Below are positions 1 through 41,027 of a stretch of DNA of 41,027 nucleotides, piece after piece. A program made the translations under genes and the position numbers. The notes beneath the pieces are model-generated. The model did not search any database and was not told where the DNA came from. It was given only the letters and a program-made list of their open reading frames with translations. The DNA comes from Bryobacterales bacterium (GTDB taxonomy: Bacteria > Acidobacteriota > Terriglobia > Bryobacterales > Bryobacteraceae), in contig DAHVTI010000579.1 of assembly GCA_027324255.1 (NCBI GenBank), forward strand, positions 1 to 41,027, read 5' to 3'. Every line of letters starts with the position of its first letter. Position 1 is the stretch's first letter.

Positions 1-222
1 CTTGGAAATCGCTGCGCGATTCCCACATTCCCACAGCCTCGGCGACGGCGATTCGTATGCCCATCCAACCCAAAACAGAAAGGAGCCCAGCGGACACTCA
101 ACTCCTATTCTTCAGGCTCATCTTTCGATGAGAATATGCTCCGCCAAGGCGCCCACCAAAAAGAGTCAAGCCGGGGTCCCAGGCGCCGATAACGGTAGTG
201 ATTGGAGTACCGCTCAACCGCG
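1..222. other. Left edge, no gene supported
   Basis: I see no convincing gene in this stretch. A small open frame crosses it but has low-complexity, non-family-like content and would overlap the diguanylate cyclase start. A purine-rich AGAAAGGAG lies near position 80, but no start codon in a good frame follows it. The upstream region of the diguanylate cyclase, including its promoter, is presumably here, but I cannot point to a clear -35/-10 pair. Confidence 0.4.
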
Positions 223-1248
223 ATGTCCAGCGACTTGGTCAGTTTGAAGTCGAGCATCGATAGCCTGGAGCAGCAGCATACGCTCTTCCGGCAGGCCGTG
301 GAGTGCTACGCCGAGGCCCTTTCGGGAGTGGAAAAGCACGTCCTGGTGCCTTGCGCGCTGAAGACCTCCGAGCGGCCCCTGACGCTGGAGCCCGAGCGCC
401 GTGGCCTGTTGCTCCAGCCCGGCGCTCCGGCCCTCCAACAGGCCCGGTCCTCGATGGCGCACGCCCTGGAGACAGCCTCCGACCACATCCGGCGGCAGTT
501 GGCCGGCACCGTTGACCTGGCCCAGGTGATGAAGACGCTGACCGAAACGGCGGCGATCCTTCAGCGCCGTACGAACGAGCGGGGAAGCCGCTTCCTCGGG
601 GTGGCCTCCGACCTTCAAACGGCCGCGGAGCTCGAAAACGTATCCGAGCTGCGCGATCACATCTGCGTCCAGATCCGGCACATCACGATGCTGGTGGAAG
701 AAATGCGCGCTGAGAACCGGCAGATCGTCGCCGAGCTCGAGCAGGAAATGCAGCTCTACCGCCGCAAGCTCGACGAGGCGGAGATGCAGGCCAATCGCGA
801 TACGCTCACCGGCCTGGCCAATCGCCGCGTTCTGCAGTCGCGCATCGAAGGGCACATCCAGTCCGGCCTCCCCTTCTGCCTCCTCCTGCTGGACCTCAAC
901 CGCTTTAAGTCGGTCAACGACAAATACGGGCACCTGGCTGGCGACGAATTGCTCAAGCTGTTCGCCGCGCGCCTGCGCCGCCAGTTGCGCTCCGAGGATA
1001 CCGCCGCGCGCTGGGGCGGAGACGAGTTCGTCGTCATCCTGCCGTGCCACCTGTCCGACGCGATGGCCCGCTCCCGCCTGCTCGAGGCTTCCCTGCATGG
1101 CCAGTACTCCCTGGAAATCGGAGACTCGCCGTTGCGTGTGCAGGTCGGCTTGTCCATCGGCGTTGCCGAGCACCACAAGGGCGAATCCGCCGACCAGCTT
1201 CTGGCCCGCGCCGACCAGATTCTCTACCAAACCAAGGGCAACCGCTAA
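223..1248 (+). CDS. GGDEF-domain diguanylate cyclase
   Basis: Predicted to make cyclic di-GMP from two GTP. The C-terminal half (about residues 195-341) is a complete GGDEF domain. It begins with the usual [10 protein letters not shown] entry, has the [13 protein letters not shown] metal/nucleotide segment, and carries an intact GGDEF signature at residues 265-269. An RSED inhibitory-site (RxxD) motif lies exactly five residues upstream at 256-259, so product feedback inhibition is expected from family knowledge. The N-terminal 190 residues are mostly helical and heptad-like, with no transmembrane segment, so the enzyme looks cytosolic; that region is probably a coiled-coil sensory or dimerisation part that I cannot name. 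I chose the ATG at 223; an in-frame TTG at 202 is possible. No EAL domain is present. The next gene starts 38 bases downstream on the same strand. Confidence 0.9.
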
Positions 1249-1286
1249 TCCCCTGTAACGGTGCGACCCCGCTGAAGCGATACCAT

Positions 1287-2600
1287 GTGGAGGCAGTGTT
1301 TTCACCCAGACTCTTCCGGTCGCTTTATTTTCAGGTCGTGGTCGCCATCCTGGCCGGCATCGTGCTCGGCATCGTAGTTCCATCCACAGGCGCACAGATG
1401 AAGCCGCTTGGGGACGGCTTCATCAAACTCGTCAAGATGATCATTGCCCCGGTCATCTTCTGCACGGTGGTAATGGGCATCGCCGGCGCCGAAGACATGA
1501 AGAAGTTCGGCAAGACCGGCGCCATCGCCCTGCTCTATTTCGAGGTCGTCAGCACCCTCTCGCTCATCATCGGCCTGCTGATCGTGAACACCCTCCGTCC
1601 CGGCGCCGGCATGAACATCGACCCGCGCACGCTCGACGCCTCTGCTCTCGGGCCGGCGGAGCACAAGCTGGCGAGCACGCAGGAGTTCCTCCTCAACATC
1701 ATTCCCAACACCATGGTGGACGCCTTTTCGCGAGGCGAGATCCTGCAGGTGCTCCTTCTCGCCGTCCTTTGCGGCATGGCGATTCAGCGTCTGGGTCCTG
1801 TGCGCGCCCGCATCCTCAGCTTCATCGACGACGTCTCCCAGGTGCTTTTCAAGATCGTCGGCCTCATCATGCGGGCCGCTCCCGCCGGGGCCTTTGGCGC
1901 GATGGCCTTCACCGTGGGCTCGAACGGCGCAGACTCCCTGCTGTCGATGGGCAAGCTGATGGGCACCTTCTACCTGACCTGCGCGGCGTTCATCTTTCTC
2001 GTCCTGGGCAGCATTGCCCGCCTGCACGGTTTCAGTATCTGGCGCTTCCTGAAGTACATTCGCGAGGAACTGTTCATCGTGCTGGGAACGTCGTCTTCCG
2101 AGGCCGCCCTCCCCAGGATGCTCGACCGCATGGAGGCGCTGGGCGCGGGACGCTCCACGGTCGGCCTCGTCATCCCCACCGGCTATTCTTTTAATCTCGA
2201 CGGCACATCCATCTACCTCACCATGGGCGCGATGTTCATCGCCCAGGCCACCAATACCCAGATGACGCTGCTGCAGCAGTTGACCCTGCTGGCCGTGCTC
2301 CTGCTCACTTCCAAGGGCGCCGCCGGCGTCACCGGCAGCGGCTTCATCGTCCTCGGCGCCACGCTTTCGGTGGTTGGCAACGTGCCCGTGGCGGGACTCG
2401 CGCTGATCCTTGGAATTGACCGCTTCATGTCCGAGGCCCGCGCCATCACGAACGTCATCGGCAACGGCGTGGCCACGCTGGTTGTGGCGCAGTGGACCGG
2501 CGACATCGACAAGGCGGTCCGCGATCGTGAGTTGCGCCACGGTCCGGCAACCCGGCTCGAGCACCATTCCGAGATCCAAACCTCCGACGTGGAAGAGTAG
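1287..2600 (+). CDS. C4-dicarboxylate/cation symporter (DctA-like, DAACS family)
   Basis: Inner-membrane symporter of the dicarboxylate/amino acid:cation family, which takes up C4-dicarboxylates such as succinate or malate (or acidic amino acids) with protons or sodium. The protein is about 437 residues with repeated hydrophobic segments. The hallmark serine-rich re-entrant loop [12 protein letters not shown] begins at residue 267, followed by [12 protein letters not shown] from residue 299 and FIAQATNT; this spacing and wording match DctA more closely than glutamate carriers. The start is uncertain: the open frame extends upstream into the cyclase gene, but GTG at 1287 places the N-terminus just before the first membrane segment ([17 protein letters not shown]), as in the family. 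An out-of-frame ATG sits two bases earlier. Substrate is inferred from the family only. Confidence 0.88.
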
Positions 2601-2714
2601 ACATCGGGCCTGCTCATGGCATTCAGGGAACTTCCCGGAGCGCGCGGGTGTATCTTACCTGTCATGTGCTCTGCTGCCCGGCGCCGCCCGAAACCGATTC
2701 TCCCCTCGCACCCC

Positions 2715-3482
2715 ATGGCGTGCCGCCTGGCGTTCCTGCTCTGCGCGGCCGCCGCGGCCTCCGCCCAGGTGCCGGACCTTTACACCGGCGAAACCCACGG
2801 TGATCCGCCGTTTCTCTACCAACCGGGCTGGCGCGCGCTGCTCAATGGCCGCAACCTGGGCGGCTGGCACGTCGCCGGAGATAAGCAACCCGGCGAATGG
2901 GTCACCACCCGCGCCGTCACCTGGAAGCGCATCTTCGACCCCAAGCGCCTCACATTCACGCCCACGCCCGGTGACCGTATTGTGAACGGCCGTGAGGGCC
3001 GCACCCTCGATCTGGTCAGCGACGAGCCGTTCGGCGATTGCGAGTTGTATCTGGAATTCATGCTCGCGCAGGGCTCGAATTCCGGCGTCTATCTGCACGG
3101 CCTGTACGAAATCCAGCTTTTCGACAGCTTCGGCTTCGTGGGCGAATTGATGCCCGGGGACAACGGCGCCATCTACCGGCTGCCGGACAATACCGGCGGC
3201 TGGCCTCCGCGCACGAACGCCAGCCGTCCGCCCGGCGCCTGGCAATCGCTGCAGGTCCGGTTCCGCGCGCCGCGCTTCGAAGGAGGCCGGAAAACCGCCA
3301 ATGCCCGCTTCCTGCGCGTGCTGCTGAACGAGACGCTCATCCACGAAAACGTCGAAGTCCCCGGCCCCACCGGCAGCCACGGCCGGCGCGCCGAAACTCC
3401 GGCCGGCCCCCTGCAGTTGCAGGGCGACCACGGCCCCGTGGCCTTCCGCAATATCTACATCCGTCCTCTGCCCGCGAAGTGA
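2715..3482 (+). CDS. Exported DUF1080 (3-keto-disaccharide hydrolase-type) protein
   Basis: The protein has a signal peptide (MACRLAFLLCAAAAASAQ) followed by a beta-rich DUF1080 domain. Family-like features are LLNGRNLGGWHVAGDKQPGEW near the mature N-terminus, a FGDCELYLEF strand, SNSGVYLHGLYEIQLFDSFG, and the closing PLQLQGDHGPVAFRNIYIRPL. DUF1080 proteins have a concanavalin-like jelly-roll fold; some are 3-keto-glycoside hydrolases, so periplasmic sugar processing is the likely role, by family knowledge only. The start at 2715 is chosen because it gives a clean signal peptide of normal length; in-frame ATGs at 2616 and 2664 would add a non-hydrophobic extension. No strong Shine-Dalgarno precedes any of them. 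It ends 29 bases before the convergent regulator remnant. Confidence 0.85.
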   Translation: MACRLAFLLCAAAAASAQVPDLYTGETHGDPPFLYQPGWRALLNGRNLGGWHVAGDKQPGEWVTTRAVTWKRIFDPKRLTFTPTPGDRIVNGREGRTLDLVSDEPFGDCELYLEFMLAQGSNSGVYLHGLYEIQLFDSFGFVGELMPGDNGAIYRLPDNTGGWPPRTNASRPPGAWQSLQVRFRAPRFEGGRKTANARFLRVLLNETLIHENVEVPGPTGSHGRRAETPAGPLQLQGDHGPVAFRNIYIRPLPAK

Positions 3483-3511
3483 ACAGCGGCGGGCCGGGTT
3501 GCGCCGCCTCG

Positions 3512-4003
3512 TCAGGGCGCCGCAGGCGCTTCCAGCGGAAGAGAATCTTCCAGCCGGGAGTAGGAGTCCTCGATGTGCGAACGGATGGCCTCTCGAATCG
3601 CCGCCTCGTCCTTGGAGCGCAGGGCGGCGAGGATCGGATCGTGGGATTTGACGCTGCGCGCCAGGTTGTGCAGGGTGCGGCTGCGCCGAATGCTGAGGAA
3701 TGCGAAGAGCGGCACGGTGATCAACTCCAGCACCTTGCAGAGCGTCTGATTGCCGGAGAGGCGCCAGATGGCGCGATGGAAGTCGAGGTCCGCCGCGACG
3801 AAATCGAGATAGGAATCCTTGTCGAGCGAACCGTGGATGGCGTCGAGATGCGCGCGCAGTTCCTCGAAGTCCTTCTCGCCCATCCGCTCCGCGGCTTGGA
3901 CCGCGGCCAGGCCCTCGAGCAGGACGCGGAGCGAACTGCGTTCCCGCACGTCCTCGGCGGTGAGGCGCGTCACCGTCGTTTCGCGGTTGGGACTGCGAAC
4001 CAC
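3512..4003 (-). pseudogene. Truncated GntR-family (FCD/FadR-type) regulator lacking its DNA-binding domain
   Basis: The frame encodes a nearly complete FCD ligand-binding domain: LTAEDVRERSSLRVLLEGLA, the metal/ligand-type motif DLDFHRAIWRLSGN, and a helical C-terminus with SHDPILAALRSKDEAAIREA. It opens with VRSPNRETTVTRLT, which reads like the wing strand that normally closes the GntR winged helix. The preceding 55-60 residues of helix-turn-helix are missing. Reading upstream in the same frame meets two consecutive stops (positions 4034-4039), and neither of the other minus-strand frames shows a recognisable helix-turn-helix. The full gene would have to overlap the start of the divergent oxidoreductase gene at 4105, so a deletion is likely. 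It was probably the local regulator of the catabolic run. An FCD-only protein started at GTG 4003 is possible but unlikely to bind DNA. Confidence 0.75.
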
Positions 4004-4104
4004 GAGTCCGGCGGGTAACGCAGCGCTGATGGTTTACTATGCGGATGCGCCCGGCACCCTGCCGGAGTTGCGCGGCGTGCGATTGAAGGTGAGGTGAGCA
4101 GCCG

Positions 4105-5970
4105 TTGAAGGAGTTAGAAGCAGATCTCTGCGTGGTAGGGGGCGGCATGGCCGGCGTGTGCGCCGCCCTGGCGGCGGCGCGGCAAGGCGGCAAGGTGGCG
4201 CTGGTTCAGGACCGCTCCGTGCTGGGCGGGAACGCGTCCTCGGAGATCCGCATGCACATCGTGGGCGCGTCCTGTTCCGGCCGCCGTCCGGGCGCGCGCG
4301 AATCCGGCATCATCGAGGAGATCCGGCTGGAGGACGCGGTTCATAATCCAACGCGCAGCCCGCACCTGTTCGATCTGCTCCTCTACGACCTGGTCAGAAA
4401 CGAGCCGAACATCACGCTGCTGCTCGACGCCCACTGCTTCGGCTGCGAAGTGGAGGAGACGGCGGAGGGGCGCCGCATCCGGCGCGCGCTGGTTTCGCGG
4501 CCGATGACAGAAGAGCGGTTCGCCATCGCCGCGCGCTTCTACGCCGACTGCAGCGGGGATTCCCGCTTGGGGCTGGAAGCGGGCGCGGACTACCGGATGG
4601 GCCGCGAGGCCGCATCGGAGTTCGACGAGCCGCACGCTCCGCCCACTGCGGATCCCAGGACCCTGGGCAGCACGATTCTTTTCATGGCTCGGGATACGGG
4701 CCGCCCCGCGCCGTTCCGGCCTCCGTCCTGGGCGCGGCGGTTCACGGAAGAACAACTGCGCCTGAGGAGCCACCGCGAATACGAGTACGGCTACTGGTGG
4801 GCCGAATGGGGCGGAGAACTGGACACCGTCAAGGACGCCGATGCGATTCGCAACGAACTGCTGGCCATCGCGCTCGGCGTCTGGGACCACGTGAAGAACC
4901 GCTGCCGGCCTGCTCAGCCAGACCCGTCGGCCGGTTACGAAAAGTGGCTGGCGGGGGAACTCCCCTCCCAGGCGAGCGCGGAGAACTGGGCGCTGGAGTG
5001 GGTGGGGATGCTGCCCGGCAAAAGGGAGTCGCGCCGGCTGCTCGGGCCGTGCATCCTGACGGAGCGGGACCTGCTGGCCGGCCGGCCTTGGGAAGACGAG
5101 GTGGCTTATGGCGGCTGGTGGATCGACCTGCATCCACCGGCCGGCGTGGATGCGGTGGAAGAGTACCCCTGCCAGCAGGTCGAGCTGCCGTGGATCTACT
5201 CCATTCCCCTGCGGGCTCTCTATTCGCGCAACGTCGGCAACCTCCTCATGGCCGGCCGCAACATCAGCGCGACGCACGTGGCGTTCGCCTCCACGCGCGT
5301 CATGGGAACCTGCGCCGTGATGGGGCAAGCTGTTGGCACGGCCGCCGCGGTAGCGGCCCGCGCGGGCCTTTCCCGCGCCGGCGAGTTGCTGGAACCCGCG
5401 CGGATCAAGGCTCTCCAGCAGGCGCGGCTGCGCGGCGATGCGTTTCTTCCCGCCGTCGCCGGCCAGGATCCGGCGGACCTTGCCCCGCGCGCCGGCATCC
5501 GGGCGTCCAGCGAGCAGGACGACGCGCCAGCCCGGGCGCTGGTGAACGGCACCACCCGGGCTGTGCCCGCCGGGTTGCACCCGCCTTTGGCGGCATCGCG
5601 CAACGCCTGGATCTCCGGCGAGCTTCCGGCGACAGTGGAACTGGCCTGGCCCGAGGCTATCGACATTGCCGAGATCCATGTGACTTTCGACTCGGGTTTC
5701 GAGCGCGAGCTGGCGCTCTCCATGAGCGACGCGTTCACGCGCCGGATGATCCGCGGCCCACAGCCGGAGACCGTGGAACGCTACACGCTGGCCGCCGGCG
5801 AGTGGGCGCAGACCATCAGCGGCAACTATCAGCGCAAGCGGGTGCACCGCCCGGCGGAGCCCGTGCGCGCCAGCTCCCTGCGCCTCACCGTGCATGCCAC
5901 GCATGGCTCGCCGGCCGCGCGGGTGTTCGAGATTCGGGTCTATGCGACAAGAGGAGAAACTATCCCATGA
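4105..5970 (+). CDS. FAD-dependent oxidoreductase with C-terminal beta-sandwich domain
   Basis: The 621-residue protein opens with a Rossmann FAD-binding motif, LCVVGGGMAGVCAALAAARQ, followed by LVQDRSVLGGNASSEIRMHI. This is characteristic of the FAD_oxidored family (PF12831-type), common in Planctomycetes and Acidobacteria catabolic clusters. A second FAD contact region, ARFYADCSGDSRLGLEAGA, and the C-terminal cap motif NVGNLLMAGRNISATHVAF also fit. From about residue 470 a second module, beginning GIRASSEQDDAPARALVNGT, resembles a discoidin-like beta sandwich. The substrate is not evident. The start is a TTG at 4105, chosen because it immediately precedes the Rossmann strand. No signal peptide is seen. 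The last four bases overlap the ATG of the aldolase gene (ATGA), indicating translational coupling. Confidence 0.85.
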   Translation: MKELEADLCVVGGGMAGVCAALAAARQGGKVALVQDRSVLGGNASSEIRMHIVGASCSGRRPGARESGIIEEIRLEDAVHNPTRSPHLFDLLLYDLVRNEPNITLLLDAHCFGCEVEETAEGRRIRRALVSRPMTEERFAIAARFYADCSGDSRLGLEAGADYRMGREAASEFDEPHAPPTADPRTLGSTILFMARDTGRPAPFRPPSWARRFTEEQLRLRSHREYEYGYWWAEWGGELDTVKDADAIRNELLAIALGVWDHVKNRCRPAQPDPSAGYEKWLAGELPSQASAENWALEWVGMLPGKRESRRLLGPCILTERDLLAGRPWEDEVAYGGWWIDLHPPAGVDAVEEYPCQQVELPWIYSIPLRALYSRNVGNLLMAGRNISATHVAFASTRVMGTCAVMGQAVGTAAAVAARAGLSRAGELLEPARIKALQQARLRGDAFLPAVAGQDPADLAPRAGIRASSEQDDAPARALVNGTTRAVPAGLHPPLAASRNAWISGELPATVELAWPEAIDIAEIHVTFDSGFERELALSMSDAFTRRMIRGPQPETVERYTLAAGEWAQTISGNYQRKRVHRPAEPVRASSLRLTVHATHGSPAARVFEIRVYATRGETIP

Positions 5971-6914
5971 GAATTTTTCACGGCGTCGTTGTGCCGATGC
6001 TGACCCCGCTCGAGCAGGACGGCGGCCTGGACCGGCCCGCCTTGGGCAGGTATATCGAGCACCTGCTGGGAAATGGCGTGAACGGCTTGTTCACGCTGTC
6101 GTCGACAGGCGAATTCTGCGCGCTGCCGTGGGCGTCGCAGTGCGAACTGGTGGAGGCCGTAGTGGAGCGCGCCGCCGGCCGCGCGCCCGTCTGTGCGGGC
6201 GTCTCCACGCAATGCCTGAAGGAGTCCATCGCCCACAGCCGCGACATGGCGGCCGCCGGAGTGCAGGCTGTCGTGGCGCTGCCGCCTTTCTACTTCCGCA
6301 CCTCCCAGGAGGAGATGCGGGTCTTCTTCAGCCGTCTGGCCGATAAGTCTCCAGTGCCGCTGATCCTCTACAACATGCCGTTCCGGACTCAGCACGTGAT
6401 CGAGCCGGAGACTGTTTTCGCGCTGCGCGGGCACGGCAACATCATCGGGCTGAAGGACTCAGTGAGCGATGCGGAGCGGACCATCCAGTTGTCGGAGGCT
6501 TTGCGCGGGGAAGGCGCGTTCTCTTATCTGCACGGCAATGAACTGCTCACCCTTGAGGCCGCGGACCATGGCGCGCACGGATGTGTTCCCTCGCTCGCCA
6601 ACCTGGCGCCCGCGTTCTTCGCCGCCGCCTGGAAGCGGGCGGCGGCCGGCGACCACTCCGCCCGCGAGGACGATCAGCGGAAGATGGCAGCACTGATGTC
6701 GTCGTTCTCCCTGTTCGAGGAGCGGCCGCAGCAATCCACCACGCTGCGGTTGATGGCCCACAAGGCCATACTTGCTGAACTTGGCGTCATGTCCGCTCAC
6801 ATGGCCCAACTCGCGCCCCCCGTCAGTCCCGCCTGGTGCAGCCGGGCGCGCGACTTCGTGGCCGAGCACGGCCTTTCCTCGATGTGGCAGCATCCCTCCG
6901 CCGAAAGCTGTTGA
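5967..6914 (+). CDS. DHDPS/N-acetylneuraminate lyase family aldolase
   Basis: A 315-residue class I (Schiff-base) aldolase or dehydratase of the DapA/NanA superfamily. Visible active-site elements are the SSTGEF substrate-carboxylate loop (residues 45-50, a variant of GTTGE), catalytic Tyr135 in LILYNMPFRT, and Schiff-base Lys163 in IIGLKDSV. The family acts on pyruvate-derived 2-oxo acids. Here the neighbours (FAD oxidoreductase, MFS permease) point to catabolism of a sugar acid or hydroxy-amino acid rather than lysine synthesis, but the substrate is unknown. The ATG overlaps the upstream stop (ATGA) and is preceded by GAGGAG at 5951-5956, a good ribosome-binding site. The C-terminal helical tail is longer than in DapA, which is usual in this subgroup. 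Confidence 0.88.
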   Translation: MRIFHGVVVPMLTPLEQDGGLDRPALGRYIEHLLGNGVNGLFTLSSTGEFCALPWASQCELVEAVVERAAGRAPVCAGVSTQCLKESIAHSRDMAAAGVQAVVALPPFYFRTSQEEMRVFFSRLADKSPVPLILYNMPFRTQHVIEPETVFALRGHGNIIGLKDSVSDAERTIQLSEALRGEGAFSYLHGNELLTLEAADHGAHGCVPSLANLAPAFFAAAWKRAAAGDHSAREDDQRKMAALMSSFSLFEERPQQSTTLRLMAHKAILAELGVMSAHMAQLAPPVSPAWCSRARDFVAEHGLSSMWQHPSAESC

Positions 6915-8170
6915 GCGCCGTGTTTGCCTACCGCTGGCAGCTCGCCGTCCTGCTCTTCTGCGCCGCCGCGGTGAACTATGCCGATCGCACGTCCGTATCG
7001 GCCGTGCTGCCGCTGCTGCGTGCCGGCCTCGGGCTGAGTGACATCGCCTTGGGTGGAATTGGAACGGCCTTCCTCTGGGCCTATGCGCTCGGCTCGCCGG
7101 CGGCCGGCGTGCTGGCCGACCGGTGGCCGCGCGGACGCCTGCTGCTGTTCAGCCTCATCGCGTGGAGCGTGATTACGGCCCTGACCTCGACAGTGGGCAA
7201 CTACTGGCAACTCGCCTGTACCCGCGTTCTGCTGGGCCTGGCGGAATGTCTCTATCTGCCCGCGGCGACGGCGATGATTGCCGATTACCACGGGCGGTCC
7301 ACGCGCGGCACGGCCATGGGCTTGCACTCGGCGGGCCTGAATCTCGGCCTCATCGGCGGCGGTGTAACGGCTGGGTATCTGGGAGACCACTACGGTTGGC
7401 GTGCGGGCTTTCTTCTGCTGGGCCTGGCGGGCGTTGTGTTGGCCGTTGTCTCGTGGCGGCGCCTGGCGCATCCGCCAGTTCCGGATCCGGCCGAATGCGC
7501 CGCGCGCCCTCCGGCCAGGCCGCTGTCTACGCTGTCGAAGGACCTGCTGTACCTGCTGACCGTCCCCTCCTACCTGATTCTGATGGGCAAGTCGATGCTG
7601 CTATCGGTGGGCATCTGGACGTTCTTCAACTGGCTGCCGCTCTACTTCAATGAGTCGTTCGGCCTGTCGCTGGCCGCGGCCGGCTTTTCGGGGACGTTTC
7701 CGCTGCAGGTTGCGGCGACGGTGGGCGTGCTGTGCGGAGGGCTCGCCTCCGACCGGTTCGCGCGGCGCGGCACACGCTACCGGATGCTGTTCCAGGCCTT
7801 CTGCTATCTGGCCTCCGCGCCGTTTCTGCTGGCATTCCTCGGCCGCCCTGGGCTGCTCTACATCAGTGCGTGCATCTTCGGCTTTTCGCTACTGCGGGGC
7901 ATGGGGCAGTCGAACGAGAACCCTCTCATCTGCGAGATCATTCCGCAGTCGCTGCGCTCCACCGCGCTCGGTCTGGTCAACCTGATGAACTCGCTCACCG
8001 GCGGCATGGGCGTGCTGTTCGCCGGCGTGTTGAAGAGCCGGTTCTCTCTCGGCGGCGTCTTTGCCGCCACCGCTTCGCTGATGGCGCTGGCGTCGCTGCT
8101 GCTGCTGATCGGCTTCCGCTACTTCCTGGACCGGGACCTGGCGAGACGCGATCGCTGGGATCCTGCCTGA
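6911..8170 (+). CDS. MFS transporter (anion:cation symporter-like)
   Basis: Twelve-helix major facilitator. Family marks are NYADRTSVSAVLPLL after the first helix, the loop 2-3 motif GVLADRWPRGRLLL, TRVLLGLAECLYLPAATAMI in helix 4, and a second-half QSNENPLICEIIPQSLRSTALG. This wording is typical of the ACS-type organic-anion carriers. It probably imports or exports the compound handled by the adjacent aldolase and oxidoreductase (inference from context). The start is uncertain: TTG at 6911 overlaps the aldolase stop (TTGA), and GTG at 6920 is an equally good alternative. A longer frame upstream overlaps the aldolase gene in another frame and is not supported. A gap of 94 bases follows before the first of the tandem paralogues. 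Confidence 0.85.
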   Translation: MSAVFAYRWQLAVLLFCAAAVNYADRTSVSAVLPLLRAGLGLSDIALGGIGTAFLWAYALGSPAAGVLADRWPRGRLLLFSLIAWSVITALTSTVGNYWQLACTRVLLGLAECLYLPAATAMIADYHGRSTRGTAMGLHSAGLNLGLIGGGVTAGYLGDHYGWRAGFLLLGLAGVVLAVVSWRRLAHPPVPDPAECAARPPARPLSTLSKDLLYLLTVPSYLILMGKSMLLSVGIWTFFNWLPLYFNESFGLSLAAAGFSGTFPLQVAATVGVLCGGLASDRFARRGTRYRMLFQAFCYLASAPFLLAFLGRPGLLYISACIFGFSLLRGMGQSNENPLICEIIPQSLRSTALGLVNLMNSLTGGMGVLFAGVLKSRFSLGGVFAATASLMALASLLLLIGFRYFLDRDLARRDRWDPA

Positions 8171-8248
8171 GCCCGCCCCAGTGCGGCGCGAAGGATCGAT
8201 CCGCACAGCCAAGGCGCCCGCCGGGGGTTCCCGCCGCCCGCGGCTTCA

Positions 8249-8254
8249 TATAAT
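8249..8254 (+). promoter_or_regulatory. Possible -10 element upstream of the first tandem paralogue
   Basis: A perfect TATAAT hexamer lies 11 bases before the ATG at 8265, in the only intergenic gap of real size (94 bases) inside the 4.1-14.2 kb gene run. No convincing -35 hexamer is visible 16-18 bases upstream, where the sequence is GC-rich. Transcription from here would give an almost leaderless mRNA, and no Shine-Dalgarno is visible. If real, it would divide the run into two transcription units. Confidence 0.35.
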
Positions 8255-8264
8255 AGCTACCAGA

Positions 8265-9464
8265 ATGAGTACTCCGAAACGGCCGAGACTAGCCGCCATC
8301 GGGACGATCTATTTCAGACACTCCCACACGCAACATATCGTGGACCGCTTTCTCGACGGCTACGGCTGGAACGGGAAACACCATCATCCCGAGATGGACC
8401 TGGTTTCGCTGTATATCGATCAGATCGGCAAGAACGACCTCAGCCGCGAACGGGCGGCGCGCCATCCGGAAATGAAGATGTATAAGACCATCGCCGAGGC
8501 GCTGACGCTCGGCGGCGACAAACTGGCGGTGGACGGAGTTGTGCTCGTCGGGGAGCACGGCAACTATCCGAAGAACGAGAAGGGCCAGACGAAGTACCCG
8601 CGCTATGAGTTCTTCGAGCAGATCGTGGACGTCTTTCGCAAGAGCGGACGGTCGGTGCCGGTGTTCAACGATAAGCATCTGTCGTGGAACTGGGAGTGGG
8701 CGCGGAAGATGTACGACACCTCGCGCGAGCTCGGGTTCGCGTTCCAGGCCGGATCGAGCCTGGCGGTCACGTGGCGGATCCCGTCGGTGGAGATGCCGCT
8801 CGGCGCGAAGATCAGCGAAGCGCTGAGCGTCTGCTACGGCGGCGTGGACAGCTACGACTTCCACGGGCTGGAGACCATCCAGTGCATGGTGGAGCGGCGG
8901 CACGGCGGCGAAAACGGAGTGAAGTGGGTGCAGGCCTACCGCGGCGCGGCGTTCTGGCAGGCGCTGCGCGACGGTGTCTGGCCGCGCGAACTGATGGTGG
9001 CCGCGTTCTGCCGCAGCCATACGCTGACGCCGGCGCGGCCGGGATTCAACGACATCTTTCCCAGCGTCGAAGACATGCAGCGCCTGGTAAAGGATCCGGT
9101 GGCCTACCGTTACGAGCACAACGACGGGCTGAAGTGCACGATGCTGCTGATGAGCGGGCTGGTGAAAGACTTCAACTTCGCCGCCTACGTGGACGGGCAG
9201 CGCAGGCCCTGGTCGACGCAGATGTACCTGCCGATGCCCGATGGCAGGACGACGCTGGCCACCTTCTTCAGCCCGCTAGTGAACAACATGGAGAAGATGT
9301 TCCTGACGGGCAAGGCAGCCTACCCGGTGGAGCGGACGCTGCTGACCACCGGTCTGACGGCCGCGGGCGTGGAGAGCCTGTACCGCAAGCAGGCCCGCTA
9401 CGAGACGCCGCATCTGAACATCCGCTACCAGCCGGCCAAGGAATCGACGTTTCAGAGGAGCTGA
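8265..9464 (+). CDS. Conserved protein of unknown function, tandem paralogue 1 (cytosolic)
   Basis: The 399-residue protein is not one I recognise. It starts RLAAIGTIYFRHSHTQHIVDRF, a likely first Rossmann-like strand and helix with a histidine-rich loop. Other features are VDGVVLVGEHGNYPKNEKGQ, VPVFNDKHLSWNWEWARKMY, SSLAVTWRIPSVEMPLGA, DFHGLETIQCMVERR and LVKDFNFAAYVDG. The overall pattern (nucleotide-fold start, GEHG loop, DKHLS loop) is vaguely like Gfo/Idh/MocA dehydrogenases, but the GxGxxG motif is absent, so this is only a fold-level guess. It shares long near-identical strings with the next gene, so the pair arose by duplication. Unlike its partner it has no signal sequence. ATG 8265 is chosen because homology with the partner begins just after it. 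Confidence 0.75.
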   Translation: MSTPKRPRLAAIGTIYFRHSHTQHIVDRFLDGYGWNGKHHHPEMDLVSLYIDQIGKNDLSRERAARHPEMKMYKTIAEALTLGGDKLAVDGVVLVGEHGNYPKNEKGQTKYPRYEFFEQIVDVFRKSGRSVPVFNDKHLSWNWEWARKMYDTSRELGFAFQAGSSLAVTWRIPSVEMPLGAKISEALSVCYGGVDSYDFHGLETIQCMVERRHGGENGVKWVQAYRGAAFWQALRDGVWPRELMVAAFCRSHTLTPARPGFNDIFPSVEDMQRLVKDPVAYRYEHNDGLKCTMLLMSGLVKDFNFAAYVDGQRRPWSTQMYLPMPDGRTTLATFFSPLVNNMEKMFLTGKAAYPVERTLLTTGLTAAGVESLYRKQARYETPHLNIRYQPAKESTFQRS

Positions 9465-9468
9465 CGCC

Positions 9469-10707
9469 ATGCTGACGAGACGGCACTTTCTCCAGACCAG
9501 CGCGGCGGTGGCAGCCACGCAGCCCGCGCAGCCGAAGAAGATCGCGATCATCACGACCATCTACCGTCATCTGTCGCACGGGCAGCACATGGGCGACCGG
9601 TTCCTGGTGGGCTACCCGCTGGAAGGCGCGTGGCACAAGCCGAATATCCAGGTGGTCTCGCTCTACGTGGACCAGAAGCCCGAAGGCGACCTCAGCGGCG
9701 AGCGCGCCCGCGAATTCGGCTTCACCGTCTATCCGACCATCGCCGAGGCGCTGCGCTGCGGCGGGAAGAGCCTGGCGGTGGACGCTGTGCTCATCATCGG
9801 TGAGCACGGCAAGTACCCGCGCAATGACAAAGGCCAGATTCTCTATCCGCGCTTCGAGTTCTTCGAACAGTGCGTGAAGGTGTTCGAGCAGGACGGCGGC
9901 ACGGCGCCGGTGTATAACGACAAGCACCTCTCCTACAGCTTCGACAAGGCCAAGGCGATGGTGGACGCGTCGCGAAGGCTGCGCTTTCCGATGCTAGCGG
10001 GCTCGTCGCTGCCGGTCACGTGGCGGCTGCCGTCGGTCGAGATGCCGCTCGGGTGCCGCATCGAGGAAGCGCTGATGGTGGGCGTGGGCGGCTCCGACCC
10101 CATGGACTTCCACGCGCTGGAGGCGATGCAGTGCATGGTGGAGCGGCGCGGGCGCGGCGAAACCGGCGTGAAGGCGGTCCAACTGATCGAAGGCGGCGAC
10201 GTGTGGAAGGCCGGCGAGCAGGGGCGCTATTCGAAGGAACTGCTGGGTTCGGCGCTCTCTCGCAGCGACACGCCGCTGGGGCTCTCGGTGGAGGACGGGC
10301 GGCCGCAGGACCTGGGCGCGCCGGGCGTCCTGCAGAAGCTGGTGGAGAAGCCCGCGGCGTACTTCATCGAGTATCGCGACGGGCTGAAGGCCACGCTGCT
10401 GATGCTGAACGGCGCGGTGAAGGACTTCAATTTCGCTGCCCGCGTGAAGGGCATGAAGGAGCCGGTGTCGACGCAGTTTTTCCTCACGCCGGAGCCGAAC
10501 GTCACTTACTCGGCGTGCCTGATGCACAAGGTGGAGGAGATGTTCGAATCCGGCGCCGCGCCTTATCCGGTGGATCGCACGCTGCTGGTCAGCGGTATGC
10601 TCGAAAGCTGCCTGACTTCGAAGGCGCGGAACCACGCGCGGCTGGAGACGCCGCACTTGAGCGTGGCTTACAAGGCGCCGGCGAAGCCGCAGTTCATGCA
10701 GAGCTGA
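9469..10707 (+). CDS. Conserved protein of unknown function, tandem paralogue 2 (Tat signal)
   Basis: The 412-residue protein is a paralogue of the preceding product. The shared landmarks are in the same order: IYRHLSHGQHMGDRF, LIIGEHGKYPRNDKGQILYP, PVYNDKHLSYSFDKAKAM, SSLPVTWRLPSVEMPLGC, DFHALEAMQCMVERRG and AVKDFNFAARVKG. It differs by an N-terminal twin-arginine signal, MLTRRHFLQTSAAVAA (Arg4-Arg5, then Phe-Leu), predicting export of a folded, possibly cofactor-containing protein. The conserved His, Asp, Glu and Lys residues in these strings are candidates for an active site, but I cannot name a reaction. A strong Shine-Dalgarno (AGAGGAG, 9454-9460) lies in the end of the upstream gene. 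The next gene begins three bases after the stop. Confidence 0.78.
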   Translation: MLTRRHFLQTSAAVAATQPAQPKKIAIITTIYRHLSHGQHMGDRFLVGYPLEGAWHKPNIQVVSLYVDQKPEGDLSGERAREFGFTVYPTIAEALRCGGKSLAVDAVLIIGEHGKYPRNDKGQILYPRFEFFEQCVKVFEQDGGTAPVYNDKHLSYSFDKAKAMVDASRRLRFPMLAGSSLPVTWRLPSVEMPLGCRIEEALMVGVGGSDPMDFHALEAMQCMVERRGRGETGVKAVQLIEGGDVWKAGEQGRYSKELLGSALSRSDTPLGLSVEDGRPQDLGAPGVLQKLVEKPAAYFIEYRDGLKATLLMLNGAVKDFNFAARVKGMKEPVSTQFFLTPEPNVTYSACLMHKVEEMFESGAAPYPVDRTLLVSGMLESCLTSKARNHARLETPHLSVAYKAPAKPQFMQS

Positions 10708-10710
10708 GAG

Positions 10711-12210
10711 ATGCTGCTGCTCAGGAACGGCTCAATTTACGACGGCAGCGGCGCGGCGCCTGTGCGCGCGGACGTTCTGATGGACGGCGGCCGCATCGTG
10801 AAAGTCGGGGCCATCGAGGCGCCGCCCTGCCGCTCGCTGGACTGCGCGGGACTCGCCGTGACGCCGGGCTTCATTGACCTGCACAGCCACTCCGACCTGC
10901 AGGTTCTGGAAAGCGAGCGGACGGAGAAGGCGCTGCAGGGCGTGACCACGGAGGTGGTGGGCAACTGCGGGTTTTCGCCCTTCCCGCAGGGCAGCCACGC
11001 ACATGAGCTGTGCGAGTTCGGCGGCGGCATCCTGGGCCGTCCCGCCGGCTGGGGCTGGGCTTCCGCGCGCGACTATCTGGACGTGGTGGCGGCATCAGCC
11101 GGCAACGTGCGCGTGGAGCCGCTGGCGGGCCACGGGAGCCTGCGCGTGGCCGTGGCTGGAATGCGGCAAGGGCCGTTGAGCGGGGCGGAGATGGACCGGC
11201 TGGCGGGTCTGCTGGGGGACGCGCTCGACGCAGGCTGCGCGGGTTTCTCCACCGGGCTGATGTATGCGCCAGGGTCCAGCGCGGGACCCGAGGAACTGGA
11301 GCGGCTGTGCCGCATGGCGGCGGACCGGGGCAAGCTGTACGCGACGCACATGCGCAGCTATGCCGCGGGCCTGGTGGAGGCTGTGCGGGAGCAGGTCGCG
11401 CTGGCCCGCGCCGCCGGATGCCGGCTTCAGATTTCGCATCTACAGGCGGCCGGCCGGACCAACTGGGACCTGCAGCGGCGTGCGCTGGACGAGATCGAGA
11501 CGGCGCGGGCCGCGGGCATCGACGTCGAGTTCGACATTTATCCTTACCAGTGCGGGAGCACGGTGCTGACGCAGTGGCTGCCGCTCTGGGCGCTGGACGG
11601 CGGCACGGAGGCGCTGCTGCGGCGGCTGCACGATGCGGCCAGCCGCGCGCGCATTCGCGAAGAGACCGAGCAGGGCATGGCGCAGGAGTGGAGCGATATC
11701 ACCATCTCCGGCGTCGCGGGCGCCAGGAACGCGCACCTGGTGGGCAGGACCATCGCGGACGCGGCCACGCTGCGCGGGTCGAGCGGCGTAGACACCGCGC
11801 TGGACCTGGTGATGGAAGAGAACGCCGCCATCAACGTGATCTCGTTCAACCAGAGCGAAGCCAACCTGCGGCAACTGCTGGCGCACCCGCTCTGTTCCGT
11901 CATCAGCGACGGATTCTACGTGAACGGGAAACCGCACCCGCGTCTGCACGGAACATTCCCGGAGCTGCTGGGCTCGGTGGTGCGGGAGCGCGGCTGGATG
12001 CCGCTGGCGGAAGCGATTCACAAGGTCACGGGCAAGCCCGCCGCAAGGCTCCGGCTCAGCGACCGCGGGCTGCTGCGGGAAGGCTTCGCGGCGGACGTCA
12101 CGGTGTTCGATCCGGAACGCATCCGCAGCCGCGCCACTTACGAAACGCCGGACCTGCCGCCGGAAGGCATCCGGTGGGTCATCCGCGGCGGACGAATTTC
12201 GGTAGGGTGA
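10711..12210 (+). CDS. D-aminoacylase / N-acyl-D-amino-acid deacylase family amidohydrolase
   Basis: A 499-residue metal-dependent amidohydrolase. It has the small N-terminal beta domain (LLLRNGSIYDGSG), then GFIDLHSHSDLQ with metal ligands His58 and His60. The D-aminoacylase-specific string GVTTEVVGNCGFSPFP follows, then THMRSYAAGLVEAVRE and QISHLQAAG with further histidine ligands, and the catalytic-type Asp in VISDGFYVNGKPHPR. The C-terminal ADVTVFDPERI closes the beta domain. The family removes acyl groups from D-amino acids or hydrolyses related cyclic amides and dipeptides; the exact substrate is unknown. There is no signal peptide, so it is cytosolic. It is packed between the Tat-exported unknown (3-base gap) and the creatininase-family gene (4-base gap), which suggests sequential steps on one compound. 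Confidence 0.88.
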   Translation: MLLLRNGSIYDGSGAAPVRADVLMDGGRIVKVGAIEAPPCRSLDCAGLAVTPGFIDLHSHSDLQVLESERTEKALQGVTTEVVGNCGFSPFPQGSHAHELCEFGGGILGRPAGWGWASARDYLDVVAASAGNVRVEPLAGHGSLRVAVAGMRQGPLSGAEMDRLAGLLGDALDAGCAGFSTGLMYAPGSSAGPEELERLCRMAADRGKLYATHMRSYAAGLVEAVREQVALARAAGCRLQISHLQAAGRTNWDLQRRALDEIETARAAGIDVEFDIYPYQCGSTVLTQWLPLWALDGGTEALLRRLHDAASRARIREETEQGMAQEWSDITISGVAGARNAHLVGRTIADAATLRGSSGVDTALDLVMEENAAINVISFNQSEANLRQLLAHPLCSVISDGFYVNGKPHPRLHGTFPELLGSVVRERGWMPLAEAIHKVTGKPAARLRLSDRGLLREGFAADVTVFDPERIRSRATYETPDLPPEGIRWVIRGGRISVG

Positions 12211-12214
12211 ATGA

Positions 12215-12997
12215 ATGCGATTCGAACACGCACGCTGGCCGGATGTCCCGTCACTTTCCAGCCGGATCTTCGTGGTCCCGCTGGGATCCTTCGAACAACA
12301 CGGGAAGCACCTGCCGTTCTTCACGGACTCGATCATCATCGGCCACGTGGCCGACCGCGTGGAGGCGCTGGTGTCAGAGCGCATCGTGATGCTGCCGGTG
12401 CAGTGGCTGGGGCACTCGCCGCACCACCGCCGCTTTGGATGCGTGAGCCTGGACCTGTTCCCCTACGTCGAGATGATCCGCGGGTTATGCCGCTCGCTCA
12501 TCGCGATGGGCGCGCGCCGCATCCTGCTACTGAACGGCCACGGCGGAAATGACATTCCGTGCAAGGCCGCCATGCGCGAGTTGAAGAGCGAATTTGAAGC
12601 GCTGGGCGATCTGTACATCGCCTACGCGACCTACTGGAACCTGGCCGCGGCGGAGTTCACGGCGATTCGCGAATCGCCCGAGGGCGGGATGGGCCACGCC
12701 TGCGAGATGGAGACCTCCATCCTGCTGGCGAAGCAGCCGGAACTGGTGGACGCGTCGAAGGAGACGCGCGGCGGACCGAGCGAAGAGCGCGGCTACCGGA
12801 CTATCGACATGCTGAAGGGCGAGCCGTTCTTCATGATCAACGAGTTCGACGAATTCTCGGAGACCGGCGTCATCGGCATGCCGGACTTCGCCACGGCGGA
12901 AAAGGGTGAGAAGTTCCTGGAAGCCGCGGCGCAGGCCGTGGTGCGGTTCCTGGACGAGTTCGGCCGTTGGGACTTCCAGACGCGGTCCCGTGCATGA
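12215..12997 (+). CDS. Creatininase family amidohydrolase
   Basis: A 260-residue protein with the signature motifs of the creatininase/formamide hydrolase family: PLGSFEQHGKHLPFFTDS, in which Glu27, His29 and Asp38 are the expected metal ligands, NGHGGN at residues 107-112, and GHACEMETS (160-168), whose glutamate completes the site. Members open cyclic amides (creatinine) or cleave formamides in riboflavin, F420 and mycofactocin pathways. Placed beside a D-aminoacylase homologue, ring-opening or deamidation of a nitrogen-containing substrate is a reasonable guess. ATG 12215 is preferred over the ATG four bases earlier, which is in another frame and gives a short product. The stop overlaps the next gene's ATG (ATGA). 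Confidence 0.9.
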   Translation: MRFEHARWPDVPSLSSRIFVVPLGSFEQHGKHLPFFTDSIIIGHVADRVEALVSERIVMLPVQWLGHSPHHRRFGCVSLDLFPYVEMIRGLCRSLIAMGARRILLLNGHGGNDIPCKAAMRELKSEFEALGDLYIAYATYWNLAAAEFTAIRESPEGGMGHACEMETSILLAKQPELVDASKETRGGPSEERGYRTIDMLKGEPFFMINEFDEFSETGVIGMPDFATAEKGEKFLEAAAQAVVRFLDEFGRWDFQTRSRA

Positions 12998-14235
12998 GCA
13001 GGCGCTGGAGCGTTGTCGCGTTCATCTTCGCCGGGATCCTGATCAGCTACATCGACCGGGGCAACCTGGGGATCGCCACGCCGGCGATCATGAGCGAGTT
13101 CTCGTTCCCGCCTTCGAAGATGGGCGTGCTGCTGTCGGCCTTTTTCTGGACCTACGCGATTTTCCAGATGCCGGCGGGCGTCATCGTGGACCGTTTTGGA
13201 ATCCGCGTGGTCTACGCCGCCGCATTCGTGCTGTGGTCGCTGGCCTCGGCCGCCATCGGGCTGAGCCGAGGGCTCACCGACATCCTGCTGCTGCGCCTGC
13301 TGCTCGGACTGGCCGAGGCGGTGGGTCCCATTGCGAGCCTGTCCTTCATCCGGCGAAACTTCCCGGGCGCGGAAGTGGGTCTGCCCACGGCGATCTACAT
13401 CGCCGGGCAGAACCTCGGCCCGGCGGCGGGCACGCTGCTGGGCACGCAGTTGATCGCGCATTTCGGATGGCGGGCCATGTTCATCTTCACCGGCCTGGGC
13501 GCGCTGGTGTGGCTGCCGGGCTGGCTGGCGCTGGCGCCGCGCGACGACGGCCGGCAGCCGGGCGCGGCGCCCGCGGTTCCGCTCAGCAGCCTGCCGTGGC
13601 GCGAAGTGCTCTCGATGCAGGCGTTCTGGGTGACTTCGCTCACCAGTTTTTTATCGGCGTATTTCTGGTATTTCCTGCTCACCTGGGTGCCGACGTACCT
13701 TACCGCCTCGCGCGGTTTTTCCATCACGGAGATGGGCCGCGTGCTGGCCGTTCCGCTGTTCGTCATGGCGGTGCTGAACATCATCGCGGGCGCCGTCGCC
13801 GACAAACTGGTGAAGCGCGTGGGTTCCGTCTTTCGCGTCCGGGTGTGGTTCTGCGCAGCCGGGTATTTCGGGTCGGGCGCGTTGCTGCTCCTGCTGGTCC
13901 TGCCGGGCCGGGAAGCGGTGCTGCCGGTGCTGATGCTGGCGGTCTGCTGCACCGGGATCGGCAACGCGAACTACTGGGCGATGTCGCAAAATGTCGCGCC
14001 GGCCAGCATGGTGGGGCGCGCCATCGGCTATTTGAACACGGTCTCCCAACTCGCGGGCGCGGCGGCGCCGCTGATCACGGGTTGGATCCTCGGTCCCGAG
14101 AAGCAGTTCGGAGTGGCCCTGACGATCGCCGGTGTCTGCCCGGTGATCGCCGCGGCGGGCCTGCTGGCGGTGGGTCCCGCGGGCCTGGAGCGGATGCGCG
14201 CCGCGCTGGCCGGCGCGGCGCCCGCGGAGCGCTGA
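12994..14235 (+). CDS. MFS transporter (ACS family, hexuronate/glucarate-type)
   Basis: A 413-residue twelve-helix permease. It has the ACS-type signature SYIDRGNLGIATPAI in helix 1, the loop motif AGVIVDRFGIRVVYAAAF, LLLGLAEAVGPIASLSFI with the charged FPGAEVGLPTAIYIAGQNLG, and VAPASMVGRAIGYLNT in the second half. ACS carriers mostly move sugar acids and other organic anions with protons. It is the last gene of the run, coupled to the creatininase-family gene through an ATGA overlap, so it is probably the uptake system for the substrate of the amidohydrolases. It differs clearly in sequence from the MFS protein at 6911-8170, so the run carries two carriers with probably different cargo. It converges with the outer-membrane gene, with one base between the stops. 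Confidence 0.88.
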   Translation: MSRRWSVVAFIFAGILISYIDRGNLGIATPAIMSEFSFPPSKMGVLLSAFFWTYAIFQMPAGVIVDRFGIRVVYAAAFVLWSLASAAIGLSRGLTDILLLRLLLGLAEAVGPIASLSFIRRNFPGAEVGLPTAIYIAGQNLGPAAGTLLGTQLIAHFGWRAMFIFTGLGALVWLPGWLALAPRDDGRQPGAAPAVPLSSLPWREVLSMQAFWVTSLTSFLSAYFWYFLLTWVPTYLTASRGFSITEMGRVLAVPLFVMAVLNIIAGAVADKLVKRVGSVFRVRVWFCAAGYFGSGALLLLLVLPGREAVLPVLMLAVCCTGIGNANYWAMSQNVAPASMVGRAIGYLNTVSQLAGAAAPLITGWILGPEKQFGVALTIAGVCPVIAAAGLLAVGPAGLERMRAALAGAAPAER

Positions 14236-14236
14236 C

Positions 14237-16492
14237 CTACAGGTTCCACCAGTACGTCCACTTCAGCACCAGGGCGCGGTTCTTCACCGAGAACAGCCCC
14301 GGCACGTTTTGCCCCGGCTGCAGGTATTCGGGCATATAGTTGTCCGTCCAGACCAGGAACATGTCGGAGGCGGGCTTGTAGCGCCACTGCACGCGGGAGT
14401 TGATATTCAGATTCCGCTGCTGCTCGTTGTACTGAACGAATGTCGTGAAGTAGAGCGTGTTGGTCAGCGTGACGTCGAAGCGCGGGCCCACCAACCAGAA
14501 CTTCGTGTGCCCCCACGGCTCGCGCAGCCGCAGGTCGTTGTAGCTGGCGGAGCCGGCCAGGCTGACGAAGGGCTGGAAGCGATAGCCCAGCGTGCCCGTC
14601 AGGTTCAGCCGCGTTCCGTCGGCATAATAGCCGCCGTACTGCGTCGAAAACCCGTAGCGGAACACGCTCTGCGGCTTCGAGTCGAACTTGGTGCTCCAAC
14701 TCTTCCAGCGATGAATGCTGCCCGTGCCCAGTTTCTCGCGGCCCGTGTTGGTCGGGTCGAAAGGCTGCAGCAGCCGCACGTAGTCCGCGCTGGCAGTGGC
14801 CGAGAAGACGTCCAGGTTCCGCAGCGTCACCGTGTAGCCCAGCGAGGTTTCATAGTCGCTGAGCTTCCCCGACCAGTCGAAGAAGTTGCTGCTGGTGAGT
14901 GTGGGGCCGTGGCTCAGGATGGCGCCGCCCTCCGGCAGGAACGTATGGCCGATGGTGGTCAGGACGCGGCGATAGCCGCGCCGCGGCACGTAGCCCACCT
15001 CGGCGCTGTAGTTCGGATCCACGTTTTCCATCTGCCCGTTGAGCGTCCAGCGGCGGCTGCTGTACTGCAGATGCCCCGCATAGACGGAGCCGCCGTCCTG
15101 GCTGCCGGATGAGAACGACTTCAGGTAGAGCAGCTTGCCGGTCCACAGGTTGGTGGAGGACGCCAGGTTGTACTCCGCGCCCAGGTTCCGGTTGTAGCGC
15201 GATCGCGCCGCCGGCAGGCCCGCCGGCTGGTAGTTGAAGGACTCCTTGTCCACCAGCATGACGCCGATATTCGAGCGCGAAAACACGCGGCGCTGCAACG
15301 CGAAGACGGAGAAATTCTCGGCCGGCAAGCCCTGTTCGTCCACCGCCCCGGTCTGCATGTCCATCACGCCCAGGCGCCAGTCCTTGTTCAGCTTTCCGCT
15401 GAGGCGCGTCCCGAAACGGATGGGCACTCCGCCCAGGCCGATGCGCCGGCTGAAGAACGGACGGATGGTGGCATACCCGAAGTTCGCGAATTGGTCGCCA
15501 TTTTCCAGGAAAAACTGCCGTTTTTCTGGAAAGAACAGCTCGTAGCGGTCGAGATTGGTCACTTGCTGATCGACGTCCACCTGCGAGAAATCGGGATTCA
15601 CGGTCAGGTCGAGGTTTAGGGCCGGGCCGAGGGCCACCTTCGCGTCGAGTCCGATGTCCCGCCGGGTGAGCGCCGGCGTGCCGGCCGCATGGTCCCTGCT
15701 GACGCCGCCGAGCGCATACGGGATCAGCGAGACGTTGGGGCCTGGGGAAGGGGGCGGCTCGTCCCACAACAGCACTCCGGCGTGGGCCAGCGACGCGGTG
15801 GGGAAGTTGCGCGGGATGGGAGTCCACGAGGACTTCTCCGTGGTCTTGAGGTCCAGGCGGCTGAAGTTGACGCCCCAGCGCGCAATGCCTTTCTTGTAGC
15901 GGATGCTCTTGAACGGGATGGCGATCTCCAACTCGTAGCGGTCCGCGTACTTTTTCACGGCGGAGGTCCACTTGTTGTCCCAACTCAGGTTCGCCTTTCC
16001 CCCTTCGTACAGCAGGCCGTCCCACTGCGCGCCCTCGGCATTTACGCCAAAGGTGAACCCGTTGGTCTGGTCGTCGAAGGTGTCGAGGAAGAAGATGAAG
16101 TTGTCGTTGTTGCCGAATGCCCAGTCCCGTTTCAGCGACTCGACCATATAGGGGCCTTGCACGTCGCCGTGATAGCAGATGGCGCTGAGGTACAGCGCAC
16201 GGTCGTCGTACGTCATGCGCACATCCGTGCGCACCTTGGCGCGGTCCGTATCCATGGGCAGCACCATCCAGAAGTCGCTCACCACCTCGGCCGAGTCCCA
16301 GGCGCGTTCGTGCGCGTTGCCGTCGATGACGACCGGCGACGTCGCTCGATGAATGTGCAACTGGTACTCTTCGTTCTGCTTGTCTGCCGCCGCGTTCCTC
16401 GCGCCTGGAAACAGGCACGCCCATAGCGCCATCGCCAGAAAGGCTGCGCATGCGTTCGGCCGGGGCCTCCGTCTGGATTTGCTCGGTGTCAA
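14237..16492 (-). CDS. Outer-membrane protein with CBM9-like domain and beta-barrel (DUF5916)
   Basis: About 750 residues. After a signal-like stretch (FLAMALWACLFPGARNAAA) comes a CBM9-like domain: ATSPVVIDGNAHERAWDSAE, RTDVRMTYDDRALYLSAICY, and DNFIFFLDTFDDQTNGFTFG. The rest alternates in the manner of beta strands and contains DUF5916 landmarks such as LDLTVNPDFSQVDVDQQVTN and ELFFPEKRQFFLENGDQF, ending in a strand-like KWTYWWNL with an aromatic-rich terminus typical of outer-membrane barrels. Its role is unknown; carbohydrate binding at the surface is a family-level guess. The start is unsure: TTG 16492 gives a charged n-region before the hydrophobic core and is my choice, while ATG 16432 and ATG 16600 are alternatives. 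It is transcribed towards the catabolic run, and its promoter region is shared with the divergent aminotransferase. Confidence 0.82.
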   Translation of the reverse strand: MTPSKSRRRPRPNACAAFLAMALWACLFPGARNAAADKQNEEYQLHIHRATSPVVIDGNAHERAWDSAEVVSDFWMVLPMDTDRAKVRTDVRMTYDDRALYLSAICYHGDVQGPYMVESLKRDWAFGNNDNFIFFLDTFDDQTNGFTFGVNAEGAQWDGLLYEGGKANLSWDNKWTSAVKKYADRYELEIAIPFKSIRYKKGIARWGVNFSRLDLKTTEKSSWTPIPRNFPTASLAHAGVLLWDEPPPSPGPNVSLIPYALGGVSRDHAAGTPALTRRDIGLDAKVALGPALNLDLTVNPDFSQVDVDQQVTNLDRYELFFPEKRQFFLENGDQFANFGYATIRPFFSRRIGLGGVPIRFGTRLSGKLNKDWRLGVMDMQTGAVDEQGLPAENFSVFALQRRVFSRSNIGVMLVDKESFNYQPAGLPAARSRYNRNLGAEYNLASSTNLWTGKLLYLKSFSSGSQDGGSVYAGHLQYSSRRWTLNGQMENVDPNYSAEVGYVPRRGYRRVLTTIGHTFLPEGGAILSHGPTLTSSNFFDWSGKLSDYETSLGYTVTLRNLDVFSATASADYVRLLQPFDPTNTGREKLGTGSIHRWKSWSTKFDSKPQSVFRYGFSTQYGGYYADGTRLNLTGTLGYRFQPFVSLAGSASYNDLRLREPWGHTKFWLVGPRFDVTLTNTLYFTTFVQYNEQQRNLNINSRVQWRYKPASDMFLVWTDNYMPEYLQPGQNVPGLFSVKNRALVLKWTYWWNL

Positions 16493-16782
16493 TAGATCGG
16501 CTACTCTCTCGAATTTCTGTCGCGATGGCCTGAAGTCTTCCGCCCGCTCGCCATCGCCGGGAACCGGGGAGTGTGGTGTTCGCTGTGGGCGTCCCTCCAT
16601 GCGCCGTCTGCTGGTTGCCCCTGCGTCGCCGCCGGGACGGGCCGAAGAACACGCCTGTGCCCCTTTATATCAGGAAAGCAGCGCGCAGGTCCGGGCTTTC
16701 TGTCTGTTGGTCCGCGGCGCAGGCGCAAAGCCGGCGGGCTCAGGTATCCTTATGCCATGAGACCAGCGGCATTGAGGCTCTC

Positions 16783-18087
16783 ATGGAAGACAGGTACAGG
16801 AATTCGCGCGCGATGCTCGAGCGGGCCCGGGCTTCGCTGCCCGGTGGGGTGAGCAGTCCGTTCCGGGCGAAGTTTCCGGTGCCGCTGTACTTCCAGGACG
16901 CCGGCGGCGCGCGTGTGCGGGACGTGGACGGCAACGAGTACATCGACTACGCGCTGGCCTGGGGGCCGCTGATTCTGGGCCATCGCCATCCGGCGGTGGT
17001 GGAGGCCGTGCGGCGGCAGGCGGAGAAGCCGCACATCTACGGGGCCGAGCACGAACTGGAATACCTGGTGGGGGAGCAGGTGCAGGCGATGGTGCCGTGC
17101 GCCGGCAGGGTAGTCTTCACGAGCAGCGGGAGCGAGGCGGTGCAGGCGGCGCTGCGCCTGGCGCGCGCGTTCACCGGGCGGCGGCTGGTAGTGAAGTTTG
17201 AAGGCCACTACCACGGCTGGCTCGATTCGGTGCTGGTCAGCTATCACCCGAAGGAAGCCGAGGCCGGGCCGGCCGGGCGGCCGCGGAGCGTGCTGGGCTC
17301 GGCAGGGCAGGTGCCGAATGCGGCGGAGAACGTGCTGGCTGCGTCGTGGAACAGTCTGGAGCCGGTGGAGCAGCTCTTTGAAGCGCGGGGCGGCGAGATT
17401 GCGGCGGTGATCGCCGAACCGGTGCTGTGCAACAGCGGGAGCCTGATGCCGGAGCCAGGATTCCTGGAGGCGCTGGCGAAACTGGCGCGGGCGCACGGCG
17501 CCCTGCTGGTCTTCGACGAGATCATCACCGGCTTTCGCATGTCGCCGGGCGGAGCGCAGGCGGCGTTGGGAGTGGTGCCCGACCTGGCAACTTTCGGCAA
17601 GGCGATGGGCGGCGGGCTGCCGTTGAGCGCCGTCGCGGGGCGGGCCGAAATCATGGACCTGCTGGCGCGAGGCCAGGTGGCGTTCGGCGGGACCTTCAAC
17701 GGGAACCCGCTGTCGCTGGCGGCGGCGAACGCGACGCTCGGCGAACTCGCTCGCGGCGATGGCGAGCTGCTGCGCGAGGCGAACCGGTTGGGCCAGGCGT
17801 TGATGGAGGGGCTGGAACAGGCGGCGGAGGCGGCGGGCATCCCCATGCGCACCACGGGCTTCGGGGCTGCGTTCTCGGTGCACTTCACGCAGCGGGCGGT
17901 GCTCGCGAGCTACCGCGATTGCTTGCAGGACGATGCGGCCAGGCTCCAGCGCTTTTTGCGGGGCATGCTGGACGAAGGCATCTACCTGCTGCCGGACGGC
18001 CGGTTTTACGTGAGCGCGGCGCACGGGCGGGCAGAGGTGGAGGAGACGCTGCGGGCGGCCGCGGCGGTATTTGCCAGGGAAGCCTGA
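16783..18087 (+). CDS. Class III aminotransferase, glutamate-1-semialdehyde 2,1-aminomutase-like
   Basis: A 434-residue PLP enzyme. The order of motifs follows HemL: RARASLPGGVSSPFRA, DVDGNEYIDYALAWGPLILGH, FTSSGSEAVQAALRLARAF, KFEGHYHGWLDSVL, LLVFDEIITGFR, the PLP lysine Lys273 in ATFGKAMGGGLPLSAVAGR, and the FGGTFNGNPLS loop. True HemL makes 5-aminolevulinate for tetrapyrroles. This protein has a divergent middle (SYHPKEAEAGPAGRP) and no heme genes nearby, so it may be one of the many HemL-like aminotransferases or aminomutases of other pathways. ATG 16783 is preferred; the upstream extension to 16573 is arginine-rich and unlike the family. A gap of 175 bases separates it from the next gene. 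Confidence 0.82.
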   Translation: MEDRYRNSRAMLERARASLPGGVSSPFRAKFPVPLYFQDAGGARVRDVDGNEYIDYALAWGPLILGHRHPAVVEAVRRQAEKPHIYGAEHELEYLVGEQVQAMVPCAGRVVFTSSGSEAVQAALRLARAFTGRRLVVKFEGHYHGWLDSVLVSYHPKEAEAGPAGRPRSVLGSAGQVPNAAENVLAASWNSLEPVEQLFEARGGEIAAVIAEPVLCNSGSLMPEPGFLEALAKLARAHGALLVFDEIITGFRMSPGGAQAALGVVPDLATFGKAMGGGLPLSAVAGRAEIMDLLARGQVAFGGTFNGNPLSLAAANATLGELARGDGELLREANRLGQALMEGLEQAAEAAGIPMRTTGFGAAFSVHFTQRAVLASYRDCLQDDAARLQRFLRGMLDEGIYLLPDGRFYVSAAHGRAEVEETLRAAAAVFAREA

Positions 18088-18161
18088 TCCGCCGCGAGCC
18101 GGGAGCGTGTGTCGCCTTGCTCCGTGATAAACTGACCCGGAAGTCTGTTAACCCGTGTGCC

Positions 18162-18177
18162 GATGATCGGGATCATC
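18162..18177. promoter_or_regulatory. Perfect short palindrome upstream of the TIM-barrel-like gene
   Basis: GATGATC-GG-GATCATC is a perfect inverted repeat with 7-base arms and a 2-base spacer, in the 175-base gap upstream of the gene at 18263. It is a possible operator for a dimeric regulator. No T-run follows it, so it is not a good intrinsic terminator. I cannot connect it to a named regulator. Confidence 0.3.
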
Positions 18178-18262
18178 CGCTCGGGAACTGTCACTGAATG
18201 CCTGGACCCGGCGCCGGTCCGGACATTCTGCAAGCCGACCTCTGACAGGAGAAACACTGACA

Positions 18263-19198
18263 ATGCCCGACACCAGACGCGCTTTCGTGAACTCTGTAGT
18301 CTCCATCGCCGCCAGCGTCAGCGGGGCCGCGCCGCTGGCCGCGCAGGCGGGAGGGGCACAGCAGCCCGCCCCCCTGCAGCCGGCGTCCGGAATCCAGGTT
18401 CCCAGGATGAAGTTCGGGAACGCGGAGATCAGCCGGCTGGTCTGCGGCTGCAACCCGCTTTATGGATATGCTCACTACAACCAGATCCTGGGCACAGTGA
18501 TGCGGGAGTACTACACCCCGGAACGCGTGTGCGAGTTGCTGCATCAGTGCAACCGTTTCGGGATCAATGCCTACAACTACTACCCGGCTGCCCGCGCCAA
18601 GTCCGATTGGGACCGCTTTCTGGCCGAAGGCGGGCACATGAATCTGATCGTTCAAGGCACGGGCGACTCCGTGCAACTCGTGAAGACGCTCAAGCCGCTG
18701 GCCATCTACTACCATGGCGAGAACGCTGACCGCGCCTTCCAGGGCGGCAAGCTGGACACCATCAAAGAATGGTGCAAGCAGATGCGGGATCTGGGCGTGA
18801 TGGTCGGCGTCGGGACGCACCAGCCGGAACTCATCGCCGAGGTGGAGTCGCAAAACTGGGATGTCGATTTCTACGCCGGCTGCGTGTACAAGCGCACGCG
18901 CACCGACGAGGAATGGCGGAAAGTCCTCGGCGGGGAACTCGTCGAGATGCAGCGCGAGTGCTACCTGCAAAGCGATCCTCCGCGCATGTACCGGGTGATG
19001 CGGGCCACGAAGAAGCCGTGCTTCGCGTTCAAGATCATGGGAGCCGGGCGCGTAGCCGATGCGGAGCAGGCATTCCGCACGGCGTACGAGAGCATCAAGC
19101 CGATCGACGGGGTGTTCATCGGGCTGTTTCCGCGAGTCAAAGACGAGGTGCGGGAGAACTCGGAACGCGTGCACCGGCTGCTGGCCGGCCGCGGCTGA
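18263..19198 (+). CDS. Tat-exported TIM-barrel-like (aldo/keto reductase-like) protein
   Basis: A 311-residue protein beginning with a twin-arginine signal, DTRRAFVNSVVSIAAS, running into an alanine-rich region that ends around LAAQAGG. The mature part begins like aldo/keto reductases, MKFGNAEISRLVCGCNPLYG, then has RFGINAYNYYPAARAKSDW, LKPLAIYYHGENADRAF, DLGVMVGVGTHQPELIAEV and KKPCFAFKIMGAGRV. The repeated strand/helix spacing suggests a TIM barrel. I do not see the classical aldo/keto reductase catalytic tetrad, so oxidoreductase activity is not established. A purine-rich GACAGGAGAAAC precedes the start at 18243-18254. It stands alone between gaps of 175 and 217 bases. The reaction is unknown. 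Confidence 0.75.
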   Translation: MPDTRRAFVNSVVSIAASVSGAAPLAAQAGGAQQPAPLQPASGIQVPRMKFGNAEISRLVCGCNPLYGYAHYNQILGTVMREYYTPERVCELLHQCNRFGINAYNYYPAARAKSDWDRFLAEGGHMNLIVQGTGDSVQLVKTLKPLAIYYHGENADRAFQGGKLDTIKEWCKQMRDLGVMVGVGTHQPELIAEVESQNWDVDFYAGCVYKRTRTDEEWRKVLGGELVEMQRECYLQSDPPRMYRVMRATKKPCFAFKIMGAGRVADAEQAFRTAYESIKPIDGVFIGLFPRVKDEVRENSERVHRLLAGRG

Positions 19199-19415
19199 CC
19201 TCTGCCGCGGCGACGCCGGCGCCAGATCTTCGAGAGCGGAACCGCGGCGTCCGTCTTCACTGGCTGTCCCAGGCCTGGCCTAGGCGACCGGACGAGCGCC
19301 GTCCTGGCCCGGCGAGCACTTCGAGTTTGTGCCGGAACGAAGCCACCGCGACTTGTCCAAAAGCCCGCCCCCATCCTCCTCCCGCCCCTGCTAGGATCTT
19401 GAAGGGTAGTAACCT

Positions 19416-20237
19416 GTGCGTCCGTTCAAGGGAAAGTCCATCCTCATCACAGGCGCGGGGCGGGGAATCGGAAAGCGCCTCGCCATCGCCTTCGCATCCG
19501 CCGGAGCCCACGTCGGCCTCCTCGCCCGCAGCAAGGCGGAACTCGACCTGGCCCACCTGGAAATCGAACACGCCGGCGGCTCTTCTCTCCGCCTCAGATG
19601 CGACGTCCGCGATCAGCCGCAGGTCGCCGGGGCCGTCGAGCGCATGGCCCACCAGTTCGGCCCGGCACAGATCCTCATTTGCGCGCACGGTGTCTTCGGC
19701 GCCATCGGCCCCCTCGCCTCGGCCGACCCCGCCGCCTGGGCAGAGGCCGTCCACACCAACCTCGTCGGAACCATGCACCTCTGCCGCGCGGCCCTGCCTG
19801 AAATGGTCGCCCGCCGCTGGGGCAAAGTCGTGTTGCTCACCGGACCCGGCGCCGAGGGCCCGCGCCCCAACTTCAGCGCCTACAGCGCCTGCCAGGCCGC
19901 CCTCGTCCGCTTCGCCGAAACCCTCGCCGAAGAGGTCCGCGACTCCAACGTCCAGATCAACTGCATGAACCCCGGCGCCACCTACACCAGCCTCACCGAC
20001 GACATCCTGCGCGCCCAGGAGCTCGCCGGCTGGAAGGAAGTCCAGGACGCTTCCCATATCCGCACCAACGGCGGCACGCCGCCCGAAAAGCAGGTCCAAC
20101 TCACCCAGTTTCTTTGCTCGGAGCGTTCCAACCACATCAGCGGCAAGCTGATCGGCGTGAGCGACGACTGGAAGAAGCTCGAGCACCACAACGCCCACGC
20201 CGAAATGTACACACTCCGCCGGCTGCAGCGGGTCTGA
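19416..20237 (+). CDS. SDR-family protein with altered catalytic residues
   Basis: A 273-residue short-chain dehydrogenase fold. The nucleotide motif TGAGRGIG is intact near the N-terminus, followed by CDVRDQPQVAGAVERMA, the CAHG turn in place of NNAG, HTNLVGTMHLCRAAL with the structural Asn, and MNPGATYTSL. The catalytic YxxxK motif reads Y156-S-A-C-Q160, so the lysine is glutamine, and the serine expected near residue 143 is replaced by Thr142-Gly143 (VVLLTGPGAE). The protein can probably bind NAD(P), but normal SDR chemistry is doubtful. The C-terminus has an unusual SDDWKKLEHHNAHAEMYTLRRL tail. GTG 19416 is chosen because the Rossmann strand follows directly. Two bases separate it from the next gene, with which it shares C-ending codon use. 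Confidence 0.82.
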   Translation: MRPFKGKSILITGAGRGIGKRLAIAFASAGAHVGLLARSKAELDLAHLEIEHAGGSSLRLRCDVRDQPQVAGAVERMAHQFGPAQILICAHGVFGAIGPLASADPAAWAEAVHTNLVGTMHLCRAALPEMVARRWGKVVLLTGPGAEGPRPNFSAYSACQAALVRFAETLAEEVRDSNVQINCMNPGATYTSLTDDILRAQELAGWKEVQDASHIRTNGGTPPEKQVQLTQFLCSERSNHISGKLIGVSDDWKKLEHHNAHAEMYTLRRLQRV

Positions 20238-20239
20238 GC

Positions 20240-20824
20240 ATGAAGGTCCGCTCCGTCCTGCTGTTGGCCCTCGTTGCACCTCTTGTCCTGCAGGCTGCCG
20301 AAGTCCGTCTCACCTTCCCGGCCATCGGCCGCCTGATGGCCGAGCAGGTCTTCACCCAGGACGGCCGCAGGTACGTCAGCGGCGGCAAGGACAAGCCCTG
20401 CGACAACGCTTATCTGGAACGGCCATCCGCCGGCGAGTGGAACGGCCAGCTCATCGTCAAGGCCCGCTTCTCCGGACGCAAGGGCCTGGACGTCCTCGGC
20501 CGCTGCGTCGGCCTCGGCGACGCCTTCTACCTCACCGTTGCCGCCACTCCGCTGGTCAAGCGCGGCAAGCTCGTCCTCTCCGACATCCGCGTCGACACCG
20601 GAGGCAAGGACTCCTTCTACATCCGCCGCGTCCGCAAGGCCCTTGCCGACAGCCTCGAAAAGGAGTTCAGCCTCGACGTCGCCGGCCGTGCCCGCGAGCT
20701 GCTGGAAGAGAAAGACCCCAAGGCCGGCTTCCGCCGCCAGCTCTCCGGGTTCGAGTTCCGCCAGGTGAAGGTGACCCGCGAGGCTGTTGTCCTCGACGTC
20801 AACTTCGCCCTCACCGTCGAATAG
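20240..20824 (+). CDS. Small exported protein of unknown function
   Basis: A 194-residue protein with a clear signal peptide (MKVRSVLLLALVAPLVLQAAE). The mature part has alternating strands: EVRLTFPAIGRLMAEQVFTQ, YLERPSAGEWNGQLIVKARF, GDAFYLTVAATPLVKRGKLV and LSDIRVDTGGKDSFYIRR, then a helix (VRKALADSLEKEFSLDVAG) and a final strand (AVVLDVNFALTVE). This layout looks like a small lipid- or ligand-binding beta/helix fold such as those of periplasmic YceB-type proteins, but I cannot confirm a family. It begins two bases after the SDR stop, so the two are probably co-transcribed. The codons mostly end in C, as in the SDR gene and unlike the genes after 21.5 kb. Confidence 0.7.
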   Translation: MKVRSVLLLALVAPLVLQAAEVRLTFPAIGRLMAEQVFTQDGRRYVSGGKDKPCDNAYLERPSAGEWNGQLIVKARFSGRKGLDVLGRCVGLGDAFYLTVAATPLVKRGKLVLSDIRVDTGGKDSFYIRRVRKALADSLEKEFSLDVAGRARELLEEKDPKAGFRRQLSGFEFRQVKVTREAVVLDVNFALTVE

Positions 20825-20866
20825 AGACACGAAGGACCCGCCTCGCGGCTGGCCGCTCGTGTTTGG

Positions 20867-21274
20867 CTATCCCGTCGCGTACACGACCGGCGATTTCAAG
20901 GCGAATTGGATTTGAGGGGGCTTGGCTGAGATCGGGCTGAACACGGCGAGGCCGTTTTGATTCGATAGGCCCAGCGCGGCTGACCACAAGCAGGCGCGGA
21001 GCATGGAGATGTCCTGTGTCGTGGTGAGGCGTTGCTGTGGGCGTTTGGGCTTCTGGCGCTGCCAGCGTGGAGGAGGCGATGGGGTGTGCGCGAGGTGGGA
21101 CTGATGCAGGGCCAGCAGCAAGAGGGCATAGGCGCAGACGAAGCATGAGGCCGTCGTTCGAACGGACGCTTCCGCGCGGACTTGAGGCTCGCCGAAACCG
21201 TGGAGCGTCTTCTCGTCGCTGGGACAGAGCAATGCGGAACAGGAGAGACCCTGCCTGGCAGCCTTGTCGGGCAA
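20867..21274 (-). pseudogene. 3' remnant of a transposase gene
   Basis: The frame encodes about 135 residues. They read like the C-terminal end of a DDE-type transposase: LHGFGEPQVRAEASVRTTAS, then the aromatic/leucine-rich FVCAYALLLLALHQ, PPPRWQRQKPKRPQQ and TTTQDISMLRACLW. Related IS elements have the same string order (EKT..LG.GEAQVR, a hydrophobic helix, then PPRW.R.KP.RPS.QD). The catalytic DDE part, which should precede it, is absent: a stop codon lies just five codons upstream of the first start codon, and beyond it the frame is not transposase-like. The remnant therefore marks an old insertion that has decayed or been cut by a rearrangement. The exact IS family is uncertain. Confidence 0.6.
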
Positions 21275-21360
21275 AGACCGGGCGTATCAGGCCGGGCGGC
21301 TGAAGTCGCGCGGAGCCAGGAGGGAGTCCGAGTGGTTCGTAATACCAATGAAGGCGCGCT

Positions 21361-21486
21361 TTACAACGCGCTGGAGGGAAGGGACCCTGCTTTGGTCGCG
21401 CCGCCGGAGAGGTTTGTGGTGAAGACGGCCGCGCCGCCTTGGAGGAACGCCCGGCGGGAGGAGGGCGTGGCGTCGGCGGGAGCCAT
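21361..21486 (-). pseudogene. Orphan 5' end of a Tat-exported protein gene
   Basis: Reading the minus strand from the ATG at 21486 gives 41 residues that form a textbook twin-arginine leader: PSSRRAFLQGGAAVFTTN followed by LSGGATKAG, then a stop (TAA) at 21361. The leader has Arg11-Arg12, Phe14, Leu15 and an alanine/glycine core. No enzyme domain follows, and the next recognisable sequence on this strand is the transposase remnant. The simplest reading is an exported enzyme gene whose body was removed or displaced by the insertion. Its start faces away from arsR, so the two may once have shared this promoter region. Confidence 0.55.
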
Positions 21487-21517
21487 GCGGACAGCTTACA
21501 TGAGAAAGAGTCCTCCG

Positions 21518-21547
21518 AAACTACTTGGCGGATTCGCCAAATAGTTT
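21518..21547. promoter_or_regulatory. Near-perfect palindrome, probable ArsR operator
   Basis: The left arm AAACTACTTGGCG (21518-21530) and right arm CGCCAAATAGTTT (21535-21547) are inverted repeats matching at 12 of 13 positions around the 4-base spacer GATT. The palindrome ends 6 bases before the first possible arsR start at 21554. ArsR-family repressors bind such long imperfect palindromes over their own promoter and release on arsenite binding, so this is the expected autoregulatory operator. It also lies upstream of the orphan Tat gene fragment on the other strand. Confidence 0.7.
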
Positions 21548-21553
21548 GCTAGG

Positions 21554-21874
21554 ATGGGGGCGATGGACGCGAAGACGCGGCAGCGGCTGGAAGGGCGGGC
21601 GCGGGTGCTGAAGGCGCTGGCGCACCCGTCGCGGCTTCTGATGGTGGAGCAGTTGGAGCGCGGGGAGCGGTGCGTGTGCGAGTTGCAGGAGATGGTGGGG
21701 GCGGACATGTCCACGGTGAGCAAGCACCTGGCGGTGCTGAAGCGGGCGGGGATCGTGGCGGACGAGCGGCGCGGGGTGCAGGTGTACTACCGGCTGACGA
21801 TGCCGTGCGTGACGCGGTTTTTCGACTGCGTGGGGGAGGTGCTGGTGTCGATCAAGAAAGGAAAGAAGCGATGA
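21554..21874 (+). CDS. arsR: ArsR-family metalloregulatory repressor
   Basis: A 106-residue winged-helix protein (about 103 if the second ATG at 21563 is used). It contains ARVLKALAHPSRLLMVEQLE, then ERCVCELQEM with the paired cysteines of the ELCVCDL-type arsenite/antimonite site. The recognition helix ADMSTVSKHLAVLKRAGIV and wing DERRGVQVYYRLT follow. It should repress the operon from the palindrome just upstream and release on As(III). The lysine-rich tail (SIKKGKKR) is typical of regulators in this setting. Its stop overlaps the ATG of the next gene (ATGA), so the four genes to 24168 are likely one operon. Codons end mostly in G, unlike the genes just left of the scar. Confidence 0.9.
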   Translation: MGAMDAKTRQRLEGRARVLKALAHPSRLLMVEQLERGERCVCELQEMVGADMSTVSKHLAVLKRAGIVADERRGVQVYYRLTMPCVTRFFDCVGEVLVSIKKGKKR

Positions 21875-22107
21875 AGATTCAGGTGCTCGGGTCCGGCTGC
21901 GCGAAGTGCAACCTGCTGAAGGAGAATGCGGAGAAGGCGGCGCGCGAGTTGGGGGTGGAGTTCGACATCGAGAAGGTGACGGACTTCCGCGAGATCGCGA
22001 AGATGGGCGTGCTGACGACGCCGGCGCTGGTGGTGGACGGCAAGGTGAAGCTGATCGGGAAGGCGTCGAGCCCGGCGGAGATCAAGGGCCTGCTCGAGCT
22101 GAGATGA
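21871..22107 (+). CDS. Small thioredoxin-fold protein with CxxC (redox-active disulfide type)
   Basis: A 78-residue thioredoxin-like protein: MKIQVLGSGCAKCNLLKENA carries the CAKC pair at residues 10 and 13. A glutaredoxin-like LGVEFDIEKVTDF strand, the cis-proline segment GVLTTPALVVDGKVKLIG and a short final helix complete the minimal fold. Such proteins regularly accompany the DUF318-type permease in arsR operons. They may pass thiols or metal(loid) ions to the permease or reduce a bound substrate; this is inferred from recurring context, not shown here. It overlaps by four bases (ATGA) with both neighbours, so it is translated in tandem with arsR and the permease. Confidence 0.88.
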   Translation: MKIQVLGSGCAKCNLLKENAEKAARELGVEFDIEKVTDFREIAKMGVLTTPALVVDGKVKLIGKASSPAEIKGLLELR

Positions 22108-23078
22108 CGGGGCCATTCGCAGCGCTGGAAGCGGCGGCGCGGTGGGTGACGGCGCACGCCGCCGGACTGGATCCGGAGACGCACCTGGGCTCGAGCGTCG
22201 CCTTCTTTCTTTACGATGTGCCGAAGGTGATGCTGTTGCTCGTCGGGATCAGCTTCGCGGTGGGGGTGCTGCAGACGTGGCTGGAGCCGGCGCGCGTGAG
22301 AAGGCTGCTGGGCGGGAAGCGGACGTTCGCGGGCAACGTGCTGGCGGCTGGGATCGGGATCTTCACGCCGTTCTGCAGTTGCTCGGCGGTGCCGCTGTTC
22401 ATCGGGTTCCTGAAAGGGGGCGTGCCGCTGGGGGTGACGTTCTCGTACCTGGTGTCGGCGCCGATGGTGAACGAGGTGGCGGTGGCGCTGCTGTGGGGAT
22501 TGTTCGGGTGGAAGGTGACAGTGGTGTACGTGGGGTTCGGCGTGGCGCTGGCGATCGTCTCCGGTATCGTCATCGGGTTGCTGAAACTGGAGCAGTGGGT
22601 GGAGCCGTTCGTGTGGGAGATCCCGGCGGCGGAGGCGGGGGAGGCGGCGGCGGCGTTGACGATGGGGGAGCGCGTGAAGGAAGGGTGGCGGAGCTCGCGG
22701 GAGATCTTCGGAAAAGTGTGGCCGTACATCGTCGGGGGCATCGGGGTGGGGGCGGTGATCCACGGCTACGTGCCGGCGGAGATGATTGTGAAGGTGGCGG
22801 GGCGGGACAATCCGTTCGCCGTGCCGGTGGCCGTGTTGATCGGCGTGCCGTTGTACGCGAACGTGGCGGGGGTGCTGCCGGTGACAGAAGCACTGGCGGC
22901 GAAGGGGATGCCGCTGGGGACGGTGCTCGCGTTCACGATGGCGGTGACGGCGCTGTCGCTGCCGGAGATGATCATTCTGAGGAACGTGCTGAAGCCGAAG
23001 CTGCTGGGCGTGTTCGCGGGGCTGCTGGCGGTGGGGATCACGGGTGTGGGATACCTGTTCAACGCCCTGATGGGCTGA
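22104..23078 (+). CDS. Permease of the DUF318/ArsP-like family
   Basis: A 324-residue membrane protein with about eight hydrophobic helices in two related halves. The family marker FTPFCSCSAVPLFIGFLKGG sits in the first half, followed by GVTFSYLVSAPMVNEVAVAL; the second half has VLIGVPLYANVAGVLPVTEAL and TMAVTALSLPEMIILRNVL. The CSCS cysteine cluster is the feature linked to organoarsenical (ArsP-type) or other metalloid transport in homologues. A hydrophilic loop, EIPAAEAGEAAAALTMGERV, separates the halves. It is coupled to the thioredoxin-like gene by an ATGA overlap, and ACR3 starts 10 bases downstream. Cargo could be methylarsenite or another thiol-reactive species, which I cannot decide from sequence. 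Confidence 0.87.
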   Translation: MTGPFAALEAAARWVTAHAAGLDPETHLGSSVAFFLYDVPKVMLLLVGISFAVGVLQTWLEPARVRRLLGGKRTFAGNVLAAGIGIFTPFCSCSAVPLFIGFLKGGVPLGVTFSYLVSAPMVNEVAVALLWGLFGWKVTVVYVGFGVALAIVSGIVIGLLKLEQWVEPFVWEIPAAEAGEAAAALTMGERVKEGWRSSREIFGKVWPYIVGGIGVGAVIHGYVPAEMIVKVAGRDNPFAVPVAVLIGVPLYANVAGVLPVTEALAAKGMPLGTVLAFTMAVTALSLPEMIILRNVLKPKLLGVFAGLLAVGITGVGYLFNALMG

Positions 23079-23088
23079 GGAGGAAGGA

Positions 23089-24168
23089 ATGCCGGAACAA
23101 AAACGACTGAACGTGTTTGAGCGATATCTGAGCCTGTGGGTGGCGGGGTGCATGGCGGCGGGGCTGCTGCTGGGCAAGGCGCTGCCGGGGCTCATCGACG
23201 GACTGCGGCACATGGAGTTCGGGCAGGGCAGCCAGATCAACGTGCCGATCGCGGTGCTGATCTGGCTGATGATCGTGCCGATGATGATGAAGGTGGACTT
23301 CGCGGCGGTGAAGAACGTGGGGCGGCGGCCGCGGGGGCTGATGGTGACGCTGTTCGTGAACTGGGTGGTGAAGCCGTTCTCGATGGCGGCGGTGGCGTGG
23401 GTGTTCTTCCGGGTGGTGTTCGCAGGGCTGATCACGCCGGACGAGGCGTCGCAGTACATTGCGGGTTGCATCATCCTGGCGGCTGCTCCGTGCACGGCGA
23501 TGGTGTTCGTGTGGAGCTACCTGACGGACGGCGACCCGGCCTACACGCTGGTGCAGGTGTCGGTAAACGACCTGATCATGCTGCTGCTGTTCGCGCCGAT
23601 CGTGCGGTTCCTGGTGAGCGGAGCGTCGTCGCTGGACGTGCCGTTCATCGTGCTGCTGTATTCGGTGATGGTGTTCATCGTGATCCCGCTGACGGCGGGG
23701 ACACTGCTGCGGAAGTGGTTCATCGGGCGGCACGGGCGCGAGTGGTTCGAGAGCACGCTGCTGCCGCGGTTCGCGCCGGTGAGCATGACGGCGCTGCTGG
23801 CGACGCTGGTGCTGATCTTCGGTTTCCAGGCGGACAACATCACGGGCAAGTACGTGCACGTGGCGCTGATCGCGGTGCCGATCCTGATCCAGGTGTATTT
23901 CAATTCATCGCTGGCGTACGGGCTGATGCGGCTGTTCAAGGTGGAATACGCGGTGGCGGCGCCGGGGGCGCTGATCGGGGCGAGTAACTTCTTCGAATTA
24001 GCCGTTGCAACGGCGATCGCGCTGTTCGGGCCGGGCTCGGGCGCGGCGCTGGCGACGGTGGTGGGAGTGCTGGTGGAGGTGCCGGTGATGCTGTCGGTAT
24101 GCGGGGTGTGCAACCGGACGCGGCACTGGTTCGACGGGGAGGCGATCGCGGCGGGGGAGACTGAGTGA
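23089..24168 (+). CDS. acr3: ACR3-family arsenite efflux transporter
   Basis: A 359-residue, ten-helix carrier that extrudes arsenite from the cytosol using the proton gradient. Clear ACR3 marks are FERYLSLWVAGCMAAGLLLGK at the N-terminus, IWLMIVPMMMKVDF, and the helix-4 segment ILAAAPCTAMVFVWSYLTDG with the essential cysteine. VSVNDLIMLLLFAPIV, GALIGASNFFELAVATAIAL and VVGVLVEVPVMLSVCG with the conserved glutamate also fit. AGGAGG at 23079-23084 is a strong ribosome-binding site 4 bases before the ATG. It is the last gene of the ars operon; no arsenate reductase (arsC) is seen in the window, so the operon by itself handles As(III) or organoarsenicals. Confidence 0.93.
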   Translation: MPEQKRLNVFERYLSLWVAGCMAAGLLLGKALPGLIDGLRHMEFGQGSQINVPIAVLIWLMIVPMMMKVDFAAVKNVGRRPRGLMVTLFVNWVVKPFSMAAVAWVFFRVVFAGLITPDEASQYIAGCIILAAAPCTAMVFVWSYLTDGDPAYTLVQVSVNDLIMLLLFAPIVRFLVSGASSLDVPFIVLLYSVMVFIVIPLTAGTLLRKWFIGRHGREWFESTLLPRFAPVSMTALLATLVLIFGFQADNITGKYVHVALIAVPILIQVYFNSSLAYGLMRLFKVEYAVAAPGALIGASNFFELAVATAIALFGPGSGAALATVVGVLVEVPVMLSVCGVCNRTRHWFDGEAIAAGETE

Positions 24169-24178
24169 GAATGGGGGC

Positions 24179-24532
24179 ATGAGGCACCTGGCGCTGTGGA
24201 TGTTTGCGTTGGCGGCTTACGGGCAGTATTACGGAGAGTGGCCGCCGGAGCGGAAGAGCGACAAGTCGGTGGAAGTGGCGATGCCGGCGTTTCCGGGGTC
24301 GGTGCAGTCGGCGAGCGCGAAGGCGCTGAACCTGGAACTGCACGACGGCAACACGATGAACTTCAAGTGCTCGAAGAAGACGGTGTGGCTGGACGGGGAG
24401 AAGAAGGTCAAGCCGGAGGCCTTCAAAGAGGGGGACATGGTGGTGGTGGAGGCGAAGAAGGCGCCGGACGGCACGATGGACGCGATGTACGTGCGGCTGC
24501 AGCGGGAGAAGGACGGCGCGCCGAAGAAGTGA
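24179..24532 (+). CDS. Small exported protein of unknown function
   Basis: A 117-residue protein with a short hydrophobic leader (MRHLALWMFALAAYGQ) and a small beta-rich mature part: SASAKALNLELHDGNTMNFK, CSKKTVWLDGEKKVKPEAF, EGDMVVVEAKKAPDGTMDAM and YVRLQREK. This looks like the OB-like fold of DUF5666-type proteins, in which a polymer-like loop and a KPEAFKEGD turn recur, but I am not certain. It starts 10 bases after the acr3 stop with no strong ribosome-binding site, so it could be co-transcribed with the ars operon or simply follow it. A metal-related role is not supported. It converges with the SnoaL-like gene, 6 bases away. Confidence 0.65.
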   Translation: MRHLALWMFALAAYGQYYGEWPPERKSDKSVEVAMPAFPGSVQSASAKALNLELHDGNTMNFKCSKKTVWLDGEKKVKPEAFKEGDMVVVEAKKAPDGTMDAMYVRLQREKDGAPKK

Positions 24533-24538
24533 GCGCGC

Positions 24539-24958
24539 TCAGTTGGTGTGATCGTGGATGATCTTCCAGCCCTGCTGCGCCTTCTGAAGGACCAGGGAAA
24601 AGCGGCCTGAGGCGTTGCCGCCGCCGGCCGGCGTGCGGGTGAGGTCGAAGCGGCCGAGGACGAGAGCGGCGGAATCGTTGAGCAGGCGGACCTCGATTTC
24701 CGTGAAGCGGAGCGTGCCCATGGCCTCGCGGGTGGAGTACTTGGTGCGGTAGCGCTGGAGGACGGGGCGGTATCCGCGGGTGACGCCGTCGCGGCCGGAG
24801 AAGGTGAGGGCGGGGGAATCGAGGTAGGTGGTCATGAACTGCTCGATGTCGCCGCGATTCCAGGCGGAGACCTGCTGATCCAGGACGGCGCGGACATCGG
24901 CTTCGGGGGAGGCGGCGAGGAGGAGCGAGAAGAGGGCGAGGGCCAGCATGACGTCCAT
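24539..24958 (-). CDS. Exported SnoaL/DUF4440-like (NTF2-fold) protein
   Basis: About 139 residues. A signal peptide (VMLALALFSLLLAASPEA) is followed by an NTF2-like domain: VRAVLDQQVSAWNRGDIEQF, TYLDSPALTFSGRDGVTRGY, RTKYSTREAMGTLRFTEIEV, DSAALVLGRFDLTRTPAGGG and the final SLVLQKAQQGWKIIHDHTN. The ending WKIIHDHTN is very typical of DUF4440 proteins. These small cone-shaped domains serve as enzymes or binding proteins; none of the known catalytic roles can be assigned. ATG 24958 is chosen because the signal peptide starts there; ATG 24949 is possible. The longer frame upstream overlaps the divergent TPR gene and is not credible. It shares a short divergent promoter region with that gene. Confidence 0.75.
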   Translation of the reverse strand: MDVMLALALFSLLLAASPEADVRAVLDQQVSAWNRGDIEQFMTTYLDSPALTFSGRDGVTRGYRPVLQRYRTKYSTREAMGTLRFTEIEVRLLNDSAALVLGRFDLTRTPAGGGNASGRFSLVLQKAQQGWKIIHDHTN

Positions 24959-24980
24959 TATGGGCGCAGACGGGCGGGAG

Positions 24981-25000
24981 TATACTGGCGGCCACAGGAG
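24981..25000 (+). promoter_or_regulatory. -10 element and ribosome-binding site of the TPR gene
   Basis: TATACT at 24981-24986 is a good -10 hexamer, and AGGAG at 24996-25000 is a good Shine-Dalgarno 7 bases before ATG 25008. No clear -35 is seen. The leader would be very short, about 15 bases. The ribosome-binding site supports 25008 over the in-frame start at 24948. Confidence 0.45.
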
Positions 25001-25007
25001 ATTGGGC

Positions 25008-28000
25008 ATGAAGACGCTTGTGATGCTGGCGTTGATGAGCGCGGCGGCGGTGACGGGCCAGGATGCGGACGGGCTGGTGAAGCAGGCGGGCCAGGCGATC
25101 ACGGCGCAGGACTACGGGCGGGCGCTGGAACTGATCGAGCGGGCGTTGAAGGCGGAGCCGCGGAACAGCGAAGCGTGGCGGGCGCGGGCGCGGGTGAAGA
25201 CAGCGCGGAAAGACTACCGCGGAGCGGTGGCGGACTACACGCGGGCGATCGAAGGCCATGCACGGAACTACCGCGCCTACGGCGGGCGGGGTTACGTGCT
25301 GCTGTTTCTGAAAGACCCGGCGGCGGCGCTGGCGGATGCGGAGAAGGCGCTGTCGATCAACCCCAAGTACGGCTACGCGGCGGCGATCCAGGGCGATGCC
25401 TTGTTCGATTTGAAGAAGTGGCAGGAGGCTCACGACGCCTACAGTGAGGCGATCCGGCTGGATCCGAAACGGGCGGCGGTGTGGTCGAGCCGCGGAAGCT
25501 GCAAGGTGGAACTGGGGGACGCGCGCGGCGCGATCGGCGACTTCGACCAGGCGGAGAAGCTGGACGCGACGATCCCGCACACGTTCTACAACCGCGGCAT
25601 GGCGAAGATGAAGCTGAAAGACTACGCGGGCGCGGATGCGGACTTCGGCCGCTCGATCGACATGGGGCACCGCGTGGAGCTGGCGAAGGAGCAGCGGGCG
25701 AAGGCGCTGGAGGGGCGGCGTTCCGGGGTCCTGGTGGCGGGCGAGACGAAGGCGGTGGACAAGACCAAAGGGGTGGCGCTGGACAAGGCGGCGGCGGTGA
25801 GGACGGCCGGCGGGCCGATGCTGATCTCAGTGCAGGATGCGGGGCCGGCGGTGAAGGCGCTACCGGTGGCGGAGTTAGGGTATGCGATCGAAGGGCTGCG
25901 GATGATGGCGGGAGCCGGGCAGCGGGAGAAAGTCTTCGGGGCGAAGTGGCAGCAGTATTACGATTACCCGTCGAAGGAGGTGGTGGTCTACTTCCAGAAG
26001 CTGAGCCCGGTGGTGGAGGAGTTGCAGAGCTTGCGCGGCGAGGCGCAGGAGGCGACGCTGGACTTTCGGGCGGCGCTGGCGGAGGCGGTGCTGGCGCGGG
26101 CGGCGGGCGATGCGGAAGAAGTAGTGGGGGCGCTGGCGCAGGCGGAGCGGCACGGGCAGGCGGTGTTGAGCGCGACGGCGCGGATGAAGGAACTGCGGAA
26201 GAAGGCCGAGGCGCTGGGCAACCCGCCGGACGCGAAGGCGGCCAAGGCGCGGGCGAAGGCGTGGATGAAAGGCAGCCAGGGGCCGAGCCTGGTGTCGAAG
26301 TACGCGTACCAGTGGCGGCTGAGCCAGGTGCAGGCGATCAATCAGGACATTCGGATGGGGAACTCAGCCGCGGCGATCTTCAATCCGGGGAAGGCTGAGA
26401 CGAAGAGCGAACTGCCGTGGCCCGGATCGGAAGAGGCGTGGTGCAAGTGGCTGGAAGGGGGCAAGGCTGGGCCGGCGCCGGCGGGGCCGGAGCCGCCGAA
26501 CGAGAAGATGCGGCAGGTGAACCGGTGGGTGGACCAGGTGTACGACAAAGAGGGTGTGAAGCCGGACATCTTCATCTCGTTCTTCAAGAACGTGGCGGCG
26601 GACGAGGCGGCGCGGGAGATTGTGGCGAAGGGCAAGGTGCGGGCGCGGCCGCTGGCGGGCTACGTTCCGCCGAAGGAAGCGCCGCAGGTGGCGGCGGTGC
26701 CGCCGGTGGAGGGTCCGAAAGACGCCAAGGCCGCGGCGGAGGAGGCGAAGTGGAGGGCGGAGGCGATCTCAGAGAAGGAAGACCTGATCAGGTTGGTTCA
26801 ACGGAACCTGGCGCAGGACGAGGCCGCGTGGCAGCGGGAGAAAGATCCGCAGCGGAAGGAGGCGTTGTACCTGCGGGTGCTGAACAACCGGAGCGCGATC
26901 CAGCAGGAGCGGGACCTGGTGCAGAGCCTGAAGACGGGCGAGTACGTCCACACGCGGACGCCGTCGGACGAGTACTGCCACGACCTCATGATCGTGAGAA
27001 CGGTGGAGCACAACGAAGCGGTGGCGGAGACGCGGCGGCTGGCGGCGGCGGTGGAGCGGATGGCGGCGGGGGCGGAGCCGGACCAGGTGAAACAGATGCA
27101 GGACTTTGCGGCGCGGCAGATTACGGCGAAGGACATCGCGCAGGGCAACACGGCGAAGGCACGGCAGGCGGCGCAGGCGGTGTTCGACACGGTGCAGGGG
27201 CGGCGGGAGCAGCGGGCGGCGGCGGCGCTGGAGGAGGCGATCCGGAACGAAGACTACCTGGTGCGGGCGCAGCGGGTGAAGATGATTGCGGGCGCGACGC
27301 TGTTGGTGACGGGCATCGCGGCGCCGATGTACGCGGCGGGCGGTGCGACGGCGGCGGGGGCGAGCGCGGAGGCGGCGGCGCTGGTGACGGAGGCGGCGGC
27401 GCAGTCGGTGACGGCGGTGAACATGGTGTACGGCGGGACGACGGGCTTCATCGAGGGCGGGCCGGTGGAGATGGTGAAGCAGGTGGTGGGGATGAGCGGC
27501 GTGCCGGGGATGGTGGTCAGCGAGATGATGACGGGCTACCAGCGGGGCGGGCTGGTGTCGGAAGGAGGAGTGACGGGCGCGCTGGAACGGGGCACGGAGG
27601 CGTTTCTGGCGGCGAAGGGGATCGAGCTGATCGCCGGAGGATTGGGCCGCTGGTGGGCGGGCGGGGATGAGGCCGCGGCCGCGGGTTCGGCAGGCGGCGG
27701 CGGAGCGAAACCGCAGGTGCCGAAGATGACGGTGGGCGAGTTCCTGGAGCGGCAGGAGTATCAACTGGCGCGGAACCTGGCGGAGCGGAAGATCAAGCAA
27801 CTGCAAGAGACGGCGGCGCGGATGCGGGAGCTGCAGGCCAAGGGCGCGCCGGCGGCGGAGCTGGCGGCGCTGCAGGCCAAGGCGATGCAGCAGACGACGG
27901 CGATCAGCGAAGATCTGCTGGCCAAGCGGATGTTGAAGAACATGGGCAAGCAGGCGCGCGCGGGCCAGGGCGATGCGGCGCTGGGGCAGTTGGAGCAGGA

Positions 28001-28796
28001 CTACGCGGCGGCGGTGGACATCATCCACAAGACGCAGGTGGATCCGGCTTTCAACAGAGCCGTGAAGGCGGCGGGCTACCGCTGGCGGAAGAAGAAGCTC
28101 GGCGGGCAGTGGGAGGACGGGGGCGAGCTGACGTTTAAGGACATCCGGCACGCCAACGCAGGCAACACGGCGAACACGGATCGCGACAAGGCGCTGGAGG
28201 AGATGCGCAGCGAAGGGGGCGTGATCTACGAGCTGGTGAAAAGCGACAAGCCGGTGAACCTGAGCGAAGCCGAGCACGACCTGCAGCAGATCTACAACCA
28301 GAGCTACCATTCGGCGACGGGCGGCAACGCGCAGATGGCGCAGCATTCGATTACGACGAGCCGCAGCCGGGAGGCGTACAAGGACTTGACGTACACACAC
28401 CTGTCGGACCCGGCGAACGTGAGCCGGATCAACAAGGGATGGGCCGGACAGTCGGTGGAGGTCTTGAAGGCGAAGGTGACGCACGCGGGACCGGGGCAGG
28501 GGGATTTCGCGAACCTGTTCAAGAAGATCGACGGGGCGAACCAGGCGGCGAAGGACATCAACCAGCGGCTGATGCCGATTCTGAAGGCGCAGCAGGCGAA
28601 GGCGGTGGGGCCGAGGGCGGCGGAGATCGGGCAGGACATGGAGAAGTGGAAGGCGATCCAGGCGGCGCTGGAGAGAGTGGAGACAGACCCGGCAGGGGCG
28701 AGCCGGGAGCTGCGGGTGCTGACCGGGATGGACAGCATCGGCGAGGTTTCAGACGCGATCGGGAAGAGGTTCCTGGGCGCGGTGGTGGCGCAGTGA
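25008..28796 (+). CDS. Large exported TPR protein with unrecognised middle and C-terminal regions
   Basis: The 1262-residue protein begins with a signal peptide (MKTLVMLALMSAAAVTGQ). Residues about 25-240 are tetratricopeptide repeats, e.g. ALELIERALKAEPRNSEAW, AVADYTRAIEGHARNYRAYG and AHDAYSEAIRLDPKRAAVW. Residues 250-750 are helical, rich in Ala, Lys and Glu, and I recognise no domain. At about 757-830 there is a hydrophobic, glycine/alanine-rich stretch (MIAGATLLVTGIAAPMYAAG). A coiled coil follows at about 920-1010, and a mixed, more conserved-looking C-terminal part (1015-1262) has HANAGNTANTDRDKALEEM, QIYNQSYHSATGGNAQMAQH and THLSDPANVSRINKGWAGQS. The order of repeat domain, hydrophobic middle and compact polar C-terminus resembles polymorphic-toxin architecture, but I cannot name a toxin fold, and no immunity-like gene follows. 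Confidence 0.75.
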   Translation: MKTLVMLALMSAAAVTGQDADGLVKQAGQAITAQDYGRALELIERALKAEPRNSEAWRARARVKTARKDYRGAVADYTRAIEGHARNYRAYGGRGYVLLFLKDPAAALADAEKALSINPKYGYAAAIQGDALFDLKKWQEAHDAYSEAIRLDPKRAAVWSSRGSCKVELGDARGAIGDFDQAEKLDATIPHTFYNRGMAKMKLKDYAGADADFGRSIDMGHRVELAKEQRAKALEGRRSGVLVAGETKAVDKTKGVALDKAAAVRTAGGPMLISVQDAGPAVKALPVAELGYAIEGLRMMAGAGQREKVFGAKWQQYYDYPSKEVVVYFQKLSPVVEELQSLRGEAQEATLDFRAALAEAVLARAAGDAEEVVGALAQAERHGQAVLSATARMKELRKKAEALGNPPDAKAAKARAKAWMKGSQGPSLVSKYAYQWRLSQVQAINQDIRMGNSAAAIFNPGKAETKSELPWPGSEEAWCKWLEGGKAGPAPAGPEPPNEKMRQVNRWVDQVYDKEGVKPDIFISFFKNVAADEAAREIVAKGKVRARPLAGYVPPKEAPQVAAVPPVEGPKDAKAAAEEAKWRAEAISEKEDLIRLVQRNLAQDEAAWQREKDPQRKEALYLRVLNNRSAIQQERDLVQSLKTGEYVHTRTPSDEYCHDLMIVRTVEHNEAVAETRRLAAAVERMAAGAEPDQVKQMQDFAARQITAKDIAQGNTAKARQAAQAVFDTVQGRREQRAAAALEEAIRNEDYLVRAQRVKMIAGATLLVTGIAAPMYAAGGATAAGASAEAAALVTEAAAQSVTAVNMVYGGTTGFIEGGPVEMVKQVVGMSGVPGMVVSEMMTGYQRGGLVSEGGVTGALERGTEAFLAAKGIELIAGGLGRWWAGGDEAAAAGSAGGGGAKPQVPKMTVGEFLERQEYQLARNLAERKIKQLQETAARMRELQAKGAPAAELAALQAKAMQQTTAISEDLLAKRMLKNMGKQARAGQGDAALGQLEQDYAAAVDIIHKTQVDPAFNRAVKAAGYRWRKKKLGGQWEDGGELTFKDIRHANAGNTANTDRDKALEEMRSEGGVIYELVKSDKPVNLSEAEHDLQQIYNQSYHSATGGNAQMAQHSITTSRSREAYKDLTYTHLSDPANVSRINKGWAGQSVEVLKAKVTHAGPGQGDFANLFKKIDGANQAAKDINQRLMPILKAQQAKAVGPRAAEIGQDMEKWKAIQAALERVETDPAGASRELRVLTGMDSIGEVSDAIGKRFLGAVVAQ

Positions 28797-28800
28797 GGTC

Positions 28801-29820
28801 TTAGAGGATCAGCATGCAGTCGCCGTAGGAGAAAAAGCGATAGCGCTGCTGGACGGCGTGGTCGTAGGCGGCGCGGACGAGGTCCTTGCCGGCGAAGGCG
28901 CTGACGAGGAGCAGCAGGCTGGACTTGGGGAGGTGGAAGTTGGTGAGGAGGGCGTCCACGGCCTGGAAGCGGTAGCCGGGGTAGATGAAGATGTCGGTTT
29001 CACCTTCGGTGGCGGAGAAGCCGCCGTTGCGGGCGGCCGTTTCGAGGGTGCGGACGGAGGTGGTGCCGACGGCGATGCGGCGGGAGGCGGCGGCGAGGAG
29101 GGAGGCGGAAGAGGCCGGGATCTGAAAGCGCTCGGCGTGGAGCTGGTTCTCTTCGATGGTGTCGTTCTGGAGGGGCTGGAAGGTGCCTAGGCCGACGTGG
29201 AGGGTGATGGGAGCGATGGAGGCGCCGGCGGCGCGGCAGGCGTCGAGGACTTCGGGGGTGAAGTGGAGGCCGGCGGTGGGCGCGGCGACGGAACCGGGTT
29301 GGTTGGCGAAGACAGTCTGATAGCTTTCGCGGTCGGCGGCCTCGTCGGGGCGGTGGATGTAAGGGGGCAGCGGGACGTGGCCGGCGGATTCGAGCTGGGC
29401 GTCGAGATCGCCTTCGCAGTGGAGGCGGATGAGGCGCTCGCCGCGGATGCGGGTTTCGAGGATTTCGGCCTGGAGGGATTCGGTGATGAGGACGCGGGTG
29501 CCCTCGTGGAGGTGGCGGCCGGGGCGGACGAGGGCGGTCCAGAAGACGCGGTCGTCGCTCTGGGGGCGGAGGAGCAAGATCTCGACGGTGCGGTCGTAGC
29601 CGGGCTTGCGGCCGAAGAGGCGGGAAGGGAAGACGCGGGTGTCGTTCACGGCGAGGCAGTCGCCGTCCTGGAGGTAGGCGGGGAGGTCGCGGAAGGAGCG
29701 GTCCTCAAAAGTGTGGGACGCGCGGTGGACGACGAGCATACGGGAGGAGGACCGGTCAGAGAGAGGCTGTTGAGCGATCAGCTCGTCGGGCAGGTGATAA
29801 TCAAATTCAGACAGAAGCAT
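28801..29820 (-). CDS. queA: S-adenosylmethionine:tRNA ribosyltransferase-isomerase
   Basis: A 339-residue QueA, which transfers and isomerises the ribosyl part of SAM onto preQ1 in tRNA to give epoxyqueuosine. The family motifs are in order: FDYHLPDELIAQQPLSDRSS at the N-terminus, GDCLAVNDTRVFPSRLFG, LPPYIHRP, YQTVFANQPGSVAAPTAGLHF, ITLHVGLGTFQPLQ, and the C-terminal LTNFHLPKSSLLLLVSAFAG and AYDHAVQQRYRFFSYGDCMLIL. Length is normal. It converges with the TPR gene (4-base gap) and is divergent from tsaD across 80 bases. Although on the minus strand, its region stays G-rich on the plus strand, so its own codons end often in C. Confidence 0.95.
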   Translation of the reverse strand: MLLSEFDYHLPDELIAQQPLSDRSSSRMLVVHRASHTFEDRSFRDLPAYLQDGDCLAVNDTRVFPSRLFGRKPGYDRTVEILLLRPQSDDRVFWTALVRPGRHLHEGTRVLITESLQAEILETRIRGERLIRLHCEGDLDAQLESAGHVPLPPYIHRPDEAADRESYQTVFANQPGSVAAPTAGLHFTPEVLDACRAAGASIAPITLHVGLGTFQPLQNDTIEENQLHAERFQIPASSASLLAAASRRIAVGTTSVRTLETAARNGGFSATEGETDIFIYPGYRFQAVDALLTNFHLPKSSLLLLVSAFAGKDLVRAAYDHAVQQRYRFFSYGDCMLIL

Positions 29821-29900
29821 TGCGATCAGAATGTATTTCTATTCATGACTGCTTGAGGCCGGGTCGACCCCCTGGCATCAATATACCCATTTGAGGACAC

Positions 29901-30986
29901 GTGGCGCTAATCCTAGGCATTGAGAGTTCCTGCGACGAGACGGCGGCGGCGGTGGTGAGCCGCGAGGGGGAAGTGCTGTCGAGCGTCGTGGCGTCGCAGG
30001 TGGACGTTCACGGCAAGTACGGGGGGGTGGTGCCCGAACTGGCTTCGAGAGAGCATCTGCGCTCGATTGTACTGGTAGTGAGGGGTGCTTTGGAGGAGGC
30101 GCGGGCGGGGTGGAACGACTTGAGCGCCGTGGCGGTGACGGCGGGACCGGGGCTGGTGGGATCGCTGCTGGTGGGCTTGACGTTTGCGAAGGGGATTTCG
30201 CTGGTGCGCGGCCTGCCGCTGATAGGGGTCAATCACATCGAAGGACACATCCATGCGGTGATACTCGAAGCGCAAAGCTCGGGCGTTGCCGTCGAACTGC
30301 CGGCCCTGGCGCTTGTCGCGAGCGGCGGCCACACCCACCTCTTCATCACCAAGGCTCCAAATGATAACTATAGCCTACTAGGGAAAACCCGGGACGACGC
30401 GGCGGGAGAGGCCTACGACAAAGTGGCGAAGCTGCTGGGATTCGGCTATCCGGGGGGGCCGGTGCTGGACCAGTTGGCGCCGTTCGGAGACGCGGACGGG
30501 CTGCGGCTGCCGCTGGCGAAGATGAAAGGAAACGCGCTGGATTTCAGCTTCAGCGGGCTGAAGACGGCGATGCTGAGGTGGAGCCAGCGGCGAGAGATGC
30601 AGGGGGAGATTGTAGCGCGGCGGGCGATGCAGAAGATCCACCCGCGTCCGACATTGGAGCAATGGCTGGCGGTGACGCCGCAGGAGACGCTGGACGCGGT
30701 GGCGGCGTTCCAGCGGGTGGTGGTGGAGGAGCTGCTGCGGAGGGTGGAGCGGGCGGTGGAGGAGACGGACGCGCGGAGCGTGATCATTGCGGGAGGCGTG
30801 GCGTGCAACGCGGGGCTGCGGGCGGCGGCGCGCAGCGGGCGGATTGCATGTCCGGTGTACTTTCCGACGCCGCAGCTTTCCACCGACAACGCGGCGATGA
30901 TCGCGGCGGCGGCGTGGCCGAAGTACGAGCGGGGGGAGTTCGACGATTTGACCCTGAAGGCGCAGGCCAACCTCAGCCTGGCGTGA
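29901..30986 (+). CDS. tsaD: tRNA N6-adenosine threonylcarbamoyltransferase
   Basis: A 361-residue TsaD, the catalytic subunit that adds threonylcarbamoyl to A37 of ANN-decoding tRNAs together with TsaB and TsaE (not in this window). It shows the ASKHA-fold start [33 protein letters not shown], the metal-binding HxxxH in [70 protein letters not shown], and [12 protein letters not shown] with the last metal ligand. GTG 29901 follows GAGG at 29893-29896 with 4 bases between them; a TATACC hexamer at 29882-29887 may be part of its promoter. Confidence 0.95.
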
Positions 30987-31025
30987 AAGGCGGATAGAAT
31001 CGACAGGGAAGGAGGGCGAGGCGAG

Positions 31026-32966
31026 ATGCGTCTGGCCGTGGTGCTGTTGATGGCGATGCCGCTGTTGCGGGCCGAGGTGACGTCGGTCCACCTGGTGGAG
31101 AGGAGCGACGTGCTGGGCGGGCGGGCGTTCGGCAACGCCGGAGCGTACGAGCGGATCATCGCCAAGGCGCACTTTGCGCTGGACGTGAAATCGCCGCGGA
31201 ACCTGGCGATCCGGGACCTCGGCCTGGCGCCGCGCAATGCGCAGGGGCAGGTGGAGTTCACTGCGGACCTGTACGTGTTGAAGCCGCGCGACCCGAAGCG
31301 GGGCAACGGCACCTTGTTGTTCGAGGTGTCGAACCGGGGCGGCAAGGGGATGCTGGCGCGCTTCATGTACGCGCGAGGCGCGCAGGATCCGCGCAGCGAA
31401 GAGGAGTTCGGCGACTGCCGGCTGCTGGAGCAGGGCTACACGCTGGCGTGGGTGGGCTGGCAGTGGGACGTGCCGGCGGGCAACGCGAAGCTGCTGCGGC
31501 TGGACGCGCCGGTGATCGAGGGGGTGAAGGGGCTGGTGCGGTCGGAATTCGTACCGGATGAAGTGGTGCAGCGGATGAACGTGGCCGACCGCGGGCACAT
31601 CGCCTACGCGGCGACGGATGCGGCGGCGAAGCTGACGGTGCGGACGACGGTGCTGGGGCGGCGGCGGACGATCCCCGCAGCGCAGTGGAAGTTCACGGCG
31701 GACCGGACGGCGATCGAGATGGCGGCGGGATTCCAGCCGGGGCTGTTGTACGAGCTGGTGTACACGGCGGAGAACCCGCGGCTGCAGGGCGCGGGGCTGG
31801 CGGCGGTGCGGGACACGGTTTCGTTCTTCAAGTACACGAAGAACGGGGTGACGCTGCTGGGAGACCAGCCGCGGTTCATCAAGCGGGCGCTGGGCTTCGG
31901 GATTTCGCAGAGCGGGCGGTTCCTGCGAACGTTCCTCTACTACGGCATGAACGAGGACGAGTCCGGAAGAAAAGTGTTCGACGGGGTTTGGGCGGACGTG
32001 GCCGGCGGCGGACGCGGCAGCTTCAACCACCGTTTCGCTCAGGCGTCGCGGGACGGCTACGCGCACATGAACACGCTGTACGAGACGGACCTGTTCCCGT
32101 TTTCGGACGTGCCGCAGCCACTGCCGGAGGGACGGGGAGACGATGGGCTGCTCATCAACATCCGCGAGAGCGTGATGCCAAAGATCTTCTATACGAACGG
32201 GTCGTGCGAGTACTGGAACCGGTGCGCGGCGCTGGTGCACACGAGCCTGGCGGGGGACGTGGACGTGCCGCTGGGAAGGACGGCGCGGATGTATTTTCTG
32301 GCGGGGTCGCAGCACGGCCCGGCGCAATTGCCGCGGAGTTCGAATTCCGCGAAGTACGAGAGCAGCCCGAACGACACGCGTCCGCTGCACCGGGCGCTGC
32401 TGGACGCGCTGCAGGCCTGGGTGAAGGACGGGGTGGAGCCGCCGCGGTCGCAGTTCCCGTCAATTGCGGACGAGGACCTGGTGCCGTTGAACCGGATCCG
32501 GTGGGCGAAGGCGGGGCGGCCGCCGCTGCCGGAGTTTCCGAAGCAGGCCTATGACCTCGACTACGGGGAAGAGTTCGGGAGCAAGGGAATTGTGACGGTG
32601 GAGCCGCCGCGGGTGAAGGGCCGCTTCGCGGTGCTGCTGCCGCAGGTGGACGCGGACGGGATTGACCTGGGCGGGGTGAGGCTGCCGGCGGTGGCGGCGC
32701 CGCTGGGCACGTTCACGGGCTGGAACATGAGGGTGGAAGGGACGGGGACGCCGCGGCAGACGGTGCCGATGGTGGGCGGGTTCTTCGCCTTCCCGAAGGC
32801 GGAGATCGCGAAACGGTACGGGGACAAGGCCGGGTATCTGAAGAGGATCGGAGAAGAGGCGGACAAGCTGGTGAAGCGGCGGTTCCTCCTGGTGGAGGAC
32901 CGCAAGCAGGTGCTGGACCACGCCGCGGCGCTGTGGGATTACGTGGAGAAGGAGCCGGGACGCTAG
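31026..32966 (+). CDS. Exported alpha/beta-hydrolase domain protein
   Basis: A 646-residue protein with a short signal peptide (MRLAVVLLMAMPLLRAE) and the layout of the alpha/beta hydrolase domain family (Abhydrolase_10-type). This includes a beta-rich N-terminal part with GNGTLLFEVSNRGGKGMLAR and GYTLAWVGWQWDVP. The nucleophile elbow is GFGISQSGRFLRTFLYYGMN, with Ser in GISQSGR, followed by FDGVWADVAGGGRGSFNHRF. Later segments include FYTNGSCEYWNRCAALVHTS, RMYFLAGSQHGPAQLP with a histidine that could be catalytic, and GTFTGWNMR. Substrate is unknown; an ester is the family-level guess. GGAAGGAGGGCGAGGCGAG upstream gives purine-rich ribosome-binding sequence. It stands 39 bases after tsaD and 11 before the Mrp-type gene. 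Confidence 0.82.
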   Translation: MRLAVVLLMAMPLLRAEVTSVHLVERSDVLGGRAFGNAGAYERIIAKAHFALDVKSPRNLAIRDLGLAPRNAQGQVEFTADLYVLKPRDPKRGNGTLLFEVSNRGGKGMLARFMYARGAQDPRSEEEFGDCRLLEQGYTLAWVGWQWDVPAGNAKLLRLDAPVIEGVKGLVRSEFVPDEVVQRMNVADRGHIAYAATDAAAKLTVRTTVLGRRRTIPAAQWKFTADRTAIEMAAGFQPGLLYELVYTAENPRLQGAGLAAVRDTVSFFKYTKNGVTLLGDQPRFIKRALGFGISQSGRFLRTFLYYGMNEDESGRKVFDGVWADVAGGGRGSFNHRFAQASRDGYAHMNTLYETDLFPFSDVPQPLPEGRGDDGLLINIRESVMPKIFYTNGSCEYWNRCAALVHTSLAGDVDVPLGRTARMYFLAGSQHGPAQLPRSSNSAKYESSPNDTRPLHRALLDALQAWVKDGVEPPRSQFPSIADEDLVPLNRIRWAKAGRPPLPEFPKQAYDLDYGEEFGSKGIVTVEPPRVKGRFAVLLPQVDADGIDLGGVRLPAVAAPLGTFTGWNMRVEGTGTPRQTVPMVGGFFAFPKAEIAKRYGDKAGYLKRIGEEADKLVKRRFLLVEDRKQVLDHAAALWDYVEKEPGR

Positions 32967-32977
32967 ACTGGTATCTT

Positions 32978-33805
32978 ATGGGCGCACCTCCACAGACCGA
33001 ACCTCCGAAGATGCCGATCGACGGCGTGAAGAACCTGGTGGCGATCGGGAGCGGCAAGGGCGGCGTGGGCAAGACCACGGTCGCGGTCAACCTGGCCATC
33101 GCGCTGGCGAAGCTGGGCCAGAAAGTGGGGCTGCTGGACGCCGACGTGTATGGGCCGAACGTGCCGCTGATGATGGGCATCCGGGACACGCCGTACGCGG
33201 TGGAGAACCGCATCCAGCCGCTGGAGCAATACGGGGTGAAGCTGATGTCGATGGGGTTCCTGAACCCGGGCGACAAACCGCTGATCTGGCGCGGGCCGAT
33301 GCTGCACAGCGTGATGCAGCAGTTCATCCGGCAGGTGGATTGGGGCGAGCTGGACTACCTGCTGGTGGACCTGCCGCCGGGCACGGGGGACGTGGCGCTG
33401 AGCCTGATCCAGACGGCGCCGATCACGGGGGCGGTGGTGGTGAGCACGCCGTCGGAGGTGGCGCTGGAGGACGGGCGCAAGGCGGTGCTGATGTTCCAGC
33501 AGGTGAAGGTGGATCTGCTGGGGATTGTGGAGAACATGAGCTACCTGGTGGTGCCGGAGACGGGCCAGAAGGTGGACATCTTCGGCCAGGGCGGCGGGCG
33601 GCGGACGGCGGAAGCGATGGACGTGCCGTTCCTGGGTGAGCTGCCGCTGAACCCGCAGGTGCGAGTCGGGGGCGACAGTGGGCGTCCGGTGGCGCTGGCG
33701 GGCGAAGAGGACCCGCACGCGGCGCCGTTTTACGAGATGGCGAAGCGGGTGATGGAGCGGTGCGGCGGGACGAGGACGGCGCCGACGTTCTCGATCGAAG
33801 ACTAA
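32978..33805 (+). CDS. Mrp/NBP35-type P-loop ATPase (iron-sulfur carrier family)
   Basis: A 275-residue cytosolic ATPase of the Mrp/ApbC/NBP35 family, which carries and delivers Fe-S clusters. It has the deviant Walker A GSGKGGVGKTTVAVNLA, GLLDADVYGPNVPLMMGI, MGFLNPGDKPLIWRGPML, the DYLLVDLPPGTGDVALSL Walker B region, and ENMSYLVVPETGQKVDIFGQ. Most Mrp proteins have a CxxC pair in this last segment; here it is V-PET, so the canonical cluster-bridging cysteines are absent. The N-terminal MIP18/DUF59 domain found in many Mrp proteins is also absent. ATG 32978 is chosen because it gives the usual short leader before the P-loop. Only an annotation as Mrp-like ATPase is safe. Confidence 0.85.
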   Translation: MGAPPQTEPPKMPIDGVKNLVAIGSGKGGVGKTTVAVNLAIALAKLGQKVGLLDADVYGPNVPLMMGIRDTPYAVENRIQPLEQYGVKLMSMGFLNPGDKPLIWRGPMLHSVMQQFIRQVDWGELDYLLVDLPPGTGDVALSLIQTAPITGAVVVSTPSEVALEDGRKAVLMFQQVKVDLLGIVENMSYLVVPETGQKVDIFGQGGGRRTAEAMDVPFLGELPLNPQVRVGGDSGRPVALAGEEDPHAAPFYEMAKRVMERCGGTRTAPTFSIED

Positions 33806-33845
33806 GGGCGAAACGGGCGAAGAGTGGGCCGCGTCCAGAGGGCGT

Positions 33846-34490
33846 ATGAGATGCGCAACTCTTCTTCTGACGGCGGCGCTGATGTCGGGGGGCCTGGCGC
33901 AGGGGCAGTCGTGGACGCGGGACTACTACCGCAACCACGTGACGGCGGCGGCCGGATTCGCGATGCCGGGGCGTGACCTGAAGACGTACTACCAGAACGC
34001 CTTCGCGTGGAGTTTCGGCTACGGCTACCGGCCGGTGAAGTACGTGCAGGTGGACCTGGGGCTGGACGGCTCCTACAACGCGGCGCGGGTGAAGGACTAC
34101 ATTGAGAGTCCGGGTTGGGGGTACCTGCGGATCCGGGACTTCCAGACGTTTCTGCCGCTGGGCGGGCGCGTGGTGGCGCCACTGGCGAAGGGGCGGGTGG
34201 AGTTCTATGGCGGCGGCGGAGCGGCGTACGCGCGGACGGCGGAGTTTTTGCGGCAGCCGAGCGACTGGGTCAGGATCGAATGTCCGGACTGCGTGGCGCG
34301 GGACGGGTGGGGCTACTACGCGCTGCTGGGCGGGAGCGTGGCGCTGGACCGGGCGCAGCATTTCCGGCTGGGGGTGACGACGCGGGTGTACCGCATGGAC
34401 ACGTCGGGCCCGCCGGTGGGGGCGACGCCGGCGGTGAACACGACGGATCAGTGGGTGAACACGTATTTCGGGCTGACGTTCAGCTTCTGA
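33846..34490 (+). CDS. Small outer-membrane beta-barrel protein
   Basis: A 214-residue protein with a signal peptide (MRCATLLLTAALMSGGLAQG). The mature part alternates in the manner of an eight-stranded OmpA/OmpX-like barrel: HVTAAAGFAMPGRDLKTYY, AFAWSFGYGYRPVKYVQVDL, FLPLGGRVVAPLAKGRVEFY, GGGAAYARTAEFL, GWGYYALLGGSVALDRAQHF, RLGVTTRVYRMD, and a last strand NTYFGLTFSF ending in Phe, as barrel-assembly signals do. Two cysteines in RIECPDCVARDG may form a loop disulfide. The function is unknown. The stop shares a base with a possible in-frame ATG of the methyltransferase at 34490. Confidence 0.75.
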   Translation: MRCATLLLTAALMSGGLAQGQSWTRDYYRNHVTAAAGFAMPGRDLKTYYQNAFAWSFGYGYRPVKYVQVDLGLDGSYNAARVKDYIESPGWGYLRIRDFQTFLPLGGRVVAPLAKGRVEFYGGGGAAYARTAEFLRQPSDWVRIECPDCVARDGWGYYALLGGSVALDRAQHFRLGVTTRVYRMDTSGPPVGATPAVNTTDQWVNTYFGLTFSF

Positions 34491-34519
34491 TGGGCGCGGC
34501 GTGTTACCTTTTGGGAGTC

Positions 34520-35434
34520 ATGAACGCGGGTGAGATGCTGGCGCGGGCCGGCGAGTTCCGGGAGAAGCTGGAGGGGGTGAAAAGCGCGGCGCCGGAGGTG
34601 CTGTGGTACCCCTACGATTCGCTGACGAACTTCGTGCACCTCGAAAAGCTGCTGGGGGCGCAGCCGCGGAACCTGTTCGACCTGCTGCCGAACGGCCGGG
34701 TGCTGGACGTGGGAACGGGCGACGGGGACGTGGCGTTCTTCCTGGAGTCACTGGGCTATGAAGTGGAAGCGGTGGACCTGCCGGCGAGTAACCACAGCGC
34801 GCTGACGGGGTTCAAGCGGCTGCAGGCGGAGCTGGGCTCGAAGGTGAAGCTGCACGAGCGGGACATCGACCGGCAGTTCACGCTGGAGGGCGAGCCGTAC
34901 GGACTGGCGCTGAGCCTGGGGCTGCTGTACCACCTGAAGAACCCGTTCTTCTATCTCGAGGAGCTGTCGCGGCACGCCTACTACTGCCTGGCGAGCTCGA
35001 AGATCGCCGATATTCTCGAGGAAGGCGGCGAGCGGGACGCGCGGGAGACGCCGCTGGCCTACCTGCTGGAATCGGACGAGCTGAACGAAGACGATTCGAA
35101 CTTCTGGGTGTTTACGGAGAGTTGCCTCAAGCGGCTATTCCGGAGGGCGGGGTGGACGGTGGTGGGGACGCTGCGGGTGGAGCGCACGGGAGTGGCGCGG
35201 GTGAACAGCGCGACGGACGACGCGCGGCTGTTCGCGCTGCTGGCGAGCCGGCGCCTGCCGGCGGCGGTGGTACAGGCCGAGGGGTTTTACGAGCGCGAAG
35301 GGGAGGGCTGGTGGTGGACGGCGCCGGAGTTCGCGGTGACGGTGCCGCTGGCGGGGGAGGAGACGCGCTGGATCCAGGTGGAAGGCTACGTGGCGGAGGC
35401 GTCGCTGCGTGGCGGGCCGAACGGGCTGAGATGA
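34520..35434 (+). CDS. Class I SAM-dependent methyltransferase, interrupted by an in-frame TGA
   Basis: A 304-residue product up to a TGA at 35432-35434. The SAM-binding motif I is RVLDVGTGDGDVAFFLESLG (Asp63-Gly69 region), followed by EVEAVDLPASNHS, LHERDIDRQF and LALSLGLLYHLKNPFFYLEE, a string seen in CmoB-like/DUF1698-type methyltransferases. The C-terminal quarter reads as a beta-rich accessory domain: GEGWWWTAPEFAVTVPLA and IQVEGYVAEASLRGGPNGLR. That domain continues in the same frame after the TGA (see the next entry). ATG 34520 follows TTGGGAG and is preferred to ATG 34490. Substrate unknown; glycan- or polysaccharide-modifying roles fit the accessory domain, but this is a guess. Confidence 0.8.
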   Translation: MNAGEMLARAGEFREKLEGVKSAAPEVLWYPYDSLTNFVHLEKLLGAQPRNLFDLLPNGRVLDVGTGDGDVAFFLESLGYEVEAVDLPASNHSALTGFKRLQAELGSKVKLHERDIDRQFTLEGEPYGLALSLGLLYHLKNPFFYLEELSRHAYYCLASSKIADILEEGGERDARETPLAYLLESDELNEDDSNFWVFTESCLKRLFRRAGWTVVGTLRVERTGVARVNSATDDARLFALLASRRLPAAVVQAEGFYEREGEGWWWTAPEFAVTVPLAGEETRWIQVEGYVAEASLRGGPNGLR

Positions 35435-35626
35435 CGTGTGGGCGGCGGGGCGTGGCAGCGGCAGGAGATGCGGCAGGCGGGGCCGGCGGTGTTCCGGTTC
35501 GAATGGCCTTCCAGGAGGCCGGAGGGCGAGGTGCGGGTGGAGTTCCGGGTGGAGCGCGAAGCGGAGCTGCCGGCGGACGAGGACCGGCCCATGGGGCTGA
35601 TCGTGAAAGACGTGGAGCTGCGGTAG
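35435..35626 (+). pseudogene. In-frame continuation of the methyltransferase beyond the TGA
   Basis: The 63 codons after the TGA at 35432 are in the same frame as the methyltransferase and end at a TAG. They read RVGGGAWQRQEM, AGPAVFRFEWPSRRPEGEVR, VEFRVEREAELPADEDRP, then MGLIVKDVELR. The last string, with GLIV followed by a short hydrophobic strand, is the usual ending of the beta-sandwich domain whose first part lies before the stop (GPNGLR). No ribosome-binding site precedes the GTG at 35438, so a separate gene is unlikely. Either a nonsense mutation, a sequencing error, or stop-codon readthrough joins the two parts. Confidence 0.65.
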
Positions 35627-35633
35627 CTGCGGG

Positions 35634-36104
35634 CTACTTGATTTCCTTGCTCTGGGCGGTGGCGGGCTCGGCGCCCCAGTTCTCGCGGATGACGAGGGTC
35701 TGGTCAGAGAAAAATGTGCGGCGGCCGGTGCTGTTGAAGACCTTGGGGACGGCGGTGACGGTGTAGCCTTCCTTGGTGCCGGTGACGGTGAAGATGTAGC
35801 CGGTTTTTTCGCCGAGGGCGAGGTCGCCGGGGATGAGGTCGGAGGCCGCGGGTCCGGCGGCGCCGGAGGCGGGCGGACCGAGCTGGGCGAGGTTTTCGGC
35901 GAACTTCTGGAACTGGCTCATGTACTGGGTCTGCGCGGTGTGGACGGTGTTGATCTGGCGGATGGCGGCCATCTCCTGGGAGTGCATGCGGGCGTTGTTG
36001 AGCTTGGGAGCGGCGATGGCGGCGATCACCAGAATGATGGCGATGACGATGAGGAGCTCAATCAGGGAGAAGCCGGAGCGGCGGCGGTTGTTTTGGTGGC
36101 GCAT
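35634..36104 (-). CDS. Type IV pilin-like / type II secretion pseudopilin protein
   Basis: A 156-residue prepilin. The N-terminal MRHQNNRRRSGFSLIELLIV is a class III leader: a basic stretch, the prepilin-peptidase site Gly|Phe, then Ser-Leu-Ile-Glu with the conserved Glu at +5, followed by a hydrophobic helix (LLIVIAIILVIAAIAAPKL). The globular part has LNNARMHSQEMAAIRQINTV, TQYMSQFQKFAENLAQLG and a beta C-terminus (YTVTAVPKVFNSTGRRTFF). The helix-then-sheet layout fits PilA/GspG-type pilins. No assembly genes are nearby, so it is an isolated pilin gene, as is common for acidobacteria. It ends 8 bases from the stop of the methyltransferase extension, with which it converges. Confidence 0.88.
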   Translation of the reverse strand: MRHQNNRRRSGFSLIELLIVIAIILVIAAIAAPKLNNARMHSQEMAAIRQINTVHTAQTQYMSQFQKFAENLAQLGPPASGAAGPAASDLIPGDLALGEKTGYIFTVTGTKEGYTVTAVPKVFNSTGRRTFFSDQTLVIRENWGAEPATAQSKEIK

Positions 36105-36188
36105 GGCGATACCTTCCAGGACGATGATGCGTCCCTATCTATCTTAGACGCAGGGAGGGGCGAAAGCGTGGAGGGCTAACGAACGCGA

Positions 36189-36226
36189 GGCCGGCCTGGA
36201 GGCCGGCCGCAGGCGTGGCCGCCTGC
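36189..36226. repeat. Double-hairpin intergenic repeat (REP-like) after pyrG
   Basis: Two adjacent perfect inverted repeats: GGCCGGCC-TGGA-GGCCGGCC (36189-36208, 8-base arms, 4-base loop) and GCAGGCG-TGGC-CGCCTGC (36209-36226, 7-base arms, 4-base loop). They lie 4 bases past the pyrG stop on the minus strand. The pattern of abutting GC-rich hairpins is that of a dispersed intergenic repeat family. It could also work as a transcription barrier, but no T-run follows on the pyrG strand. I see only this one copy in the window. Confidence 0.6.
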
Positions 36227-36230
36227 CCCA

Positions 36231-38628
<2,398 letters not shown>

Positions 38629-38640
38629 AAAAACGGCCCA

Positions 38641-38649
38641 TGTTATACT
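38641..38649 (+). promoter_or_regulatory. Extended -10 promoter of the VWFA pair
   Basis: TG-T-TATACT is an extended -10 element (TGnTATAAT type), 26 bases before ATG 38676. No good -35 is seen at the expected distance, which is tolerated for extended -10 promoters. A purine-rich GGAAGGGAGG (38660-38669) is the ribosome-binding site. The gap between kdsB and this gene is only 47 bases and is AT-richer than its surroundings. Confidence 0.5.
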
Positions 38650-38675
38650 TGTCGAACCTGGAAGGGAGGCGGGCT

Positions 38676-39665
38676 ATGGTTAAGCGGACAAGTGTCTTAG
38701 TTGTCTGCCTGTTAGGCGGGATTCTCGGGCTCGCCGGGACGGTTTTGGCGCAGGAGGCCAGGCCGCAGATCGTGCCGCGGCCGAAGCCCGGGGCGGAGCC
38801 GTCGGAAAGCGAGCGGATCACGCCCAACATCCGGATCGACACGAACCTGGTGCTGATCCCGGTGACCGTGACGACGCCGCTGAACCAGTTTGTGACGGGG
38901 ATGGAAAAAGAGAACTTCCGGGTGTTCGAGGACAAGGCGGAGCAGGAGATCGCCTACTTTGCCAGCTTCGACGCGCCGCTGTCGGTGGGACTGGTGTTCG
39001 ACGCCAGCGGGTCCATGGGCAGCAAGCTGACGAAAAGCCGGCAGGCGGCGGCCCAGTTTTTCAAGACGGCGAACCCGGAGGACGAGTTCTTCCTGGTCCA
39101 GTTCAACGACCGGCCGCAGATGGTGGTGCCGTTCACGCAGAACACGGAGGACATCCAGAGCCGCCTGACGTTCACGCAGGCCAAGGGCCGGACGGCGCTG
39201 CTCGACGGGATCTACCAGGCGCTGCAGATGCTGAAGAAAGGCCGGAATCCGCGCAAGGCGCTGCTGATCATCTCCGACGGCGGGGACAATTCGAGCCGCT
39301 ACACGGAAAACGAAGTGCGGAACCTGTTGAAGGAAGCCGATGCGCAGATGTACGCCATAGGGATCTTCGAGCCGATCGGGGCGCGGGGCCGGACGGCGGA
39401 AGAGCTGTCGGGCCCGGGGCTGCTGAGCGAACTGGCGGAGATGACCGGCGGGCGGCACTTTCCGGTGGACAATCTGAACGAGCTGCCGGACATTGCGGCC
39501 AAGATCGGGATCGAGCTGAGAAACCAGTACGTGCTGGGCTACACGTCCAAGAACCTGAACCGGGACGGGAAGTACCGCCGAGTCACGGTAAAATTGAATC
39601 AGCCGCGCGGCCTGCCCCCGTTGAGGGCGCTGCACAGGCAAGGATACTATGCACCCAATCAGTAG
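38676..39665 (+). CDS. Exported VWFA-domain protein, acidobacterial type (first of tandem pair)
   Basis: A 329-residue protein. The signal peptide (MVKRTSVLVVCLLGGILGLA, continuing to VLAQ) is followed by a proline-rich linker, a short beta module (IRIDTNLVLIPVTVTTPLNQ, FRVFEDKAEQEIAYF) and a von Willebrand A domain. The MIDAS motif is intact: LVFDASGSMGSKL (DxSxS), GRTALLDGIYQAL with the threonine, and IISDGGDNSS with the third Asp. The ending NQYVLGYTSKNLNRDGKYRR, VTVKLNQPRG and LHRQGYYAPNQ is the typical tail of VWFA-related acidobacterial proteins. It probably binds a protein partner in the periplasm through a metal ion. ATG 38676 has a strong ribosome-binding site. It overlaps the next gene by 17 bases. 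Confidence 0.88.
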   Translation: MVKRTSVLVVCLLGGILGLAGTVLAQEARPQIVPRPKPGAEPSESERITPNIRIDTNLVLIPVTVTTPLNQFVTGMEKENFRVFEDKAEQEIAYFASFDAPLSVGLVFDASGSMGSKLTKSRQAAAQFFKTANPEDEFFLVQFNDRPQMVVPFTQNTEDIQSRLTFTQAKGRTALLDGIYQALQMLKKGRNPRKALLIISDGGDNSSRYTENEVRNLLKEADAQMYAIGIFEPIGARGRTAEELSGPGLLSELAEMTGGRHFPVDNLNELPDIAAKIGIELRNQYVLGYTSKNLNRDGKYRRVTVKLNQPRGLPPLRALHRQGYYAPNQ

Positions 39666-40587
39666 GCTGGCAGCCGCGGCGATTCTGGCGGCGGCAGGGG
39701 GAAGTTTATACGCGCAGCAGCCGCAGGTCCCGGACGATCAGACCGTGATCCGGGTGGACACGCGGCTGGTGGTGCTGCACTGCGCCGTGATGGACAAGAA
39801 GGGCAACCTGATCACGAACCTGCCGCAGAGCGCGTTCAAGGTCTACGAGAACAAGGTGGCGCAGCCGGTGAAGCTGTTCAAGCGGGAAGACGTGCCGGTG
39901 TCGCTGGGGATCGTGATTGACAACAGCGGCAGCATGCGGGACAAGCGCCAGCGGGTGGAAGCGGCGTCGCTGCGGCTGGTGAAGGCGTCCAACCGGCAGG
40001 ACGACGTCTTCATCGTGAATTTCAACGACGACGCCTACCTGGACGTGCCGTTCACCAACCAGGTCCCGAAGATGGAGGAAGGCGTGGCGCGGATCGATGC
40101 GCGCGGCGGGACGGCGATGCGGGACGCGGTGTCGATGTCGCTGGACTACCTGAAGCAAGAAGGGAAGAAAGACAAGAAGGTCCTGCTGGTGGTGACGGAC
40201 GGCAACGACACGGCGTCGACGGGCATCACGCTGGAGAAGCTGGTGGAGAAGGCGCAGAAGAGCGAGGCCCTGATCTACGGCATCGGGACCCTGAGCCAGG
40301 AGGAGTCGCGGGACCGGAAAAAGGCGCAGCGGGCGATCGACGCGCTGACGAAGGCGTCGGGCGGGGCGAGCTACTATCCCGGGGACGTGGCCGAGGTGGA
40401 GGCGATTGCGGACCAGGTGGCGCACGACATCCGCAGCCAGTACGTGATCGCGTACTCGCCGACGAACCAGAACCTGGACGGGACGTTCCGGTCGATCCGG
40501 GTGGTGGCCAACGGGGGGCGGTACACGGTGCGGACGAGGACCGGCTACTACGCTTCGCCGGAGCCGAAGAGGAAGGCGGGCCTGTAA
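39649..40587 (+). CDS. Exported VWFA-domain protein, acidobacterial type (second of tandem pair)
   Basis: A 312-residue paralogue of the preceding product. After a signal peptide (MHPISRLAAAAILAAAGGSL, then YAQQ) come TVIRVDTRLVVLHCAVMDKK and FKVYENKVAQPVKLFKRED, corresponding to the first protein's beta module. The VWA domain has LGIVIDNSGSMRDKRQ (intact DxSxS), GGTAMRDAVSMSLDYL and LLVVTDGNDTAS. The tail DIRSQYVIAYSPTNQNLDGT and YTVRTRTGYYASPEP match the family ending. The start codon lies inside the last 17 bases of the upstream gene, so the two are translationally coupled and probably work together, perhaps as a heterodimer (inference). The lysine-rich end (PKRKAGL) is a small difference. 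Confidence 0.88.
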   Translation: MHPISRLAAAAILAAAGGSLYAQQPQVPDDQTVIRVDTRLVVLHCAVMDKKGNLITNLPQSAFKVYENKVAQPVKLFKREDVPVSLGIVIDNSGSMRDKRQRVEAASLRLVKASNRQDDVFIVNFNDDAYLDVPFTNQVPKMEEGVARIDARGGTAMRDAVSMSLDYLKQEGKKDKKVLLVVTDGNDTASTGITLEKLVEKAQKSEALIYGIGTLSQEESRDRKKAQRAIDALTKASGGASYYPGDVAEVEAIADQVAHDIRSQYVIAYSPTNQNLDGTFRSIRVVANGGRYTVRTRTGYYASPEPKRKAGL

Positions 40588-40589
40588 GG

Positions 40590-40793
40590 GTGGCCGGGTT
40601 TCTGTGGAAGGCGACGCGGGGCTACCGGCTGACGCCGTGGCGGAGCCCGTACCTGCGGTGGCGGATGGAGACATACTGGGGCACGCCCGCGGAGGAGATC
40701 GGGTTCGGGGGATTCTGGCGTTTCACCTGGAGGCACCGGGGAGAGTTTGCGAGCTTCCTGAGGTGGGCGGACCGCATGGGCCGCCTTCGCTGA
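40590..40793 (+). CDS. Small Trp/Arg-rich protein of unknown function
   Basis: A 67-residue frame starting with GTG two bases after the upstream stop. It is rich in Trp, Arg, Phe and Tyr: FLWKATRGYRLTPWRSPYLR, WRMETYWGTPAEEIGFGGFW and RFTWRHRGEFASFLRWADRM. Its aromatic/basic composition is not that of a random GC-rich frame, and the tight spacing to the VWFA gene supports translation. There is no signal peptide or membrane helix. I do not recognise a family. It may be a nucleic-acid- or membrane-surface-binding peptide, but this is a guess from composition. Confidence 0.55.
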   Translation: MAGFLWKATRGYRLTPWRSPYLRWRMETYWGTPAEEIGFGGFWRFTWRHRGEFASFLRWADRMGRLR

Positions 40794-40845
40794 AGCTACG
40801 GCGGCTCAACCCGGCGGTCGAGGGTGCACGACGTAGAAGTGGAGA

Positions 40846-41027
40846 TCAAGCCGCCCGGCGGGTCTCCCAGTAGTTTTCGAAGCGGCCGTTGAATTGGCAG
40901 CATCGCAAGGCCAGGATAGCGTTGGCGCCGCGCACGGTCCAGAACATGCCCGATTGTTTGCAGCGAGAACCGATGACGGTTTTGCAGCCGGCCTCAATGA
41001 CGCCCGAGCCCACGAACAGGTGGAGGC
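40846..41027 (-). mobile_element. 3' end of an ISKra4-type transposase gene (cut by window edge)
   Basis: Read from the right edge on the minus strand the sequence gives LHLFVGSGVIEAGCKTVIGS, RCKQSGMFWTVRGANAILAL, RCCQFNGRFENYWE and TRRAA, then TGA at 40846-40848. This is the C-terminal end of ISKra4-family transposases (VGSGVVEAGCK, RLKQSGM.W, GANAI.ALRC, FE.FW), including the last conserved Glu of the catalytic set in VIEAGCK. The gene continues beyond the window. The 52 bases between it and the small upstream gene should contain the IS end, but I cannot define the terminal repeat with only one end visible. Confidence 0.85.

Follow-up and report, generated by a model that had tools for sequence, protein, structure and literature searches.

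Among the stop codons of E. coli, TGA is the leakiest and is mostly read as tryptophan, and also as cysteine, according to the available excerpt of PMC11126739, in which a T directly after the stop tightens termination, a G loosens it and C is not singled out. For selenocysteine (Sec) sites, the available portion of PMC1088965 gives a rule of at least two cysteine-containing homologues together with more than 50% TGA/Cys pairs, and the available portion of PMC12013277 describes some genuine SECIS elements as departing from the consensus. SelD served as the positive control for the locus studied here, its gene carrying an in-frame TGA in all nine searched genomes of the genus (L089-L097; L094, on contig C126, in assembly G000) within the motif KAAG-stop-ASKLSP. 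We take this motif to be the Sec site of SelD. The hairpin that follows it, GUCCAAA-GGU-UUUGGAC, is identical in eight of the nine genomes, has an unbroken stem of 6-8 bp and places its GGU loop at nucleotide 24 from the U of UGA in eight genomes; in G001 a base change widens the loop without shifting it.

The window, i.e., the whole stretch of DNA analysed, is the entire contig C313 (41027 bases) of assembly G000, which comprises 605 contigs and 6.17 Mb with a completeness of 97.5% and a contamination of 1.2%. On its plus strand, the frame of a methyltransferase gene opens with an ATG at 34520, runs through 304 sense codons into a TGA at 35432-35434 (codon 305, next base C) and continues for 63 in-frame sense codons (35435-35623) to a TAG at 35624-35626, the two sides of the TGA together amounting to 367 sense residues. 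We regard this TAG as the gene's original end; it lies 63 residues past codon 305, compared with 54-80 in 34 homologues. Overall, we consider it very probable that the TGA is a chance event, either a recent nonsense mutation or an assembly error, and not a case of novel decoding. For the upstream neighbour (33846-34490) Pfam gives no family, while the downstream neighbour (35634-36104) was read as pilin-like judging by the N-terminus of its translation. Elsewhere in the window, ARAGORN called a 93-base tRNA-Ala with the anticodon AGC (14938-15030), which may be a false call; this anticodon is odd for a bacterium.

The gene product is, as predicted from its sequence, a class I SAM-dependent methyltransferase. 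Pfam Methyltransf_23 (PF13489) matched residues 52-215 at 39.7 bits (cut-off 27), whether or not the tail encoded after the stop was included, and Foldseek agreed with this assignment of the first part (residues 1-245; 34520-35254). The top PDB match was EvdMO1 (5t38, 6ec3; E 2.7e-10), followed by other SAM-binding enzymes; all 50 rows listed had E values of at most 3.2e-8 and included MtfA, TehB, CmoB and NRMT1, which are presumably all methyltransferases. In the AlphaFold2 model (alignment of seven sequences; mean pLDDT 80, pTM 0.70) the methyltransferase core is followed by an all-beta part with strands at 252-260, 264-277, 283-291, 301-307, 313-317, 321-329, 336-344 and 361-363, so that codon 305 falls within the predicted strand 301-307. 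The first half of this C-terminal domain (residues 246-304; 35255-35431) was delimited by these strands and the orthologue alignment, and the second half, the 63 codons after the stop, by tblastn and selection (see below). No Pfam match above cut-off was found for the all-beta domain or for the tail by itself, and all NCBIfam matches of the methyltransferase stayed below their cut-offs. Of the 257 genomes of the order, 85 gave a match at E 1e-30, which makes the gene accessory.

The nearest orthologues, in G007 (L004; 75% identity) and G004 (L005; 68%), are both open through the site. They belong to the same genus, are of equal length and share both flanking genes with the window, but carry a cysteine sense codon at position 305 where the window has TGA. 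A tblastn search with the 63 residues after the stop recovered these orthologues (58% identity and E 4.6e-19 in G007, 47% and E 1.8e-14 in G004), each time adjoining the match of the first part of the protein, while another close relative, G008, has no more than residues 1-48, next to the end of a contig. From 98 non-window matches listed at order level, 35 homologues were aligned, leaving out G016 and G044, in which the C-terminal domain was not found, and G003 because of a frame change; by record title, full-length relatives come from Bryobacterales and Acidobacteria MAGs. In 34 of the 35 the column of codon 305 holds a residue and is followed by 54-80 more (the remaining one, G183, has its own TAA upstream of the column), and these tails indicate that the 63 residues after the stop are, beyond chance, the normal C-terminal end of the protein. 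The residues in the column are alanine in 20 homologues, cysteine in three (G007, G004 and G006), isoleucine and valine in three each, glycine in two, and threonine, methionine and phenylalanine in one each; TGA occupies it in none of these 34 sequences from other species. The earlier note was thus right about the position of the frame and its in-frame interruption, which we re-read at the same coordinates, and its view that the 63 codons read as the end of the same beta-rich domain is borne out by tblastn and the 34 homologues. Homologues that stop at the same place and lack the tail, which would have spoken against that view, were absent, none of the 35 ending at this column, and close relatives do not share the TGA, cysteine standing in its place in G007 and G004. 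Homologues that consist of the core without the C-terminal domain do exist in other genera and phyla (L019 in G016 and L021 in G044, as well as L042-L058 from Saccharopolyspora, Verrucomicrobia and one proteobacterial MAG, these by the extent of the match alone, to residue 241-272), and those whose ends were read finish near residue 242-250, not 304.

Selection on the tail was compared between the window and G007 by NG86. The dN/dS ratio came to 0.20 in the core, 0.40 in residues 246-304 and 0.33 in residues 306-368, the last in a test of low power since 62 codons of a fast-evolving domain were compared. With G004 as outgroup, four private amino-acid changes after the stop were assigned to the window and six to G007. 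As far as these data show, constraint on the tail resembles that before the stop, and there is no trace of a long unconstrained period. The lack of decay implies a recent or artefactual stop; such a lack is, however, predicted alike by a recent stop, a sequence error and functional readthrough.

Other interrupted genes were sought in 585 kb of G000 (the window, up to 20 kb from each of 60 contigs, i.e., every tenth, and five further stretches) with a coding model seeded with the window genes. The screen gave 25 places where a coding frame resumes past a stop, among them the TGA of the window and a TAG that interrupts the frame of an amino-acid permease (L120:8156, G000:C55), where AA_permease_2 spans the stop. 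By eye, most of the 25 looked like the next gene with its own start; Pfam was run on three of them in addition to the window case. L121 was rejected as an interrupted gene, since different Pfam families flank its stop and point to two genes, and for the candidate L122 the Pfam search returned no family. An in-frame TGA also lies within the ATPase domain of an ABC transporter (L110:2135, G000:C452:11634), a case that the screen passed over although its sequence was among the material covered, which shows that the listing is incomplete; in G000, this was the one ABC_tran match of 54 with an in-frame TGA, the other 53 having no internal stop. The same screen listed 12 candidate places in a 405 kb sample of G004. 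Six further copies of the methyltransferase gene carry a single lesion, namely a TAA in L208 (G183) and frame changes in L020 (G003), L217 (G001), L218 (the second copy of G017), L220 (G212) and L221 (G221); two of the six lesions (G183, G003) lie within the C-terminal domain. No rate can be derived from these loci because they were chosen for their broken-looking rows, about a dozen being inspected. The inspected copies of G100, G235 and G247 showed no lesion; rows of G100 and G235 had been flagged with stops in the order-wide listing, but their core matches are free of stops and end at 242 and 249, respectively.

Genes for selenocysteine insertion are common in the genus. A tRNA-Sec above cut-off was found in eight of the nine genomes, G000 included, and all eight were called tRNA-SeC with the anticodon TCA; in G003 (L067, G003:C23) the best match of the tRNA-Sec search is a tRNA-Ser and nothing exceeds the cut-off. 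That genome, which is 84% complete, has SelA, SelB and SelD with an in-frame TGA, yet no tRNA-Sec over cut-off. SelA exceeded the cut-off in all nine genomes and SelB in seven, the exceptions being G007 and G000. In G000, a match to the C-terminal part of SelB (29 bits, below cut-off) lies in an open frame that starts at a contig start (L111, G000:C544), and from its position selB seems to be split by the contig end. Among 14 control genomes, matches above cut-off numbered five for tRNA-Sec and two each for SelB, SelA and SelD. Formate dehydrogenase, taken as a second Sec control, had no match above cut-off in the nine genomes and no TGA among the matches listed. The tRNA-Sec family cut-off was also exceeded by an unusually long, 92-base tRNA-Cys (GCA) at L068:1501-1592 (G005:C1).

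Against this background, we considered whether codon 305 is itself a selenocysteine codon, its UGA being read by SelB and tRNA-Sec by means of a downstream hairpin. The genome of G000 has tRNA-Sec, SelA, SelD with its in-frame TGA and, on our reading, a C-terminal portion of SelB. In a genus with selenocysteine genes, a TGA that faces cysteine, as this one does in G007, G004 and G006, is classically the mark of a Sec codon and counts against a chance lesion. So does the best SECIS-like candidate past the stop, a weak hairpin with the loop GGAGA (35458-35474) that in isolation is nearly as stable as the true SelD element (-7.3 vs -7.4 kcal/mol). However, cysteine fills the column in just three of 34 homologues and alanine in 20, TGA appears there in none of the other sequences examined, and a cysteine opposite a TGA is unsurprising, given that cysteine codons make up 25% of the usage-weighted sense codons one step from TGA. 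Set beside the rule in the available portion of PMC1088965, the column offers three cysteine homologues but falls short on the share of TGA/Cys pairs, these being three of 34. The hairpin also differs from the SelD element of the genus in spacing, stem and loop, its loop lying at nucleotide 33 and its stem being interrupted by a mismatch. Of 2320 codons in seven window genes, 47% matched or bettered its energy and 45% that of the SelD element; with the loop limited to nucleotides 22-26 the values were 53% for the methyltransferase site and 18% for SelD, and the region folds around the stop gave z values of -0.1 to -1.4. Overall, no hairpin right after the UGA was better than the codon background or SelD-like, and the GGAGA hairpin was judged a chance structure. 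Since energy fails to separate SelD from the background, the verdict rests on spacing, stem, loop and the conservation of the column; given the atypical elements described in the available portion of PMC12013277, a missing typical hairpin is no proof against Sec. With machinery, homologue column, hairpin background and the SelD control taken together, we judged selenocysteine at codon 305 to be very unlikely. Somewhat less improbable, if still a slim prospect, is a readthrough or selenocysteine site peculiar to this lineage, which would have been acquired after the split from G007 and would yield low or selenium-dependent amounts of the full-length enzyme.

A leaky or regulated TGA that yields two useful enzymes, one short and one long, would fit a tail that appears constrained and the status of TGA as the leakiest stop of E. 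coli in the available excerpt of PMC11126739, and the existence of core-only homologues indicates that the core can stand alone. To this extent the undecayed tail counts against a chance lesion, functional readthrough predicting the same. Yet none of the 35 aligned homologues has a stop at the column, no recoding element near the stop was better than background, and the shorter product would break off within strand 301-307, whereas the core-only homologues whose ends were read finish near 242-250. The earlier note had regarded TGAC as a context of weak termination; the TGAC is real but not special, as it closes 54 of the 215 predicted genes that end in TGA, and a C after the stop is not singled out in the available excerpt of PMC11126739. 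Readthrough of this kind is therefore very improbable, and the regulated form that the earlier note had proposed has no positive evidence, with an unconserved TGA, a common context, no recoding element above background and a short form that cuts a strand. Two separate chains that reassemble, the second starting from the GTG at 35438, were likewise considered very unlikely: this GTG, one codon past the stop, does open a 62-aa ORF, but a break here is seen in none of the 35 aligned homologues, which leaves a split gene unsupported, and the position is a valine codon in G004 (GTG) and G007 (GTC), so that the GTG needs no special role. A general decoding of TGA as an amino acid in this organism was ruled out, and we give it next to no credence. 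The ABC transporter ATPase is a second gene with an in-frame TGA, but TGA is the commonest predicted stop, used by 215 of the 394 genes predicted in the G000 sample, a TAG interruption is present too, and 53 of the 54 ABC_tran matches lack an internal stop. Within the reading that we favour, a base-calling, assembly or strain-mixing error, with the TGA absent from the organism and the real gene intact, is a serious candidate whose chances fall somewhat short of even. It would agree with the fragmented assembly (605 contigs), with the further in-frame stops, a TAG and a TGA, elsewhere in G000 and with the normal constraint on the tail, while the high completeness (97.5%) and low contamination (1.2%) speak against it and real nonsense mutations would look the same. 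Codons 304-306 all end in A or T, the sole such run in a gene in which 9% of codons do so; about 0.29 runs of three per gene are expected by chance from this 9%, which makes the run weak evidence. Similarly, the arginine codons on either side of the TGA are both rare (AGA 2.6% and CGT 4.4% of arginine codons), a weak hint at a local mutation cluster or a base-calling problem.

Of the three options in the earlier note, nonsense mutation and assembly error thus fit the private stop, the undecayed tail and the other interrupted genes, and regulated readthrough finds no positive support. A stop private to the window, homologues open through the site and a tail without decay are the pattern of a recent nonsense lesion. 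On this preferred reading, an accessory gene for a two-domain SAM-dependent methyltransferase has acquired a single recent nonsense lesion halfway through the C-terminal beta domain, and translation of the assembled sequence would halt after residue 304. The methyltransferase core would stay whole, while the last domain would lose its final four to five strands and probably misfold. Low basal misreading of UGA would probably still give traces of the full-length protein, with no sign of control. We infer that the stop serves no function and impairs the protein by truncating it.

In itself the case is of minor importance, since draft genomes ordinarily contain interrupted accessory genes. It does carry a caution, in that a TGA facing cysteine in a genome with selenocysteine genes mimics a new selenoprotein until many homologues and the hairpin background have been checked. 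Were readthrough true after all, it would represent a bacterial domain switched by a stop codon. Compared to SelD (L094), the site is similar in that its frame holds a TGA, its genome has selenocysteine genes and its nearest relatives have cysteine, but it has no conserved cysteine column and no matching hairpin, and no second TGA-bearing member was seen. The protein shares the SAM-dependent methyltransferase fold of EvdMO1, its best Foldseek match, but at 11-18% identity and a TM-score of 0.35-0.40 over the query, and it adds to the Methyltransf_23 class a C-terminal all-beta domain for which Pfam has no match above cut-off. Similar to the interrupted genes of other draft genomes, the window gene carries one lesion in a preserved frame, and nothing was found that distinguishes it from them.
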